From: Candidatus Poribacteria bacterium
Lineage (GTDB): Bacteria; Poribacteria; WGA-4E; WGA-3G
DNA: 64,000 nt
Direction of reading: 5' to 3'
NCBI GenBank assembly: GCA_026702755.1
Contig: JAPPBX010000115.1
Coordinates: forward strand, 1-64,000
Made by a program: the position numbers and the translations under genes. The notes under the pieces were generated by a model. That model was not told where the DNA came from. It worked only from the letters and a program-made list of their open reading frames with translations, and did no database searches. Each line of letters begins with the position of its first letter. The first letter of the stretch is position 1. Below are positions 1 to 64,000 of the stretch, piece by piece.

Positions 1-392
1 CACGCTCTTAGGCAACGCCTTTAGTAATGTGACAATAACTTTGATAAATGTCAGTACAGTTTTCTTGCTGACGAGGTTTGAAATCTTAAAATCGCGTATC
101 TTGTGGACCTAACTGTTGGAGTGTCTCCAAATCCTGCCACCATCTCGGAAAAACCTATACAAAAACGCGAACCTTTTTCGGAGAGATTTGACTAAACAAG
201 TGGCAGTAAAGTGGAAGTGCCGCATGGGGAATTCACCTACGTTCCAGTTTCAAATTGAGTACAATACTCCAGTTAGAAGTGCGACGCTTTTGGATTTGAC
301 GGAAAATTACCTATGTGGGTGCTCCAATAATAGTAGTATATGTTTTCTCCAATAATAACGGAGTGGACACTTGAATAATAAGAGGAGATAAG
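1..392. other. left intergenic region, no convincing gene
   Basis: No supported gene lies here. A 79-codon plus-strand reading frame at 116-355 has no ribosome binding site and a composition unlike its neighbours. The region holds a degenerate half of the GGCGAGG palindrome family near 67-90 (GCTGACGAGGTTTGAAATC) and an 11-bp direct repeat, CTCCAATAATA, at 322-332 and 347-357. It ends with the AGGAG-type ribosome binding site of the first gene. No clear promoter was identified. Confidence 0.5.
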
Positions 393-1211
393 ATGCGCAA
401 ATTAATAGTCCTTGCGGCTGCTATAACAGCATATCTTGCTGCAATAGTGGTTTTGCCGAGTGTTGGTGTATCTGCACCAATGGGAAAGGTAGCAATTTTT
501 ACAGAGCAAGCCGGCTGGATGGGGCAACCTGCTGCAGCCAGAGAAGGTCTGGAAATGCAAAAAATGCTCAAAACCCCGACGGATGTTGTGATATTAACCG
601 ATAAACAGATTGGCGATTGGGCAGAAGATCACACGGATAATGGGGTCTCTGACATTATTGTCACATTCGGCTGGTTTCCGACAACCTTATACACCCCCGG
701 TAACGCTGATCCTGACGGTTCCATCGCTGAAGAATTCCTTGAAGGCGGAAATGTTATCCTCAACACTGCGGATTATATTTTCTATGTCACGCAAGGCGGC
801 GGTGCTAACGGAGAACAGGGTTTGAAGAACATGATGGACATCAACGCTGATATGTGGGCTGATGGCACAGCTATTAAACCCACTGCTGATGGGAAAAAGT
901 ATACCCCTACCCTCAAGGCGTTTACCTCAGCGCGAACGTTCAAGGAAGCACAGATTGACGATCCTTGGGAAGTTGAGGTGGTTTTCGGTGATAATGGTGC
1001 AGGGTTCTTGGATCCCGCGATTGTTCACGATACCGAAACTGATGGTCGCATCGGAATTGCCTACCAAGTACCAGGGGATGACAATCTCCCACGAGGTGAG
1101 CTCTTCACCGAAATGATCGATAATTACCTGTTTGAGGTGCTCGGGCCCCAATCGGTTGACCCGAATCAAAAAGTTACTACGACGTGGGGACATCTTAAGT
1201 CAAGATTCTAA
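393..1211 (+). CDS. secreted protein of unknown function, paralogue 1
   Basis: This 272-residue protein has a signal peptide (charged MRK, then a hydrophobic stretch to about residue 27, probable cleavage after VSA), so it is probably exported. I do not recognise the family. It is a tandem paralogue of the next gene, and the most conserved blocks are GWFPTTLYTPGN (residues 93-104), ADYIFYVTQGGGANGE (126-140), INADMW, KPTADGKKYTPTL and FGDNGAGF. The alternating strands and glycine turns, with GGNVILNTADYIF, could suit a Rossmann or glutamine-amidotransferase-like (ThuA-like) fold, but that is a guess. The extreme C-terminus, TTWGHLKSRF, is echoed in the paralogue (WGNIKVTR) and may be a sorting or structural tail. 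GAGGAGA lies 7 bases before the ATG and fixes the start. Confidence 0.8.
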   Translation: MRKLIVLAAAITAYLAAIVVLPSVGVSAPMGKVAIFTEQAGWMGQPAAAREGLEMQKMLKTPTDVVILTDKQIGDWAEDHTDNGVSDIIVTFGWFPTTLYTPGNADPDGSIAEEFLEGGNVILNTADYIFYVTQGGGANGEQGLKNMMDINADMWADGTAIKPTADGKKYTPTLKAFTSARTFKEAQIDDPWEVEVVFGDNGAGFLDPAIVHDTETDGRIGIAYQVPGDDNLPRGELFTEMIDNYLFEVLGPQSVDPNQKVTTTWGHLKSRF

Positions 1212-1301
1212 CCAAACGTCGTTGGAACTTCTATTAACACTTATCGTCCCGATAATATGCTTGGTATCATCGGGGCAAACTTAAAAAGAGAGGAAAAATT
1301 A

Positions 1302-2117
1302 ATGATGCGCAACGTATTGACATTATTTTTAGTTTTGTTGATGGTTACATGCATTGTTTCAAGTTCGTCAGCTTTAGGTGATGTCGCTATCTTCAGCGAA
1401 AACACTGGATGGATTTCAAAAGACAATGCAGATATTCAGCGCGCAATCGTCTTTGATAACCTTCAAAACGCTGTTTCATCCGTTGGTGACGTTGTTTACA
1501 AAACTGACGAAGAAATCGGTCCTTGGGCAGAAGAACGTATCGATGATGGTAAGGCAGATATCCTTATCATTTTCGGTTGGTTCCCGACGACCCTTTATAC
1601 CCCCGGAAATTCGCAGGTAGATGATTCCATTGCTGAACGTTTCCTCTACGGCGGAAATATCATTCTCAATTGTGCCGATTACATCTTCTATGTTACTGAA
1701 GGTGGTGGTGCGAATGGTGAAAACGGTCTGAAAACGATTATCAATATCAACGCCGATATGTGGGGCGACGGTACGCAGATTAAGCCTACAGCCGATGGCG
1801 AAAAGTATACGCCAACACTTGAAGCGTATACCTCCAATAGACCCTTCAAAAGTGCACAGATCGTTGATCCGTGGAGCGTTGAAGTCGCTTTCGGGGATAA
1901 CGGTGCGGGGTTCTTTGATCCCGGTATTATCAAATTGAATGATAGTAGCGGACGCGTCGGTATCTGCATGCAAGAAGGAAATAATGGTGAATTGCCACGA
2001 GGACAGATACTTATTGAAATGATTGATTTCATTTCACAGCAAGCCGATGTGCTTACAGATGTTGAACCGGCAGGGAAAGCAGCTGTCATTTGGGGTAATA
2101 TCAAAGTCACACGTTAG
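1302..2117 (+). CDS. secreted protein of unknown function, paralogue 2
   Basis: This 271-residue secreted protein is a tandem paralogue of the preceding gene. The ATG at 1302 (or the adjacent one at 1305) is preferred over an upstream in-frame ATG at 1257 because AGAGAGGA lies just before it and because the protein then opens with a proper signal peptide (MMRNVLTLFLVLLMVTCIVSSSSA). It shares GWFPTTLYTPGN, YIFYVTEGGGANGENGLK, INADMW, KPTADGEKYTPTL, DPW.VEV.FGDNGAGF and LPRG with paralogue 1 over nearly the whole mature length. No catalytic signature is recognisable. The 90-base gap and the lack of a terminator between the two suggest co-transcription; a hairpin follows this gene at 2141-2181. 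Confidence 0.8.
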   Translation: MMRNVLTLFLVLLMVTCIVSSSSALGDVAIFSENTGWISKDNADIQRAIVFDNLQNAVSSVGDVVYKTDEEIGPWAEERIDDGKADILIIFGWFPTTLYTPGNSQVDDSIAERFLYGGNIILNCADYIFYVTEGGGANGENGLKTIININADMWGDGTQIKPTADGEKYTPTLEAYTSNRPFKSAQIVDPWSVEVAFGDNGAGFFDPGIIKLNDSSGRVGICMQEGNNGELPRGQILIEMIDFISQQADVLTDVEPAGKAAVIWGNIKVTR

Positions 2118-2140
2118 CCTCACAGTAAAACCGAAATTTT

Positions 2141-2190
2141 CCGCTCTTATGTCTCTGCCCTGAGGTGGAATATAAGAGCGGTTTCTATTT
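2141..2190 (+). terminator. probable terminator after the tandem secreted genes
   Basis: A perfect 10-bp inverted repeat, CCGCTCTTAT (2141-2150) and ATAAGAGCGG (2172-2181), is followed by the T-rich run TTTCTATTTT. The loop is long (21 bases), so it is a weaker candidate than a classical intrinsic terminator, but its place just behind the paralogous pair and before a new promoter fits. Confidence 0.55.
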
Positions 2191-2285
2191 TGATGGATAC
2201 TTACTTGCAGCACCCAGAGTTATTGGTGAATTATAGAAATAAGCAAACATTTACCGGTAGCTCCATAAATGCTTCTGTGGTGCCC

Positions 2286-2315
2286 TTGACAAGTTTCCCG
2301 TAAATTCGGTATAAT
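2286..2315 (+). promoter_or_regulatory. near-consensus sigma-70-type promoter
   Basis: TTGACA at 2286-2291 and TATAAT at 2310-2315 are both perfect consensus hexamers with an 18-base spacer. Transcription would begin near 2322, giving a leader of about 18 bases with AAGGAG just before the TTG start at 2340. It should drive the DHH-like gene and the overlapping beta-propeller gene. Confidence 0.8.
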
Positions 2316-2339
2316 AGATAGGCGTGGAAGGAGTGTGCT

Positions 2340-2813
2340 TTGAAACAGATTATCACACACGCAGACCCAGACCTTGATGCTATCGTCAGCGCATGGATCG
2401 CCCAAGATTTTCTCTTCCGAGAGAGTGAATCTGAGGTCTTGTTTGTGAGTCGCAAGGTTCCTGAAAAACTTATGCTGCATGCCGATTGTGTGGTAGATGT
2501 TGGGAACACATACTCGCCTGAAAATTACCGGTTCGATCACAAGCCTCCCGCATTTCAGAACAGAAACAGCACCTGCGCAACTCGGCTCATCTGGGAGTAT
2601 CTGATTGACATCGGTGTTGATGTCGCGTATCTTGAACCTTTGGTACAGATAACATATCAAGGGGATACACACCGGAATTCAGAGGCACTCAAACAGAGCC
2701 GAATCGATGGACCGCATGCCGAATTAGTAAAACTAAAAATTGAACATAAAGAGACACCAGAGGTCTATCGACAGATGGTTCTCTGGCTGAGGAGTTATAC
2801 AGAAAACTTATGA
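2340..2813 (+). CDS. short DHH/MYG1-like putative phosphoesterase
   Basis: This 157-residue protein begins with a DHH-superfamily type motif, THADPDLDAIVSAW (HxDxDA, residues 6-19). It then has VVDVGNTYSPENYRFDHK (about 51-68), which recalls the VDVGG...DH block of MYG1/UPF0160 proteins with the last His replaced by Lys. MYG1 proteins are about twice as long, so this is a short or reduced relative; metal-dependent phosphoesterase or exonuclease activity is inferred only. The start is TTG at 2340, supported by AAGGAG 7 bases upstream and by the near-consensus promoter; no ATG offers a better N-terminus. The stop overlaps the next ATG in an ATGA tetranucleotide, so the next gene is translationally coupled. 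Confidence 0.6.
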   Translation: MKQIITHADPDLDAIVSAWIAQDFLFRESESEVLFVSRKVPEKLMLHADCVVDVGNTYSPENYRFDHKPPAFQNRNSTCATRLIWEYLIDIGVDVAYLEPLVQITYQGDTHRNSEALKQSRIDGPHAELVKLKIEHKETPEVYRQMVLWLRSYTENL

Positions 2814-4129
2814 AGCAGCTTACATGTTTATTTGTTGCCCTATTTGCTATAACAGTCGTACAGGTGCAATTCGCAACTGCCGATGAATGGCACCAGTGGC
2901 GCGGTGAAAACCGAGAAGGTGTTTGGAACGAAACGGGTATCATTGAAAAATTTGAAGACGAAGAGATTCCGCTCCGTTGGCGTGTCTCTATCGGCAGTGG
3001 TTATAGCGGACCGAGTGTTGCTGATGGGCGCGTATACGTCACGGACAGACTCACAAAACCGAAACAGGTTGAGCGCGTTCACTGCTTCGATTGGGAAACA
3101 GGTGAATCACTTTGGTCTTATACTTACGATTGCGTCTATAAAATCGACTATACGGCAGGACCACGTGCAAATGTTACCGTTCATGATGGACTCGCTTATG
3201 CGTTAGGTGCGATGGGACATCTACACTGTTTCGATGCTACTACTGGTGAAGTCGTATGGAAAAGAGATCTCAATGCGGAATATGATATTCACATGCCGAT
3301 CTGGGGCATCGCGTGTGCACCCATTGTTGAAGGTGGAAACCTGATCGTTCAAATCGGCGGGAAGCCAGATGCTTGTATCGTTGCCTTTGATCGGAAAACC
3401 GGCGAAGAGAAGTGGAAAGCATTGGACGATAACGCCTCCTATTCGGCACCGATTGTCATTACGCAAGCAGGCAAACGTGTCCTAATTTGTTGGACAGGTG
3501 CTAATATCGCCGCACTTGACCCACAAACAGGAAAAATCCACTGGCTTTATCCATTTCCACCGGAAAGTTTTGAGATCGCTATCGCGACTCCTATTTTCAA
3601 TCAGAATGAATTGTTCGTCACAGAATTCCGTCAAGGGTCTCTGCTCCTGAAGCTGCCAACGGATAAGTTAGCAGTCGAACTCGGTTGGCACCGTAAGGGA
3701 AAAAACGAACAGAACACCGATGCGCTTCAGACGACTATGGCAACACCTGTCCGAATAGGCGATTACATTTATGGCGTGGATAGTTATGGCGAACTCCGCT
3801 GTCTTGACGCAGGAAACGGTGATCGGATTTGGGAAGACCTCACCGCTGTACGGAAAGCACGCTGGAGCAATATCCATTTCGTCAGTCATCCAGCAGCATC
3901 GGATAATAGGGTATGGATGTTCAACGAACATGGTGAACTTCTCATCACGGAACTTTCTCCCGAAGGACTTAACATTATCAGTCGCGCCAAATTAATCGAA
4001 CCGACGCGCGACCAATTGAACCGAAGAGGCGGCGTTACATGGGCACATCCGGCGTTTGCCTATAAGCACGTCTTTGCACGAAACGACAATGAACTCGTTT
4101 GTGCAAACTTAGCAAAAAACGAAAAATAA
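2810..4129 (+). CDS. secreted PQQ-type beta-propeller protein
   Basis: This 439-residue exported protein has a signal peptide (MKQLTCLFVALFAITVVQVQ, cleavage near FATA-D). It follows with the WHQWRGENREGV opening typical of secreted PQQ-like propellers of Planctomycetes and Poribacteria. Repeated blade motifs with DxxTGExxW spacing are visible (CFDWETGESLW, CFDATTGEVVW, AFDRKTGEEKW, ALDPQTGKIHW, CLDAGNGDRIW), so a seven- or eight-bladed propeller is expected. Such proteins resemble BamB or dehydrogenase propellers; no PQQ-dehydrogenase active-site residues are evident, so a scaffold or binding role is more likely. It overlaps the preceding gene by four bases and is paralogous in architecture to the protein at 7300-8622. 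Confidence 0.85.
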   Translation: MKQLTCLFVALFAITVVQVQFATADEWHQWRGENREGVWNETGIIEKFEDEEIPLRWRVSIGSGYSGPSVADGRVYVTDRLTKPKQVERVHCFDWETGESLWSYTYDCVYKIDYTAGPRANVTVHDGLAYALGAMGHLHCFDATTGEVVWKRDLNAEYDIHMPIWGIACAPIVEGGNLIVQIGGKPDACIVAFDRKTGEEKWKALDDNASYSAPIVITQAGKRVLICWTGANIAALDPQTGKIHWLYPFPPESFEIAIATPIFNQNELFVTEFRQGSLLLKLPTDKLAVELGWHRKGKNEQNTDALQTTMATPVRIGDYIYGVDSYGELRCLDAGNGDRIWEDLTAVRKARWSNIHFVSHPAASDNRVWMFNEHGELLITELSPEGLNIISRAKLIEPTRDQLNRRGGVTWAHPAFAYKHVFARNDNELVCANLAKNEK

Positions 4130-4153
4130 AACTGAACCACGGAGGTTAAAGTA

Positions 4154-7147
4154 TTGGACACGACTCGGACACCAGAGGTAAACTTACGCCCTGGCGAACA
4201 ACTTCACGGCTTTGAGGTAAAATCCGTCACACCGATTCATGAATTGCGATCGGTAAACATTGAGTTAACACATCAGCATAGCGGGGCACGCCTGTTACAT
4301 CTCTATACAAACGACACGGAAAATCTTTTCTCTATTAATTTCCCAACCCCGCCATCGGATGATACCGGTGTACCGCATATCCTTGAGCACGCGGTTTTGG
4401 CAGGCTCACACAAATTTCCGGTTAAAGAACCCTTTTTTGAGATGATTAAGATGAGCATGGCGACATTTATTAACGCCATGACGAGTGCTGATTTTACCTG
4501 CTATCCGGTATCAAGCAACGTCAAAAAAGATCTCTTCAACTTAGCGGAAGTCTACTTTGACGCGGTCTTCCATCCCTTATTGACGGAGAACACCTTCAAG
4601 CGCGAAGGACATCACCTCGCTCCCGTTGATCCAGAGGATCCGACCGGCGATTTAAAGATAACAGGTATCGTCTATAACGAGATGAAAGGTGCATTCTCAG
4701 ATCCCGAGGCTCGTTTATACCGATCAATGATTTGTCAACTGCTTCCCGATACTCTTTACGCTTGGGAATCGGGTGGTGATCCAGATGCCATCCCGGATTT
4801 GACTTATGAGCAGCTCAAAGGGTTCCATGAAACCTATTATCATCCGAGCAACGGTTATTTTGTCCTTTACGGTGACATTCCAACGAGCGATTATCTTGCG
4901 TTCCTCGCTGATAAGTTGGATAGGATCCCCCAAAACGCTGCAAGTGCTGCCCTGCGCCCCTTGCGACCGGAAGTCACGCACCAACCGAAGTGGGACGCGC
5001 CACGACTTGTAACGGATACCTACCCTGTTGGGGCGGATGAACCGCTTACAGAAAAGACGTATCTCATGCTCAGTTGGATCATCGGAGATGCAACCAACCC
5101 AGAAGAGGTTGTCTTGGGTCGAATCTTGAGTCTCATTCTGCTTGGCAACGAAGCGGCACCTCTCCGTAAGGCGATTATTGATTCCAAGCTCGGTGCTGAC
5201 ATCGTGTTTTCTGGTGCAAGCTCTATTGGACCCGCAGCCACTTTTTACATCGCACTCAAGGGGAGTGAAGCGGATCGCGTTGAAGCGTTTACGCAGCTGG
5301 TCAATGACACCCTAACACAGATTGCGGATTCAGAGATTGATAGCGAAAAAGTGGAAGCAGCCTTTCAACAAGCAACCTATCATTATCAAGAAGTCGCGTC
5401 AATGTTCCCGCTTCGCATGCTCTACCGCGTCATCGAAGGCTGGATATATGAAAAAGATCCTGACACCTTCCTGAAGATGGGAGAAAGCCTCACTGATGTC
5501 CGTGAGCAGTGGCTGGAAAATCCATCAATTTTCAACCAATTGATCCGGGAAAGGTTTATTGAGAACCCGCATCGCCTGACGAATGTACTCTCTCCCGATG
5601 GTGACATGCAGTCAAAAACGGACGCTGAACTCGTTGAACGGATGAAGGAAACGCGGTCACAGTTGACTGATGAAGAAGTCCAGCGAATTGCCGCCGATGC
5701 TGCTGAACTTGAACGTCTTAATGGCGTCCCGAATTCACCGGAAGCACTCGCGAATCTGCCACAACTCCAAGTCAGCGATCTCCCTGAAAAACCGAAACAT
5801 ATTCCCACAACGGTTGAAAATATCGGTGAACAGGTCCTGCTCCGCAGCGATGTTTTTGCCAACGGTGTCAACTATCTTGTGCTAAACTTCGATTTGCAAG
5901 GGTTGCCAGAGCATCTCTGGACGTATCTACCCAGATATACCGATGCTATTAGCAAACTCGGTGCCGCTGATATGAATTACGAAGAAATGGCACAACGAAC
6001 ATCAGCGGTCACCGGTGGGATTGGATGCTCACCCGGGTTTTCTACATACGCGCTTGACCCGAATCGTTTCATGCAGAGCATGTCCTTTCACCTGAAAGCA
6101 CTTGATGGTAAAATGGATGCCGCGTTGGATGTCCTGCACGATCTACTTTTCGCTGTGAATCCACGCGACACGGAACGTCTTAGAGATGTGATGGTCCAGG
6201 CTGTTGCGGAATACCAGACAGAAATGATCCACGACGGCTCAAGTACCGCAATTCATCATGCTTCGCGCGGACTCTCATCGAACGCGCATCTCGCTGAGAT
6301 CATCTATGGTCTGCCACAACTCCGCAATAGCGAAACCCTCCTTAACAATTTTGACGAACTTAACACCGACCTTATGGGTCATATAGAAGGGATTCGCGAT
6401 TTCCTGTTAGCACGTGGACGGGTGACCATCAGCTTCACCGGTTCCGATCCGGCTTTTGACACAACGCGAACCAAGCTTGGTGAATGGCTTGACGCGATGC
6501 GGGACGAACCCGTTACCTCAGAGCCAATTGCGTTCCCGCAGTTTGAGACACCACCGAGAGAGGGATTAGCCGGTCCCATTCAGATTGCGCACTGCGCGCA
6601 CGTAATGCCGGCACCGCACTACTCCCATCCGGATTCGACGCTGCTGACAATTGGCGCACATCTCATTCGACTGGATTACATACTGAGTGAAATCCGCTTT
6701 AAGGGCAACGCCTATGGTGCGCGGTTTAGTTATAGTCCTTATGAAGCAGTTCTCTGTCAATCCTCGTTTCGCGATCCACACGTCGCACGCACGATCAATG
6801 TCTTTGAGGAAACCGTTGACTATGTTAAACAGGTAGAATGGACACAGACAGACATAGACCGCGCGATTATCGCTACGGCAAAAGATGGTGAGAGACCGAT
6901 TCGTCCAAGTTCCGCAGCAAGAGAGGCACTGAGTCACCATCTCGTTGGTCAGACGCGCGAGATGCGAGAGGAACGCTACGCACAACTCCGACGTGCCACC
7001 CCTACTGAGGTGAAACGTGCATTGCTCCAACTCTTGGAGGAAAACGGAGATAAAGCCGCGGTGTGTGCCGTTTCAAGTCGTGAGAAACTGGAAGCCGCGA
7101 ACAATGAATTGGCGCAACCTCTCGTCATTGAAGATATTTTAAGTTAA
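4154..7147 (+). CDS. M16C metalloprotease, presequence protease/falcilysin type
   Basis: This 997-residue zinc protease carries the inverted HXXEH motif as HILEH at residues 75-79, with the distal glutamate in VYNEMKGAFSDPEA at E176. That spacing matches PreP (His77, Glu80, His81, Glu177). Length and the four-domain organisation also fit PreP or Cym1, enzymes that degrade short unstructured peptides inside a closed chamber. No signal peptide is seen, so it is probably cytoplasmic. The start is TTG at 4154, supported by GGAGG at 4141-4145; no nearby ATG gives the usual N-terminal region. It follows the beta-propeller gene by 24 bases and may be in the same transcript. Confidence 0.92.
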   Translation: MDTTRTPEVNLRPGEQLHGFEVKSVTPIHELRSVNIELTHQHSGARLLHLYTNDTENLFSINFPTPPSDDTGVPHILEHAVLAGSHKFPVKEPFFEMIKMSMATFINAMTSADFTCYPVSSNVKKDLFNLAEVYFDAVFHPLLTENTFKREGHHLAPVDPEDPTGDLKITGIVYNEMKGAFSDPEARLYRSMICQLLPDTLYAWESGGDPDAIPDLTYEQLKGFHETYYHPSNGYFVLYGDIPTSDYLAFLADKLDRIPQNAASAALRPLRPEVTHQPKWDAPRLVTDTYPVGADEPLTEKTYLMLSWIIGDATNPEEVVLGRILSLILLGNEAAPLRKAIIDSKLGADIVFSGASSIGPAATFYIALKGSEADRVEAFTQLVNDTLTQIADSEIDSEKVEAAFQQATYHYQEVASMFPLRMLYRVIEGWIYEKDPDTFLKMGESLTDVREQWLENPSIFNQLIRERFIENPHRLTNVLSPDGDMQSKTDAELVERMKETRSQLTDEEVQRIAADAAELERLNGVPNSPEALANLPQLQVSDLPEKPKHIPTTVENIGEQVLLRSDVFANGVNYLVLNFDLQGLPEHLWTYLPRYTDAISKLGAADMNYEEMAQRTSAVTGGIGCSPGFSTYALDPNRFMQSMSFHLKALDGKMDAALDVLHDLLFAVNPRDTERLRDVMVQAVAEYQTEMIHDGSSTAIHHASRGLSSNAHLAEIIYGLPQLRNSETLLNNFDELNTDLMGHIEGIRDFLLARGRVTISFTGSDPAFDTTRTKLGEWLDAMRDEPVTSEPIAFPQFETPPREGLAGPIQIAHCAHVMPAPHYSHPDSTLLTIGAHLIRLDYILSEIRFKGNAYGARFSYSPYEAVLCQSSFRDPHVARTINVFEETVDYVKQVEWTQTDIDRAIIATAKDGERPIRPSSAAREALSHHLVGQTREMREERYAQLRRATPTEVKRALLQLLEENGDKAAVCAVSSREKLEAANNELAQPLVIEDILS

Positions 7148-7181
7148 ACCTATGTTTACTTATATACACCTACCTTTACAG

Positions 7182-7275
7182 GGACTGAACTTACGCAGCC
7201 CTCTTTGCTGGCGAGGTTTAAAACCTCGCCAGCAGTGAGCGGGCCTTAAAATTTACCAAAAACTTGCGTAAGTCC
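7182..7275. mobile_element. MITE-like element with GGCGAGG palindrome
   Basis: This non-coding element has outer inverted ends: GGACTGAACTTACGCA at 7182-7197 faces TGCGTAAGTCC at 7265-7275, whose complement is GGACTTACGCA, so the left end has a five-base insertion. Inside is a nearly perfect palindrome, arms GCTGGCGAGGTTT (7207-7219) and AAACCTCGCCAGC (7221-7233). No target duplication is obvious. The internal palindrome recurs at 22223-22251 without these ends. Confidence 0.6.
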
Positions 7276-7299
7276 TAAGTAAAATGAAAGGAGTGAAAG

Positions 7300-8622
7300 A
7301 TGAAAAGAATTGCAATTTTGACGATTTGTATCTTTGCTTTAGCAGCGGTTGTGGTGTTTGCCTCACAGCCGGTCGGTTTTGAGAAAAACTGGCATCATTG
7401 GCGCGGACCGCATGCTACGGGTGCCGCTGTCGATGCTAACCCTCCGACGACATGGAGTGAAACCGAAAACATCCGTTGGAAAATCGCTATCCCCGGGACC
7501 GGACATGCTGCACCAATTATCTGGGAGGACAAAATCTTCATCCAGACGGCTATTGAGGTTAAGGCAAACGAGTCTGAGGGGGATGATAATCCATTCGGCG
7601 GCTTCTTCGGAGGAAATAAGGAGCCACTGTATAAATTTGACCTTCTCGCCATCAATCGGAGCGATGGAAGTATTCTTTGGCAGAAGACGCTTCGAGAAAT
7701 ACAACCGCATGAAGGAACGCACGGGGATGCCACTTACGCTTCAAACTCGCCGGTCACCGACGGTGAGCACATCTACGCCTATTTCGGTTCACGCGGACTC
7801 TACTGCGTGGATATGATGGGCAATGTGAAGTGGGAAAAAGACATCGGTACAATGTATAAGAGGAACACATTCGGTGAAGGAAGTTCGCCTGTCCTTCATG
7901 GAAACACACTTGTTATCCAGCAAGACCACGAAGGTGATTCCTTTATTACCGCGCTTGACAAGCGGACAGGGGATGTACTCTGGAAGACCGATCGCGATGA
8001 AAGAACGACTTGGTCTTCGCCTGTTGTTGTAGAACATGATGGAAAAGCACAAGTAATTACGACAGGTACGAATCGTGTTCGTAGTTACGATTTGGAGACC
8101 GGAAAACTGTTATGGGATGGCGACGGCTTGACTGCTAACAGTATTCCTTCACCTGTTGCTGCTGAAGGGTTTGTTTATCTTATGAGCGGTTTCCGAGGTA
8201 GTGAATTGCAGGCAGTTTACCTTGCTAAGGCAAGTGGTGATATTACCGATTCTGGCGCAATTGCCTGGGAATATAATCGGGATACGCCGTATGTACCATC
8301 ACCACTCCTCTATAAGGATGCAATCTATTTCTTAAAGGAGAACAGAGCCATCCTCACCGCCTTCGATATCAAAACGGGGGAAGCACACTATGGACCTAAG
8401 CGGTTACAGGGCGTTTCCGGTGTCTATGCGTCCATTGTTGGAGCAGGGGATCGCGTCTATATCGCTGGACGGAACGGTGTCGTCAACGTTATCCAGCACG
8501 GTCCTGAATTTAGCATCATAGCGGAAAACACCCTGGACGATAGTTTCAACGCATCGCCCGCGATTGTCGGTTCAGAGTTATATCTCCGTGGCGGTCAGTA
8601 TCTCTACTGTATTGCGGAGTAA
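7300..8622 (+). CDS. secreted PQQ-type beta-propeller protein
   Basis: This 440-residue protein has a signal peptide (MKRIAILTICIFALAAVVVFA) and the same NWHHWRGPHATG opening seen in secreted PQQ-like propellers. Blades carry the repeated AINRSDGSILW, ALDKRTGDVLW, SYDLETGKLLW and AFDIKTGEAHY signatures. A glycine-rich loop (NPFGGFFGGNKEP, near residue 100) lies between the first blades. It is likely periplasmic or surface-exposed. The ATG at 7300 follows AAAGGAGTGAAAG. It is related in architecture to the protein at 2810-4129 but diverged. No PQQ-binding or cytochrome motif is visible, so enzymatic activity is unproven. It faces the minus-strand SDR gene across a structured spacer. Confidence 0.85.
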   Translation: MKRIAILTICIFALAAVVVFASQPVGFEKNWHHWRGPHATGAAVDANPPTTWSETENIRWKIAIPGTGHAAPIIWEDKIFIQTAIEVKANESEGDDNPFGGFFGGNKEPLYKFDLLAINRSDGSILWQKTLREIQPHEGTHGDATYASNSPVTDGEHIYAYFGSRGLYCVDMMGNVKWEKDIGTMYKRNTFGEGSSPVLHGNTLVIQQDHEGDSFITALDKRTGDVLWKTDRDERTTWSSPVVVEHDGKAQVITTGTNRVRSYDLETGKLLWDGDGLTANSIPSPVAAEGFVYLMSGFRGSELQAVYLAKASGDITDSGAIAWEYNRDTPYVPSPLLYKDAIYFLKENRAILTAFDIKTGEAHYGPKRLQGVSGVYASIVGAGDRVYIAGRNGVVNVIQHGPEFSIIAENTLDDSFNASPAIVGSELYLRGGQYLYCIAE

Positions 8623-8634
8623 GTCGTTATCAGT

Positions 8635-8690
8635 TTTAACCATCAACTCGTCTACAGATACTTTTACGAAGGCGCGAGTTGATGGTTAAA
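8635..8690. repeat. 16-bp perfect inverted repeat between convergent genes
   Basis: TTTAACCATCAACTCG (8635-8650) and its exact complement (8675-8690) are separated by 24 bases. The structure sits between a plus-strand and a minus-strand gene that both end here, so it may act as a bidirectional terminator or RNA 3-prime stabiliser, although no long T run follows. The adjoining heptad repeat at 8691-8741 forms a second hairpin. Confidence 0.65.
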
Positions 8691-8741
8691 GTTGTCAGTT
8701 ACAAGAGAACTTTGTTAAACGAAAACCTCTTAACTGACAAC
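8691..8741. repeat. inverted heptad-repeat element
   Basis: GTTGTCAGTTACAAGAG (8691-8707) faces CTCTTAACTGACAAC (8727-8741), so the two ends of this short element are complementary apart from one inserted base. The GTTRTCA heptad followed by AAGAG is the same unit found at 51590-51630, 58811-58982 and 60058-60326. Confidence 0.65.
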
Positions 8742-8755
8742 TGACAGCCAATTAT

Positions 8756-9502
8756 CTAATACGTTGCTCTTCCGCCACTGACATCGTAGCACTGCCCTGT
8801 CACAAAACTTGCTTCATCTGACGCTAAGAAATTCACTACAGCAGCGACTTCCTCCGGTTTCCCAACGCGTCCCAACGGAATCTTACCCACCATATAATCA
8901 ATGGTTGATTGTGCCATACCTTCCAATATCGGTGTTTCAATGACCGCTGGAGACACTGCATTCACGCGGATATTATAGTCCGTTACCTCCTTAGCGAGTG
9001 CCTTCGTTAAGCAGATGACCCCCGCCTTAGATACGGAATATGGGATGAGCGTCGGATTACCCTCCTTGCCAGCAATCGAGGCGATGTTCACAATCCTGCC
9101 GTAGTCCTGCGCGATCATGGGAGCAATCACGGCTTTACAACAGAGAAAAACACCTGTCAGATTCACACCTATCACGCTGTCCCAATCCGCCTCTTCTAAG
9201 TCCGTCAATGGAAGTGTGCGTCCTGCAATCCCGGCATTGTTGACGAGAATGTCAACACGACCAAAGGTGGAAATAACTTTTTCGACAGCAGCATTGACAT
9301 CTGAAGAAACCGAAACATCTGCCTGAACGGGCAGTGCTTTGCGTCCAGTAGATTCAATCTCCTGTGCGACCGCTTCGGCTGCCTCCATGTTTAAATCCAT
9401 GATAGCGACATTCGCGCCTGCGTTCGCGAGTCTGATGGCAATCGCTTTACCAATACCTTGTCCCGCGCCTGTCACAATCGCAATTTTATCCGTTAGATTC
9501 AT
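8756..9502 (-). CDS. short-chain dehydrogenase/reductase (FabG-like)
   Basis: This 248-residue classical SDR shows the NAD(P)-binding TGAGQGIG motif at residues 11-18, NNAG at 88-91, and the catalytic Ser142-Tyr155-Lys159 set (IASIAG and YSVSK). The C-terminal GQCYDVSGG resembles 3-oxoacyl-ACP reductases and sugar or sorbitol dehydrogenases; substrate cannot be read from sequence. Asp36 at the end of beta-2 (AIMDLN) favours NAD over NADP. The start at 9502 has AGGAG 8 bases upstream; a longer in-frame start at 9553 lies inside the upstream gene and is rejected. The gene overlaps the 3-prime end of the AhpD-like gene by 17 bases, so the two are probably co-translated. Confidence 0.92.
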   Translation of the reverse strand: MNLTDKIAIVTGAGQGIGKAIAIRLANAGANVAIMDLNMEAAEAVAQEIESTGRKALPVQADVSVSSDVNAAVEKVISTFGRVDILVNNAGIAGRTLPLTDLEEADWDSVIGVNLTGVFLCCKAVIAPMIAQDYGRIVNIASIAGKEGNPTLIPYSVSKAGVICLTKALAKEVTDYNIRVNAVSPAVIETPILEGMAQSTIDYMVGKIPLGRVGKPEEVAAVVNFLASDEASFVTGQCYDVSGGRATY

Positions 9503-10058
9503 CAAAATCCCTCCTGAGTTCCAAAAAATCGTCCAATTCAACGCCGAACGCATCCGCTATCCGATTGATGTAGCTGAAAAAGCCAACGACTTCCACAATA
9601 GCGAAGAGTGCTTCGTCAGTGAGTCCATAGCTGCGGAGGTGTTCAAGGTCTGCTGGCGTAACAGTAGCTGCTGCTTTTGTTACTTTACCAGCAAATTCAA
9701 GGATCGCTTTTGTAGTCTCGTCAATATCGGCCTTGTGAAAATCCGTTACAATCTGTGCAATTTGTGCATCTGTGAATTGTGCCCGCAACTCATCCGCGTG
9801 TGCGATTATTCAGTAGTGGCATTCGTTCACTTTCGAGACGACAGTTGCAATCATTTCACGTTGCATTCGGCTCAGCGGAGAGTCCTCGTCAAACATTATC
9901 GCTATGTAAAGTTCAATAAAAGGACGCATGCTTTTTGGTCGGACACTGAGAAGTTTGACGATATTGTAAACTTGTCCTGCCCGTGCAATTGCAGCGTCAT
10001 ATTCCTCTTTCACGATACCGGTTGCTTCGGCTTCATCTACAGTGCGAATCCATGCCAT
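9486..10058 (-). CDS. AhpD-like peroxidase-related protein, probable selenoprotein (CxxU)
   Basis: The reading frame is 190 codons with one internal TGA at 9812-9810. Upstream it reads ...REMIATVVSKVNECHY, then TGA, then IIAHADELRAQFTDAQ.... The family (AhpD/carboxymuconolactone decarboxylase fold, peroxidase-related branch) has CHYC followed by His at this place, so the UGA replaces the second Cys of the redox CxxC, giving C80-H-Y-U83. With the UGA read through, the protein has the family's usual length and both halves match it without a frame change. Selenocysteine is therefore the best reading; a nonsense mutation is the alternative. A weak CGCA/TGCG stem with a 13-base loop begins six bases after the UGA (9804-9784) and is a poor but possible bacterial SECIS. 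The ATG at 10058 follows GGAGAG; the upstream gene stops one base before it. No selA, selB or selC is visible in this window. Confidence 0.75.
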
Positions 10059-10059
10059 T

Positions 10060-11289
10060 TTACTCTCCAATCACGACACCGTATTCACCTACGACCGCGC
10101 CTTTGTGCCCCGTTTGGTAGTGTAGGTGTCTTTCACCGACAATCGGTTGTGTGCTTTGCACTTCAACGGTCCCACGGACTTTTCCCATGGCACCTTCATC
10201 CATATCCGAACAGTGGAACGGCTTGATTTGGCGGTGCACCTGCCGACGAATCTCACCTTGCCGATTGCGGACGATGACGTTGACCAAGGCATCTGCTTCT
10301 CCGACGTTAAGGAATCGGAACCAGTCCCATGCACCACCCGCAATTTCAGGGAAAAAGAGTCGGATTCCGACCTGTCCCCCCTCGACCGATGCTCCGGGGA
10401 GGTCGACAATGGCTGTTCCGCTGTGCATGTGTCGTTCGGCGACAACCGGCTGATCGCTACGGACCTCTACGGAGGAATTTACATTAATGTCGTCTATAGG
10501 TGGTGTCCAACACTGAAAAGGTCTCAGTCCATCCATTCTTTTTGTCCATGTGGCTTGCGCGTTGTCATCTTTACGTGCGATCATCGTCACTTCCGCTTCT
10601 TCTGTTCCAACGTTGACGATCACGACCCAATCTTGCCATGCGGGTCCGACCTCTGGGAAAAAGAGTGTACGGGGCGCATCTGAAATCACTTGTCCGAACT
10701 GCCCGACACATGTCTTTCCTCCTTGATAGTGGAGATGGCGTTCACCGACAATGGGTTGTGAACTTTGCATCTCTACGGTGCCGGTAACGTTCCCCATAAC
10801 CCCTTCGTTGAGATCCCAACAACAGAGAGGGTCGATAACGTGGTGTCGCTGCCTGAGTACATCGCCATTTCTGTTTCGGACAGTTATGTTGACGTGCGCA
10901 TCCGCTTCACCGACGTTTAGAACCCGAAACCAATCGTGGGCACCAGAAACTAATTCTGGGAAGAAAAGTCGTTGTCCGACTGTTTCATACTCTTCAGCTG
11001 CCCCGACAAAATCAAGGACATTCGTACCTTGGTGCATGTGCCGTTCTGCCACAATCGGTTCGTCCGCAGTGAACTGCATAGAGGAGTTCTCTTTAATCTC
11101 CTCAACGTTTGGTATCCAAGACTGGAAGGAGCTTACTGTTTTTTCAGCGGACCAGGTCGGTTGTCCGTTCCGAGCATGTCTCGCTATCGCAGTTATACGG
11201 GTATCTTCAGTACCCACGTTCGTAACTTGGACCCAATCTTGCCATTGGGGTCCTACTTCTGGAAAATAAAGGGTCGTTGCTCCTGGCAT
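10060..11289 (-). CDS. four-module repeat protein of unknown function
   Basis: This 409-residue protein is built of four modules of about 100 residues in an A-B-A-B order. A modules start with FPEVGP.WQDWV...NVGTE (near residues 9 and 214). B modules start with LFFPE...WDWFR.LNVGEADA (near 108 and 314). Each module ends in a Q/EP(I/V)V(A/G)ERH(M/L)H motif, with the B modules continuing HYQ. The pattern resembles beta-sandwich repeats of cell-surface proteins (DUF5719-like), but no signal peptide is visible, so location is unclear. The start has AGGAGG 5 bases upstream. Its TAA lies one base before the ATG of the AhpD-like gene, so it heads a coupled operon with that gene and the SDR. Function not known. 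Confidence 0.8.
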   Translation of the reverse strand: MPGATTLYFPEVGPQWQDWVQVTNVGTEDTRITAIARHARNGQPTWSAEKTVSSFQSWIPNVEEIKENSSMQFTADEPIVAERHMHQGTNVLDFVGAAEEYETVGQRLFFPELVSGAHDWFRVLNVGEADAHVNITVRNRNGDVLRQRHHVIDPLCCWDLNEGVMGNVTGTVEMQSSQPIVGERHLHYQGGKTCVGQFGQVISDAPRTLFFPEVGPAWQDWVVIVNVGTEEAEVTMIARKDDNAQATWTKRMDGLRPFQCWTPPIDDINVNSSVEVRSDQPVVAERHMHSGTAIVDLPGASVEGGQVGIRLFFPEIAGGAWDWFRFLNVGEADALVNVIVRNRQGEIRRQVHRQIKPFHCSDMDEGAMGKVRGTVEVQSTQPIVGERHLHYQTGHKGAVVGEYGVVIGE

Positions 11290-11722
11290 TGGTGCCTCCT
11301 ATTTAAATTTAAAGCCTTTTTTATTACGATACATACTCGCAACGTGTGATTACGAGAAATTAAGAACGTCATGATGAAGAGCACTGTTACTATTTTAACT
11401 TGCATTTATTTATATTTTCCACTACAATTTCAGACGCATTCAGTTTTCAGTCGTCAGTCGTCAGTAATCGCGATTAGAAACGGCTTCCACAAGGGAGCGG
11501 CACCATAAATGCCCTTAGTTTGCACTTATAGTAAAACCTACAATTAATTGACCTTGCAGAAGGGCGAGGATACAATCCTCGCCAGCGGTGGTGAGGTGTT
11601 TTGTGTTTTCCAAAGTGCCTCTTATTTTCGGGTTCTACTATAACATTGGGAAAATTGTTTGCTTTACAGAAATTTTACGCCTACATATCGCTAAATGACT
11701 TTCATAATTTGAGGAGAAGACA
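11290..11722. other. divergent intergenic region with repeats
   Basis: This 433-base gap separates the minus-strand repeat-protein operon from the plus-strand pterin dehydratase gene, so promoters for both should lie here, though none is clear. It contains a heptad-like array near 11447-11470 (CAGTCGTCAGTCGTCAGTAA) and the MITE-like element at 11527-11642. An 84-codon frame overlapping the dehydratase start from 11601 is not supported. Confidence 0.5.
11527..11642. mobile_element. MITE-like element, TATAGTAAA family, copy 1
   Basis: Terminal inverted repeats are TATAGTAAAACC (11527-11538) and GGTTCTACTATA (11631-11642), matching at 11 of 12 positions. The interior holds a GGCGAGGAT-ACA-ATCCTCGCC hairpin (11563-11583) followed by AGCGGTGGTGAGG. 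A second element at 52969-53152 has the same ends and the same internal hairpin. No coding capacity, so mobilisation would need a transposase elsewhere. Confidence 0.65.
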
Positions 11723-12010
11723 ATGGCAGCGAAAAAACTTTCAGATGCTGAGGTTCAGGAAAACCTTGAACAACTCAACGGTTGGACAGTGGAGAACGGT
11801 AAGTTACATAAAGAATACCAGTTTGATACCTTTGTTACAGCGTTCGGTTTTATGACACAACTCGCCTTAATCGCGGAATCCATGAATCATCACCCTGAAT
11901 GGTTCAACGTCTATAACCGTGTGACAATTGATTTGATGACGCACGATGCAGATGGCATCAGTGAATTGGATTTTCAATGGGCAAAGCACGCCGATTCAAT
12001 TAGCGGTTAA
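11723..12010 (+). CDS. phhB: pterin-4a-carbinolamine dehydratase
   Basis: This 95-residue protein is full length for PCD/PhhB (EC 4.2.1.96), which dehydrates 4a-hydroxytetrahydrobiopterin during pterin cofactor recycling. It contains the family signature ESMNHHPEWFNVYNRV (residues 52-67), with His56, His57 and His74 at the positions of the three catalytic histidines. The ATG is preceded by GAGGAGAAG. No aromatic amino-acid hydroxylase is in the window, so its partner or its role (pterin recycling, moonlighting or molybdopterin-related) cannot be set from context. It is followed 48 bases later by a D-2-hydroxyacid dehydrogenase gene. Confidence 0.93.
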   Translation: MAAKKLSDAEVQENLEQLNGWTVENGKLHKEYQFDTFVTAFGFMTQLALIAESMNHHPEWFNVYNRVTIDLMTHDADGISELDFQWAKHADSISG

Positions 12011-12058
12011 TCCGGTTACCTATAGATGGGAATGACACAACCCGCATTGGAGAGACGT

Positions 12059-12997
12059 ATGAGGGTCTTAATTGGAAGTCGACAGGCACCAGAGATTGAG
12101 GAGATGTTGTCGGATGTCCCACCGGGTGTTGAGGTACACTTTTTACCACACGGTGAATCCTTACGTGAACACATCGCTGATGTTGAGATTTTGTTTGGAC
12201 ACCTTGGTGAAGATGCAATACTGGAAGCGACTGCGCTGCGTTGGGTGCACCAACCACATGCCGGTGTTGAAGGATTTATGTATCCTGCTTTCAAGGCGAG
12301 TGATATTATACTCACCAACTGTCGTGGCTTGTACGGTACGCAGATCGCAGAACACGCTTTTGCCTTACTTTTGTCCATCACTCGGCGGATTCCGGCCCAA
12401 TTGGAATTCATGAAGACGAAGCATTGGGAGCGCGTTCCGTGTGTTGAACTGGCGGGTATGACAATGGGTATCCTCGGATTGGGTGGCATCGGGCGGGCGA
12501 TTGCAGTACGTGCACAGGCGTTTGAATTTAATATCATCGCTGCTGATGTAGAACCGATTGACAAACCTGATACCGTGTCAGAACTCTTCGGTTTAGATGA
12601 ATTGATGGCGTTTCTTGCGAAGTCGAACATCCTCATGGTATGTTGCCCAAGCACGCCTGAAACACATAAACTCTTATCGCACGCACAGTTCAATCAGATG
12701 CCTGATGATAGTTACGTTGTGAATGTCAGTCGTGGCAAGGTTATTGACGAAGAGGCATTGGTCGAGGCACTTCAGAGTGCGAAATTAGCCGGTGCTGGGT
12801 TAGATGTAACGTATACAGAACCGTGTCCACCGGAAAACCCTCTGTGGGAACAGGAGAACGTAATCTTAACTTCACACAGCGCGGGGTCTTCGCAGCACAT
12901 TCGGAGACGCGCTATGCAACTCTTTATTGATAATTTACATCGTTACGTGGAAGGTGAGCCTTTAGTCAACGTCGTTGACAAACAGAAGGGATACTAA
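12059..12997 (+). CDS. D-2-hydroxyacid dehydrogenase, paralogue 1
   Basis: This 312-residue NAD(P)-dependent enzyme belongs to the D-isomer 2-hydroxyacid dehydrogenase family. It shows the Rossmann motif GLGGIG at residues 140-145 and the catalytic triad Arg225 (VSRGK), Glu254 (TEP) and His273 (SHSAG). Such enzymes reduce glyoxylate, hydroxypyruvate or other 2-oxo acids; the substrate is not readable. The ATG at 12059 follows GGAGAG and matches the N-terminus of the paralogue at 44506; an upstream ATG at 12026 is less likely. The next gene, a Gfo/Idh-type oxidoreductase, begins 25 bases after the stop, pointing to sugar or sugar-acid metabolism. Confidence 0.92.
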   Translation: MRVLIGSRQAPEIEEMLSDVPPGVEVHFLPHGESLREHIADVEILFGHLGEDAILEATALRWVHQPHAGVEGFMYPAFKASDIILTNCRGLYGTQIAEHAFALLLSITRRIPAQLEFMKTKHWERVPCVELAGMTMGILGLGGIGRAIAVRAQAFEFNIIAADVEPIDKPDTVSELFGLDELMAFLAKSNILMVCCPSTPETHKLLSHAQFNQMPDDSYVVNVSRGKVIDEEALVEALQSAKLAGAGLDVTYTEPCPPENPLWEQENVILTSHSAGSSQHIRRRAMQLFIDNLHRYVEGEPLVNVVDKQKGY

Positions 12998-13022
12998 ATC
13001 ACAACTCAGAAATGGAGAGAAA

Positions 13023-14096
13023 ATGAGTCAGAAAACATATCGCGCCGCTGCGATTGGGCATACCGGTGCTGGCAACTTCGGACATGGACTCCATACCCCA
13101 TATAAAGATATAGAGAACGTCGAATTCATCGCTGTCTCTGATCCAGATGAGGCTGGCAGGGAGAAGGCGGCGGCAGAAGCGAGTGCTTCGCGCAGCTACG
13201 CTGATTATCGGGATATGCTTGAGAAAGAGGATCTTGACATTGTAAGTGTCTGTCCGCGCTGGACATCGGAACATGTCGATATGGTAACCGCTTGTCTTGA
13301 GGCGGGATGCAGCGTCTATTCCGAGAAACCGATGACGAGTACACTCGCGGACGGTGATAAGATCGTTGAGACCGCGAAAGCAAACGGTTTAAAGGTTGCT
13401 GTGGCGCATCAAGCGGTCTACCTCCCCGCAACGCATACCATCAAACAGATGCTTGACGAAGGGAAGATTGGCACGATCCAAGCCATCTACGCCAGCGGCA
13501 AGCAGGATCACCGCGGTGGCGGTGAGGATATGATTGTCCTTGGCACCCACACGTTCAATATGATGCGTTTCTTCGTCGGTGATGTCGCATGGATGCAGTC
13601 GCATGTCACAACAAACGGCAAAGAGATTGCATACGGTGATGACCATAAACCGACAGAACCTGTGGGAGCCGTCGCGGGTGATTGCATCAACAGTTACTTT
13701 GCTTTCAAAAGCGGTGTTTCCGGCTTCTTCGAGTCCCGGAGAGATCAGGCTGGTTCAGGCAGATACGGTATGGAGATCGTCGGTAGTGAAGGTATTTTCT
13801 CGCTTCGCGGTGATGTCGCGAATCGGCTGATGGTCTACCCGTATCCGGTGCTGGTGCCTGCAAATCCAGAGCAGCAGTGGGAGGCAATGGATTTAGACCA
13901 AACGCCTTTCTCTCAAGGGAATGAGCTGGCTATCCGAGACCTTATTGATGCTATTGAAAACGACCGGAAACCGATTTCTGCAGCTGAAGACGCTGTCGCT
14001 GCATTAGAGATGATTCTCGGTGCTTACGAATCTCAATTGTCTGGCGGACGTGTCCCGTTCCCGATTGCGAACCGTGAGCATCCCTTAAGCAGATAA
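13023..14096 (+). CDS. Gfo/Idh/MocA family oxidoreductase
   Basis: This 357-residue protein has an N-terminal Rossmann domain (AAAIGHTGAGNFGHG, residues 8-22) and the family EKP motif (VYSEKPMTS, near residue 100), followed by the C-terminal alpha/beta dimerisation domain. Members oxidise or reduce sugars, inositols and related polyols with bound NAD(P). The first motif is an unusual GxTGxGxFG rather than GxGxxG. The start at 13023 has GGAGAG 7 bases upstream and leaves a short gap after the dehydrogenase gene, so the two likely form an operon. Two hairpins follow, the second being a credible terminator. Confidence 0.9.
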   Translation: MSQKTYRAAAIGHTGAGNFGHGLHTPYKDIENVEFIAVSDPDEAGREKAAAEASASRSYADYRDMLEKEDLDIVSVCPRWTSEHVDMVTACLEAGCSVYSEKPMTSTLADGDKIVETAKANGLKVAVAHQAVYLPATHTIKQMLDEGKIGTIQAIYASGKQDHRGGGEDMIVLGTHTFNMMRFFVGDVAWMQSHVTTNGKEIAYGDDHKPTEPVGAVAGDCINSYFAFKSGVSGFFESRRDQAGSGRYGMEIVGSEGIFSLRGDVANRLMVYPYPVLVPANPEQQWEAMDLDQTPFSQGNELAIRDLIDAIENDRKPISAAEDAVAALEMILGAYESQLSGGRVPFPIANREHPLSR

Positions 14097-14113
14097 CCTC
14101 ATAACCTTCTGCT

Positions 14114-14134
14114 GGCGGGGTTTCTAACCCCGCC
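14114..14134. repeat. GGCGGGG palindrome
   Basis: GGCGGGGTT (14114-14122), a three-base loop TCT, and AACCCCGCC (14126-14134). It is preceded by GCT like the GGCGAGGTTT palindromes at 7207 and 22224, but the stem has a compensated A-to-G and T-to-C pair change. Confidence 0.65.
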
Positions 14135-14173
14135 ATTCTGTGAGTTCCTTAATTCAAAACTGATATATGCAGA

Positions 14174-14202
14174 GCGAGGCCTCCGTGCCTCGCCATTTTT
14201 TT
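14174..14202. terminator. intrinsic terminator between convergent genes
   Basis: GCGAGGC (14174-14180), a six-base loop, GCCTCGC (14187-14193), then CA and seven T residues. It lies between the Gfo/Idh gene and the convergent P-loop kinase gene, and ends at the last bases of the latter. It is also a member of the GCGAGG palindrome group. Confidence 0.75.
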
Positions 14203-14917
14203 ATGCAGGTATCGTCTTCCGAACACCATTTTCATAGCGGACCTGATAATCGGTATCCGGGACATCCATCGCACGGACAGCAAGTTCGCCGAATGTAATC
14301 AGCGGTTCAGAGAGTAGTAGCAGTTCATCAAGCGATTCGGTCGGTGTTTTGTTCGTTGTGTCCAGCACAATTTTGCGTCCACTCTGGGTAAACAGCGATT
14401 TGTCAATCTCCTCTTGAAACAAGCGATTCAGTTCCGGAATATCGGCTTCCTTGATGATCTGGTATTCGTGTGGATCTGTTTTCATCCGTTCCTTAATCGC
14501 CGCGTCGCTGGCGGTGACGTGGATCATCACGACATCTGGCAATCGTGCTTCGATAACCTGCGTTTCATAGCCGCGCTGCGCATTGATATGATATTTCGAG
14601 TAATACGTGCTTTCCGGGTCATCTCCATAGAAAGACGAGTAAACGAGTTCCTCAATGTGCCATCCGGCGATGAGTGTGTTCGGATAGTTTTTTATCACCT
14701 CAACGTGGTATTGAAGCTGCATCCGCTGCATTCGTTCCTTTACATCCTCTGGGAAATGGATGTACGCTGCTCTTGATTCAGGACTCAGCGTTGAATCGGG
14801 GATCGTAAAGTGATCATCTACGTGAACTCTCAATTTCCGATGTTGGTAATAGTCTGTCATTAGGTTTACTAATGTCGATTTTCCAGCATATTCGATACCC
14901 ACAAAAATACATCTCAT
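14201..14917 (-). CDS. thymidylate-kinase-like P-loop protein
   Basis: This 238-residue protein opens with a Walker A motif, GIEYAGKST (residues 7-15), and the general layout of thymidylate or deoxynucleoside kinases, with a helical lid region rich in Arg and Lys (KERMKTDPHEYQIIKE). It is not a standard Tmk because the DRY/TS(R) signature is not apparent. A phosphotransferase acting on a nucleoside, nucleotide or other small molecule is likely. The final third (LAVRAMDVPDTDYQVRYENGVRKTIPA) looks like an added small beta segment. It stands alone, convergent to the Gfo/Idh gene and divergent from the toxin-antitoxin array. Confidence 0.7.
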   Translation of the reverse strand: MRCIFVGIEYAGKSTLVNLMTDYYQHRKLRVHVDDHFTIPDSTLSPESRAAYIHFPEDVKERMQRMQLQYHVEVIKNYPNTLIAGWHIEELVYSSFYGDDPESTYYSKYHINAQRGYETQVIEARLPDVVMIHVTASDAAIKERMKTDPHEYQIIKEADIPELNRLFQEEIDKSLFTQSGRKIVLDTTNKTPTESLDELLLLSEPLITFGELAVRAMDVPDTDYQVRYENGVRKTIPA

Positions 14918-15000
14918 AAAAAAACCTCGCTATTGAATTGGTGTAAATGAACAGTGCTTTACCACAGTCTGTCCTTATATCTATCACGAAACAGGAAAAG

Positions 15001-15025
15001 TGTCAAGCGTCAAATCGTCTTGACA
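15001..15025. promoter_or_regulatory. putative operator of the toxin-antitoxin array
   Basis: Inverted half-sites TGTCAAG (15001-15007) and CTTGACA (15019-15025) are perfect complements with an 11-base spacer. The right half-site contains the -35 hexamer TTGACA at 15020-15025. A DNA-binding antitoxin bound here would block the promoter, which is the usual autoregulation of type II systems; this is inference from position and symmetry. Confidence 0.6.
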
Positions 15026-15048
15026 TTCACACAATGAGCGGGTATAAT
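15020..15048 (+). promoter_or_regulatory. consensus promoter of the toxin-antitoxin array
   Basis: TTGACA (15020-15025), a 17-base spacer and TATAAT (15043-15048): both hexamers and the spacing are consensus. Transcription would start near 15055, about 30 bases before the first antitoxin ATG. Confidence 0.85.
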
Positions 15049-15086
15049 AACTTTACCGTAAACAGATTGAACATAAGGAGACATAC

Positions 15087-15389
15087 ATGGAAAAAATTCA
15101 GACCTTCAAAATCCAAAATCCGGAGTACGGAGACACCTATACTGCTCACATCGAAAAAAATGGGGCGGGGTGGTTAGGACAGATACAAGAAGTTCCCGAA
15201 ATAAAATGCGAGGAAAGTACGCCAGACGCACTATTGAAAGTCCTCAAAAACGAACTTCACGAGGTCCTAATAGCTCGGGCAGACGCTTGGGATAAGCAGA
15301 TTGAGGAGGACATAAAAGCCGGAAGACTGGATCGACTTGGTGAAAAAGCCCTTGAGGATTTGCGAGCAGGTAGGTGCAAAGATCTATAA
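15087..15389 (+). CDS. antitoxin, copy 1 of the array
   Basis: This 100-residue protein has a HicB-like beta-rich N-terminal half (TYTAHIEKNGAGWLGQIQEV followed by CEES.PDALLKVLKNELHEVL). It ends in a charged helix and tail (EEDIKAGRLDRL..KALEDLRAGRCKDL) of the kind that wraps RelE/ParE-type toxins in many type II pairs. The ATG has AAGGAGA upstream. The downstream toxin frame starts inside the 3-prime end of this gene, a common way of keeping antitoxin in excess. It opens with ATGGAAAAAATTCAGACC, identical in all three copies, and closes with the same GCAGGTAGGTGCAAAGAT sequence, so the copies arose by duplication. Confidence 0.8.
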   Translation: MEKIQTFKIQNPEYGDTYTAHIEKNGAGWLGQIQEVPEIKCEESTPDALLKVLKNELHEVLIARADAWDKQIEEDIKAGRLDRLGEKALEDLRAGRCKDL

Positions 15390-15642
15390 AACTAACGCTG
15401 AGTTTTGGAAAAACTATCAGGACTTGCCACGAGAGGTTCAACGACTTGCAGACGAAAAGTTTGAACTGCTGAAACGAGATCCAAGACATCCATCCCTCAA
15501 TCTCAAAAAAGTTGGCGTGTACTGGGTAGCAAAAGTCAGCATTAACTACCGAACGCTGGCACGCGAAGAAAATGGCATCCTCGTCTGGTTCTGGATCGGG
15601 AAACATGACGAATACATGCGACAGATCCGATCCGCCTTTTAA
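15337..15642 (+). CDS. RelE/ParE-type toxin, copy 1
   Basis: This protein of about 100 residues has the compact toxin core of the RelE/ParE superfamily: LPREVQRLADEKFELLKRD, then a KVGVYWVAKVSINYRTLARE strand pair, and a C-terminal WFWIGKHDEYMRQI. Such toxins usually cleave ribosome-bound mRNA (RelE) or inhibit gyrase (ParE); which applies is not known. The start lies within the antitoxin gene in another frame. TTG at 15337 or GTG at 15340 is possible, with the GTG closest to the ATG used by the copy at 16298. The overlap of about 50 bases implies translational coupling or reinitiation. Confidence 0.8.
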   Translation: MVKKPLRICEQVGAKIYKTNAEFWKNYQDLPREVQRLADEKFELLKRDPRHPSLNLKKVGVYWVAKVSINYRTLAREENGILVWFWIGKHDEYMRQIRSAF

Positions 15643-15685
15643 TGAGTCATGAGATTGAGATTTTATTCGACCCAAGGAGGCACAA

Positions 15686-15988
15686 ATGGAAAAAATTCAG
15701 ACCGTTGAAATCTACGATGCGGAATACGAAACAACCTATACTGCCCAGATTCAAAAAAACGGCAGTAGCTGGATAGGATGGATACAAGAATACCCCAAGG
15801 TGAAATGTGAGGAAGGTACACAAGCAGCATTGCTGAAGACCCTTGAAAACACACTTTATGAAACTTTAGAAGCCGACTGGGAAGCGTGGGATAAGCAGAT
15901 CGAGGAGGACATAAAAACCGGAAGGTTTGATCGACTTTACAAGGAAACACTTGAGGATTTGCGGGCAGGTAGGTGCAAAGATCTATAA
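15686..15988 (+). CDS. orphan antitoxin, copy 2 of the array
   Basis: This 100-residue paralogue of the antitoxins on either side keeps the identical first 18 bases and the LEDLRAGRCKDL tail. AAGGAGGCACAA precedes its ATG. No toxin follows: the region after it (15989-16041) is only the spacer before copy 3, so the toxin gene that overlaps the other two copies has been lost or was never duplicated. An orphan antitoxin can neutralise its neighbours' toxins or invading relatives; that is inference. Confidence 0.8.
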   Translation: MEKIQTVEIYDAEYETTYTAQIQKNGSSWIGWIQEYPKVKCEEGTQAALLKTLENTLYETLEADWEAWDKQIEEDIKTGRFDRLYKETLEDLRAGRCKDL

Positions 15989-16041
15989 TTCGATTCGACC
16001 TATAATATCTTTTCAAGAAAATTGAACCCAAGGAGACAAAC

Positions 16042-16344
16042 ATGGAAAAAATTCAGACCTTCAAAATCCAATATCAAGACTACCTTGAAACCTATACTGC
16101 CCACATTCAAAAAAATGGCAGTAAATGGATAGGATGGATACAGGAAGTTCCTGAGCTGAAGCGAGAAAAAGACACGCAAGAGGAATTGCTGAAAACTCTT
16201 AAAACCGAACTTCATGAAACTCTGGCAGATGAATGGGAGGCCTGGTGTGAGCAATTTGAAGAAGACGTGAAAGCCGGTCGATTAGACCGACTTTTCGATG
16301 AAGCCCTTGAGGATTTACGGGCAGGTAGGTGCAAAGATTTATAG
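16042..16344 (+). CDS. antitoxin, copy 3 of the array
   Basis: This 100-residue antitoxin is closer to copy 1 at the N-terminus (both read MEKIQTFKIQ) and differs more in the middle (KREKDTQEELLKTLKTELHETL). AAGGAGACAAAC precedes the ATG. The C-terminal EEDVKAGRLDRLFDEALEDL and RAGRCKDL blocks are kept. The toxin frame begins inside its 3-prime end at 16298. Confidence 0.8.
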   Translation: MEKIQTFKIQYQDYLETYTAHIQKNGSKWIGWIQEVPELKREKDTQEELLKTLKTELHETLADEWEAWCEQFEEDVKAGRLDRLFDEALEDLRAGRCKDL

Positions 16345-16585
16345 GACCACTCATAGGTTTTGGACATACTATGAAAATCTGCCGCGAGAGGTTCAGCGAC
16401 TTGCCGACAAAGGTTTTGAGCTGCTGAAGCAAGATCCAAGGCATCCTGCCCTGCACTTAAAGAAAGTAGGCACGCGTTGGTCTGCTCGTATTAATAAGGA
16501 CTATCGCGCTTTAGCACGTGAAGAAGATGGCACTCTCGTCTGGTTTTGGATCGGCAAACATGACGAATACATGCGACGTATCTAA
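16298..16585 (+). CDS. RelE/ParE-type toxin, copy 2
   Basis: This 95-residue toxin parallels the protein at 15337-15642. LPREVQRLADKGFELLKQDPRHPAL matches with four changes, and the HDEYMRRI C-terminus is kept. Here an ATG is available as start (16298), inside the antitoxin gene in another frame. Arg and Lys residues expected of an mRNA interferase are present (KVGTRWSARINKDYRALARE), but no catalytic assignment is possible by eye. It ends 41 bases before dusB. Confidence 0.8.
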   Translation: MKPLRIYGQVGAKIYRTTHRFWTYYENLPREVQRLADKGFELLKQDPRHPALHLKKVGTRWSARINKDYRALAREEDGTLVWFWIGKHDEYMRRI

Positions 16586-16626
16586 TAATTAAATCTTTTA
16601 CGAAATCACCTCACAAATAATACACC

Positions 16627-17619
16627 ATGTTAACAATCGGCAATCTCAATATCCCAGACTTCCCACTATTGCTCGCACCGATGGAAGATGTGAGCGATCC
16701 GCCTTTCCGCGCCGTCTGCAAGGAAAATGGTGCGGATCTCATGTACACCGAATTCATCTCCTCCGAAGCACTTATTCGTGACGCGGCACCGAGTGTTGCC
16801 AAATTGGACATTTTTGAAGCCGAAAGACCCATCGGCATCCAAATCTTTGGGCACGACATTGATTCCATGCGCGCCTCTGTCGAGATTACCGAAAAGGTCC
16901 AACCTGACATCATCGACATTAACTATGGGTGTCCTGTCAAGAAGGTTACATGCAAAGGGGCAGGTGCCGGTATCCTACAAGACATACCGAAGATGGTGAA
17001 AATGACTGCCGAAATGGTCAAAGCCACGCAGTTGCCCGTCACCGTCAAAACTCGTCTCGGCTGGGACGATAAAACGAAATACATCGTTGAGGTTGCCGAA
17101 CGGCTACAGGATGTCGGTATACAGGCAATCGCTATTCACGGCAGAACCCGCCGACAGATGTATAAAGGAGATGCCGATTGGACGCTCATCGGTAGGATTA
17201 AAGATAACCCGCGTATGACGATCCCTGTCTTCGGCAACGGTGATGTCGATAGTCCACAGAAAGCGGCAGAGATGCGGCAGCAATACGGTGTTGACGGTAT
17301 CATGGTCGGACGCGCTGCGATCGGTTACCCGTGGATTTTCGACGAGATAAAACACTATTTCGCAACAGGTGAATTGCTCCCACCGCCTTCCATAGATGAA
17401 CGCATCAAGGTTTTTAGAAAACACCTCGACTTTTCCATTAAATGGAAAGGATTAAAACTCGGTCTCGTTGAGATGCGGCGGCACTATAGCAACTATTTTA
17501 AGGGCATCCCACACGTCAAACCCTTTCGCTATCGTCTTGTTACATGTGATAGTTACGACGGTGTTTTAGGCATTGTATCGGAACTCCGGACGCATGCGCT
17601 AATGTTAGGGTTCTCATAG
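16627..17619 (+). CDS. dusB: tRNA-dihydrouridine synthase
   Basis: This 330-residue FMN enzyme reduces uridines in the tRNA D-loop. It shows the N-terminal APMEDVSDPPFR motif (residues 17-28), the catalytic cysteine in INYGCPVKK (Cys102), the phosphate-binding GNGDV and the VGRAAIGYPWIF block. Length and motif wording match bacterial DusB. The ATG at 16627 lacks a strong ribosome binding site (only CACC precedes it), so translation may depend on the upstream array transcript or be modest. It is followed by a separate promoter for dapF. Confidence 0.95.
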   Translation: MLTIGNLNIPDFPLLLAPMEDVSDPPFRAVCKENGADLMYTEFISSEALIRDAAPSVAKLDIFEAERPIGIQIFGHDIDSMRASVEITEKVQPDIIDINYGCPVKKVTCKGAGAGILQDIPKMVKMTAEMVKATQLPVTVKTRLGWDDKTKYIVEVAERLQDVGIQAIAIHGRTRRQMYKGDADWTLIGRIKDNPRMTIPVFGNGDVDSPQKAAEMRQQYGVDGIMVGRAAIGYPWIFDEIKHYFATGELLPPPSIDERIKVFRKHLDFSIKWKGLKLGLVEMRRHYSNYFKGIPHVKPFRYRLVTCDSYDGVLGIVSELRTHALMLGFS

Positions 17620-17649
17620 GAATAGGATTCCGGGAGCCTGAAAAAACAC

Positions 17650-17678
17650 TTGACTTGAAAACCACATAATATTATCAT
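17650..17678 (+). promoter_or_regulatory. probable promoter of dapF-dapA
   Basis: TTGACT (17650-17655), a 17-base spacer and TATCAT (17673-17678), each one mismatch from consensus. It lies 37 bases before the dapF ATG in the gap after dusB. Confidence 0.65.
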
Positions 17679-17714
17679 AAACTAAAACTATACCTTTGCA
17701 GTAAAGGACCTGGA

Positions 17715-18539
17715 ATGGAAAAAATACCCTTTATGAAACTCAGCGGTGCGGGTAACGATTTTGTCATCATTAATAATCTGGCGGAAATTGTTGATAGCAC
17801 CGATACAGATTTTGTGCAAAAACTCTGCCAACGCCGTATGTCGGTTGGAGCTGATGGTGTTCTGCTCGTCGAAAAAGCGGACGATGTCGATTTTCGCATG
17901 CGCTACTTCAACGCTGATGGTGGTGAAGTAGAGACCTGTGGAAACGGCGCACGCTGTATCTCTAAGTTCGCCTATCTGAATGGAATCGCGTCTGAAAAAA
18001 TGCGGTTTCTGACGAACGCTGGAATTTATGAATCCGAGATAGTGGGTACGAGCGTTAAAGTCCGTATGAGTGATCCCACGGACATTCGACTCAATGTCCC
18101 ACTCCAATTAGACGATGGGATGCATACCGTTGGGTTCGCGAACAGCGGTGTACCGCACGTTGTTTTCTTTGTAGAGGACTTGGAAGGAACGGATGTATTT
18201 GACTTAGGACAACAGACACGCTATCATGACGATTTCAAACCCAATGGCACTAATGCGAATTTTATCCGTGTTCAGTCATCGGGATTAATTGACATCCGGA
18301 CGTATGAACGTGGCGTTGAAGATGAGACGCTCGCTTGTGGCACAGGTTCAATCGCTTCCGCTATTGTCGCTGCGACATTAGGAAAAGTTGTATCTCCTGT
18401 TGCCGTCAAAACAGCGAGTGGCGTGGTTCTTAAAATCCATTTTGACGTAGAAAACGGAGAAGCTCAAAACGTCTACCTCGAAGGCGATGCTCGCGTTATC
18501 TACGTCGGTGAACTCACAACAGACGCATGGGATTATTAA
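17715..18539 (+). CDS. dapF: diaminopimelate epimerase
   Basis: This 274-residue cofactor-free epimerase interconverts LL- and meso-diaminopimelate for lysine and peptidoglycan synthesis. The two catalytic cysteines are present in mirror-image contexts: Cys75 in ETCGNGARC and Cys208 in ACGTGSIAS. The N-terminal KLSGAGNDFVII is also diagnostic. The ATG follows a weak GGACC, GGA-type site. dapA lies 55 bases downstream on the same strand, with a small hairpin in the gap. Confidence 0.96.
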   Translation: MEKIPFMKLSGAGNDFVIINNLAEIVDSTDTDFVQKLCQRRMSVGADGVLLVEKADDVDFRMRYFNADGGEVETCGNGARCISKFAYLNGIASEKMRFLTNAGIYESEIVGTSVKVRMSDPTDIRLNVPLQLDDGMHTVGFANSGVPHVVFFVEDLEGTDVFDLGQQTRYHDDFKPNGTNANFIRVQSSGLIDIRTYERGVEDETLACGTGSIASAIVAATLGKVVSPVAVKTASGVVLKIHFDVENGEAQNVYLEGDARVIYVGELTTDAWDY

Positions 18540-18548
18540 AAATAGCAG

Positions 18549-18572
18549 GAAAACCCACACCGTTGGGTTTCC
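18549..18572 (+). other. small hairpin between dapF and dapA
   Basis: AAACCCA and TGGGTTT arms with a short loop (CACCG) lie just before the dapA ribosome binding site AAGGAGGG. There is no T run, so it is not a clear terminator; it could modulate dapA translation or be incidental. Confidence 0.35.
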
Positions 18573-18594
18573 GTAGCCAGCAAGGAGGGTTTAC

Positions 18595-19470
18595 ATGTTT
18601 CAAGGCTCTTATGTTGCACTCGTCACACCATTTAAGGACGATGAATCGCTTGACGAATCGAAACTCAAGGAACTGATTCAATTTCAGCTTGACGGCGGCA
18701 CACACGGCATCGTTCCGTGTGGCACAACAGGTGAATCTCCTGCGCTGTCTGAGTCTGAACACGATAGGGTGATAGAACTCACCGTCGAAACTGTGAGTGG
18801 GCAGGTGCCTGTTATCGCTGGCACGGGTTCCAACTCGACGACACGCACCTTGCGTGCGACAGAGCACGCGAAAGCCGCCGGTGCGGATGCTGCCCTGATT
18901 GTCACCCCCTATTACAACAAACCGACCCAAGAGGGGTTATATGCCCACTACATGAAAATCGCCGACACGGTGGACATCCCGATCGTTGTCTACAATGTCC
19001 CTGGACGATGCGGGACTGACATCCTTTCACCTACGATCGCAAGGCTTGCGGAGCACCCGAATATCGTCGCTCTCAAGGAAGCGACTGGCGAACTGAAACG
19101 CGCCAGCGAAGTCGTCAACTTATGCCCCGATGACTTTGTCGTGCTTTCCGGTGATGATGTCAACACCCTACCAATCATGGCTGTTGGTGGTAAGGGTGTT
19201 ATTTCAGTTGTGGCGAACATCGCACCGGCAGATGTTGCGGAGATGTGTAATGCTTTCCATGCGGGGAATCTTGAACTCGCCCAAAAACTTCACTATAAAA
19301 CGTTGCCGCTGGCGGTTGATCTCTTTATTGAGACGAACCCGATCCCTGCGAAAACCGCGCTCCAGTTGATGGGCAAACTCAACGGGAAACTGCGATTGCC
19401 GCTCGCACCAATGGTGTCTGCGAACCTTGAGTCCTTGCGGAATACGCTTTCGGAAACGGGTTTGATTTAG
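18595..19470 (+). CDS. dapA: 4-hydroxy-tetrahydrodipicolinate synthase
   Basis: This 291-residue aldolase-type TIM barrel condenses pyruvate with aspartate semialdehyde, the first committed step to diaminopimelate and lysine. The Schiff-base lysine is Lys161 (VALKEATG). Tyr133 and Arg138 (VVYNVPGRCG) and Thr44-Thr45 (CGTTGES) complete the known active site. The start has AAGGAGGG upstream. It pairs with dapF, and a strong terminator follows. Confidence 0.96.
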   Translation: MFQGSYVALVTPFKDDESLDESKLKELIQFQLDGGTHGIVPCGTTGESPALSESEHDRVIELTVETVSGQVPVIAGTGSNSTTRTLRATEHAKAAGADAALIVTPYYNKPTQEGLYAHYMKIADTVDIPIVVYNVPGRCGTDILSPTIARLAEHPNIVALKEATGELKRASEVVNLCPDDFVVLSGDDVNTLPIMAVGGKGVISVVANIAPADVAEMCNAFHAGNLELAQKLHYKTLPLAVDLFIETNPIPAKTALQLMGKLNGKLRLPLAPMVSANLESLRNTLSETGLI

Positions 19471-19481
19471 TGAAAAAAGTG

Positions 19482-19515
19482 GAAGGTGCGATGTTCCAAT
19501 CGCGCCTTCTTTTTT
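19482..19515 (+). terminator. intrinsic terminator of dapF-dapA
   Basis: GAAGGTGCGAT (19482-19492), loop GTTCCA, ATCGCGCCTTC (19499-19509) with one G-T pair, then six T residues. It directly follows the dapA stop codon. Confidence 0.88.
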
Positions 19516-19532
19516 CAATTAGGGGCATCAAA

Positions 19533-19958
19533 ATGTCTGACGGTTCCATGGAACAAGTCCAAAATCGTGCGAACTCTGACCTGCGTCGTCAATTTCGCTC
19601 TTTTCGTGGTTTTATAAAGAAACCTAAAAAGGCTTGGTCTGCCCCTACCTTAAAGTGGTTTTCACTCTACAGCATTGGGATTTTGGCGGGCATGTGGGCT
19701 TTTATTCTTGACTGGACTAAACTGGAGCCATGGATCGGGATAGCCATAACTGTAGGAATATCAGTGATTATAGTTGTGTCTATCCTGTTTATAGAAAATG
19801 ATCGTGCAGCCAGCGAAGGATGGTCCCGAATCCATCGCTATGTGAATGCCCTTATATTTACTGTGGGTACAATCGTTGTCGGATTTGCAGGTTGGATTGG
19901 CGGTACAGCAATGCATAGGCAGGTAGAACCACTCGCAAGCAAATTCATATCGCCGTGA
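19533..19958 (+). CDS. small membrane protein, unknown function
   Basis: This 141-residue protein has a charged N-terminal region (about 40 residues, many Arg and Lys) and three hydrophobic segments near residues 42-60, 68-88 and 106-124. A longer frame from 19470 would start inside the dapA terminator, so the ATG at 19533 after AGGGG is used. No family recognised. It lies between the dapA terminator and the convergent FGE-like gene. Confidence 0.65.
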   Translation: MSDGSMEQVQNRANSDLRRQFRSFRGFIKKPKKAWSAPTLKWFSLYSIGILAGMWAFILDWTKLEPWIGIAITVGISVIIVVSILFIENDRAASEGWSRIHRYVNALIFTVGTIVVGFAGWIGGTAMHRQVEPLASKFISP

Positions 19959-20001
19959 ACTATCTTATGCACTAAACATTCAACCGCGTCTACAAACAGT
20001 T

Positions 20002-20856
20002 TTAAGGGGCGATATCCTTCACGCAGCGAAACCCGTTATTGATATATGCGGCTGATGGGCTGCTCTCATTTCGGAAAGCCACACGCAGAAAATCCGGTGG
20101 TGTCCACCAAGAACCGCCGCGCGTCACACGCGCAGATGTAATCGTCTTGAAATTAGATAAAACATCTTCCAAACTCCCATCAGCAAACGGATTCTGACGC
20201 GGGGAATTCGCATAAAAATCAGCATCCCACGCGTCAAGACACCACTCACGCACATTGCCACCCATATCATACAATCCATATCCATTTGGTGGGAAGTTTC
20301 CAACTGGTGCGGAATGTGCATAACCATCATCAACGTCCAGATTTGCCCATTCAAGATGCCCTGCGAGCATATCGGCGAAGTTACACTGTGTTCCGTCCGG
20401 CGGCGTGGCACCCCACGGATACTTCTTACCTGCTAAACCGCCGCGGGCAGCTTTTTCCCATTCTGCCTCAGTCGGTAACCGTTTACCCGCCCATGTCGCG
20501 TAAGCCATGGCATCATACCAATTCACACCAACAACAGGATGCCAATCCGTTGGTGAAAGATTCAAAACCTGATTCCCTAAAGGTGTATACCCGGTGGCTC
20601 GGACAAATTCGTTATACTGACCGACAGTCACCTCGAATATGTCCATATAGAACGCATCCAAGTAGACGGTATGTACGGGCAGCTCGTCGCTATCTCCCTC
20701 AGAGTCGGTGCTGCCCATCTGAAATTCGCCTGCAGGAATAAGTACCATCCCTTCTGGAACACTTGGTGATTGGGCGACTGTCGTTCTCATGAGATGATCT
20801 CCTTCGGGCATCAACACCATCAGGAGCATCACAAGTACCGTAAATACTGTTTTCAT
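20002..20856 (-). CDS. formylglycine-generating-enzyme-fold protein, exported
   Basis: This 284-residue protein has an N-terminal hydrophobic segment (MKTVFTVLVMLLMVLM). The SUMF1/FGE-sulfatase domain starts at GMVLIPAGEFQMGS and continues through GVNWYDAMAYATWAGKRLPTEAEWE, YPWG, GNVREWC and GGSWW to GFRCVK. Genuine formylglycine-generating enzymes carry a Cys pair after GGSW. Here that stretch (WWTPPDFLRVAFRNES) has none, so sulfatase activation is unlikely and a binding or structural role in the periplasm is more plausible. The ATG at 20856 follows AGGGGATG and sits five bases after the end of the ceramidase-like gene, so the two are probably one transcript. Confidence 0.85.
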   Translation of the reverse strand: MKTVFTVLVMLLMVLMPEGDHLMRTTVAQSPSVPEGMVLIPAGEFQMGSTDSEGDSDELPVHTVYLDAFYMDIFEVTVGQYNEFVRATGYTPLGNQVLNLSPTDWHPVVGVNWYDAMAYATWAGKRLPTEAEWEKAARGGLAGKKYPWGATPPDGTQCNFADMLAGHLEWANLDVDDGYAHSAPVGNFPPNGYGLYDMGGNVREWCLDAWDADFYANSPRQNPFADGSLEDVLSNFKTITSARVTRGGSWWTPPDFLRVAFRNESSPSAAYINNGFRCVKDIAP

Positions 20857-20860
20857 AAGA

Positions 20861-22183
20861 TCATCCCCTTGAGAAATTCTCTGGCAACAGCCGATGCACT
20901 GTGTCAATCACCAACTGCTCAACGCCGGTGGCGAATCGAGTTGGTGGACCGAAATAGAGCATCGCACCACCACCCTCATAGCCGCCCTCGGCTAACACGC
21001 GTTCCGATGGGATATAGCACGGAAACGCATTTGCGTATGCCCCTACCCACAACTTTTCGGCATCTAACTCGTTCTTCAGACGCAGTGAATAATCAACAAC
21101 GACTTCACTGGCAAGGAAAACAACACCGAGTTCATCGCCGAAACTCCACGCTTGTACGGGATAAGAGAGTTCCGTTTGTATCGACTGTCCTTTCTGTAAG
21201 CGTTCGAGGTGTTTTTGTGCATGATAGGCATCGTGACCGCCTGCTGCTACACGTGCCTCCCATTCTTCACGGGTCGGCAGTGTATCAAACGGCAGATTCA
21301 CTCGTTCAAACGCACCCCTTGGGACTTTAGAGAGTGGATTGGCATCCCTTTTCAGCATCCGTTGGACTTCCTCTGAAAGTGCTTCTCCGTGTGCTTTTGC
21401 ATACGCGAGGCGAGTACTAAAGACTTCTTCTTCCCCATCTGGCATCGGCATCATTCGTGATTCGGGGTTTGCATCGGCACCACATCCGATTGTGATTAAG
21501 GCAGTTACGCCCGGAAGTGCGTCTTGGATCGCATCTTGTGCGTATCCTGCCCAGTCGCCGCAGATATGATTGTCCGTTCCAGCCAATGTTGTACAGTGGC
21601 AAGCGTAACTTGCCCACACAGCGCGCAGTGTGCCGTCTAAATCCCTGACTTGCATACACGGCAGTGAGTGATCCACCGGTCCACCCTCGGTTCGCCGATT
21701 TTTGGCGAATCCGAGTTCTCCAATACCCCATGTCAACCGTGATGGCTCGCGATTTGCGAGTGCTTCCAGTGCGACGGCTTCCATCCAGTCGGTAAGTTGC
21801 TGGGTGTATTTATCAATCGTTTCCTGTTGTTCCGGCGGTATATCCGAACTAAATAGAAACGGCGCGGCGTTTGTTAGACAGGGCGCGCTATGCGTGTGCG
21901 TAAAACATGCTGCAAAGTGGGCGCGGGAAATCCCTGTTTTCTGCTTGATTCGGCGCGATACCTCTTCGGTGAGTTCATCCGGTAAACCGCAATTTTCAAC
22001 CGTCACTAAAACAACCGGTTCATCTGTATCATTACCGATAGCAAGTGCCTTCGACCATATCGGCTGGATAATACCGTCGGATTCTGTGCGGCGACTCCCA
22101 TAACCACTGAGCCGAATCGGATAGTCTGGCGTAATATCTACTTCTGCAACGCCAACCTGAATAACGCTATTTTTATCTGTCAT
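20861..22183 (-). CDS. neutral/alkaline ceramidase-like hydrolase
   Basis: This 440-residue protein matches the N-terminal domain of neutral/alkaline non-lysosomal ceramidases. It has VGVAEVDITPDYPIRLSGYG at the start, then a metal-binding FTHTHSAP (about residues 93-100) and GCGADANPE (near 230). It lacks the signal peptide and C-terminal domain of true ceramidases and is shorter, as are the many homologues common in Poribacteria and Planctomycetes, so the substrate may be another amide. GGAGG precedes the ATG. The FGE-like gene follows immediately. Confidence 0.88.
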   Translation of the reverse strand: MTDKNSVIQVGVAEVDITPDYPIRLSGYGSRRTESDGIIQPIWSKALAIGNDTDEPVVLVTVENCGLPDELTEEVSRRIKQKTGISRAHFAACFTHTHSAPCLTNAAPFLFSSDIPPEQQETIDKYTQQLTDWMEAVALEALANREPSRLTWGIGELGFAKNRRTEGGPVDHSLPCMQVRDLDGTLRAVWASYACHCTTLAGTDNHICGDWAGYAQDAIQDALPGVTALITIGCGADANPESRMMPMPDGEEEVFSTRLAYAKAHGEALSEEVQRMLKRDANPLSKVPRGAFERVNLPFDTLPTREEWEARVAAGGHDAYHAQKHLERLQKGQSIQTELSYPVQAWSFGDELGVVFLASEVVVDYSLRLKNELDAEKLWVGAYANAFPCYIPSERVLAEGGYEGGGAMLYFGPPTRFATGVEQLVIDTVHRLLPENFSRG

Positions 22184-22222
22184 ACCGAGTTACCTCCGCG
22201 ATAGACCTTACTGCCTACATGC

Positions 22223-22251
22223 CGCTGGCGAGGTTTTAAACCTCGCCAGCG
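22223..22251. repeat. GGCGAGG palindrome
   Basis: CGCTGGCGAGGTTT (22223-22236), one central T, AAACCTCGCCAGCG (22238-22251): 14-bp perfect arms. It lies between the barrel protein gene and the ceramidase-like gene, both on the minus strand. The arm sequence equals that at 7207-7233. Confidence 0.75.
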
Positions 22252-22274
22252 AGGGTGTGAAAATTCTATTTGAG

Positions 22275-23438
22275 TTAGAATCGTAGGGTGAATGCGAATA
22301 GATGTTTGTTTGAATCATAGGCACCATTTTCTATGTTTGTCGTGTATTCCAAATATGTGGTGCCAAGCCTCAGAGCGACACCGAGAGAGGAATAGAACTC
22401 TGAATGTGCTCGTCCTATACCAACTCGGAGTGCCACAGTCTTTGGAACTGCTCCTGTCCACGTTTTGTGTAATTCACCACCAATAGCGAAACTAATTCCG
22501 TTCTGTCCTGTGTCTCGCCAGAGGTCTGTCGCCACTGTAACCCATCGCAGAGGTTCATAGGCGACACCGATGCCGAATCGGAATGGAAGCGGTTCCACCA
22601 AGTCTGCGCGCAGGATGTTTTCAAAAAGGATCCCGATCTGCAGCGGTGGGTTTGTCTGCGCTGCGTTGAGCCAAACCTCTCTTTGAAAACCAATATCCAG
22701 TTCCAACCGGTTGACTGTCCTCTCAAGCGTTGGCTGTCGTTCATGGACGATCTCCCGAACCCGATCGCCGAATTGCAATTCATCAATGATTGCCTCAATC
22801 AGTTCTTCGGGCATCTCTACGTCTACTTCAGGTCCATGGCGTGCTGCCAAATTTAAGGTCGAAATCGTTGTGCCTCGGTCTACGGCTTGCCGTACCCATT
22901 TCAGGCGCGCACCTGCTGTAGATTTTCCAAACTCGCGACTGAAGCCTGCTATCCAACTGCCTTCTTGGAGCAGATTGTAATCTGTGAATAGATCCGTTGT
23001 AGCGGTAAACTGACGCGAGTTTCGGTTATATTCGGCATGCGTTCTGTCAAACGTGAAGTTCGCAAAATTCGTGGATCTCGCGATATAGCCGACACTCATA
23101 CCCCATTTACTGAACGCTGACGAATAATAGAACGCTGGTGAGACGTTGATATTGGCTTCAGCGGCGAATTGCGTCGTTCCGTGTTTCGGTAACTCCGTCC
23201 AGTGGATGTTCCCAGCAGCAATGCCGAGCGCGAGATTATGGTGTTTAACAGATACCAGCGCGGCTGGATTCCCAAATATACCCGCATCATCTGTCAGCAG
23301 TGCGATACGGGTGCCGCCCATTCCCGCAATGCGGAGCATCTCGTTTGCGGTGCTGGATGATGGCATAATCGCGGCTAAGATACAAAATACCCAAAAAGTC
23401 GTGAGGAGCTGACATCTCGTTCTATTGTGAATCCACAC
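22275..23438 (-). CDS. outer-membrane beta-barrel protein, PorV/UPF0164-like
   Basis: This 387-residue protein has a signal peptide (to about residue 31, STA-NE), and an N-terminal LRIAGMGGTRIALLTDDAGIFGNPAAL block. That block is typical of PorV/FadL-like or UPF0164 barrels. It continues with many amphipathic strands and ends in KHLFAFTLRF, with the terminal Phe expected of an outer-membrane barrel. A helical insert near residues 205-250 (PEELIEAIIDELQFGDRVREIV) interrupts the strands. The start overlaps the end of the ABC ATPase gene by 17 bases, so they are coupled. A diderm envelope is implied. Confidence 0.75.
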   Translation of the reverse strand: MWIHNRTRCQLLTTFWVFCILAAIMPSSSTANEMLRIAGMGGTRIALLTDDAGIFGNPAALVSVKHHNLALGIAAGNIHWTELPKHGTTQFAAEANINVSPAFYYSSAFSKWGMSVGYIARSTNFANFTFDRTHAEYNRNSRQFTATTDLFTDYNLLQEGSWIAGFSREFGKSTAGARLKWVRQAVDRGTTISTLNLAARHGPEVDVEMPEELIEAIIDELQFGDRVREIVHERQPTLERTVNRLELDIGFQREVWLNAAQTNPPLQIGILFENILRADLVEPLPFRFGIGVAYEPLRWVTVATDLWRDTGQNGISFAIGGELHKTWTGAVPKTVALRVGIGRAHSEFYSSLGVALRLGTTYLEYTTNIENGAYDSNKHLFAFTLRF

Positions 23439-24345
23439 TCATCACCTCAGCGAAAATGTCCTCCAGCGAATGTTTCACCTCACGCAACTGACGGAGCTGG
23501 ACCCGGGTCTCGTAAGCGAGTTTGAAGAAGAATTTTGTATCCGTTTGTGCCTGATTGTCGGACGTAACTCGGAGGCGTTTATCCGGATGTAGTTCAACCT
23601 GATAATTGTGTCGTTCTAACGCAGCGATGTAAGACTCGCTGTCCCCGACAATCTTCAGATCAAACAACTGTCCTTTGTTCTCTTTGAGTGCTTCTATGTG
23701 TCCTTGAATAGCAAGGCTTCCGTGTGAGAGGGCAATAATCTCTTCGCATGCAAACTCTACATCTGGAAGTAGATGCGAAGACAAGATCACATTGATGCCC
23801 TTATCCGTTGCAATGTCTTTGACGAGTTCCAACATCTCCTCTCTACCGCTGGTGTCCATCCCGTTTGTTGGTTCGTCAAGAAGTAGTAACTCTGGATCGT
23901 GCGCCAGTGCCTGTGCTAACTTCACGCGTTGTTTCATGCCAACTGAGTAGCCGTCTATGGACCGATAACGCTCTTCATCCAAACCGACATAATAGAGCAC
24001 TTCATGTGCGCGTTGTAGTGCATCGCGCTTCGGCATTCCACAGAGTTCGCCTGCGTAAGAGACAAGCTGAACGGCGTTCATCCCCTGAATTAAACATTCA
24101 TCTTCCGGCATGTATCCGATCTGTTTCCGAATCTCTAATGGATCTGTTTGCACATCCAGCCCGAACACAGCGGCTGTACCTTGATTCGGCTGGACGAATC
24201 CGAGGAGCGTTTTTAGTAAGGTGCTTTTTCCCGCACCATTAGGTCCCAGTAAACCGACAGCACCGCCTTGAACTTCTAATGAGAGGTTATCCAGGGCAGT
24301 CGTTGTACCAAAAGAGAGTGAGACGTTTTTTATTTCAATAAGCAT
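23422..24345 (-). CDS. ABC transporter ATP-binding protein
   Basis: This 307-residue ATPase has Walker A GPNGAGKST (residues 34-42) and Walker B LLLLDEP. The signature loop reads VGMKQR instead of LSGGQ, a form common in ABC-2 type exporters of the CcmA/DRA family. The C-terminal 80 residues are typical of that branch. No permease gene adjoins it; it is coupled instead to the outer-membrane barrel gene. The start is ATG at 24345, reached after TTAAAAAATG, with a weak ribosome binding site. Confidence 0.93.
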   Translation of the reverse strand: MLIEIKNVSLSFGTTTALDNLSLEVQGGAVGLLGPNGAGKSTLLKTLLGFVQPNQGTAAVFGLDVQTDPLEIRKQIGYMPEDECLIQGMNAVQLVSYAGELCGMPKRDALQRAHEVLYYVGLDEERYRSIDGYSVGMKQRVKLAQALAHDPELLLLDEPTNGMDTSGREEMLELVKDIATDKGINVILSSHLLPDVEFACEEIIALSHGSLAIQGHIEALKENKGQLFDLKIVGDSESYIAALERHNYQVELHPDKRLRVTSDNQAQTDTKFFFKLAYETRVQLRQLREVKHSLEDIFAEVMSVDSQ

Positions 24346-24400
24346 TTTTTAACTATGGTAGATTTTAGAGTTAATTAGACGTTGGTCCCTGTGAGTTTGC

Positions 24401-24428
24401 GGGCAGCCACAAGGGCTGCCCCTACAAG
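24401..24428. repeat. hairpin-CCTACAAG repeat
   Basis: GGGCAGCC (24401-24408), loop ACAAG, GGCTGCCC (24414-24421), then CTACAAG. The 3-prime tail CCTACAAG also follows the GCGAGC-ACA-GCTCGC hairpin at 28631-28655, and its complement CTTGTAGG opens a hairpin-like unit near 44292. It lies between alr and the ABC ATPase gene. Confidence 0.6.
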
Positions 24429-24432
24429 ATGT

Positions 24433-25524
24433 CTACTTGTTTTTATAATTCGATGGAAGAAAGGTTCGATTTACGCGTGTGCCTATCTGTGTTAAGATTT
24501 CATACGAAATTGTTCCAGCACGGTGCGCAACTTCATCAACAGTGATTTCCGCATCCCCTTGGCTTCCTATCAGCACCACTTCATCGCCAACCGACACGTT
24601 ATCTTCGGGTTGGAGTTGTACCACGCTCACGTCCATGCAAACCCTTCCGATAATCGGACGGCGTTTCCCACCAACCAACACCTCACCACTGTTGGAAAGC
24701 ACACGAGGATAGCCATCGCCGTAGCCTACTTGCACCATCGCTACGCGGGTTTGTTGTGGTGCCTTATAGGTTAATCCGTAACTTACACCTTCCCCCTCTG
24801 AGATAGCCTCTATCCAACCGACACGCGTTTTCCATGTAAGTGCCGGTTTTAACGGGATAGGTTTTTCAGCTGCCGGGTAGATACCATACAGACTCAAACC
24901 CGGACGCACGGCATCAAAATACGACTCAGGAACTGAAAGTGCCGCTGCACTGTTCGCTGCGTGAATCATCTTTCCACTAACGTGCACAAGGACAGACAAA
25001 AACCGCTTTAGCTGCGCCGATACAAAACTTTTATCCGCCTCGTCCGCCGTAGCAAAATGTGTGAACAACCCCTCAACTTCAAGCCGATGTAGCGTTTTCA
25101 GTTTGCTCAGAAACGCCATCGCTTCCGTATAACACACACCGCTCCGATTCATACCGGTATTGACGTTGACATGAACCTTTACAGAACCAACCTCATGCAA
25201 TGCCTTTGCAAACTCCCAATCACCTATTGTCGGTGTCAATCCATATTCAACGATTGGTGCCGCCTGCACAGGCAAAGAACTAAACAGAACCAGAATCGGT
25301 TTGTGGATATCCGCTTGACGTAGCGTAATCCCTTCCTCAACCGTTGCGACAGCGAACATATCAGCGGTTGCGTCCAATACCTCTGTGACACGAACCGCAC
25401 CGTGCCCATAAGCATCCGCTTTTATGACTGCTATCAACTTTTTCCTGGTATGTCCCTTGATTGCTTCAGCATTGTGTTGGATTGCTTGCAGATTGATTTC
25501 TGTGTGTGTTCGGAAGTAATGCAT
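24433..25524 (-). CDS. alr: alanine racemase
   Basis: This 363-residue PLP enzyme makes D-alanine for peptidoglycan. The PLP lysine is Lys35 in AVIKADAYGHG, and the catalytic tyrosine lies in VSYGLTYKA. The C-terminal domain RPIIGRVCMDVSVVQL is characteristic. The ATG at 25524 has no strong ribosome binding site. It stands alone among minus-strand genes with about 90-base gaps. Confidence 0.95.
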   Translation of the reverse strand: MHYFRTHTEINLQAIQHNAEAIKGHTRKKLIAVIKADAYGHGAVRVTEVLDATADMFAVATVEEGITLRQADIHKPILVLFSSLPVQAAPIVEYGLTPTIGDWEFAKALHEVGSVKVHVNVNTGMNRSGVCYTEAMAFLSKLKTLHRLEVEGLFTHFATADEADKSFVSAQLKRFLSVLVHVSGKMIHAANSAAALSVPESYFDAVRPGLSLYGIYPAAEKPIPLKPALTWKTRVGWIEAISEGEGVSYGLTYKAPQQTRVAMVQVGYGDGYPRVLSNSGEVLVGGKRRPIIGRVCMDVSVVQLQPEDNVSVGDEVVLIGSQGDAEITVDEVAHRAGTISYEILTQIGTRVNRTFLPSNYKNK

Positions 25525-25617
25525 GTCGTCTTTTTTAACCTTACAGCGTCAACAGGAAAATTATACCACAACCGACACAAATTTGCGAGGTGTTTTACGC
25601 CTCAGCTGTTAGACACG

Positions 25618-26406
25618 CTATTGTGCATCCTGTTTTTGAGGGGTTGTAGCACTGCCTTGAAACCATGAAAACAGCAGAATAAATACGATTGAATTCGCCA
25701 ATAGCATCGTCGAGATCGCGTTGATTTTTGGCGTGATACCGAACTTCAGCAGCGAATAGATATGCACGGACAGTGTCGTATAACCGACACCAGCGGTGAA
25801 GAACGTGATAACAAAGTCATCTATAGAAAGCGTGAAGGCAAGCAACGCGCCGCCGATAATTCCGGGGGCGATGAGAGGGAGCGTTATCCGCCAAAACGTC
25901 TGCCACTCATTCGCGCCAAGATCGCGAGCCGCCTCTTCTAAGGTATTATCATAGCCTTGGAGGCGTGCTCGCACGACAATAGTAACGTACGCTATGTTGA
26001 AAACGCCGTGTGCGATAATCACAGTGATTAAACCCAATGGAATACGGGCTTGCACATAGAAGGTCAATAACGCAATCGCCAGTACGATGTCTGGAATGAT
26101 AATCGGAAGATAGAGGCATCGCACGAGCGCGGTTCGGAAACGGAACCTATATCGTTCTATCGCGAGCGCAGCTGCTGTTCCAATAACGGTAGCGATAACA
26201 GTGGCAACACCTGCTACCATAAGGCTATTTCTACAAGCACGCCATAGTGCGTCATCTTCAAACAACTTCGCATACCAGCCGAATGTGAATCCTTCCCAAA
26301 CGGAGATCTGTTCGCCGCTGTTGAATGAGAACACCACGACCGCTAAGATTGGGACATAGAGGAATAAAAAAACTAATCCTATGTTGGCTTCAAGAACTCG
26401 CTTCAT
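25618..26406 (-). CDS. potC: spermidine/putrescine-type ABC permease
   Basis: This 262-residue inner-membrane permease has about six hydrophobic segments and the EAA loop EEAARDLGANEWQTFWRITLP that contacts the ATPase. Sequence and gene order match PotC. The ATP-binding (PotA) and substrate-binding (PotD) genes are absent from both flanks. It begins 28 bases after potB. Confidence 0.88.
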   Translation of the reverse strand: MKRVLEANIGLVFLFLYVPILAVVVFSFNSGEQISVWEGFTFGWYAKLFEDDALWRACRNSLMVAGVATVIATVIGTAAALAIERYRFRFRTALVRCLYLPIIIPDIVLAIALLTFYVQARIPLGLITVIIAHGVFNIAYVTIVVRARLQGYDNTLEEAARDLGANEWQTFWRITLPLIAPGIIGGALLAFTLSIDDFVITFFTAGVGYTTLSVHIYSLLKFGITPKINAISTMLLANSIVFILLFSWFQGSATTPQKQDAQ

Positions 26407-26433
26407 TTTTTAATTTTGCCCTAACGGGAGCAG

Positions 26434-27282
26434 TCAGGTTGAATTAGGTTCATCCTGTTGTAAAGCACGGAAGTACAGGACTGTACCGACCAGAACTATA
26501 CCCATCAACATAAATGAGAGTGCAGAGCCAAAGGGCCAATCCCGCGCCGTTTTGAATTGTCGTTCAATCACATTACCGATATAACTCACTTTTCCGCCAC
26601 CGAGGAGGTCTGGCGTTAGGAACGCACCTACCGTCGGGATAAAAACCAACATAGATCCGGCAAGGATACCGGGGAGGCTGAGTGGCACCGTTACATGCCA
26701 AAATGCACGCCGCGGAGAGGCACCTAAATCTTGCGCGGCTTCAAGTAAGGACATATCCAATTGCTCCAGTGCTGCATACAAAGGGAGTATCATAAACGGT
26801 AGGTATCCGTAAACAAGCCCTATCTGTACGGCGAGTGGCGTGTTTAGCAGTTCCAATGGACTCCAGTTAGGAAATACTGATCCCAAAAGGCTGTTCATGA
26901 GTCCTTCGGTGCGTAAAATCAGTATCCACGCATAAGTTCGGATAAGGAAGTTCGTCCAGAACGGAACGACAACGAGTAGTAGTAAGATACTTCGGTGTTT
27001 CGGTTTATAGCGTGCCAGATAATAGGCAAATGGATAGCCGAGCAACAGGCAGATCGCAGTACAGACCAGAGCAGTGGACACTGATCTCCAGAGGATACCG
27101 AGGTATAGTCCATCAAACAGGCGTTGATAGTTTTCAAGTGTGAAATGCCATCGGACTCCGCCGTACGTCCCGCGTTCCAGAAAACTGTAAATGAACACTG
27201 ACACGAGCGGGAGCAGGAAGAAGCAGATAAGCCAGAATACAACAGGGAAGAGGAGTATCAAGAGGTGGTAATTACGACGCAT
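26434..27282 (-). CDS. potB: spermidine/putrescine-type ABC permease
   Basis: This 282-residue permease has about six membrane segments and the EAA loop LEAAQDLGASPRRAFWHVTVP. The ATG at 27282 lies inside the last codons of a 30-codon frame that resembles the N-terminus of a restriction enzyme. Another possible start is TTG at 27321. No strong ribosome binding site precedes either, and the original 5-prime context may have been lost by a deletion that fused the permease gene to the remnant. PotA and PotD are not encoded nearby. Confidence 0.85.
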   Translation of the reverse strand: MRRNYHLLILLFPVVFWLICFFLLPLVSVFIYSFLERGTYGGVRWHFTLENYQRLFDGLYLGILWRSVSTALVCTAICLLLGYPFAYYLARYKPKHRSILLLLVVVPFWTNFLIRTYAWILILRTEGLMNSLLGSVFPNWSPLELLNTPLAVQIGLVYGYLPFMILPLYAALEQLDMSLLEAAQDLGASPRRAFWHVTVPLSLPGILAGSMLVFIPTVGAFLTPDLLGGGKVSYIGNVIERQFKTARDWPFGSALSFMLMGIVLVGTVLYFRALQQDEPNST

Positions 27283-27364
27283 ATTTGTTATTGAATTTGA
27301 AGTGCCGTTTCGGTTCTTCAAATGGACTGTTGATAACAGGGTTGTCTATGTTAACTTTTGCCAT
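27272..27364 (-). pseudogene. 5-prime remnant resembling a type III restriction subunit gene
   Basis: A 30-codon frame with AGGAG 7 bases before its ATG reads MAKVNIDNPVINSPFEEPKR and then HFKFNNKYAS, followed by TAA. The NPxINSPFEEPxRHFKF block is the usual opening of large helicase-type restriction subunits (BPTD_3080/type III Res-like), from memory of that family. All the remaining length (normally several hundred residues or more) is gone and the potB ATG sits in the last codons. The frame follows the RNA-ligase-like gene by 8 bases on the same strand. Confidence 0.55.
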
Positions 27365-27372
27365 TATCGCTC

Positions 27373-28536
27373 CTATTCATCTTCGATCTTCATCATGTTT
27401 TGCACGTTCTTAATCGCTTTGTAGATGAGTCTCTTGTCCTGATCAAGTTCGTTTGCGATTTTATGGAACACTGTTGCTGTGTCGGTGTTCCCGTCGAAAC
27501 CCTGCATCACCATGAGCTCCCAGATTTTCTTTTGGGTATCCGCAGCATTCTTAGCTATGTTAAGCATCTGTTCAATTTGTCCGATCGAGATGGTGATTTG
27601 GTGGATCGGGTAATCTTCATTTAATATCGCAATAATTTCATCAAGTTCGGGGTTCTCCCAATTTTCAAAAGCTTTCAGGATGGTCGCCCAAACCACAGTG
27701 GCACTCAGCTGCGTTTGCGTCTGTGTCCAATGTACTTGCTCGATTCGGTGAGGTTTGCACTTATACATACGGATTTCAGGAGTATCTTTTACTCTTACAT
27801 ACCAGATGCTGCCTTCCTCGCCTCTAAATATAGGGGCTTGACTCTCATTTAAACCGATGAACTCCAGTCGCCTATCAAGGTCTTGCTGCTCTTGCTCATA
27901 GTGCCACACATAGTCTTTTTCAACGGTGCCGAGTTGTGCTGCTTTCGGGATATCGCCCGCCTCAAGATCAGTATTCATCACAATTTGCCCCTGCATCCCG
28001 TGCAGTCCGAACAATAACACAATATCCAACTTGACATCCTCGTATTGGATCGTATGTGGGTTATCCGACCCATAGAGCTCGAAACTGAAACCTGTGACAT
28101 CGGGGTTCAGTTTGAACAATTCGGTGATCTGTGGGTATTTGCGAAGGATATACCGCCACATCGTTATGTAGCGACCCCGCAAAAATGGGAACAAGCGCAC
28201 CTTAAACGTGATGTATTCCGCCCTGTTATTTCTGTAACGGTACATAAAAATGTTGGTACCGTCGTATTTACGGAAGCGGTAAATCCGTTCCGCGCTCGGA
28301 AACCGGTAATTATGCCCTAATCCGAAGGGGTAAGCAATTTTCGGTGTGCCAAAGATTTGAGGCTGATCGACAGATTCGCCATTGATCTTTTTTATCTTCA
28401 ACGAGCCGTAGCACGCTCTATTAAAGCTGATTTGCCCCTCAACACGGTTTTGAGGATTAAACGGGTCTGTCGCGCTAAATTCAGAGTAATCCGAATCTAA
28501 AACTTGCTGTCCGTTTTTTATTTTCTGCTGCTCCAT
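27373..28536 (-). CDS. putative RNA ligase (nucleotidyltransferase fold)
   Basis: This 387-residue protein carries the ordered motifs of the covalent nucleotidyltransferase superfamily. Motif I is K90-Y-D-G-T-N (FRKYDGTN) with the AMP-accepting lysine. Motif III is FELYG (152-156), IIIa is KLDIVLLF (169-176), motif IV is EEG (240-242) and motif V is K259-C-K261. The upstream RIYRFRK and spacing look like Rnl-type RNA ligases, not DNA ligases: no OB-fold or BRCT part is seen. The last 100 residues (ENWENPELDEII to IYKAIKNVQNMM) form a helical domain not recognised. GGAGG precedes the ATG. Next to it lie restriction-modification-like remnants, so a role in RNA repair or defence is a reasonable guess, unproven. 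Confidence 0.7.
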   Translation of the reverse strand: MEQQKIKNGQQVLDSDYSEFSATDPFNPQNRVEGQISFNRACYGSLKIKKINGESVDQPQIFGTPKIAYPFGLGHNYRFPSAERIYRFRKYDGTNIFMYRYRNNRAEYITFKVRLFPFLRGRYITMWRYILRKYPQITELFKLNPDVTGFSFELYGSDNPHTIQYEDVKLDIVLLFGLHGMQGQIVMNTDLEAGDIPKAAQLGTVEKDYVWHYEQEQQDLDRRLEFIGLNESQAPIFRGEEGSIWYVRVKDTPEIRMYKCKPHRIEQVHWTQTQTQLSATVVWATILKAFENWENPELDEIIAILNEDYPIHQITISIGQIEQMLNIAKNAADTQKKIWELMVMQGFDGNTDTATVFHKIANELDQDKRLIYKAIKNVQNMMKIEDE

Positions 28537-28550
28537 TGCGGACCTCCAAG

Positions 28551-28714
28551 GGGTCCAGTGATAGGGTCATTCAATTCTCGGTTTTGATTTTGGTTTTTGT
28601 TGACAGATGTTAACGTTTTTTCGTCCGATCGCGAGCACAGCTCGCTCCTACAAGGGAATTATATTCGTATAGGTAAAGTAAATGTTTAAAATTGAATGAC
28701 CCTGGGTCCAGTGA
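28551..28714. mobile_element. MITE with target-site duplication
   Basis: Perfect 13-bp terminal inverted repeats, GGGTCATTCAATT (28564-28576) and AATTGAATGACCC (28690-28702), are flanked by an 11-bp direct repeat GGGTCCAGTGA at 28551-28561 and 28704-28714. Direct repeat plus inverted ends is the classical footprint of transposition of a non-autonomous element. The interior has no reading frame but includes a 25-bp core with the GCGAGC-ACA-GCTCGC hairpin (28627-28651). The insertion is just before the ribosome binding site of the RNA-ligase-like gene. Confidence 0.75.
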
Positions 28715-28793
28715 GTTGTCCTTTTTCAAATTAAAGGCAAATTCAGTTCGTAGTAGGGCAATTCATTGCCCGTTCCTAGGCGGTTCTCACTGC

Positions 28794-28821
28794 GTAGCAG
28801 TGCGATAAATCGCACTGCTAC
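28794..28821. repeat. 13-bp hairpin
   Basis: GTAGCAGTGCGAT (28794-28806), loop AA, ATCGCACTGCTAC (28809-28821). Perfect arms with a two-base centre. Upstream GTTCGTAG and downstream CTACGAAC extend the general symmetry. There is no T run, so it is a repeat rather than a terminator. Confidence 0.7.
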
Positions 28822-28900
28822 GAACTAATCTATTTATGATTTAAATGAGTTGCCCATTCTAAACTTACTGCCTGTTCGCGGTAGCCCAGTTCGTTGTGCT

Positions 28901-29209
28901 CTACACCTCATTTTCAGGTGGACAGAGAAAGTCAATCTGCAAGCCTTCTCGTTCAAATGCCTTTCGGAACGGTTCCTATCTTGTATCTAATGCCTGCAAG
29001 ATAGTTGCTTTTCTATGATGGTCCCGCTCATAGGCCATAGCAACCGCAATAAATTTTCTATCAGCTACGTCAAAATCGATTAATGCTTCGGTGGTTGAAA
29101 ACTCCTCAAAATCCGTTTCACTGTCTTCGGCAAACCCGCTCAATTCTTGTGTCGGATTGTTCGGAAGTTTATCAGGGTGTTCATAATGGTCAATTGGTTT
29201 TTTCGGCAT
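28901..29209 (-). pseudogene. broken chimeric gene: methylase-like start, PIN-like end
   Basis: From a well-placed ATG (GGAGGAG upstream) the frame opens MPKKPIDHYEHPDKLPNNP, which recalls the N-terminus of DNA methyltransferases partnered with Res-like restriction enzymes. After about 40 residues it changes to FEEFSTTEALIDFDVADRKFIAVAMA, which looks like the second acidic block of a PIN-domain nuclease. An in-frame TAG (28978-28976) follows LDTR. Beyond it the same frame continues EPFRKAFEREGLQIDFLCP to a second stop at 28901, the usual end of such PIN proteins. The TAG sits near where family members have tryptophan (TGG to TAG is one change), so it is probably a nonsense mutation in a decayed gene. 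The two-part origin is my inference. Confidence 0.5.
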
Positions 29210-29597
29210 AGAATCTCCTCCTCTGCTAAACGTTGCCTGCCTAATGTTATACATATTATCACAAATACCAAATCCTTGCAACCAAGGTTGTTAAGTGCAG
29301 GTATGTAAATATCTTGACATTCAGATTAGGTTGAACGGAGATAGAAAAACACCCATGAAACCAGAAAACGCATTGAAACCAATCAAAAATCAGCAAAACC
29401 CAACTTTATGACTAAATTTGTTTTAACTTTACTAATGTTGATATATATGCTATAATATACACATAATGTATTTGAAACGTTAGCACACAGCAGACCACCT
29501 CTGCAGAACCCAACACGATTCTTCAAACACTTCTCATTGAAACTAAACTTCTATAGGTGTTATGCCTAACGCTTCAGAAAATCTCAGGAGATAAAAA
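29210..29597. other. AT-rich intergenic region
   Basis: This 388-base divergent gap is AT-rich. TATAAT at 29451-29456 with TTTACT 17 bases upstream (29428-29433) is a possible promoter for the plus-strand small frame at 29598. No repeat of the families described elsewhere was seen. Confidence 0.45.
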
Positions 29598-29819
29598 ATG
29601 AAAACACTGAAAACTTCAAAAAAGGACAAAGAAGGGTTCGCACAACCCCGCGGCGAGACACGCAGAAAAATCTTCACAGGCAATATCTCCATCTTCCTTA
29701 ACGATGCTTTTTATCAATCAACTCGGCACAAAAAGGACGATTTAGGAGAAGAAAGGAGAAGAATTTTGATTATCTCGAAATTGACAGATAAATCAGTTGC
29801 CATGCGGTCTGGAACATGA
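29598..29819 (+). CDS. possible small protein, unknown
   Basis: A 73-codon frame begins with ATG after CAGGAGATAAAAA, a good ribosome binding site, and has a plausible upstream promoter at 29428-29456. The product is very basic in its first half (KTLKTSKKDKEG, RGETRRKIF) and has no recognisable family. It may be a real small basic protein or the truncated start of a lost gene, since nothing in frame continues and neighbouring DNA to the left is decayed. Confidence 0.35.
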   Translation: MKTLKTSKKDKEGFAQPRGETRRKIFTGNISIFLNDAFYQSTRHKKDDLGEERRRILIISKLTDKSVAMRSGT

Positions 29820-29892
29820 TCGTAAGGTTTTTGTAGGCGCAGAAATTTCTTCTCCCGATCCGAGAGGCTTTGATATATTTGATAAGCCTCAT

Positions 29893-29935
29893 CAACGACT
29901 GACAACTAAAAGCTGACTAACTATTGGTAACTGAT
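29893..29935. repeat. degenerate heptad repeats
   Basis: CGACTGACAACTAAAAGCTG then ACTAACTATTGGTAACTGAT: the complementary orientation of the GTTRTCA heptads, degenerate. It lies upstream of the coiled-coil gene. Confidence 0.45.
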
Positions 29936-30040
29936 CTATTTTCATTTGATTACAAACAGAAAATGAGATAAACTATTTTTTATATTTGCTTTGATGTGCG
30001 CAATTATAAAAAGTTACAGCATCAATAGAGGAGACAAACC

Positions 30041-30304
30041 TTGGAAAAGATACGTGAACTGATTTCGCTGTTGGAATCTGGGATTGAGGACTACGATGCC
30101 CAGATGAAGATTTTACAGACAGAACGCTTAAAGTATATTCGACTTTCCATGACAAATGGATTCGGCGAGGAGGAAGGCGATTCTAAGCAATCGTGGCTTC
30201 TCCACCTCAAACAACTTGAAGACTCACTCAAGCTTCGGCAGAACAGTATACAACAAGCAGTCCGAGAAGCCGCAGACGATATTCAGAAAGAGGAAAATGC
30301 ATGA
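30041..30304 (+). CDS. small coiled-coil protein
   Basis: This 87-residue protein is almost entirely helical and charged, with heptad-like leucines (IRELISLLESGIEDYDAQMK and later QLEDSLKLRQNSIQQAV), suggesting a coiled coil. It starts at TTG 30041 after GAGGAGACAAAC. Its stop overlaps the next ATG in ATGA, so the giant TPR/FG-GAP gene is coupled to it. A cytoplasmic coiled coil followed by an exported giant is unusual. No family recognised. Confidence 0.6.
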   Translation: MEKIRELISLLESGIEDYDAQMKILQTERLKYIRLSMTNGFGEEEGDSKQSWLLHLKQLEDSLKLRQNSIQQAVREAADDIQKEENA

Positions 30305-33300
30305 GATTTAGATTCGCGTCTCCTGATATAAGAAAATGTGTAGTATGTGCGCTGCTCCTAATGTGCTTTTTGGCTATCTGGACAGCGGATGCACAGGAAA
30401 CAAATAGCAGCCAAATTATTGAAAAGGCGATCCAACAGCAAAATTTGGGGTTGGCTTATCTCGAAGAATCACAACCCTCAAAGGCAGTCGAAGCGTTTAC
30501 AGCACTTATTGAACTTCTCCCCAATGAAGCGATCGGTTATGGCAATCTTGCTGTCGCATACTTGCGCTTACAACAAGCGGATACTGCTGAAGAGTGGGTC
30601 AAGCGCGGCATCGCTGTTGCACCGATGGACAGCCAGTTACATTTCATTCTGTCTGAGGTCTATCAACTACAAGCCGGAAAGCGTGATTTAGCCGTAGAGG
30701 CGATGAAGGAAGCCGTGCGGTTAGCACCCGATGAGTTGGAGTTTCGTTACAAACTGGTTCGCCACTATAGCGCACAGCGGAACGATCCAGAAGCGCAGCG
30801 GGAAGCAGCTCGACATCTACAGGAACTTCACGCCCGTTCACCGGTAAATGTTGTTGTGCTATTGAAGTTGTCACAAGCCTTGTTAGCTCAGGAGCAATTG
30901 GAAGCCGCTGGAAAACTCTGTCAGGAATTGATGCTCCTTTTAGGCGATACCGATCCAGAAAAACTCAAATACCTTACACAAGGAATAGACGCAATAGAAC
31001 AGGGTGCCCTGAAGATTGCTACGCGGAACATGAAAATTTTTGAGAACGTCCATCGGGCAAGTCCTCGCTATCAGCAAGGCATTGGTGAGTTGGTAACCGA
31101 CATCCTTGGGCATCCGATAGAGTCGTTTGCTCCGGGGTTTCAGGCTCGGATCACTGCCAAACAAGACGCGCCGATTACGGTGGATTTTGTGGATGTCACC
31201 GAGCAAATCGGACTTGCCGACGTAGAAGGCGTGCATACAAGTTCCACAGATGTTTCGCTGATTGACTACAATGGCGATGGAAATTTGGACCTCTATACAA
31301 CACTAAACGGGATGCTCTTTCAGAATATAGGTGGGACGTTTGTCGCTGTTCAGCAGGTTCAAGAAATATTAGAGCAACAGGCTTTACAACCGCATACCGC
31401 TGCATTCGCAGACCTGGACAAAGATGGGACACAAGAATTTCTACTGCAAACTCGTGAAGGGATAGTGTCCCTCCAAATGGATGCAGATGGGAATTGGGGA
31501 ACATCACCTCTCGTCCAACATCAGAAGCCAGAATTCGAGACCGGTGTGCTTCTCCCTGTTGATTTCGACCATGACGGCGATCTTGATCTCTTTTCAGGAC
31601 GAACCGACATCACGATGTATCGGAATAACGGCAATGGTGTGTTCATAGACGTTAGCGAGCAAACCTTTGTAACAACGGACGCAGATGACGCGTCTCCGGT
31701 GCAACGGACGCTTACTGGAGCACTCTCCGCCGATTTTGATGACGACGGAGATATAGATATTTTTGTTACGCATAGCAAAACGGGATGCACTCTCTTCGAT
31801 AATCTCCGTCAAGGAAAACTCCGTGCGGTTTCGGGTGAAACGGGGATTCCGCAGGATGTGCGTTATACCACAGCTACTGCCGGTGATTATGACAATGATG
31901 GCGATCTCGACCTGTTCTTGGCTACAGCAGATTTTACCTATCTCTACCTTAATAAAGGGGATGGGAGTTTTGTCAGCGAGCCGGATTTGCCGACAAGTGT
32001 GCAAGATCTTCCACCTGCTCTATTGAAAAACATTGACTACGATAACGATGGATTTGTTGACGTATGGGTTAGCGGGCAAGATGGAATGTTCCTGTTTCGG
32101 AACGGTGGTAGTATGGCAATGTTTGACGAACCCTATCCGTTGATAGGATCAATCACTCCTACGAGTGGTGCACTTCTCCTGAGTGCTAAGGCTGGAACTG
32201 TTGGTGATTATGACAACGATGGCGATCTCGACCTCTTTTTCATCAATGATGAAGGACAGCTACGAACACTGCAAAACGAGGGCGGAAATGAGAACAACTG
32301 GATACAGGTGCGATTAGAGGGTATCACTACAGGAAACAATAAGGTCAATAGAGATGGTATCGGCTCGAAATTAGAGGTGAAAGTTGGTAGTCTGTATCAG
32401 CTGCGATATGTGACGGGACAAGTATCCCATTTCGGGTTGGGGGCATTTGATGCTGCGGATGTTGTTCGCGTCGTCTGGACGAACGGTGTGCCACAGAACG
32501 TTGTCCAACCACAAGCGAAACAGCGTATTTTGGAAAAACAGGTATTGAAAGGATCCTGCCCGTTCCTCTATGTATACGACGGGAAACAGTACCAATTTGT
32601 CACCGATCTGCTCTGGCGGGCACCTTTGGGACTCGTCACCTCAATGGGTTTTGTCGCACCCGATGAAACAAAAGATTTTGTGAAAATCTCAGGGACGCAG
32701 ATACAACCAAAATCAGGTAAATACTCCATTCAGATTACAGAGGAATTGTGGGAAACCGCTTATTTTGATGAAGTCAAACTCATAGCCGTTGATCATCCAG
32801 CGGGCACCGAGATTTTCGTGAATGAGCAGTATACGCCGCCACCTTTCGCGGAGTTCAAGGTTTACGGTGTTGCCGAGAAACTATTCCCAACATCTGCTGT
32901 CAATCACCGTGGTGAAGATGTATCCGATGCCCTGAAAAGGTTCGATTACCACTATGCTGTTGAACACGCACCCGGTCCCTATCAAGGCGTTGTTGAACCA
33001 CACGCGATTGTCCTTGACCTCGGTGATGTTCCCAATGACATGCTTGTGACGCTATTTCTTAGCGGATGGATTTTTCCGACGGATACCAGCATTAATGTCG
33101 CGCTGTTCCAGAATCCTGAAATTAATCCCAGTTTTCCATCAGTTGCAGTAAAGGACAAAGCAGGAGCGTGGCAAACCGTTATTGATATGATCGGGCTGCC
33201 TGCTGGTAAGAACAAGACGATTACCGTCGATCTGACAGGCAAATTTCTGTCGGATGATCGGCATGTTCGGATCGAAACCGATATACAGATCTATTGGGAT

Positions 33301-33840
33301 GCCGCATTTTTTACCGTCGGGACACAAGACGTACCCATAGAGATGACGACGCTGAATCCAGACAGTGCAGATTTGCACTACCGAGGTTTCTCCGAGATGT
33401 ATCGTCCGAATCCACACGCCCCTCATCTGTTCGATTACCAAAAGGTGACAACCGAGGCACAGTGGCGTGACCTCGCTGGGTATTACACCCGTTATGGCGA
33501 TGTCAATCCGTTATTGCAAGAGGTGGACGATATGTACGTTATTCTCAACGCCGGGGACGAAATCACGGTAGAATTTGAAGCGTCGCGCTTACCAACATTG
33601 AAAGCGGGATGGGTGCGAGATTTTATTCTCTATAGCGACGGATGGGACAAAGATGGCGACATCAATACGCTCACATCACAAACGGTTGAACCGCTGCCGT
33701 TTCATGGGATGTCTGCCTATCCGTATCCTGAAACTGAGCATTATCCAGATGACGAGGCACATCGGCAGTATCGGCTTGAATACAACACACGACGCGTCGA
33801 ACATCGTTTACCGCCTTTGGACCCTGATACGAGAAAATAG
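30301..33840 (+). CDS. secreted TPR, FG-GAP/VCBS and ASPIC/UnbV repeat protein
   Basis: This 1179-residue exported protein has a signal peptide (hydrophobic core CVVCALLLMCFLAIWT, cleavage near DAQ). TPR repeats follow from about 40 to 210 (LGLAYLEESQPSKAVEAF, GYGNLAVAYLRLQQADTAEE). FG-GAP/VCBS repeats with calcium-type DxDxDG loops run from about 315 to 650 (DYNGDGNLDLY, DFDHDGDLDLF, DFDDDGDIDIF, DYDNDGDLDLF twice, DYDNDGFVDVW). An ASPIC/UnbV-like segment lies at about 670-740 (NNWIQVRLEG to VVWTNGVPQNV). The last 430 residues are rich in beta strands. Such CRTAC1-like propellers sit at the cell surface and bind calcium; binding partner unknown. Confidence 0.88.
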   Translation: MRFRFASPDIRKCVVCALLLMCFLAIWTADAQETNSSQIIEKAIQQQNLGLAYLEESQPSKAVEAFTALIELLPNEAIGYGNLAVAYLRLQQADTAEEWVKRGIAVAPMDSQLHFILSEVYQLQAGKRDLAVEAMKEAVRLAPDELEFRYKLVRHYSAQRNDPEAQREAARHLQELHARSPVNVVVLLKLSQALLAQEQLEAAGKLCQELMLLLGDTDPEKLKYLTQGIDAIEQGALKIATRNMKIFENVHRASPRYQQGIGELVTDILGHPIESFAPGFQARITAKQDAPITVDFVDVTEQIGLADVEGVHTSSTDVSLIDYNGDGNLDLYTTLNGMLFQNIGGTFVAVQQVQEILEQQALQPHTAAFADLDKDGTQEFLLQTREGIVSLQMDADGNWGTSPLVQHQKPEFETGVLLPVDFDHDGDLDLFSGRTDITMYRNNGNGVFIDVSEQTFVTTDADDASPVQRTLTGALSADFDDDGDIDIFVTHSKTGCTLFDNLRQGKLRAVSGETGIPQDVRYTTATAGDYDNDGDLDLFLATADFTYLYLNKGDGSFVSEPDLPTSVQDLPPALLKNIDYDNDGFVDVWVSGQDGMFLFRNGGSMAMFDEPYPLIGSITPTSGALLLSAKAGTVGDYDNDGDLDLFFINDEGQLRTLQNEGGNENNWIQVRLEGITTGNNKVNRDGIGSKLEVKVGSLYQLRYVTGQVSHFGLGAFDAADVVRVVWTNGVPQNVVQPQAKQRILEKQVLKGSCPFLYVYDGKQYQFVTDLLWRAPLGLVTSMGFVAPDETKDFVKISGTQIQPKSGKYSIQITEELWETAYFDEVKLIAVDHPAGTEIFVNEQYTPPPFAEFKVYGVAEKLFPTSAVNHRGEDVSDALKRFDYHYAVEHAPGPYQGVVEPHAIVLDLGDVPNDMLVTLFLSGWIFPTDTSINVALFQNPEINPSFPSVAVKDKAGAWQTVIDMIGLPAGKNKTITVDLTGKFLSDDRHVRIETDIQIYWDAAFFTVGTQDVPIEMTTLNPDSADLHYRGFSEMYRPNPHAPHLFDYQKVTTEAQWRDLAGYYTRYGDVNPLLQEVDDMYVILNAGDEITVEFEASRLPTLKAGWVRDFILYSDGWDKDGDINTLTSQTVEPLPFHGMSAYPYPETEHYPDDEAHRQYRLEYNTRRVEHRLPPLDPDTRK

Positions 33841-33874
33841 AATAGTGCACCCACATGACACTTGATTCCGATTA

Positions 33875-35059
33875 TCATGATGGGTGTACGATTTTATCGC
33901 CAATGCGTCGTAGAGGGATATACAGACAGAGCGTTGCAATGACCAGGATACCAGCCAACACTGCGTAAGGATAGGCTTCCTTAGCATAGAGCCACCCGCC
34001 GAGCAGCGGTCCCAAAATGCGTCCTAAACTTAAAAAAGCATCCATAATACCGATAGCCGCACCTTGACCAATCTGGGTCTGCTTGGAAATCCATGATGTA
34101 TTCGTCGGACGGATCAACTGATTACCGATACCAGCGATGGTAAGATACAAAGTCAGCGATGGGAAAGAATAAGCTGCGAGCAGTAGCACGATACCGAGCG
34201 CGTTGAGCAGCAATCCGGTAAGAATAATCCGCCGCTCGCCAAACTTATTAATTAATTTTCCAAGCAATCCACCCTGCAATGGCACAACAATCGCGCCCAT
34301 GACCATAAACATCCACCCCATCTCCCGTTCTCCATAGTCCCAACCCGCTTCGATGAACAGCGGAAACGTCATCTCCAATCCTGCGAAGCTGAAGGTTGAG
34401 AAAAACGCCACAAGAAACAGGGGTGTAAGCGGCGATCTCAAAGTCGTCTGACGAAAGATTTCACGCGGAGAGACCCATTCATGCCGATCTTCGAGTTCCT
34501 CACCTGTGAGACCTTTCCGAAGCGATTCTGGAAGTAAAACGAATGCAAAGAGAAACGTAAGTAGCGACAGACCGCCTGCGACAAAGAACGGCATATTGTG
34601 ACTTCCCATGATACCGCCAATTGCCGGCCCGAGAATGAAACCGAGCCCCATCGCCGCGCCCATTAACCCCATGCCTCTGCCACGTTCCTCCGTTGTAGTA
34701 ACGTCGGCAACGTAAGCCATTACACTCGGCAGCACCGCCGCTGAAGCGATACCCGCCGCACCGCGGGCAATCAAGAGCCATATATAGGCTTTCGCCAGTC
34801 CGAAGCCGACTAAGGCGGCAGCGTTCCCAAGCAATCCGATCAGAATCAAAGGTTTTCTGCCGTGTTTGTCCGATAATCTACCCCAGAGTGGTGCAAACAG
34901 TAGTTGCATGCCGGAATAGATAGACATTAATATAGCAATTTCAGTGGTGGTTGCCCCAATATCTTTGGCGTAATAAGCGAGGTTCGGAATGATGATGCCA
35001 AACCCAAGCATCACAAAAAATAGGGTTAGGAACAGTAGGAGAAGTTTCGGTTTGTCCAT
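33875..35059 (-). CDS. major facilitator superfamily transporter
   Basis: This 394-residue inner-membrane protein has 12 predicted hydrophobic segments and MFS motif A as GRLSDKHGRKPLI between segments 2 and 3. Segment 5 holds a motif-C-like glycine-rich stretch (GAAMGLGFILGPAIGGIMG), typical of drug/H+ antiporters of the DHA1 type. Substrate unknown. The ATG at 35059 has little ribosome binding sequence. It converges with the giant repeat protein gene. Confidence 0.9.
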   Translation of the reverse strand: MDKPKLLLLFLTLFFVMLGFGIIIPNLAYYAKDIGATTTEIAILMSIYSGMQLLFAPLWGRLSDKHGRKPLILIGLLGNAAALVGFGLAKAYIWLLIARGAAGIASAAVLPSVMAYVADVTTTEERGRGMGLMGAAMGLGFILGPAIGGIMGSHNMPFFVAGGLSLLTFLFAFVLLPESLRKGLTGEELEDRHEWVSPREIFRQTTLRSPLTPLFLVAFFSTFSFAGLEMTFPLFIEAGWDYGEREMGWMFMVMGAIVVPLQGGLLGKLINKFGERRIILTGLLLNALGIVLLLAAYSFPSLTLYLTIAGIGNQLIRPTNTSWISKQTQIGQGAAIGIMDAFLSLGRILGPLLGGWLYAKEAYPYAVLAGILVIATLCLYIPLRRIGDKIVHPS

Positions 35060-35369
35060 CTAATTGAACGCGAAAATTCGCGATGAAAAATACGTGTCCT
35101 TTCCAATTGATAGGTATGATTGGGGAGCAGTTTATAAAAAATAATATCCTTTATTATAGCAAGTTTGAGACAGGTATGTCAATCTAAAAACCAGATTTAC
35201 ATATAATTTCGCCGCGTTAAATAGCAGAATTTCTCCGCGAAAAAGGAGAATTAGAAATGCGTTCACTGGAAAATTTATTATGGTAATTTTAGAATATTTC
35301 TGATATTATTAAAGAAGATTTCATAGTTCTTAATTCATTCAGCAATCACACTTAAAAATTGGAGGACGG
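35060..35369. other. divergent intergenic region upstream of dnaE
   Basis: This 310-base gap is AT-rich. TATAAT at 35202-35207 lacks a good -35 box. An imperfect hairpin, AATTTCTCC with GGAGAATT, lies near 35228-35252. No gene or repeat family is seen. Confidence 0.45.
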
Positions 35370-38300
35370 ATGGCATCCGAATTTGTTCATCTACACAATC
35401 ATAGCGAGTACAGCATGCTTGACGGCGCGTGCCGTATTGAGGACATGGTCAATTGGGCAGTCGAAAACAGTGCCCCCGCTGTCGCACTCACTGACCACGG
35501 CAACATGTTCGGCGCATGGGAATTATACAGTAAAGCGAAAGAGGCGGGTGTCAACCCAATTGTCGGTTGTGAGGCGTATGTCGCACCCGGTGACCGGAAA
35601 ACGCGCGGGAAGGAACAGGGCGGTCCTTATCACCTTACACTGCTCGCAGAGGATGCAACCGGTTATCACAATCTCCTGAAATTGATATCGCTTGGGTATA
35701 CAGAGGGATTCTACAGCAAACCTCGCATTGATATGGAAATCCTGCGCGAATACCGTGATGGCATCATCGCGCTGACAGGATGTATCCAAGGACAGGTGCC
35801 GCAACTCCTCTGCTCAAGTCGCCGAGAAGAAGGCATCCAACACTTCAAGACGCTGATGGAGATAATGGGAGAACGGAATCTCTACGTTGAGGTTCAGAAC
35901 CATTATATTGACAAGGAGCAGGAGGCATATCCGATAATGGTGCAGTTGGCGAAAGAATTTAACCTTCCGCTCGTCGGCACAAACGATTGCCACTACCTCC
36001 GCAAATCCGACCACGGGATGCACGATGTCCTCCTTTGTATCCAGACAAAGAAAACTGTCAACGACCAGCAACGGCTGCGGTTCGACAACCATTTCTACTT
36101 TAAAAACGTTGACGAGATGCGGGAGGTGCTTAAGGCTTATCCACCGGAAGCCATCGCGAATACGCTTGAAATAGCCAATCGGTGTAAACTTGAGCTTGAT
36201 TATGGTGAGAGTGTGATGCCGAAATATGAGGTACCTGAAGGACATACAAATGACAGTTATCTCAGAGAGTTGTGTTGCCAAGGCTTGCGCGAAAAGTGTG
36301 GGGAACTTTCTGAAGAAATTCAGCAGCGACTTGATTACGAACTGGATATTATTAACAAAACAGGTTACCCCGGCTACTTCCTCATTGTGTGGGATTACGT
36401 TAAATACGCACATAAACAGGGGTATCCGCTCTCTGCACGCGGCTCTGCCGCCAGTAGTCTTGTGTTGTATGCGCTCGATGTGATTACCTTCAACCCGATG
36501 GACTATGATTGTCTCTTTGAAAGGTTTCTGAACCTTGAGCGTATCAGTCCTCCCGATATTGATATTGATTTCTCCGACCGGGCGCGAGAACATGTTATCG
36601 ATTATCTCGTTAAAAAATACGGTGAGGATTCTGTCGGTAAAGTCGCGACCTTTGCCACACTGGGTGCCAAAGCTGCGATCAAAGATGTCGGGCGCGCACT
36701 TGAAGTGCCTCTTGAGGATGTGGCAAAGTTGACGGAACTTATTCCGTCCATTCCAGGCATAACGCTTGATGAAGTTTTGAAAGATGTACCAGAATTTCAG
36801 GCACTCGCTGAACGTCCTGAAAATAGGGAGTTGATGGATCTCAGCAAAGCCGTTGAAGGAACCAAACGGCACGTCTCCTGTCATGCCTCTGCGATTGTTG
36901 TCTCAAACGGTCCGTTGACAAATTACGTCCCGTTATTCAAAGATAAACACGACCAAGTTGCATCGCAGTTTGAAGGAAAAACAGTTGAAGGTGTCGGTAT
37001 TGTCAAGTTCGATTCCCTCGGTCTACGAAGCCTCACTGAGACATACGACTGCCTACAGATGATTAAGACAAATCACGGCAAGGACATTAAACTGGAAGAG
37101 ATCCCCTTTGATGATAAGAAAACCTACTCGCTTATCAGTGAAGGACTCATCGCCGGTTTATTCCAATTAGAAGGCTCCGCCGGTATGTATCGAGTTGTTA
37201 TGCAGCTCAAACCGGATAACTTTGAAGAGTTCTCCGCAATCCCCGCGCTCTATCGTCCCGGACCGATAGAAAGCGGTATGATGCAACAATTTATAGACCG
37301 AAAGAACGGATTGCAAAAAGTCGAGTATCTGCATGAGTCGCTTGAAAATGCCCTCAAAAACACCTACGGTGTGTGTATCTATCAGGAGCAAGTGATGCAA
37401 ATCGCACGCGATATGGCAGGCTTTACGCTCGGTGAAGCAGATATCCTTCGCGATGCGATGGGAAAGAAGAAAGTAGATTTGCTCAAGGAGCAGCGCCCAA
37501 AATTCATCAAAGGCGCGACCCAAAAAGGAATCCACGCCGAGGAGGCAGCGGAGATATACGACCTACTTGAACCCTTCGGCGGTTATGCTTTCAACAAGTC
37601 CCACACCGTTGCTTACTCTATGTTAGCGTACCACATGGCGTATCTGAAAACCTATTACCCACACGAATTTATGGCAGCAATGATGACGGGAGAGGCAGGT
37701 GATTCAGGGAAAGTTACCCGTTACCGCGCCGAATGCAAAAAACTTGCTGACTTTTTGGATGTGGAAATCAATCTACTTCCACCAGATGTCAACAGCAGCA
37801 GAAGAGAATTCATGGTAGATGGCACCGATATCTGTTTCGGGCTTGTTGCTGTAAAAGGTGTCGGTGATGGCGCGATAGATTCAATTGTGGAGGCACGGGA
37901 ACAAGGCGGTTCGTTCACATCGCTACAGGATTTCTGCGAGCGCGTGGATACAAAACAGGTCAATAAACGTGCTGTCGAAAGCCTGATTCTGAGCGGTGCA
38001 TTTGATTCGCTTGAAGGACATCGAGCGCAATACCTCGCGAGTTTAGAGAATATCATGAAAGCAGCACAGAACGCCCAAGCGGAACGCGATCGTGGACAGA
38101 TAAGCTTTTTTGGGGATGGCGAAGAAGCACCGGCGGCAACGGTAGCACTCGTGGCAGCACCGGAATTGGACCCGTTAGAACGGCTTATGCGAGAGAAGGA
38201 GCAGCTCGGTTTCTACGTTTCCGGGCATCCGCTCGAAGAATATAGCGACATCATCGAAAACTACACGAGTGTAAGCACCCAAACCCTTAATGGACACCGT

Positions 38301-38891
38301 ATTGACTCTGAGGTTGATGTGGCCGGTATGATCACAGAAGTGAATAATCACACCACGAAAAAAGGAGCGTCCATGGCGGTCATTGAATTGGAGGATTTGG
38401 AAAGTGCCGTAAAAGTCGTCGTTTTCCCAGAGGCATACAAAAACGCTGTTGAACTCGTAGAAGGAAAAGTGGTTTGGATTCGTGGAACCATCAAGCTTGA
38501 TAACAGAAGTCGCAACAATTCTGATGAGGATACGCAAAATGAGGTGCGGCAGATCCAAGCGGACAAAATATTGGATATTGAGTCTGTCAGTGAGCAGCAG
38601 ACATCTGCGCTTGAGGTAACGATTCCAGAATCTGACATCGAAAACACTAAGAAATTGGAAGCTCTTCAGGAAATTGCGCGTGCCAACCAAGGCGACCATG
38701 ATCTGATTTTGCGCCTCATGAGTTCCCGTTACGGTGAAGTTATCGCGCGGTGTGCTCAGAAATACAATATTGCATATAAACCGCAAATTATTGAACAGGT
38801 TGAAGGGTTATTTGGTGCGGATTGCATCAAGCCGAGCAATCGCACAATACGCGGGAATAAGAGCCGTATTTCGCAGATGGATTATGTGTAA
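35370..38891 (+). CDS. dnaE: DNA polymerase III alpha subunit
   Basis: This 1173-residue replicative polymerase is full length. An N-terminal PHP domain begins VHLHNHSEYSMLDGA (HxH at residues 7 and 9). The catalytic aspartates lie in SPPDIDIDFSDRAREHVI (about residues 393-410). The family blocks YGVCIYQEQVMQIA and FNKSHTVAYSMLAYHMAYLK are present. The C-terminal OB-fold follows (VDVAGMITEVNNHTTKKGA, near 985). GGAGG lies 5 bases before the ATG. It stands as a single gene followed by an aldo/keto reductase gene. Confidence 0.97.
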   Translation: MASEFVHLHNHSEYSMLDGACRIEDMVNWAVENSAPAVALTDHGNMFGAWELYSKAKEAGVNPIVGCEAYVAPGDRKTRGKEQGGPYHLTLLAEDATGYHNLLKLISLGYTEGFYSKPRIDMEILREYRDGIIALTGCIQGQVPQLLCSSRREEGIQHFKTLMEIMGERNLYVEVQNHYIDKEQEAYPIMVQLAKEFNLPLVGTNDCHYLRKSDHGMHDVLLCIQTKKTVNDQQRLRFDNHFYFKNVDEMREVLKAYPPEAIANTLEIANRCKLELDYGESVMPKYEVPEGHTNDSYLRELCCQGLREKCGELSEEIQQRLDYELDIINKTGYPGYFLIVWDYVKYAHKQGYPLSARGSAASSLVLYALDVITFNPMDYDCLFERFLNLERISPPDIDIDFSDRAREHVIDYLVKKYGEDSVGKVATFATLGAKAAIKDVGRALEVPLEDVAKLTELIPSIPGITLDEVLKDVPEFQALAERPENRELMDLSKAVEGTKRHVSCHASAIVVSNGPLTNYVPLFKDKHDQVASQFEGKTVEGVGIVKFDSLGLRSLTETYDCLQMIKTNHGKDIKLEEIPFDDKKTYSLISEGLIAGLFQLEGSAGMYRVVMQLKPDNFEEFSAIPALYRPGPIESGMMQQFIDRKNGLQKVEYLHESLENALKNTYGVCIYQEQVMQIARDMAGFTLGEADILRDAMGKKKVDLLKEQRPKFIKGATQKGIHAEEAAEIYDLLEPFGGYAFNKSHTVAYSMLAYHMAYLKTYYPHEFMAAMMTGEAGDSGKVTRYRAECKKLADFLDVEINLLPPDVNSSRREFMVDGTDICFGLVAVKGVGDGAIDSIVEAREQGGSFTSLQDFCERVDTKQVNKRAVESLILSGAFDSLEGHRAQYLASLENIMKAAQNAQAERDRGQISFFGDGEEAPAATVALVAAPELDPLERLMREKEQLGFYVSGHPLEEYSDIIENYTSVSTQTLNGHRIDSEVDVAGMITEVNNHTTKKGASMAVIELEDLESAVKVVVFPEAYKNAVELVEGKVVWIRGTIKLDNRSRNNSDEDTQNEVRQIQADKILDIESVSEQQTSALEVTIPESDIENTKKLEALQEIARANQGDHDLILRLMSSRYGEVIARCAQKYNIAYKPQIIEQVEGLFGADCIKPSNRTIRGNKSRISQMDYV

Positions 38892-38943
38892 CTTCCAGTA
38901 GATGCGCTTTGCATCAAATTGCATAGGAGAAGATTCACTTATT

Positions 38944-39765
38944 ATGCAGTATCGCACACTCGGTAAAACAGGACTTAGCGTCTCAGAAATTGGATACGGT
39001 GGTGGCAGGGTTCGTCCAGAGCACGATGAGACATCGCTCGTTAAGATGCTCCATTACGCTATGGATTGTGGGCTTAACTATCTTGATACCGCACCTGATT
39101 ATGGTGGGGGTTACAGTGAAACGATTATCGGCAAGGCAATTGCGGGACGGCGAGAATCGTGCATCGTTGCCACGAAGACGGAAGCTTATGACCCCGATGG
39201 TATTGCCACCGATGTGGAAGGGAGTCTGCAACGTCTCGGTACTGACTACATTGATGTCCTGCAGTTCCACGGTGGTTGGTTTTATACCGACGATGTTGAC
39301 ACGATTCTCAATAAAGGGGGGTTAGAGACGTATCTCAAACTGAAGGCGGACGGGAAAGTTCGTTTTATCGGTTTCTCTGCAGACGGTCCCTCAGGTGGGA
39401 CAGAGCAATTTATTGCTACTGGTGAGTTTGACATGATGCAGATTCATTACAATCTGATGTATCAGAGCACCTGCGATGCGTTCGGTAGACGCGGAGTCAT
39501 CCCCGATGCTGTTGCACAGGAGATGGGGATTGTGTTGATGCGTTCTACCACCAGCAATGCCTTCCAGAACCTCATGAAGCACTGCTTTCCCAACGAGATG
39601 GCGGATGTTGATGTAGATAGTTTCCTGCTCAACTATTCGCTCTCGAACCCGATGGTGAACGTTGCACTGATGAGCCTGCAAAGCATTGACGATGTGGATT
39701 GGACAAACGCTGTGTCGGACAATGTGGACGGACGGTTAGATTTGCGAGCGGTTCATAGGAGATAG
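38944..39765 (+). CDS. aldo/keto reductase
   Basis: This 273-residue protein has the aldo/keto reductase fold. The usual catalytic residues are visible: Asp and Tyr in LDTAPDYGGGYSE, Lys in ATKTEAYD, and His in VLQFHGGW. ATG 38944 is preferred to an earlier frame start at 38902, since QYRTLGKTGLSVSEIGYGGG is the family N-terminus; AGGAGA lies about 14 bases upstream. It is shorter than most members (about 320 residues), with an abbreviated C-terminus. Substrate unknown. Confidence 0.88.
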   Translation: MQYRTLGKTGLSVSEIGYGGGRVRPEHDETSLVKMLHYAMDCGLNYLDTAPDYGGGYSETIIGKAIAGRRESCIVATKTEAYDPDGIATDVEGSLQRLGTDYIDVLQFHGGWFYTDDVDTILNKGGLETYLKLKADGKVRFIGFSADGPSGGTEQFIATGEFDMMQIHYNLMYQSTCDAFGRRGVIPDAVAQEMGIVLMRSTTSNAFQNLMKHCFPNEMADVDVDSFLLNYSLSNPMVNVALMSLQSIDDVDWTNAVSDNVDGRLDLRAVHRR

Positions 39766-39880
39766 TTTTCTGATCCACCGCAAAGGTCAATTACGTTTAG
39801 TCCCGATGCCGACTTATAGCCAGCATTTGAATCTCATTGAGCGATTATGACAGCTGACCACCGATAGCCAACAGCCAACT

Positions 39881-40738
39881 CTACAGAACCTCCCGCGTAA
39901 ACGTATAGACCACCCGCAACCACGACGCATAATAGATACCGTTCGCATAGCAGAAATAGAGCAGCTTCAACCCCACAATACCAACTAAACAGACAGACAA
40001 CACGGCGAGCAGCCCAAAATCCCATGCGCGCATCTTCAAAGCCCGCAAAGAGGTCCGTTGCACCGCCGCTTCCGGCGAAAACCCCCGGCTCTCAACAGAC
40101 TCACCGAGATGCGTCGCGTGCCGGATATTCCCCGCCAAGATAGGTCGGAAACTATTGAGAACCCCCCGACAGGTCGCCAACAAATTCAATCGGAAATACC
40201 GGAACCCTCTGAGCCTTTGGGAACGGAAGACAGCCGCCGCCTCATTCGCAATCACCGGAATGAAATGCAGGGCAGTCGTCACCATAAAAGCGAGTGTCGC
40301 TGGCACACGTAACTGCGCTAAAGCGAGGAGCAGATCCCGCGGTTGCGTCGTCCAGACGATGAAACATCCGATCACAAGCGTCGTGTTGAAACGAAGGGAT
40401 TGGACAATCCCGTGAAACAATCCCTCCCGATAGACACGGATACCGCCCGTCATCTTCCCGAAGATCGGGAATTCCGCTGGCACGAGCGTAAACAGTACTG
40501 TGCGCGGAAACTCGTTATAGAAGATCGCCTGACTGTAAATTAATCCCCACGTCGTAAAAAAGAGAAAGACGCAGAGCAACCCGATCTGCCGCCATGTCGG
40601 GACAGATAACGCCACAAGTGCGAGACTCCCCAAAAAACAGACGAACAGTGCCATTGGACTGTCCAGCAAAATGACGAGACATCCGCCTATCAGCATCATC
40701 AATATTTTCGTGCGGGGTTCCAGTTTAGTATTCTGCAT
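39881..40738 (-). CDS. ecfT: ECF transporter transmembrane (T) component
   Basis: This 285-residue membrane protein has the CbiQ/EcfT pattern: several hydrophobic segments in the N-terminal half, then two short coupling motifs with Arg-Gly, SQRLRGF (about 170-176) and VESRGFS (about 214-220). These contact the ATPases. The ATPases (EcfA) and the substrate-binding S component are not in the flanks, so either they lie elsewhere and share this T subunit or the transporter is incomplete. It is convergent to the aldo/keto reductase gene. Confidence 0.82.
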   Translation of the reverse strand: MQNTKLEPRTKILMMLIGGCLVILLDSPMALFVCFLGSLALVALSVPTWRQIGLLCVFLFFTTWGLIYSQAIFYNEFPRTVLFTLVPAEFPIFGKMTGGIRVYREGLFHGIVQSLRFNTTLVIGCFIVWTTQPRDLLLALAQLRVPATLAFMVTTALHFIPVIANEAAAVFRSQRLRGFRYFRLNLLATCRGVLNSFRPILAGNIRHATHLGESVESRGFSPEAAVQRTSLRALKMRAWDFGLLAVLSVCLVGIVGLKLLYFCYANGIYYASWLRVVYTFTREVL

Positions 40739-41053
40739 CGTGCGATTCTTCTGTATCTACCTCCCTAACAAGTATAGCACCCTCATGCTCCATTTACCAA
40801 TTAAAACTTCTCTTGCCCGCCTGATAAGGGGTTAAGTGGAAAAAGTTTCCAACCCCGACGGTTCCGTGCACCACCTTTTTCTGTAGGAGCGAACTCCGGA
40901 CGGAATTTAATTTGACTGAAAAGCCAAATTTGAGTAAAATCGTTTATAGTAGGGCAAGTTTATGATAAAATAAATTGTGAATAATATGTCCTAACTCCAG
41001 TTTCTATGATTGAATCTATATTTTTGTTCAGGGTAAAACAAAAGGAGAAAATA
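40739..41053. other. intergenic region with hairpins
   Basis: This 315-base gap between divergent ecfT and the STAS gene contains a bulged hairpin (GGGGTT and GTGGAAA with TTTCC and AACCCC, 40828-40856), a degenerate CTGTAGGAGCGA repeat unit at 40881-40892, and a good promoter at 40912-40940. Confidence 0.5.
40912..40940 (+). promoter_or_regulatory. probable promoter of the STAS gene
   Basis: TTGACT (40912-40917), a 17-base spacer and TAAAAT (40935-40940), each one mismatch from consensus. The leader to the STAS ATG is about 105 bases. Confidence 0.6.
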
Positions 41054-41395
41054 ATGGCAACAGAAATTCGTGAGCAAGACGGTGTTACGATTATAGAACC
41101 CAGCGGAAGGATAGTCGGATTAGCGGTATCAGAACTCCGGGAAACAATCTCGCAACAGATAGAGGCTGCTGATACACCGCGCATCCTCATTAATTTTTCG
41201 GATGTCAATCAGGTCGACAGTGGAGGACTCGGTGCCCTTATGGAGGCACGTGCCTTGGCAAACCAAAAGCAAGGACGCATCGGTGTCATCAATGTCGGGG
41301 AAAACATCAAAAACCTACTCGTTCTGAGCCGAATTGTAAGTCAGTTTGAGCATTTCGACAGCGAAGATGCTGCAGTCGCGGCACTCTCCGCATAA
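41054..41395 (+). CDS. STAS-domain anti-sigma factor antagonist
   Basis: This 113-residue protein is a single STAS domain of the SpoIIAA/RsbV type. The phosphorylatable serine lies in QVDSGGLGALMEA. AGGAGAAAATA precedes the ATG at 41054, and a longer frame from 41006 is not needed. Dephosphorylated antagonists bind anti-sigma kinases and free a sigma factor. No anti-sigma kinase, phosphatase or sigma factor is adjacent, so its partner is encoded elsewhere. A terminator follows. Confidence 0.92.
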   Translation: MATEIREQDGVTIIEPSGRIVGLAVSELRETISQQIEAADTPRILINFSDVNQVDSGGLGALMEARALANQKQGRIGVINVGENIKNLLVLSRIVSQFEHFDSEDAAVAALSA

Positions 41396-41412
41396 AACCT
41401 GACGTTCAATGT

Positions 41413-41442
41413 AAAAGGGGTTGGTCCCACCAACCCTTTTTT
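41413..41442 (+). terminator. intrinsic terminator of the STAS gene
   Basis: AAAAGGGGTTGGT (41413-41425), loop CCC, ACCAACCCTTTTT (41429-41441) with an 8-bp GC-containing core and a T run. A heptad fragment, CTGATAACTGATAACTAATG, follows at 41460-41479. Confidence 0.85.
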
Positions 41443-41511
41443 CATTGCATAGCACCTACTGATAACTGATAACTAATGTAGAAGATTGCTCCTCCAGAGG
41501 AGGCAAACCGT

Positions 41512-44181
41512 TTAACAAACCAACGTCACAACAATAAATTCCTGACCCTCCGCATAAGGCACGCCCCACTCAAGCTGCTCACCACACGTGACATGCCCCA
41601 CACTACATTGGTAGGACCCCGCCGCCATCCCCCGAATAGAGATATGCGCACATTCCGTATGCTTGGACGGCTTCGATAAAACCAACTCCAACCGCCGCAA
41701 ATCCTTCGTAAGTGTTACCTTCTCAATACGCGCCTTCAACGTCTCCAACTCCACGCCGAGCGGCACAAAAGATGCCCTAACACCCAACCCATCTTGTGGG
41801 ACAAGCGTAAAATCGTTCGCCGTTTCTGCGACAGCGCACCCGTAGCCAATAAGCCCAAAATCCGGATCTTGAACGAGATAGGATTTCAGCATACTCAAGT
41901 TGCCGTAGAGTCCCATACCCACCTCACCAGAGAAGCAGCCGTTCCGATAGTAGTTATATTCCGGCGACCCTTTCTCCGGTGGATTGAACCGCCACTCCCG
42001 ACCGTTGTACCCCTTACCCGACGGATCCACACAACTCCAGACCGCCAAAGTCGCGCCGTAAGCCTTCTGCAGGAAATGCAAATCACCCGTTTGCTCATAT
42101 CTGTCGAACAGCGGACGCGCCAACAGCGGTGTCGGATAACACCCGATATACCGCATATTCGTGCAGTAGGAAAACCACATCGGTGTAGCGTCGCGACTTG
42201 CGAGGATTGTATCCACAGTCCGCTTCTTCAGCGATTCATCGTCGGCGACCTGCGCCAAGTAGTATAACGCCGCCTTTGAGGCGTGATCGAAACAATACTC
42301 CGATGCGAACGGATATTCCTCCTCAAGGAAAAACGGGAGACACCCCTCAATGGCATCTCGGAGCGTCTGGTGTTCGGCATCCATCCCCTCTATTTTCAAC
42401 GATCTCAGTAGATGTGCCAGAATCGGTGACCCCATCGGTGCATGCGTTTTCGACATATTACCGCGATGGTAATCGATGTAATTCTTCGTCTCATAGACGC
42501 TCTCGTAGGTAGAATCGAGATAGGACGCGAGTGCCGTGTTATAGGCGAGGTCGAGATATTCCAATGGCTCACGGCTCGTTTGTACCCCGTGCAACTTAGT
42601 AATCCGATACATCTGATAATAGATGTTATAGACGTGCGGATAGTTATAGATACGCCAGACGTAATCCCACCGCCGCCACGAACCCTCCCTCAGCCCGATG
42701 AGTGAGTTCAACACCCGATAGTTGTCTTTGTCCTGCAGTTTGCCGTAAAGGAAATTCTCAATAAATTCATCCAAGGCGTGGATCTCCTGCTCGTCAGGAT
42801 AATAAGCGTTTTTCCCAGCGAGGAATACGGGTGGTGCGAAACACCGGTCGTCGCTGCCCCCCATATCAATCGAACCACAGGGTGCCTCCTCTTCCACAAT
42901 GAGCCTTTCAGCCTCGTTGTTCCAGATACGAAAACTATAGTGGCAGAGGTCGTCCGGATCCTCAACCCGCTGATTCTCGACGATGAATTTCGCACGCGCT
43001 TTCATCAAATCTTCTATCGCTGCAATCCCCTTGAACAGCAGGTGTGTCCAATCACCATTTCCGTAACGGATTTTCACCTTCTGCTCTCCCATCGAAGTGA
43101 GACGAACGGTATACGTATGGCGGTCACCCATCATTGCGACAGGTTCAACGTCGATGCCACCGTCCATCTCAATAGCCGTAATCCGTTTCTGGCACCGGAG
43201 CAGCAGATGCGCTGTCGTGTCAACAGGAAGCACCATTCCCGGCACAATCTTCACAGCGACCTTGCCTTGCTGATACAATGTCTCGTTGACATCGGCGTAG
43301 TCCTTAACACGACATAGCGTAAATGCGAAAGTCCGTTTTTCACTCGGAGCCAAAGTAAGCGATCGGTGTCCGTTATACCAAGGCTCAACTGCTGTCGCCT
43401 CGGAAAACAGATAAAACATGGAACCCTCACCCCTCATCATCTCGGTATTTGGGAACAATCCATACCCTGAAATTGCCTCAAATGCAGTGTCGCCCTGCGG
43501 AATAAAGAGCAAATGGTCGCCTTTGCCGCTTGCACGGGTTGCAAGGATATAGGATGAATGCCCGGAGACAAACGAACTCTCAATCACGCGTTGCTCAAAG
43601 ACATACTTCGTAGACTCAACCGACCTGTGATTGAATCCCTGTTTCTCGTCGCCGATGTTGTAATTCGTATTCAGCGTGATCGGCAACCCCAACTCACCGA
43701 CTTCGACCTGTGTCTGCGTCCTGTTCTCAAGCGTGATCGTCCACAGAATCGCATCGTCGTCAAATTCATAATGTTGCTCAATATCAAGATGTTGAAGTCC
43801 GCCTCGGTTGACAGAATCGCCGGCATAACGGGTCGTTATCGAATCATCGTCATAAGTCACTGTGCGGACATCGTCGCTGAGGAAGGTATGCATCGCGCGC
43901 CACGACTCTTCATCCGCAAGTCGCGCCTTCAGCACGACATCACCAGTCCAGCAGTGCATGGGGATCCGTTGTGCCTTTTCCGGGACGTGCCGTTGCTTCC
44001 ACCAGATATTGAGGCGCGTGTTCTGCTCATTCCCAAAGAAGTTTGTGCCTTGCGCGTCTTCTGTCAGGTACAGACCTTTGATAACACCGCTCCGTCTGTC
44101 CACATCAAGGATGTAATGTTCATTTGTTAAACGGAGATAGGCATCGTGGGGAGTATAGCGTGCGTATCGGACCTGTAGCAT
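41512..44181 (-). CDS. large DUF5695-like protein, probable carbohydrate-active fold
   Basis: This 889-residue cytoplasmic-looking protein has a beta-rich N-terminal half (YILDVDRRSGVIKGLYL, WKQRHVPEKAQR) and a helical C-terminal half with many aromatic residues. The helical half (RRWDYVWRIYNYPHVYNIYYQM, ASKAALYYLAQVADDE, NMRYIGCYPTPLLARPLF) suggests an alpha/alpha toroid as in glycoside hydrolases or lyases. I place it in the DUF5695 group by recollection; no catalytic acid is assigned. The ATG at 44181 has AGGA 8 bases upstream; a longer frame from 44289 has no support. No signal peptide is seen. Confidence 0.65.
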   Translation of the reverse strand: MLQVRYARYTPHDAYLRLTNEHYILDVDRRSGVIKGLYLTEDAQGTNFFGNEQNTRLNIWWKQRHVPEKAQRIPMHCWTGDVVLKARLADEESWRAMHTFLSDDVRTVTYDDDSITTRYAGDSVNRGGLQHLDIEQHYEFDDDAILWTITLENRTQTQVEVGELGLPITLNTNYNIGDEKQGFNHRSVESTKYVFEQRVIESSFVSGHSSYILATRASGKGDHLLFIPQGDTAFEAISGYGLFPNTEMMRGEGSMFYLFSEATAVEPWYNGHRSLTLAPSEKRTFAFTLCRVKDYADVNETLYQQGKVAVKIVPGMVLPVDTTAHLLLRCQKRITAIEMDGGIDVEPVAMMGDRHTYTVRLTSMGEQKVKIRYGNGDWTHLLFKGIAAIEDLMKARAKFIVENQRVEDPDDLCHYSFRIWNNEAERLIVEEEAPCGSIDMGGSDDRCFAPPVFLAGKNAYYPDEQEIHALDEFIENFLYGKLQDKDNYRVLNSLIGLREGSWRRWDYVWRIYNYPHVYNIYYQMYRITKLHGVQTSREPLEYLDLAYNTALASYLDSTYESVYETKNYIDYHRGNMSKTHAPMGSPILAHLLRSLKIEGMDAEHQTLRDAIEGCLPFFLEEEYPFASEYCFDHASKAALYYLAQVADDESLKKRTVDTILASRDATPMWFSYCTNMRYIGCYPTPLLARPLFDRYEQTGDLHFLQKAYGATLAVWSCVDPSGKGYNGREWRFNPPEKGSPEYNYYRNGCFSGEVGMGLYGNLSMLKSYLVQDPDFGLIGYGCAVAETANDFTLVPQDGLGVRASFVPLGVELETLKARIEKVTLTKDLRRLELVLSKPSKHTECAHISIRGMAAGSYQCSVGHVTCGEQLEWGVPYAEGQEFIVVTLVC

Positions 44182-44505
44182 AATATCCTGCTCACTTTCG
44201 GTTTTAACTTGAGAATACCCGCTCCGATAGAATCTGTCAAGAAAAAACAAATCTCCTGTAGAAAGTATCTCCGAATCCCGACGCTTCAATCTTCTTGTAG
44301 GATCGAGCTCCCGATTGCGAACCTACACAAATACTGCCCTTCCAAGATTAAAAACACCGAAATACAAACAGCCAGCAAAATTCGCGCAATCAGCGTAATC
44401 CGCGATTCAGACAAATGTTTCTATTGACAGCCTCCTAAATCTATGATAAACTTCGGCGTATCCAAACGACTCTCACGGAAAATTCTATAACGAAGGAGAC
44501 GATCA
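44182..44505. other. intergenic region between divergent genes
   Basis: This 324-base gap contains a repeat unit starting CTTGTAGGATCGAGCTCC (44292-44309), complementary to the tail of the hairpin-CCTACAAG family, and a promoter at 44424-44452. No gene is seen. Confidence 0.5.
44424..44452 (+). promoter_or_regulatory. possible promoter of the second D-2-hydroxyacid dehydrogenase
   Basis: TTGACA (44424-44429) with a 17-base spacer and TAAACT (44447-44452), four of six matches at -10. The start codon follows 54 bases later. Confidence 0.5.
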
Positions 44506-45453
44506 ATGGCAAAAGTCAAAGTCCTGATTGCCAGCGGAATTAGCCAAGAAATCGCAGATATGCTGCAGGATGCCCCACCGGAGATGGACATCCATTTTTT
44601 ACCGAAAGACGAATCGCTCAGCGACCACCTTTCAGATGTTGAAATCCTCTACGGAACAGTGCCAGAGGCGGCACTCCCTTATGCGACCTCCCTTCAGTGG
44701 GTGATGCAGCCATTCGTAGGCGTGGAAGGCTCAATGTATCCCGCCTTCAAAGAAAGTTCGATCACACTCGTGAACAGCAAACGGTTGTATGGACCACAGC
44801 TTGCCGAACATGCGTTCGCGCTTCTGCTCGCGCTGACACGCGGCATCAATACACAACTCGATCTGATGCGGGAGAAAAAATGGGAGTGGCTGCCGTGTGT
44901 TGAGGTATCAGGGATGACGATGGGGGTACTCGGACTCGGCGGTATCGGTAGAGCTGTCGCGCAACGCGCCAAGGCGTTCGATTTCAACGTGATCGCAGTG
45001 GACCCGGAACCGATGGACAAGCCAGACACAGTTGATGAATTGGGTCAACTCGATTGGTTGCCAGAGTTCCTATCCCGCTCGGAAGTGTTGACGGTTTGCT
45101 GTCCAATCACACCGCAAACCCACAAACTGTTATCCCATGCAGAATTCGATGCCCTGCCAGAGGGCAGCTTCTTCATCAACGTCAGTCGCGGTAGGGTAGT
45201 GGACGAAGAGGCACTGATTGCCGCACTGGAAAGTGGAAAATTAGCGGGTGCTGGATTAGACGTAACCTATACGGAACCCTGTCCAACAGACAATCCGTTA
45301 TGGATGCTCCCGAACGTGATTCTAACGTCCCATACTGCTGGCGCATCACAGAACATCGCCAAACGTGCGATGGAACTGTTCATCAATAACATGCACAAAT
45401 ACGTGAATGGTGAACCGCTCACCAACGTTGTGGACAAGGACAAAGGCTATTAG
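44506..45453 (+). CDS. D-2-hydroxyacid dehydrogenase, paralogue 2
   Basis: This 315-residue NAD(P)-dependent dehydrogenase is a clear paralogue of the protein at 12059-12997, with conserved EHAFALLL, GMTMG.LGLGGIGRA, LSHA.F, NVSRG and AGAGLDVTYTEPCP blocks. The catalytic Arg (VSRG), Glu (YTEP) and His (SHTAG) are present. AAGGAGACGATCA precedes the ATG. Its stop overlaps by four bases the stop of the convergent mandelate-racemase-type gene. The two paralogues may serve different sugar-acid substrates. Confidence 0.93.
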   Translation: MAKVKVLIASGISQEIADMLQDAPPEMDIHFLPKDESLSDHLSDVEILYGTVPEAALPYATSLQWVMQPFVGVEGSMYPAFKESSITLVNSKRLYGPQLAEHAFALLLALTRGINTQLDLMREKKWEWLPCVEVSGMTMGVLGLGGIGRAVAQRAKAFDFNVIAVDPEPMDKPDTVDELGQLDWLPEFLSRSEVLTVCCPITPQTHKLLSHAEFDALPEGSFFINVSRGRVVDEEALIAALESGKLAGAGLDVTYTEPCPTDNPLWMLPNVILTSHTAGASQNIAKRAMELFINNMHKYVNGEPLTNVVDKDKGY

Positions 45454-46592
45454 GCATCTATCGCAAAGGCTTCTAACGCTTCCGTATCAATATCAACACC
45501 GATGCCGGGCATATCATCAAGGACGAAAGCCCCATCTTCAACCCGCGGTTTTCGCGTGGTGATCTGCCCCTTCATTTGATATGCCTCTGGAGAATGTTCC
45601 ATAATCAGGAAGTTCGGGATCGTCGCTGAAAATTGGACTGTTGCGGCAATCGACAAGATGCCGCCCCCGCCGATGTGTGGTGTTACTGGAATGTTGTAGG
45701 TATCCGCGAGGCTCGCAATCCGTTTCCCTTCGGTGAGTCCAGTGCGCGCAATGTCCGGCATCGTGATGTCGCAGGCGCGACGCTCAAACACCTCCCGCAA
45801 TTCAAAACGGGTGCGGGTCCACTCCCCAATAGCGACCGACATATCTAACGCTTGTGCTAACGCTGCCTGTCCAGGGATATCCTCCGGCACCGTCGGCGAC
45901 TCTAACCACATCACATCCAATGCCTCAAGCCCGCGTCCGAGTAGAATCGCGTCAGGGATGCTGTATTGGGTATGGACATCCACCATCAACTTGATCTGTG
46001 GACCCACCCGCTCGCGCACGGCTGCAACGATCTCCAAAATCTCCTCACGGCTGCTGGTCGAGTGAATCTTCAATCCACCATAACCTTGTGCGACATATTC
46101 CGATGCCTTGGATGCCGCTGCTTCGGGTGTACTTCCACCCACACCAGCATACAGAGGTATCGTATCCCGATATCTACCGCCAAGCACTTTATGTACCGGT
46201 TTCCCCGTCGCCTGCCCGATGATGTCCCACAGCGCGATATCACAGCCAGCGAGCGCATCGATAAAAAAGCCGGTATAGTGTCCGCGCTCCCGCATCGCCG
46301 TGAACATGCGTTGCCAGAGATATTCCACATCAAACGGATCTTTTCCCATCAGTATCGGACGACACAAATCCTCAACGATTGTTTTTGAGGTGCGCGGCGA
46401 GACAGGACTTTGCCCTTCGCCATACCCCACGATTCCGTCTGACGTAGTGATTCGGACAACCATCGTTTCATGGTGCCGTGCGTAGATACAACGCCATCCC
46501 TCATCTGGCAAGTAATAATTGTCGGTCCGCTGTTCGGATGACCTGTCGGTTTGGAATCTGAGCGCGAACGCTTCAACGTGTGTAATTTTCAT
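45450..46592 (-). CDS. mandelate racemase/muconate lactonizing enzyme family protein
   Basis: This 380-residue member of the enolase superfamily has an N-terminal capping domain and a TIM barrel. The metal ligands are visible in order: Asp in LMVDVHTQY, Glu in MWLESPTVPED, Glu in IGEWTRTR. A base-bearing strand reads GGLKIHST (KxH instead of KxK) and a His lies in VTPHIGGGG. Members dehydrate or racemise sugar acids; the specific substrate is not assignable. The ATG at 46592 (AGGGG upstream, family-like MKITHVEAFALRF) is used; the frame extends to 46694 without support. Confidence 0.9.
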   Translation of the reverse strand: MKITHVEAFALRFQTDRSSEQRTDNYYLPDEGWRCIYARHHETMVVRITTSDGIVGYGEGQSPVSPRTSKTIVEDLCRPILMGKDPFDVEYLWQRMFTAMRERGHYTGFFIDALAGCDIALWDIIGQATGKPVHKVLGGRYRDTIPLYAGVGGSTPEAAASKASEYVAQGYGGLKIHSTSSREEILEIVAAVRERVGPQIKLMVDVHTQYSIPDAILLGRGLEALDVMWLESPTVPEDIPGQAALAQALDMSVAIGEWTRTRFELREVFERRACDITMPDIARTGLTEGKRIASLADTYNIPVTPHIGGGGILSIAATVQFSATIPNFLIMEHSPEAYQMKGQITTRKPRVEDGAFVLDDMPGIGVDIDTEALEAFAIDA

Positions 46593-46735
46593 AACTAAAT
46601 ATCCCCTGATGCTCACAACGGATTTTCTTGAACTTTTACGTGAATAAACGTAAAATACAAGGAGAAGGTTCACATTTCTGCGAGAACACGTCAAGGCTTT
46701 TCACCAACCGCCTATTCACTCGCTAAACTCTCACG

Positions 46736-48676
46736 ATGTCTCCTTTAAGTCCACGGACAGGTCCGCCGATGCCCGAAAAAATCACCTTACGCACTATCCT
46801 CATATCGTTGCTACTCCTGCCGTTCATTTACAAATGGCATATTGAATGTGAGGCATTGCGATACACCTTCCCAACGTTGATGGCACCATTCTATAGTGTT
46901 GTTTTCACACTGCTGGTCATTTCGGTGTTTAACATCGTGTTAAAAAAATATGCATCGAAACACGCGCTGACAGGGGGTGAACTGATCAGCCTCTACGTGC
47001 TGATGTCAATAACATTACTGTTCATGTCTTATGACATGTTCCTTCCCCTCGTCTCAATTATCGTTCATGCCTTCTATTTCGGTACACCTGAAAACGAATG
47101 GCGCGAGTTGTTCTGGGACTATCTACCGGATTGGTTGACAATCAACGATCCGAGCGTGCTCCGTGCGTTCTACCTCGGCGATGAACCCCTTTTTGAAACC
47201 CATTATATGATACAATGGTTGATTCCGACGTTCTGGTGGTGTATATTTACTTTCTCACTAATCTTCGTGATGCAGTGTATTAACGTTATTATCCGTAAGC
47301 AGTGGACGGAACAGGAACGTCTCGTGTATCCGATTGTCGAACTCCCGTATCAACTCGCCTACAACACAAATCGATTCTTACGGAGCCGAGCAATGTGGTG
47401 GGGATTCGGCATCGCGGCTATTATTAGTCTCGCCAACGGACTTAACATCTTTTTTCCGTCAATTCCGGCTTTTCCGAATAAACACATACCGCTCGGTGGG
47501 TTATTCACTGAAAGACCGTGGACAGCCCTTCTCCGTGGTGGGAATGCGATCATCGTCTATCCGTTCGCTGTTGGACTTGGTTTCCTGATGCCGCTTGAGT
47601 TGCTTACATCGTGTCTACTCTTTTTCTTTTTATATAAGGTGCAATATTTCGTCGCTATCCTAACCGGACTGGAGAACGTTCCGGGTTTTCCTTATCCTTA
47701 TGAGCAGAACATCGGTGCGTATATCGGCATCTGTGCGGTTGCATTGTGGGGCACGCGTAGGCAGATCTGGCGAGCATTTCGTACAGCATTTATCCAACGA
47801 ACAACAGCGGATGAGAAAGAACCGATGCGCTATCGAACCGCATTTTTGGGAATCGTTTTCGGTGGTATATTCATCATCGGATTTGCGATGCGTGGTGGGA
47901 TGGCGATGTGGATCGCTGTGCTATTCTTTGCTGCACATTTTGCTACAATTGCGATCCCGTTGACGCGTATTCGTGCACAAATCGGTTTTCCTATTCACTC
48001 AACGACCTTTATCGGACCGCACCACAGTCTTGTTAGCATGCTCGGCACACGACGCATTGGCGCACGGAACTTGACATGGTTCTCGCTCTTTTTCTGGTTT
48101 AATAGAGACAATCGGAGCCATCCAATGCCACACCAACTTGAGGCGTTTAAGCTTGCTGAACGGGGTAACCTCGACGTAAAAGGATTATCGCGTTTAATGC
48201 TTATGCTGACAGTTATCGCGATGCCGTTGTGCATCTTCATGCTGGTGGATACGTTCTTTGGACTTGGCGTTAATTCCGGCAAGGTAGGCGGGCAGATTAA
48301 CAGTTTTGGTGGACGAGCGTACCGCTTTCTTGAGGGTTGGCTCACCTCACCCCAAGATGCAAACCCGGGGCATATCGCTGCGATAACGATCGGTTTCTGT
48401 GTTACGATCCTGCTCTCTGCTGTACGCAGTCGACTGTTTTGGTGGCCGATTCATCCACTCGGTTATGGGGTATCTTTTCATCTTCACCTTTTCTGGGCGG
48501 CGTTTATCATCAGTGCCCTCGCCAAATGGAGCGTGCTAAAATACGGTGGACTCGGTCTCTATCGGAAAACAGTACCGCTTTTTCTTGGACTCGTATTAGG
48601 GGATTTTGTCATCGGGAGTTTTTGGAATATCTTAAGCATTTTCCTTGATAGACCGACGTACACCTTTTACTATTAG
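46736..48676 (+). CDS. polytopic membrane protein, DUF6785-like
   Basis: This 646-residue integral membrane protein has about 14 hydrophobic segments, with the first at TILISLLLLPFIYKW and the last near FLGLVLGDFVIGSFW. It resembles the large transporter-like DUF6785/DUF6784 proteins frequent in Poribacteria and Planctomycetes (from memory). Function unknown, probably transport. The ATG at 46736 has only a weak ribosome binding site; the in-frame ATG at 46769 (MPEKITLRTILI) is an alternative start. Confidence 0.7.
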   Translation: MSPLSPRTGPPMPEKITLRTILISLLLLPFIYKWHIECEALRYTFPTLMAPFYSVVFTLLVISVFNIVLKKYASKHALTGGELISLYVLMSITLLFMSYDMFLPLVSIIVHAFYFGTPENEWRELFWDYLPDWLTINDPSVLRAFYLGDEPLFETHYMIQWLIPTFWWCIFTFSLIFVMQCINVIIRKQWTEQERLVYPIVELPYQLAYNTNRFLRSRAMWWGFGIAAIISLANGLNIFFPSIPAFPNKHIPLGGLFTERPWTALLRGGNAIIVYPFAVGLGFLMPLELLTSCLLFFFLYKVQYFVAILTGLENVPGFPYPYEQNIGAYIGICAVALWGTRRQIWRAFRTAFIQRTTADEKEPMRYRTAFLGIVFGGIFIIGFAMRGGMAMWIAVLFFAAHFATIAIPLTRIRAQIGFPIHSTTFIGPHHSLVSMLGTRRIGARNLTWFSLFFWFNRDNRSHPMPHQLEAFKLAERGNLDVKGLSRLMLMLTVIAMPLCIFMLVDTFFGLGVNSGKVGGQINSFGGRAYRFLEGWLTSPQDANPGHIAAITIGFCVTILLSAVRSRLFWWPIHPLGYGVSFHLHLFWAAFIISALAKWSVLKYGGLGLYRKTVPLFLGLVLGDFVIGSFWNILSIFLDRPTYTFYY

Positions 48677-48985
48677 GGTGGATTCTCAAAATATGTAAAC
48701 ACCTTGTAGAAGTGAGTTTGCTCGCGACCCTCCCATTATAGTAAAAACCGAAAAATTGTAGACTTTACTTTTCCCTATAATGTGCTATCATAATATGACC
48801 TCAGTGGTGAATTCGACCCGTCATCGCGTCCTTTAAGGTGATAGAAGTCGAAGGCGTTAGCAACTTTGAAGGCACATAAGACGAAGTTGTGAATTACAGA
48901 TATACGATAAGTTAATTTTCACAAGGCATATAGATATGAAAGTTATTCGATCAGATATGGTATCACCAGAATAGGAGAAACGCAC
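48677..48985. other. intergenic region, no gene seen
   Basis: This 309-base gap has AT-rich text with TATAAT at 48776-48781 but no matching -35 box, and a TATAGTAAAAACC (48737-48749) resembling one end of the TATAGTAAA element without a partner end nearby. No gene is supported. Confidence 0.45.
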
Positions 48986-50434
48986 ATGAAACGACTCGCT
49001 TGCCCTCTCTTCATCGCTTTGCTCATATTTTCACGCGCCTTCGCAGCGGACGACAAACTCGCCTCTGGTGCCGCCAGCCTCTATCACCTTGCCAGTATCT
49101 TGGGTATTGAGGTATCGCGTGAGCAGGTCGAAAACATTGTCCTGGAAAGAGCTCGGGGACCTTATGTTGTCAATTTTGTCATCATTGACACTGCGGGGAG
49201 AATCGGAATTGAGTTGCAGGAACGCGACCTCGACTACGAGCAGTTACAGACACTTGAAACACCTGTTATTGCCTGTCTTAAAACTACACTTGATGACGAA
49301 AGCGATTCGGAAGCAGATACCACTGTTATAGCAGACTTTATCGTCGTTGAATCCGCAACCGAAAAATCGGTACGTGTGTTTGGTGCACCTCAGAAATCTT
49401 CGCGAGCGGCAGCGACATTCATTTCCCGCGACCATTTTTTGGAGCACTGGACGGGACAAGTCTTAACATTAAGACCCGCTCTCTCCGCAGAAGCGACACA
49501 ACTTCTCCAAGATATCATAACTGGAACGGCTGCCTATAACGCCAAACTTAAAAGCGGTGAGGTCGAATTCTCAATTACGTTGAGTGAACGAATCCGACAA
49601 GAGAAGAATTTCCTTGAACGTCTTTTCGGATGGGGTCGGAACCTCTTGATGTCATCGGAAAAAGAGAAGGAGGAGGTCCAATATGAAGACCAAGGGTATT
49701 GGCACATCACCTACCGATTTGATGGCGATCACCAGTTTTACGATGTCAAGATGCGAAAAAAGAGAGAGTTAAATGGAAAATCCCTCCTGAACTGGCACGA
49801 AATGCACCTTCAATATCAGATAAACGGTAGAACGGTGTATTTCAGGGAAAATCCCAAGACTGAATGGCAACAGCAATCCGCGCATAAAAGCAGACCTCCT
49901 TGGGGTGCAGACATACCATCGGATGTTTTTGAAGAACAGTTCAACCCTCGCCGGTGGAGTCCCCCACCGTGGGGATCTAAATTCACAAGAATGATTAATT
50001 TCTACAAACCCGTTGATGTGCAGCGGGTTAAAGTTAAGGAAATACCACACAACCTTTTGACGCTGCAACGCACAGATTTTGATGCAACTCATACCATTGA
50101 AATTTGGCTGGATCCGCAGAAAGCGTACCGACCGACCCGAATTTTAGCACACCGTAGATCTCTTACCCAGTTGTTCATAGAGGGGCGTGATGGCAAGATC
50201 ACACCCTTACCGCGTGAAAAAACATACCGCCTCACCTCTTATATCTACCAGTTCGCACAATTTGAACCCGATATCTGGTTCCCGAAAACTGTCACTATGG
50301 AACACTCGTCTGTCGTCGGTGATGAAGATAAACAACCGCCATCAGCACATCGCAGGACAACCATGCAAGTGCATCGTGCGGTTTTTAACATGCCGATTTC
50401 GGAAAAAGAATTGGGCATAATACCAGACAGATAG
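48986..50434 (+). CDS. secreted C39-like inactive protease fused to LolA-like domain
   Basis: This 482-residue exported protein has a signal peptide (MKRLACPLFIALLIFSRAFA). Residues 23-162 resemble a C39 peptidase (GAASLYHLASILGI, QLQTLETPVIACL, FIVVES, FLEHWTGQVLTL), but the catalytic Cys position is Ser27 (LASGAASL where CGxxSL is expected) and the catalytic His position is Asp117 (ADFIVVE). Both are lost, so it should be inactive as a protease. Residues about 170-482 resemble an outer-membrane lipoprotein-sorting/LolA-like beta fold (TIEIWLDPQKAYRPTRILAHRR, YQFAQFEPDIWFPKTVTMEH). GGAGAAACGCAC precedes the ATG. Function unknown. Confidence 0.65.
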   Translation: MKRLACPLFIALLIFSRAFAADDKLASGAASLYHLASILGIEVSREQVENIVLERARGPYVVNFVIIDTAGRIGIELQERDLDYEQLQTLETPVIACLKTTLDDESDSEADTTVIADFIVVESATEKSVRVFGAPQKSSRAAATFISRDHFLEHWTGQVLTLRPALSAEATQLLQDIITGTAAYNAKLKSGEVEFSITLSERIRQEKNFLERLFGWGRNLLMSSEKEKEEVQYEDQGYWHITYRFDGDHQFYDVKMRKKRELNGKSLLNWHEMHLQYQINGRTVYFRENPKTEWQQQSAHKSRPPWGADIPSDVFEEQFNPRRWSPPPWGSKFTRMINFYKPVDVQRVKVKEIPHNLLTLQRTDFDATHTIEIWLDPQKAYRPTRILAHRRSLTQLFIEGRDGKITPLPREKTYRLTSYIYQFAQFEPDIWFPKTVTMEHSSVVGDEDKQPPSAHRRTTMQVHRAVFNMPISEKELGIIPDR

Positions 50435-50551
50435 TCCTACAAAACGAATGGCTGGATAAATATATCTGAAACACGCTTGACTTCACCAAGGGTATATGTT
50501 AATCTATTCTTTAGAAACTAACATCCTATATTTCCTCGAAAGGTAAAGTTA

Positions 50552-51589
50552 ATGGAAGAATGGATCACAAATCTTATTAGTGGGTTAGCCAGCCCGCTCA
50601 TTTTCCTGATAATTGCGGTGATGCTTTACACACTCGGCAAAGGTGCGGACTGGCTTGTTGATGAAGCGGTAATTCTTTCAACCCGATGGGGCTTAGGAAA
50701 AGCGGTCATCGGTGCAACAGTTGTGAGCATTGGCACGACAACACCAGAGGCGGCTGTCTCCGTCCTGTCGGCAATACAAGGAGAACCCGGGCTTGCGCTC
50801 GGAAACGCCGTCGGTTCAATCATCTGCGACACAGGACTCATCCTCGGATTAGCATCCCTCATCGCTCCCTTACCCCTCAATCGCCAATTGGCTTCACGGC
50901 TGTCAAATGTACAGGTAGGTGCAGGTATTCTCTTGGTGGTAGGCTGTTTCCCGTGGGCATCTCCGGCGAAAGTTTTCAGTCAAGGCGGCGTTCTACCTCA
51001 ACTCGTAGGTGTTGTCTTCGTTGTCCTTCTGGCATTATACATCTGGCAGTCCATCCGATGGGCAGGTGCGACACCGTCAGATGCTGAAAGCACAGAAGAA
51101 GAGAATGAAGAAGCATCAGGGGCATTCGGAACACTCTTTAAACTCATCGGGGCAATTGCCATTGTTGTTGTCTCTGCTCAGATCTTGATTCCAAGTGTGA
51201 TCGAAATAGCAAAAAGGATTCAGGTACCGGAGCATATTATTTCAGCGACACTTGTTGCGTTTGGTACATCGCTCCCTGAACTGGTGACAGCGATAACGGC
51301 GGTTAGGCGCGGGCATGGCGAATTGGCAGTCGGAAACATTATCGGTGCGGATATTCTCAATGTGCTTTTTGTCGCCGGTGTTTCTGCTTCCGCTACGCAA
51401 GGCGGTTTACAAGCAGACGGTCAATTCTTCCAGTTCCTGTTCCCAGCGATGCTGTTTATCTTGATCGTCTTCCGATGCGGTATCTTCGTGTCAGGCGACC
51501 AGTTGAAACGTCCGTTCGGTGTCGTGCTAGTTGCGACATGGCTTTTGGTGACGATTCTGAGTTATGTGTTGTCAATTGAAATGCATTAA
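50552..51589 (+). CDS. sodium/calcium exchanger family antiporter
   Basis: This 345-residue membrane protein has the two inverted alpha repeats of the CaCA superfamily. The first reads GATVVSIGTTTPEAAVSV (near 53-70) with LALGNAVGSIICDT, and the second ATLVAFGTSLPELVTAI with LAVGNIIGADILNVLF. Between them is an acidic loop (ESTEEENEEASG) typical of bacterial YrbG-like exchangers. It moves Ca2+ or another cation against Na+ or H+. AAAGG lies upstream of the ATG. Confidence 0.93.
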   Translation: MEEWITNLISGLASPLIFLIIAVMLYTLGKGADWLVDEAVILSTRWGLGKAVIGATVVSIGTTTPEAAVSVLSAIQGEPGLALGNAVGSIICDTGLILGLASLIAPLPLNRQLASRLSNVQVGAGILLVVGCFPWASPAKVFSQGGVLPQLVGVVFVVLLALYIWQSIRWAGATPSDAESTEEENEEASGAFGTLFKLIGAIAIVVVSAQILIPSVIEIAKRIQVPEHIISATLVAFGTSLPELVTAITAVRRGHGELAVGNIIGADILNVLFVAGVSASATQGGLQADGQFFQFLFPAMLFILIVFRCGIFVSGDQLKRPFGVVLVATWLLVTILSYVLSIEMH

Positions 51590-51630
51590 TAGTTGTCAGT
51601 TATTAGTTATCAGTTGTCAGTTAAGAGAAC
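51590..51630. repeat. heptad repeat element
   Basis: AGTTGTCAGTTATTAG then TTATCAGTTGTCAGTTAAGA with GAACC: tandem GTTRTCA heptads ending in the TTAAGAG motif common to the family. The array begins on the last base of the antiporter stop codon region. Confidence 0.65.
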
Positions 51631-51742
51631 CAAATGGTACTGATTAATAAACTGTGGTTCTTGATAAATTTGTGAAAGTATGTGATAGTATAATTCTAAG
51701 TTTTGACGAGTGTTCAAAAGTTTCTTCAAAGGAGGCACGGCA

Positions 51743-52921
51743 ATGAACAACGATCAATCACCTGAGAAAGAAGTCTATCGCGCCCCGGCTTTTGCTGATT
51801 TCAAACCGGAACTCGCGGCACCCGGATCCACACCGGAACGGTTGGCGCACTTGAAGGAGCACGGCTTCGTTATCATCAACGACTTTGTTGATAATCCGTG
51901 GATCCCAATTCTCCGAGAGGCAGGCAGACGGGTTACACAAGCGTGTGCGCCAGAAAACGGCTATGACATCATCGATTGCTCAAAGGGATACGTTCACCGC
52001 GGCGGAGAGAGTGAACCTTGGGCAATCCGAGGCATAATCCACCCGGCTTTTAAAGAACCCGCTTTCGCTGAATTTTACGGGTCGCCAGGTTTCACTGGCT
52101 TTGTCCAGTCTTGGTGTGGCGCGGCACCTGAAGACCTTGTCATGACGAACATCCTGCTCTGGTGCAATCCACGCAAAGGTGAGCATAAACTCGGTTGGCA
52201 CAGAGATACGACATGGTGGGGTACTGGAGAGGGTTACTTCTCACAAGAAAGTCGCACAGAAGGTCCCGAAGCCTACTCCGAGGAGGTTGAGCGGATCCGT
52301 TGGAAAGAAATTCAGGAAGAAAATGAGAAGCGGATTACCGAACCGAAAGGTGTGGGTATGTTCTTAGCACTCGCAGATGATGAATGCCATGAACTCGTTG
52401 TGGGAAGCCACAGCCGCTGGCGAACTCCTCTTGAGCATGACGTGCTGCTCCCAAAATCCATGAAGGATCAGGGTGTTCCCTATACACCGAGTTGGAACGG
52501 CACAGATCCACTTCCTGGACAGGTCGCGATTCGGCTCAAGGCTGGCCAAGCACTCATCCGTAACGGCACGACGATCCATACCGGACACACCGTCCCTGAG
52601 CGCGAACGCAATACATTGTCAATCGGTTGGTCGAAATGGGGTGGTACGTCCGACGAGGAGCCAAAGGTCGTCGATGCGCGATTCGCGTGGCAACTCGACC
52701 CCGCCGTCCGTGAGGCACTTCCACACGAATGGATGAAGACAGCCTGGGATCGCTGGGCAGCAAACATCAAGCTCGGCGATAGGCTTGAAGACCGTTATGC
52801 TGGTTTTGACATCGAACGCATCAAAGCAGGCGAAGTCGTTGGGTGGCGAACCGAATTGGAACGTCAAGCCGCCGCTGCAGGCGACGCGTGGGAACGCTAT
52901 CAGACGGTGTCTGAATCCTAA
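51743..52921 (+). CDS. phytanoyl-CoA dioxygenase-like protein
   Basis: This 392-residue Fe(II)/2-oxoglutarate-dependent oxygenase of the PhyH group has the HxD iron pair in LGWHRDTTWWG and a distal His in TTIHTGHTVPERERNT. The Arg that binds 2-oxoglutarate probably lies in ERERNTLSIGW. Such proteins hydroxylate diverse small molecules; families of them are expanded in Poribacteria. AAAGGAGGCACGGCA precedes ATG 51743; a longer frame from 51710 is rejected. A terminator follows. Confidence 0.88.
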   Translation: MNNDQSPEKEVYRAPAFADFKPELAAPGSTPERLAHLKEHGFVIINDFVDNPWIPILREAGRRVTQACAPENGYDIIDCSKGYVHRGGESEPWAIRGIIHPAFKEPAFAEFYGSPGFTGFVQSWCGAAPEDLVMTNILLWCNPRKGEHKLGWHRDTTWWGTGEGYFSQESRTEGPEAYSEEVERIRWKEIQEENEKRITEPKGVGMFLALADDECHELVVGSHSRWRTPLEHDVLLPKSMKDQGVPYTPSWNGTDPLPGQVAIRLKAGQALIRNGTTIHTGHTVPERERNTLSIGWSKWGGTSDEEPKVVDARFAWQLDPAVREALPHEWMKTAWDRWAANIKLGDRLEDRYAGFDIERIKAGEVVGWRTELERQAAAAGDAWERYQTVSES

Positions 52922-52937
52922 AAGCAGAAAATTTAGA

Positions 52938-52963
52938 GGCGGATCTTTGGATCCGCCTTTTTT
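52938..52963 (+). terminator. intrinsic terminator of the dioxygenase gene
   Basis: GGCGGATC (52938-52945), loop TTTG, GATCCGCC (52950-52957), then six T residues. Ends six bases before the MITE-like element. Confidence 0.9.
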
Positions 52964-52968
52964 GTTTT

Positions 52969-53152
52969 TATAGTAAAGCCCGTAATTACCTATACACCAA
53001 CGCAAGGGCAAGGATACCGGTTTTCCCTCCTCAGTAATGAGCGTCCGCCTGTGCCAGCAGTAGTGTGTTTAGGGCGAGGATAAAATCCTCGCCAGCTGCG
53101 GTGAGAGTTTCCTTTATTGAAAACCTGTCTACATGTTTCAATCTTTACTATA
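52969..53152. mobile_element. MITE-like element, TATAGTAAA family, copy 2
   Basis: TATAGTAAAG (52969-52978) and CTTTACTATA (53143-53152) are complementary ends. Inside is GGCGAGGAT-AAA-ATCCTCGCC (53073-53093) followed by AGCTGCGGTGAGAG, the same layout as in the element at 11527-11642. The copy is longer than copy 1 by about 70 bases on its left side. Confidence 0.65.
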
Positions 53153-53247
53153 AATTGTCCAAACTTTAGTATATAACGTGAGTTTGATATAAATGCAAAT
53201 GTAGGTTGGGTTTCACTCAAGGACCAACCACTGGTGGCTGATAGCCA

Positions 53248-54234
53248 TTAAGCTGGTGGGGCAATTAGACGCACAAACGAGCGGGAAACCTCATCTAATT
53301 CCTCTCGAACTGCTGCATCAAGCTCCCAACCGACACCGCCAAGCGTATCGTCAAGTTGTTCAATCGTATCGCTGCCACTGATTGCGACAGTGACTTCCGG
53401 ATGCGATAATACCCACGCCACGGCGAGTTGGGCGGGTGTTTTACCTAACTCCGCTGCGAGCCGTTTGAGGGTTATGATTACCTGTCCGGTCGGACCACTC
53501 ATCCGTTGCGCGAATTCCTCGCGTAATCGCGTTCCCCATAAAGTGCCAGCGGGTGGTGGTTCATCGGGTGCGTAGACACCACTCAACAGACCAACGGCTA
53601 ACGGACTATAAGCCATAACGCCTAACCCTTCCTCACGCACCAAGCCGAACAACTCCGTCTCCATATCCCGGTTCAGTAGGTTATACATGTTCTGAATGCC
53701 CATATAGGGTGTTGCGTTGATTCTATCAGCGATCCAGAGTGCTTTGCACGCCTGCCACGCTTGATGATTACAACAACCGATATAGCGCACTTTACCCGAA
53801 CGCACGAGATCATCCATCGCTCGGACAGTCTCCTCCTGTGGTGTCATTTCATCGGGCGCGTGGATGAGGTAGACATCAATATGATCAGTGTTGAGACGCG
53901 ACAAGGAACGCTCGACCTCCCGCATGATATGGTATCTTGACAATCCCTGATCGTTCGGACCTGGACCGATCTGGCTGAAAACCTTTGACGTAATTACAAC
54001 GTCATCGCGTTTGCCCTGAATCGCTTTACCGAGAACTTCCTCAGAACGACCAATGTTGGCGCGATCGTCCATAAGCCCATAGATATTGGCGCAATCAATG
54101 AGGTTAATACCAGAATCAATGGCGTGTTCAATGAGTCTTTGGGCTTCATTCGCGTCGCCTTGTCCTCTGAGTCCCAAGCCCAATGCGAGCGGACTCACTT
54201 TAACGCCTGCTTTTCCAAAATTGACATATTCCAT
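53248..54234 (-). CDS. aldo/keto reductase
   Basis: This 328-residue TIM-barrel oxidoreductase has the N-terminal YVNFGKAGVKVSPLALGLGLRG block, Asp in LIDCANIYG (the usual Asp-Tyr pair), Lys in VITSKVF and His in YLIHAPDE. It also has the C-terminal TVAISGSDTIEQLDD of the AKR7/YghZ/PhlB-like branch. NADPH-dependent reduction of a carbonyl is expected, substrate unknown. The second aldo/keto reductase gene of the window lies at 38944-39765. Confidence 0.92.
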   Translation of the reverse strand: MEYVNFGKAGVKVSPLALGLGLRGQGDANEAQRLIEHAIDSGINLIDCANIYGLMDDRANIGRSEEVLGKAIQGKRDDVVITSKVFSQIGPGPNDQGLSRYHIMREVERSLSRLNTDHIDVYLIHAPDEMTPQEETVRAMDDLVRSGKVRYIGCCNHQAWQACKALWIADRINATPYMGIQNMYNLLNRDMETELFGLVREEGLGVMAYSPLAVGLLSGVYAPDEPPPAGTLWGTRLREEFAQRMSGPTGQVIITLKRLAAELGKTPAQLAVAWVLSHPEVTVAISGSDTIEQLDDTLGGVGWELDAAVREELDEVSRSFVRLIAPPA

Positions 54235-54387
54235 AGATAGATTTCCTTACCCTCTCGTAAATTAATTTGTAGCGGATCTTGGAATTAATTGAGACAGACC
54301 AAACCAGTGCGATTAGGAAACCGCACCATAGGTTTTAATTTACAGACTGTTCGTGGTACTTCGGAGGAGCGTCTCTACAAATGCTGC

Positions 54388-54475
54388 AGAAACACCCAAG
54401 CAAAACCCCCCTACGGGGCTTGATCGGGGGCGCGACCGTTTTTCTACACAGATACTGAAGAAACACCCAAGCAAA
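54388..54475. repeat. direct repeat, two copies
   Basis: AGAAACACCCAAGCAAA at 54388-54404 and 54459-54475 is exact, period 71. The flanks also match loosely (CTACA before, CTACGGG after). The copies are too few and the sequence is not CRISPR-like; origin unknown. Confidence 0.6.
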
Positions 54476-54530
54476 TAAACCCTACGGGATTCAAGAGGTT
54501 TTTGAAGTCTTCAAGGTTCCTGTGTAAAAC

Positions 54531-54660
54531 TAGGTGCGGTTGATGAAGATTAAATAAATATTTCGGTAATTGTTACAGATCGCGAGCACAGCTCGCTCCT
54601 ACTAAGAGACTGTTGATGCATTACCGAATTAAATTCTTAAACTTCATCAAACCGCACCTA
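54531..54660. mobile_element. MITE-like element with long inverted ends
   Basis: TAGGTGCGGTTGATGAAG (54531-54548) and CTTCATCAAACCGCACCTA (54642-54660) match except for one extra T. Imperfect pairing then continues inward (ATTTCGGTAAT against ATTACCGAAT) for about 40 bases in total. The interior holds the same 25-bp core (54578-54602, with the GCGAGC-ACA-GCTCGC hairpin) found in the MITE at 28551-28714. No coding capacity. Confidence 0.7.
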
Positions 54661-54731
54661 CCTTGTGGGGACCTCCGAGGGGTACTCGTTAAAATGTCTA
54701 TTCATTTCTAAACTCCACTATAGTTTATCTT

Positions 54732-55724
54732 CTAATCACCGGTTTTACGGGCATCTGTCTGCATTCGCAAGGCATTTACAACCCGTTGCATATTTTTCGG
54801 GATCGGTGCCGAAAAAGTCAAGTTTTCGCCTGTGGCTGGATGTTCAAAGCCGAGCATGCGCGCATGCAACGCCTGACGTTTCAACTGAGCGAGTGCGTGT
54901 TTCAGTTCCGTTGTATCGGCATCATTCAAAGCACGCTGTTCACCGCCATAAATCGCGTCACCAACCACTGGGTGACCGATGTGCTGCAGATGTACACGGA
55001 TCTGATGGAGCCTCCCAGTTTCCAATGTCAGCTGAACAAGCGCAAATTGAGAGTAGGTTTCTAAAACCTCATAGTGTGTGACAGCGTGTCGTCCGCCTGT
55101 TTCAACTGTCGTCATCCGGCGTCGATCCCTTCGACTCCGAGCAATTCGAGCGTCAATCGTTCCTGTGGCTTTCGCAGGGGTTCCGCATACGATAGCGACA
55201 TATTGGCGCGTAATGCTATGCTGTTCAAACTGCGCGGAAAGTCCGCGATGTACGACATCGGTTTTCGCGACAACGAGAACACCCGACGTGTCCTTATCCA
55301 GTCTGTGAACAATTCCTGGACGCTCTACGCCGCCGATGCCGGAAAGGTCTGTCGGACAGTGCGCGAGCAACGCATTTACGAGCGTGCCGACATTCACACC
55401 GTTCGCAGGATGAACAAGCATGCCTGCGGGCTTATTAAGCACAATCAAGTCGCTATCCTCGTGAAGAATGGCAAGCGGAATTCGCTCAGGTTGAAGCGTC
55501 TCCAAAGGACGTGGCGGCGGAAGCATCAAACACACGCGGTCGCCGTCTCGGAGCGCGTAACTCGGTTGTTTAGTCACTTTACCGTTGACGGTGGCATCAC
55601 CATTACGAATCAGTCGCTGAAGATAGGTCCGAGATACCCCCTCCGTCGCGTTGAGAAGAAAGCGATCCAACCGCTCACCAGACTGATTCGTTTGGATGTC
55701 GTAAACCCGGATTTCATTTTTCAT
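54732..55724 (-). CDS. rluD: RluA-family 23S rRNA pseudouridine synthase
   Basis: This 330-residue enzyme has an N-terminal S4 RNA-binding domain (RLDRFL.. to RVCLMLPP, residues 18-70) and the RluA catalytic domain with HRLDKDTSG (catalytic Asp143). The C-terminal LETGRLHQIRVHLQHIGHPVVGD block is diagnostic. Presence of S4 fits RluD (U1911/1915/1917 of 23S rRNA), although RluC also has S4. The start is taken at 55724; an earlier in-frame ATG at 55742 is possible. Overlapping plus-strand frames are shadows. Confidence 0.9.
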   Translation of the reverse strand: MKNEIRVYDIQTNQSGERLDRFLLNATEGVSRTYLQRLIRNGDATVNGKVTKQPSYALRDGDRVCLMLPPPRPLETLQPERIPLAILHEDSDLIVLNKPAGMLVHPANGVNVGTLVNALLAHCPTDLSGIGGVERPGIVHRLDKDTSGVLVVAKTDVVHRGLSAQFEQHSITRQYVAIVCGTPAKATGTIDARIARSRRDRRRMTTVETGGRHAVTHYEVLETYSQFALVQLTLETGRLHQIRVHLQHIGHPVVGDAIYGGEQRALNDADTTELKHALAQLKRQALHARMLGFEHPATGENLTFSAPIPKNMQRVVNALRMQTDARKTGD

Positions 55725-55985
55725 TGCGGAATTCCGCCGCATCCATCGGTGGATGTTCTGGCTGCCAAGCGTTGATACACGAAAAATCTTTCCTTTTGTC
55801 TCAAATCAACTCGGATTTGAACTTCAAGGCATTATACACGCTCGGCTCATATTTGTCAATCGCTTCGATCACGGTATTCAAATATTCGAGTCATTCCTCG
55901 CCGTACAATTTTGATTTGACACTTAACATGGAATATGATACTCTTTATTCATCTGATCTCTAATGCCCGACAATAGGGTGACATC

Positions 55986-56780
55986 ATGCGAAATATCAAA
56001 CTCGTGCTTGAATATGATGGCACGAATTACCATGGATGGCAAACACAGCCGAACCTCCCAACTGTCCAAGAGACAGTTGAAAAGTCCTTAGCAAAACTAA
56101 CCAAAAGCCCAATACAAATTATCGGGGCAGGGAGGACCGATAGTGGTGTCCACGCGGAGGGACAGGTAGCAAACTTCTATACGGATTCAGAGATACCGCT
56201 CGTTGCATTCCAGAAAGGGCTGAACGCCATTTTGCCACGGGATATTGTTGTCTGTGCTGCGACAGAGGTGCCAGCGGAATTTCACGCCCGCTTCAGTGCC
56301 ACAAGCCGGCGTTACCGATACACGATTTTGAACAGGGCGTACCCCGCCGCACTTTTCCGACACACAAGCTACCTCTTCCCGAAGGGAATTGATGTTTCGC
56401 GAACGAATGACCTCTGCCAAATTCTGGTTGGAAAACAGGATTTCTCCTCTTTCCAAAAGACAGGAAGCGATCGGCTAAATCCTGTGTGCGAAATCTATGA
56501 GGCTCACTGGTGGAAGAAAGAGCCGTACATCTACTTTGAAATCGAAGCGGACGCGTTTTTACGAGGCATGGTTCGTGCGATCACCGGCACCATCTTAACT
56601 CTTAATAGCAAGTTTTGGAAATCTGCAAGCTGCACCAAACATACGAAATGTCAAGATGCCGAGATGGAGCTCCGCCATATTTTGGAGGCAAAGAATAGAG
56701 ATGCAGCAGGGGTATCAGTCCCAGCACACGGGCTATCCCTGATTCAAGTGAAATATAACAACCCACAACTTTTACGGTGA
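55986..56780 (+). CDS. truA: tRNA pseudouridine synthase A
   Basis: This 264-residue enzyme isomerises uridines 38-40 of the tRNA anticodon arm. The catalytic Asp52 lies in GAGRTDSGVHAEGQV, with LEYDGTNYHGWQ at the N-terminus and FQKTGSDRLNPVCEI later. The family R(Y)RY block is RRYRYTI. It follows the divergent RluD-like gene, both being pseudouridine synthases. A ribosome binding site is weak (AGGGTGACATC). Confidence 0.95.
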   Translation: MRNIKLVLEYDGTNYHGWQTQPNLPTVQETVEKSLAKLTKSPIQIIGAGRTDSGVHAEGQVANFYTDSEIPLVAFQKGLNAILPRDIVVCAATEVPAEFHARFSATSRRYRYTILNRAYPAALFRHTSYLFPKGIDVSRTNDLCQILVGKQDFSSFQKTGSDRLNPVCEIYEAHWWKKEPYIYFEIEADAFLRGMVRAITGTILTLNSKFWKSASCTKHTKCQDAEMELRHILEAKNRDAAGVSVPAHGLSLIQVKYNNPQLLR

Positions 56781-56905
56781 ATAGTCGTCAGCAATCAGCA
56801 GTCAGTCAAGAGCGTATTAAGGGTATTACAAACAATGGCAATCGCCACAAGCATATGCTGAAAGCGAATAGCCGACAACCGAAAACTACCTAAAAGGAGT
56901 TCTTC

Positions 56906-57919
56906 ATGAACTATGCCCAGGTCTTGAATGAATTGGAAACTTTAGTCAATGAAACCTTTGCACTTTGGGAGCACAACCGCGTCGGCTTCCAATGGCGACA
57001 CTATACATGGAATCACAGCATGCGTGTGCGTGCGACGAGTATGGAACTCGGTAGACGGGAAGGCGGCGACGTGAAACTGCTTGAAGTTGCTGGCACACTG
57101 CACGATATCACTAAACGATATGACGGTGATTTTAAGACCGACAAGGAAGGAAAACGTGTCTTCAACCCTGAAGGTTTCTGGTTAAACGAGACGCTTACAC
57201 CAGCAGGTCAGAACATCGTTACGGAACTTTACGACAAGCATAACCTCCACGGTACGGTCCATCACGAATCCGGGGCAGTTATTACTGAGAATATCTTGGC
57301 GATGTACGACTTTGAACCGGATTTCGTAGAAGCTGCGACAGCTGTTGTCTTCGCACATCTAAAGCCTACGAACCTCACAGAGGAGAACTTTAAACTGCTC
57401 TACAACAGGATTGAAAACCAGATCCTCTATGATGCAGACACTATGGATCCGAACGTCGGTTATACAGGTTTTTTCCGAAACATTCACATTCACTCCTATT
57501 TCGCACTCCAACGCGGAAGTTTCGATTTAGAGGATTATGTGCGGAGTCTGCCGCGCTGGATTAACTCCAAGCAGGAATTCGTTGACAAACTTCTAACCGA
57601 ATCCTCTCGTGAACTTGCCCAAGGGCGACAGGACAGGAATCAGGAGCTTTTCTTGCAAATGGTAGATGAATTAGACGATATGGAGATTAATCGGAAATAC
57701 GGGCTGCTCGGTATCATCGAATATTTCGTGAGTGAGAATGAGGACCCGCACTTCTTGAACCAACTTGACCACCTGACAAATGAGTGGCTGCCACAAAGGA
57801 GACAGTGGTTGGCAGAAGAGGAGAAAGACGCATCGGCACGCGACCGCGCCCAAGCGGCTATTGATCGGGTTGACGATTTCCTGACGCTAATGGCCCGCGA
57901 AAGCAAGGGAGAGATTTAA
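56906..57919 (+). CDS. HD-domain hydrolase
   Basis: This 337-residue protein has the HD phosphohydrolase signature, with His37 in TWNHSMRVR, His66-Asp67 in GTLHDITKRYDGDF and a distal Asp in ILYDADTMDP. It also has a helical C-terminal part ending in a coiled-coil-like EEEKDASARDRAQAAIDRVDD. Such enzymes hydrolyse nucleotides or phosphoesters with metals. AAAAGGAGTTCTTC precedes the ATG. It is followed 27 bases later by a dioxygenase gene, probably in the same operon. Substrate unknown. Confidence 0.85.
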   Translation: MNYAQVLNELETLVNETFALWEHNRVGFQWRHYTWNHSMRVRATSMELGRREGGDVKLLEVAGTLHDITKRYDGDFKTDKEGKRVFNPEGFWLNETLTPAGQNIVTELYDKHNLHGTVHHESGAVITENILAMYDFEPDFVEAATAVVFAHLKPTNLTEENFKLLYNRIENQILYDADTMDPNVGYTGFFRNIHIHSYFALQRGSFDLEDYVRSLPRWINSKQEFVDKLLTESSRELAQGRQDRNQELFLQMVDELDDMEINRKYGLLGIIEYFVSENEDPHFLNQLDHLTNEWLPQRRQWLAEEEKDASARDRAQAAIDRVDDFLTLMARESKGEI

Positions 57920-57946
57920 GGCAAGCTTGCCAAGAAGGAGTTTTTT

Positions 57947-58810
57947 ATGAATAACGTAGCAACGGGAGCACATACAGACGCTGTTCAATTTCCGTATCCA
58001 GTAGACCTTTATCGCTTCGACACAGCTGCTAAGGGGATTTCAGGTGGATTTCCAGCCGTAACCGAAGCAGATATCGAATACTTCCATCAATACGGTTACC
58101 TCGTCATCAATGATGCCTTCAGTCCGCCTGAAGTCGAAGATGCGTTAGCAGGGATGGTTCATCTCATGGATGGGAAATGTCCTGATTTCCGAGCGATTCA
58201 ATTTGAACCGAAACTTGTCAAGCAGAAGGACGAAATGGAAGTTCAAGAACGTCGGGACGCTATCAGGAAAATCTTCCGTTTTGTAGACTATGAACCGCGT
58301 CTGAATGCGCTAGCAGCCCATTCAGGTCTTCTCGGTGTGCTCGAACAAATTATGGGGGATACACCTGAGCTGTTTCAAGACATGGCACTTGTTAAACCCC
58401 CGCGCCACGGGTCGGAAAAACCGTGGCATCAGGATTGTGCTTACTTCAACTTACCGGAAGGAACAACGGTTGTTGGCGTATGGATCGCCTTAGATGAAGC
58501 TACCCCCGAAAACGGATGTTTACACGTCATACCGGGCTCAAATAATGAGGGACCGATGATCCATTTCAAACGGCGGGATTGGCAGATTTGCGATACGGAT
58601 GTGCCGGTAGGACGTGATACAATGGTCCCGCTTAAGCCGGGTGGTTGTCTGTTCTGGCACGGGTTGACACATCACGGAAGTCCTGTTAACCAATCGGAGC
58701 AACGGCGTCGCGCGCTACAGTTCCATTACAAACCGGTGAGCTGCGAAGAAATTACGACACAGGAACGGATGGACGTTTACGGAAGTGAAGGGAAAGACGT
58801 AGATTGCTGA
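57947..58810 (+). CDS. phytanoyl-CoA dioxygenase-like protein
   Basis: This 287-residue Fe(II)/2-oxoglutarate oxygenase has the HxD pair in KPWHQDCAYFN and the distal His in FWHGLTHHGSPVNQSEQRRRALQFHY, where an Arg for 2-oxoglutarate is also present. It is shorter than the dioxygenase at 51743-52921 and diverged from it. AAGGAGTTTTTT precedes the ATG. Substrate unknown; it likely forms an operon with the HD hydrolase. Confidence 0.9.
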   Translation: MNNVATGAHTDAVQFPYPVDLYRFDTAAKGISGGFPAVTEADIEYFHQYGYLVINDAFSPPEVEDALAGMVHLMDGKCPDFRAIQFEPKLVKQKDEMEVQERRDAIRKIFRFVDYEPRLNALAAHSGLLGVLEQIMGDTPELFQDMALVKPPRHGSEKPWHQDCAYFNLPEGTTVVGVWIALDEATPENGCLHVIPGSNNEGPMIHFKRRDWQICDTDVPVGRDTMVPLKPGGCLFWHGLTHHGSPVNQSEQRRRALQFHYKPVSCEEITTQERMDVYGSEGKDVDC

Positions 58811-58982
58811 GTATTAGTTATCGGTTATCGGTTATCAGTTGTCGGTTAAGAGGTGTTTCTGTAACAATCCACCGAAACTTGGAGTCTCTATAGGCGGTAG
58901 TGAATTGTCATCATTAAAACAAGAAACTGATAACCGAAAGCATTGCGCAGCAATGCGAACCGATAGCCGAAAACCGACAACC
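58811..58982. repeat. heptad-repeat element with complementary ends
   Basis: Left end: tandem GTTATCG/GTTATCA/GTTGTCG heptads closing with GGTTAAGAG (58811-58852). Right end: AAACTGATAACCGAAAG (58924-58940) and AACCGATAGCCGAAAACCGA (58958-58977), the complementary sense. Between is CATTGC-GCA-GCAATG (58941-58955), a hairpin. The element overlaps no gene except the last bases of the dioxygenase gene. Confidence 0.6.
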
Positions 58983-58988
58983 ATTGCG

Positions 58989-60041
58989 CTACTTCGTCTG
59001 TTCGGGGAAGGGTGCACGGATATCGTAACGTCCTTCAACAAATACTGGTAACTTTCCACCTTCAACCAAAAGGTCGAGCGGGTTCGGACGCGTTGTTAAG
59101 GGGAAGGTTACTACGTCCTGAATGCGTAACGATTCGTAAATCGCCATGAGGATTTCTATGGTGCAAAGCCCATGTTTGCCAGCATTGCGATGTTCCTCAA
59201 CATCACCTTCAATCCAAGCTAACATCTCATCAAATTGATTGGGTTCGCTTTGGCGAGGTTCAATAACCTGCCAGCCAGCGGTCTTGCTATTGAGCAATTC
59301 AATTGTGCCGTTCTCACCACGACGGAGCTGCCCATCATTCCCATAAACTGCATCGCCTCGCAGTCCTGGTTCTGGCAAATCGCTTTCGTAAATACCTCGG
59401 ATGCCGCCATCAAAACAGATTTCTGCCATACAGAGGTCTTCGGTCCTCACGCGGCGTTCCCAACGGTCGGTTTTCCGTGCTGCCTGACCAATGAGCCATA
59501 ACGGATCTGGATCTCCGAGGATAAACCGCATTTCGTCAACTTCGTGCGTCCCACGATTCAGCAATCCGTGTCCGTCGCGACGGAGCATGGCTTGCGGTTG
59601 ACCGATTGCCCCTTCTTGGATGAGTCGGCGTGCCTCGCAGTTTTGCGGACTGAACCGGCGTTGGTGTCCGACAACCAATTTCACGTCGTTCTTCTCACAC
59701 GCATCCATCATGTCCTGTGCATCGCCAACGGAAGCTGCCATCGGTTTTTCGGTAATAACCCCCAACACACCGTTTTCAGCAGCAGCGATCGTGGGTTCAG
59801 CGCGGACACTCTGCCACGTGGTGATACTGACGATGTCCAAGTCCTCTTTCTCGCACATTTCACCGAAGTCGGCATAGTGGGTTGGAAGTGCGAATTCTTC
59901 AGCGAATTTCGCGGCGGATGCTTCACTGATGTCGGAAGCCGTGACCACTTCAGCACGTCCTGTATTGGTCCAATTATTTGCGTGGGAACGTCCCATGCCA
60001 CCGCATCCAATAATTCCAACGCGATATGTTTTATCTGCCAT
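58989..60041 (-). CDS. Gfo/Idh/MocA family oxidoreductase
   Basis: This 350-residue protein has GIIGCGGMGRSHANNW (Rossmann motif, residues 9-24) and the EKP motif in GVITEKPMAAS (near 94), followed by a His-containing block (HQRRFSPQNCEARRL). The C-terminal dimerisation domain follows. NAD(P)-dependent oxidation or reduction of a sugar or polyol is expected. It is distinct from the paralogue at 13023-14096. The start has AAAAGGATATAACAG upstream. Confidence 0.92.
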   Translation of the reverse strand: MADKTYRVGIIGCGGMGRSHANNWTNTGRAEVVTASDISEASAAKFAEEFALPTHYADFGEMCEKEDLDIVSITTWQSVRAEPTIAAAENGVLGVITEKPMAASVGDAQDMMDACEKNDVKLVVGHQRRFSPQNCEARRLIQEGAIGQPQAMLRRDGHGLLNRGTHEVDEMRFILGDPDPLWLIGQAARKTDRWERRVRTEDLCMAEICFDGGIRGIYESDLPEPGLRGDAVYGNDGQLRRGENGTIELLNSKTAGWQVIEPRQSEPNQFDEMLAWIEGDVEEHRNAGKHGLCTIEILMAIYESLRIQDVVTFPLTTRPNPLDLLVEGGKLPVFVEGRYDIRAPFPEQTK

Positions 60042-60057
60042 CTGTTATATCCTTTTA

Positions 60058-60096
60058 TAGTTGTCAGTTATCGGTTATCAGTTATCAGTTAAGAGG
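60058..60096. repeat. heptad repeat element
   Basis: TAGTTGTCAGTTATCGG then TTATCAGTTATCAGTTAAGA and GGGAAC: four tandem GTTRTCR heptads followed by TTAAGAGG and then TTTGTAACAATTCACC, which matches the element at 58811 (TGTAACAATCCACC). Lies at the 5-prime end of the Gfo/Idh gene. Confidence 0.65.
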
Positions 60097-60218
60097 GAAC
60101 TTTGTAACAATTCACCACGCCATGGAGCCCCAAGTTTCGGCAGCTTGTTACAAAAACGGCAATTTGATTAAACATTTCGGATGTGTTGCAGTCTCCATTT
60201 GCACACGCCACAGGCAAG

Positions 60219-60288
60219 GCGCAAACTGGAAAGTTCGCGCTACATTTGTGGCATATCCCGCGCAAACTGGAAAGTTCGCGCTACATTT
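60219..60288. repeat. 29-bp direct repeat, two copies
   Basis: Two identical 29-bp units, beginning GCGCAAACTGGAAAGTTC and ending GCTACATTT, lie at 60219-60247 and 60260-60288 with a 12-base spacer. Each holds the imperfect palindrome GCGCAAACT...AGTTCGCGC. Two copies are too few for a CRISPR array. Confidence 0.7.
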
Positions 60289-60577
60289 ATCAAACTGACG
60301 TTATAAAAGCATTCTTAACCGATAACTTCTGTCTTACAAGAGTCATATATATTATCAGAGATTGCCTGTCTATACAAGCAAATTCTCTGAAAAAGAGCCA
60401 ATTTATCCTGATATTGACTCTCTCTAAGACAACATGTGTCTTTTTGGACACAACTTCACAAACCGAAAAGCCTTGTAACGCCATAGTTTTGTAACATATA
60501 TCCAATTGGCATCGTTTATGCAGGTAGGAATAACATAATCCATATTCCGCGACGAAAATTTGTGAAGGAGTAGGCAA

Positions 60578-61858
60578 ATGGAAAAATTAATCGTCAAAGG
60601 TGGTACTCGACTTCAAGGGACAATCCCGGTTAGCGGTTGCAAAAACGCAGTCCTACCTATCGCAGTCGCCGCCGCAATTCTCGGCGACGGGGTCAGTGTC
60701 CTCCACAACGTACCCAATCTAACAGATGTAAAAACACTCAGTGCAGTATTGGAAGGGCTTGGTGCCACAATAAAACTCAAAAATTCCACACTTTACATTG
60801 AACCAATAAATCACTTAGAATATGAAGCCCCTTACGAACTCGTCCGAAAGATGCGTGCATCCATCTATGTTTTAGGTCCACTCGTGGCGAAACTCGGGAA
60901 GGCAAAAGTCTCATTTCCGGGCGGATGTGCTATTGGTCCTCGCCCGATTGATTTGCATATTCAGGGGTTGGAACACTTAGGTGCGGAAGTCACAGTGCAT
61001 AGCGGTTACATTTACGCACAAGCGGAACGCTTGGCGGGGACAGAGATGTATCTCATGGGGCAGCACGGGCCGAGTGTCGGGGCAACAGCAAACATTATGA
61101 TGGCGGCGACCTTAGCAGAAGGTACTACGGTTATCCGCGGTGCAGCGTGTGAACCGCATATTTCGGACCTCGCCCACTTCCTCAACGCCATGGGAGCAGA
61201 CATAGAAGGCATCGGTACTTCTGTTTTGACAATTCAAGGTGTCAAACAGTTACGCGGAACTGAACATACTGTCATTTCCGATGATATTGAGGCAGGCACC
61301 TTCATGGTCGCAGGTGCTATTACCAAAGGTGACGTTTATGTCGAAGGGATCGGGCCGCAACAAATTCCTGCGGTCTCAGAAAAACTTACTGAAGCAGGTG
61401 TCCAATTAGATTGGGACGGTAACGGCGTGCGTGTTACCACACCACGTGAGATAAAGGGGATCGATGTAACGACTGCCCCGTTCCCAGGTTTCCCGACAGA
61501 CATGCAGGCACAAATTATGGGGCTGCTCTGCCTTGCATCCGGGACAAGTGTTATCACTGAAAATGTCCACACAGACCGGTACATTCACGCAGCAGAATTG
61601 AACCGGATGGGTGCAAAGATCATGCTTGATGGCACGAAAGCTGTGATTAACGGTGTCTCCAAACTCAGTGGTGCGCCTGTGATGGCTTCCGATCTACGCG
61701 CGGGTGCTGTACTCGTTGCGGCTGGAATGGCAGCGTCAGGCGAAACCGTTGTATCGCGCGTCTATCACATCGACCGCGGGTATGAATCAATCGAGAGAAA
61801 ACTGAACGACATCGGCGCAAACATCACGCGAGTTAGCGACAGAGGCGAAGAAGTCTAA
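60578..61858 (+). CDS. murA: UDP-N-acetylglucosamine 1-carboxyvinyltransferase
   Basis: This 426-residue enzyme transfers enolpyruvate to UDP-GlcNAc, the first step of peptidoglycan synthesis. Lys22-Asn23 (GCKNAVLP) and the catalytic cysteine Cys117 in FPGGCAIGPRPID are present; the Cys, not Asp, at this site predicts fosfomycin sensitivity. FPTDMQAQ and the C-terminal YHIDRGYE are family markers. GAAGGAG precedes the ATG. Confidence 0.96.
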   Translation: MEKLIVKGGTRLQGTIPVSGCKNAVLPIAVAAAILGDGVSVLHNVPNLTDVKTLSAVLEGLGATIKLKNSTLYIEPINHLEYEAPYELVRKMRASIYVLGPLVAKLGKAKVSFPGGCAIGPRPIDLHIQGLEHLGAEVTVHSGYIYAQAERLAGTEMYLMGQHGPSVGATANIMMAATLAEGTTVIRGAACEPHISDLAHFLNAMGADIEGIGTSVLTIQGVKQLRGTEHTVISDDIEAGTFMVAGAITKGDVYVEGIGPQQIPAVSEKLTEAGVQLDWDGNGVRVTTPREIKGIDVTTAPFPGFPTDMQAQIMGLLCLASGTSVITENVHTDRYIHAAELNRMGAKIMLDGTKAVINGVSKLSGAPVMASDLRAGAVLVAAGMAASGETVVSRVYHIDRGYESIERKLNDIGANITRVSDRGEEV

Positions 61859-61935
61859 CTACTTTTGGCACCACTTGTAGATTTTCAAAATTGGTTCTAC
61901 AAAAGTCCCGAACGAAGCGGAAGGATTATTGAAGG

Positions 61936-63234
61936 ATGTTACAAATTGTCGAGACAGGTACCCAAGAGGCTGAGGATTTTCTCTCAAAGTTGAAGGCGCG
62001 GGGTAAGTTAACGGATGAAAGTATCTTAAAAACAGTCCGGCGTACTTTGAGCGATGTGCAAGCCGAAGGGGATAAAGCGGTTATCCGATATACGCGCAAA
62101 CTCGACGCACCGCGTATCTCGGCAAAGGAACTAAAGGTATCACGAGAAGAGATTGGGGAAGCGTATTTAGAGGTCCCATCCGAATTTATAGACGCAATTA
62201 CGCACGCGAGAACAAACATCGAGAAATTCCATCAGAAGCAGTTACGGACTTCATGGATGTCAACAGAACCCAACGGAGTCCTGCTCGGACATCTGATACG
62301 TCCCTTAAGGCGTGTCGGTGTTCATGTTCCAGCGATCAGCCAACTCCTCGTCTCTTCATTGTTGATGAGCGTCATCCCCGGTACCGTTGCGGGTGTTGAG
62401 GAGATCGCTGTCTGTATTCCCCCCATGCGAAGTCGAGACATTAACCCGTATATGCTGGTCGCTGCTTCGGAGTGTGGTATCCGAGAAATCTACAAATGCG
62501 GCGGTGCCCAAGCCGTCGCAGCGATGGCGTACGGTACCCAGACCATCCCCGCTGTCGACAAAATTGTAGGACCGGGGAACCTTTATGTCCAATTTGCCAA
62601 GAAAGAGGTTTATGGACATGTTGATATAGACAAATTAGCGGGTCCCAGCGAAATCCTTGTCATCGCTGACAGCACAGCTGACCCAGATTACGTCGCCGCA
62701 GATCTGATCTCACAAGCGGAACACAACGTTGACTCCGCCGCAATCCTCATCACCCCTTCACTTGGGTTCGCCGAACAAGTCAAATCAGCTATTGAGGTTC
62801 AGGGTGAATCCTTACCTCGCTGTGACATCCTGACAGAAGCATTTGTGAACTTCGGTGCCGCGCTTATCACGGCAAACCTATCTGAGGCGTTCACCCTCGC
62901 CAACGAAATTGCCCCCGAACACCTTGAGCTGCACATTGAAAATCCATTTGATCGGCTCGGAGACGTACATAATGCTGGGGCTATTTTCATAGGTCCCTAT
63001 TCACCGGAAGCCGTTGGTGATTATATTGCTGGAACAAACGCAGTCTTACCTACAGGGACAGCGGCACGCTACGCCTCGCCACTCAGCGTTGACGATTTCC
63101 TGAAGAAGACAAGCCTCATCTCATATACCAAGGAGGCTTTAGAGGAGGTCACACCAGCAGTTGTTAAACTCGCTGAAGTTGAAGGACTCGAAGGGCACGC
63201 TGCTGCTATGAAAATCCGATTTGAAGACGATTAG
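61936..63234 (+). CDS. hisD: histidinol dehydrogenase
   Basis: This 432-residue enzyme does the last two steps of histidine synthesis. It shows the NAD-binding and signature block KIVGPGNLYVQFAKKEVYG.VDID.LAGPSE. The zinc ligands lie in LISQAEHNVDS (Gln and His), GDYIAGTN (Asp) and GLEGHAAAM (His). The catalytic PEHLEL motif is present. Length is usual for the family. GGAAGGATTATTGAAGG lies near the start. No other his gene is adjacent. Confidence 0.95.
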   Translation: MLQIVETGTQEAEDFLSKLKARGKLTDESILKTVRRTLSDVQAEGDKAVIRYTRKLDAPRISAKELKVSREEIGEAYLEVPSEFIDAITHARTNIEKFHQKQLRTSWMSTEPNGVLLGHLIRPLRRVGVHVPAISQLLVSSLLMSVIPGTVAGVEEIAVCIPPMRSRDINPYMLVAASECGIREIYKCGGAQAVAAMAYGTQTIPAVDKIVGPGNLYVQFAKKEVYGHVDIDKLAGPSEILVIADSTADPDYVAADLISQAEHNVDSAAILITPSLGFAEQVKSAIEVQGESLPRCDILTEAFVNFGAALITANLSEAFTLANEIAPEHLELHIENPFDRLGDVHNAGAIFIGPYSPEAVGDYIAGTNAVLPTGTAARYASPLSVDDFLKKTSLISYTKEALEEVTPAVVKLAEVEGLEGHAAAMKIRFEDD

Positions 63235-63395
63235 ATGTTGGGTTTCGCTATATCTACCGATACGGATAGTGCATCAATCTTTGAAGTTTATGGTATAAAC
63301 TGAAGTGTTCTTGGTATTTTACCGCTCAACCCAACCTACGATAGAATCCTTTCGCAAATTGGCATACATGCGCCCCAATATAGGAAACACAGTAA

Positions 63396-64000
63396 ATGTT
63401 TTTAATACCGCTGAGCCTTTTGTTCCATTTCTTCGGTCCCAATGTCCGCATTGACAAGCCTTCTCCACTGCCCGTCGCGACGTTTTCAATCGTCGGATAC
63501 GATGCAGAAACCGGTGCGGTTGGCATCGCCGTGCAATCCAAATTCTTCGCTGTCGGTTCGGTTGTGCCGTGGGCAGAAGCCGGTGTCGGTGCGATTGCGA
63601 CGCAATCTTGGGCAAACACGACATACGGTCCCAATGGATTGAAACTTCTCAAAAGCGGACTTTCTGCGGAGCAGACCTTAGAACGTCTTGTCGCGGATGA
63701 TCCGGGCAGGGCAACGCGGCAGGTAGGCATCGTAGATGCGAAAGGCAACGTCGCTAACTATACAGGGGATGAATGCAACGCGTGGGCAGGTGCCGTTTCA
63801 GGTAAACATTACACTGCGCAAGGCAACATTCTCGCAGGTGAAGACGTTGTCAAGGCGATGGGAAAAGCATTTGAGGAAACAGAGGGTGAATTGGCAGACA
63901 AATTAATGGCAGCACTTTTCGCTGGCCAAGAGGCAGGGGGCGATACACGCGGACAACAGTCAGCAGCCTTGCTGGTTGTCCAAAAGAATAGCGGCTACGG
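63396..64000 (+). CDS. DUF1028 family protein, 3-prime end outside window
   Basis: The frame opens at ATG 63396 (AGGAAACACAGTAA upstream) and runs open to the last base, so about 201 residues are seen and the gene continues beyond the window. After about 27 residues the family block ATFSIVGYDAETGAVGIAVQ begins. It is followed by FFAVGSVVPWAEAGVGAIATQ and NTTYGPNGLKLL, typical of DUF1028, an Ntn-hydrolase-like fold of unknown activity. The first 27 residues include a hydrophobic run (FLIPLSLLFHFF) that may be a signal segment, or the true start may be later. Confidence 0.82.
   Translation, partial: MFLIPLSLLFHFFGPNVRIDKPSPLPVATFSIVGYDAETGAVGIAVQSKFFAVGSVVPWAEAGVGAIATQSWANTTYGPNGLKLLKSGLSAEQTLERLVADDPGRATRQVGIVDAKGNVANYTGDECNAWAGAVSGKHYTAQGNILAGEDVVKAMGKAFEETEGELADKLMAALFAGQEAGGDTRGQQSAALLVVQKNSGY

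Follow-up and report, generated by a model that had tools for sequence, protein, structure and literature searches.

A gene in the genome of a sponge-associated Candidatus Poribacteria bacterium very probably encodes an AhpD-like thiol/selenol oxidoreductase in which an in-frame UGA, codon 83, would be read as selenocysteine (Sec) by means of SelB and a SECIS hairpin (probability about 0.96). The selenoprotein reading is strongly supported by what the sequence holds, namely the conserved UGA, the hairpin, the Sec machinery, selection on both sides of the UGA and the catalytic residues. A preliminary description had proposed a selenoprotein with a CHYU motif at this place; the machinery, the invariant TGA, the selection beyond the UGA and the covarying hairpin now support that proposal. 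The features are listed by their positions in the window, the whole 64-kb stretch of DNA that was analysed.

9486–10058, minus strand: predicted Sec-containing AhpD-like (TIGR01926 peroxidase-related) gene; ATG start, 190 codons plus a TAA stop
9810–9812, minus strand: in-frame UGA, codon 83, putatively read as selenocysteine (CHYU); all orthologues with sequence at this site have TGA
9774–9791, minus strand: SECIS-like hairpin with a 6-bp stem (9791–9786/9779–9774) and a 6-nt loop, CGGGCA (9785–9780); covariation and suppressed synonymous variation
8756–9502, minus strand: short-chain dehydrogenase gene, downstream (open reading frame (ORF) list and synteny)
10060–11289, minus strand: repeat-protein gene without a Pfam match, upstream (ORF list and synteny)

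Translation of the minus strand from 10058 to 9486 gives 190 residues (M..NECHY-U83-IIAHADEL..NG*) with a single TGA and no change of frame, which bears out the earlier observation of one 190-codon frame broken only at 9812–9810. Codon 83 lies within ...SKVNECHY-U-IIAHADELRAQ..., and an ordinary ORF listing cuts the gene here into ORFs of 86 and 100 amino acids. The gene is tightly packed between its neighbours: the ATG and ribosome-binding site of the short-chain dehydrogenase gene fall inside its last codons, and the upstream repeat-protein gene stops one base short of its ATG. The repeat protein has 409 amino acids and consists of repeated units (LFFPEVGPAWQDWV...NVG...ERHLHYQ); it keeps its upstream position across the family. 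Only two of the 2,333 in-frame TGAs in the six frames of the window have a longer open frame on both sides than codon 83. We rejected the two other long TGA-interrupted frames, the translations of which, by eye, resemble antisense shadows of other genes.

Profile scoring of the read-through protein, with Cys placed at residue 83, assigns it to the NCBIfam peroxidase-related family TIGR01926 (155.1 bits; curated cut-off, 81.8) and to the Pfam CMD family (40 bits; cut-off, 23). The model NF041238 (AhpD_rel_CFYUT) has a related domain and a CxxU motif, but the protein scores 80.3 bits against it, below the cut-off of 175, and is not a member. U83 falls at the second Cys of the CHYC (CxxC) site and aligns with a Cys in the solved family structures 2pfx, 2prr and 3c1l, as expected from the earlier placement of the UGA at the second Cys of an AhpD-like CxxC. 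The residues E68, C80, Y82, position 83 (U, or C in one sequence) and H87 are invariant as E-x11-C-x-Y-U/C-x3-H in all 50 sequences of a set that includes one Cys paralogue. Their spacing is identical to that of the active sites of PA0269 (Glu36, Cys48, Tyr50, Cys51, His55) and Mycobacterium tuberculosis AhpD (Glu118, Cys130, His132, Cys133, His137) (PMC3141380). At the level of sequence, E68, C80, Y82, U83 and H87 are thus a match to the AhpD proton-relay set.

We searched 85 poribacterial genomes with the Cys-substituted query and recovered 44 orthologous loci, the window copy included, at 55–99% identity to that query and 55–97% to the window copy, together with five more distant relatives at about 31–37%; the named orthologue records are Candidatus Poribacteria. 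Codon 83 is TGA in every one of them (44/44 and 5/5), across four families of the phylum, and none of these 49 loci has Cys at that codon. A TGA at this catalytic codon is shared by more than 45 genomes, single-contig ones among them. Stop-free sequences with Cys at site 83 are distant paralogues (about 30–39% identity). One of these, a TIGR01926 paralogue that scores 212 bits (L071, G062:C127:5463-5963), comes from a genome in which the Sec form occurs as well, and was possibly gained by transfer or mis-binned. There is strong purifying selection on both sides of the TGA, with dN/dS values of 0.01–0.11 before it and 0.05–0.15 after it in a simple Nei–Gojobori count over ten relatives. Sister genomes that end at the stop or decay past it, which the preliminary description had named as evidence against a selenoprotein, were looked for; the sister genomes show no such decay, and the frame is open, with purifying selection on both sides.

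The hairpin follows the published bSECIS rules (loop of 3–9 nt, stem of 4–16 bp, G in the first two loop positions, loop 16–37 nt after the UGA and a minimum free energy of −7.5 or lower; PMC13188914), with its 6-nt loop, 6-bp stem, loop start 24 nt past the UGA and −8.5 kcal/mol. Across 40 distinct sequences, aligned without gaps, 99.6% of the hairpin cells are paired, compared with only 17–45% in slid versions of the stem, and the loop reads CGGGNN or CGUGNN. Compensatory changes occur at three of the six stem pairs, one of which is found as GC, AU and CG; they total 24 cells, where shuffles give 5.5 and slid stems give 0. RNAalifold, unaided, returned the same six pairs. Synonymous choice within the hairpin is constrained: the six-fold degenerate Leu codon at +8 is TTG in 37 of 37 sequences and the Gln codon at +11 is CAA in 36 of 37. 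The support for the hairpin is comparative, because the window sequence alone folds no more stably than its shuffles (z = −0.14, single-sequence folding). An Rfam scan of the window returned no match, so that a SECIS is neither supported nor excluded by an Rfam family. The weak CGCA/TGCG stem pointed out earlier after the UGA is not the conserved one. The five distant relatives (L067–L070 and L072) seem to use a different SECIS-like hairpin, ACGCRGA-GUU-UCUGCGU, the loop of which lies 17 nt past the UGA instead of 24; five sequences are too few for covariation.

All four genes of the Sec pathway that the preliminary description had suggested looking for are present in the same genome: SelA (7.5 × 10−157), SelB (1.2 × 10−104), SelD (2.7 × 10−106) and tRNA-Sec (selC, 78 bits), with selB and tRNA-Sec on one contig, separated by about 120 bases. 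An in-frame TGA within KCAG-U-ASK makes SelD another probable selenoprotein of the same genome (L012, G000:C96:159939-160862). Of the 85 genomes of the phylum, 76 have SelB and 72 have tRNA-Sec. From these data we infer the insertion of Sec itself, a peroxide or disulfide substrate and a reductant. SelB carrying selenocysteyl-tRNA-Sec would bind the SECIS hairpin just 3′ of the UGA, and ribosomes would decode UGA-83 as selenocysteine to give the full 190-residue protein. In this protein, U83 at the second CxxC position would have C80 as its resolving partner and E68, Y82 and H87 as its proton relay, and the predicted activity is the reduction of a hydroperoxide or disulfide via a selenenylsulfide.

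Could the UGA instead be a real stop, or an error of sequencing, leaving a pseudogene, or an 82-amino-acid truncated protein and a downstream internal ORF? Conventional gene calling does return two ORFs, and relatives do contain genuine pseudogenes and deletions of the gene at its usual locus. Yet the recurrence of the TGA at a catalytic codon in so many genomes, the purifying selection past it and the covarying hairpin make this explanation very improbable, and conservation has in practice already refuted it. Even less credible is a reading of UGA as another amino acid, through suppressor read-through or genome-wide recoding to Trp or Gly. Such recoded genetic codes do exist in some uncultured bacteria, but TGA ends 7 of the 42 window ORFs of at least 250 amino acids, and UGA is therefore not globally recoded here. 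The complete Sec pathway, the alignment of residue 83 to a redox Cys with a SECIS-like hairpin then following, and the SelD TGA, already consistent with Sec, also stand against it.

The predicted selenocysteine at UGA-83 has precedents in related proteins. The Sargasso Sea survey of 2005 reported 27 AhpD-like CxxU selenoprotein sequences (PMC1088965), Global Ocean Sampling data contained 299 in the family AhpD-like 1 (PMC2398784), and a 2026 review table lists 'AhpD-like protein, TIGR01926, CxxU' as a selenoprotein family (PMC13188914). The gene described here has the family model, the CxxU motif and the Sec position in common with that catalogued family, and its lineage is Candidatus Poribacteria; a search for 'selenoprotein' together with 'Poribacteria' found no paper with both in the collection of papers covered. 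That the poribacterial gene adds a new member to a selenoprotein family known since 2005 is very well supported. The Cys-containing peroxidase-related structures 2pfx, 2prr, 3c1l, 2oyo and 6k40 show homology across about 150 residues, with E values from 1e-21 to 1e-28, but their sequences lie far from those of the poribacterial family and, in the alignments shown, they have Cys where Sec is predicted here. Canonical AhpD of M. tuberculosis and PA0269 share the five-residue active site but belong to another subfamily; M. tuberculosis AhpD has His132 and Cys133 in place of Tyr and the predicted Sec, and we saw no sign here of a partnership with AhpC.

SelA and SelB are reported to be enriched in sponge-symbiont genomes (PMC5649159), and the poribacterial gene would be a concrete client for that machinery, in an uncultured phylum in which plain ORF calling breaks it into two short ORFs. 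With its covarying hairpin and the in-place deletions described below, it offers a clean and testable selenoprotein case that alters no principle.

Six genomes of the same genus (L075–L080: G053, G082, G073, G070, G064 and G066) have lost the gene by deletion in place, with flanking genes intact; one of them, G082, is a single-contig genome. The space between the neighbours is 54–122 bases, in five different sizes, rather than about 555–586, and scraps of the gene ends remain. Because the deleted loci occupy four separate places on the flanking-gene tree, some nodes of which have low support, at least four independent losses within the genus are likely, and the gene, deleted in several relatives, is dispensable. 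We rejected a link between gene loss and loss of the Sec machinery, as all six deletion genomes retain SelB and tRNA-Sec. One conceivable reading, towards which we are inclined to be sceptical, is that within the genus the gene is kept with Sec or not at all, with repeated excision in place, no conversion to Cys and the machinery retained. The enzyme would then work only with Sec and fill a role tied to its niche, such as the handling of peroxides in sponges, and the machinery would be kept by other clients. In the single-contig genome G023, the copy of the gene (L066, G023:C1:3747719-3748219) carries an extra TAG where the SECIS lies as well as another TGA, and is apparently a pseudogene.
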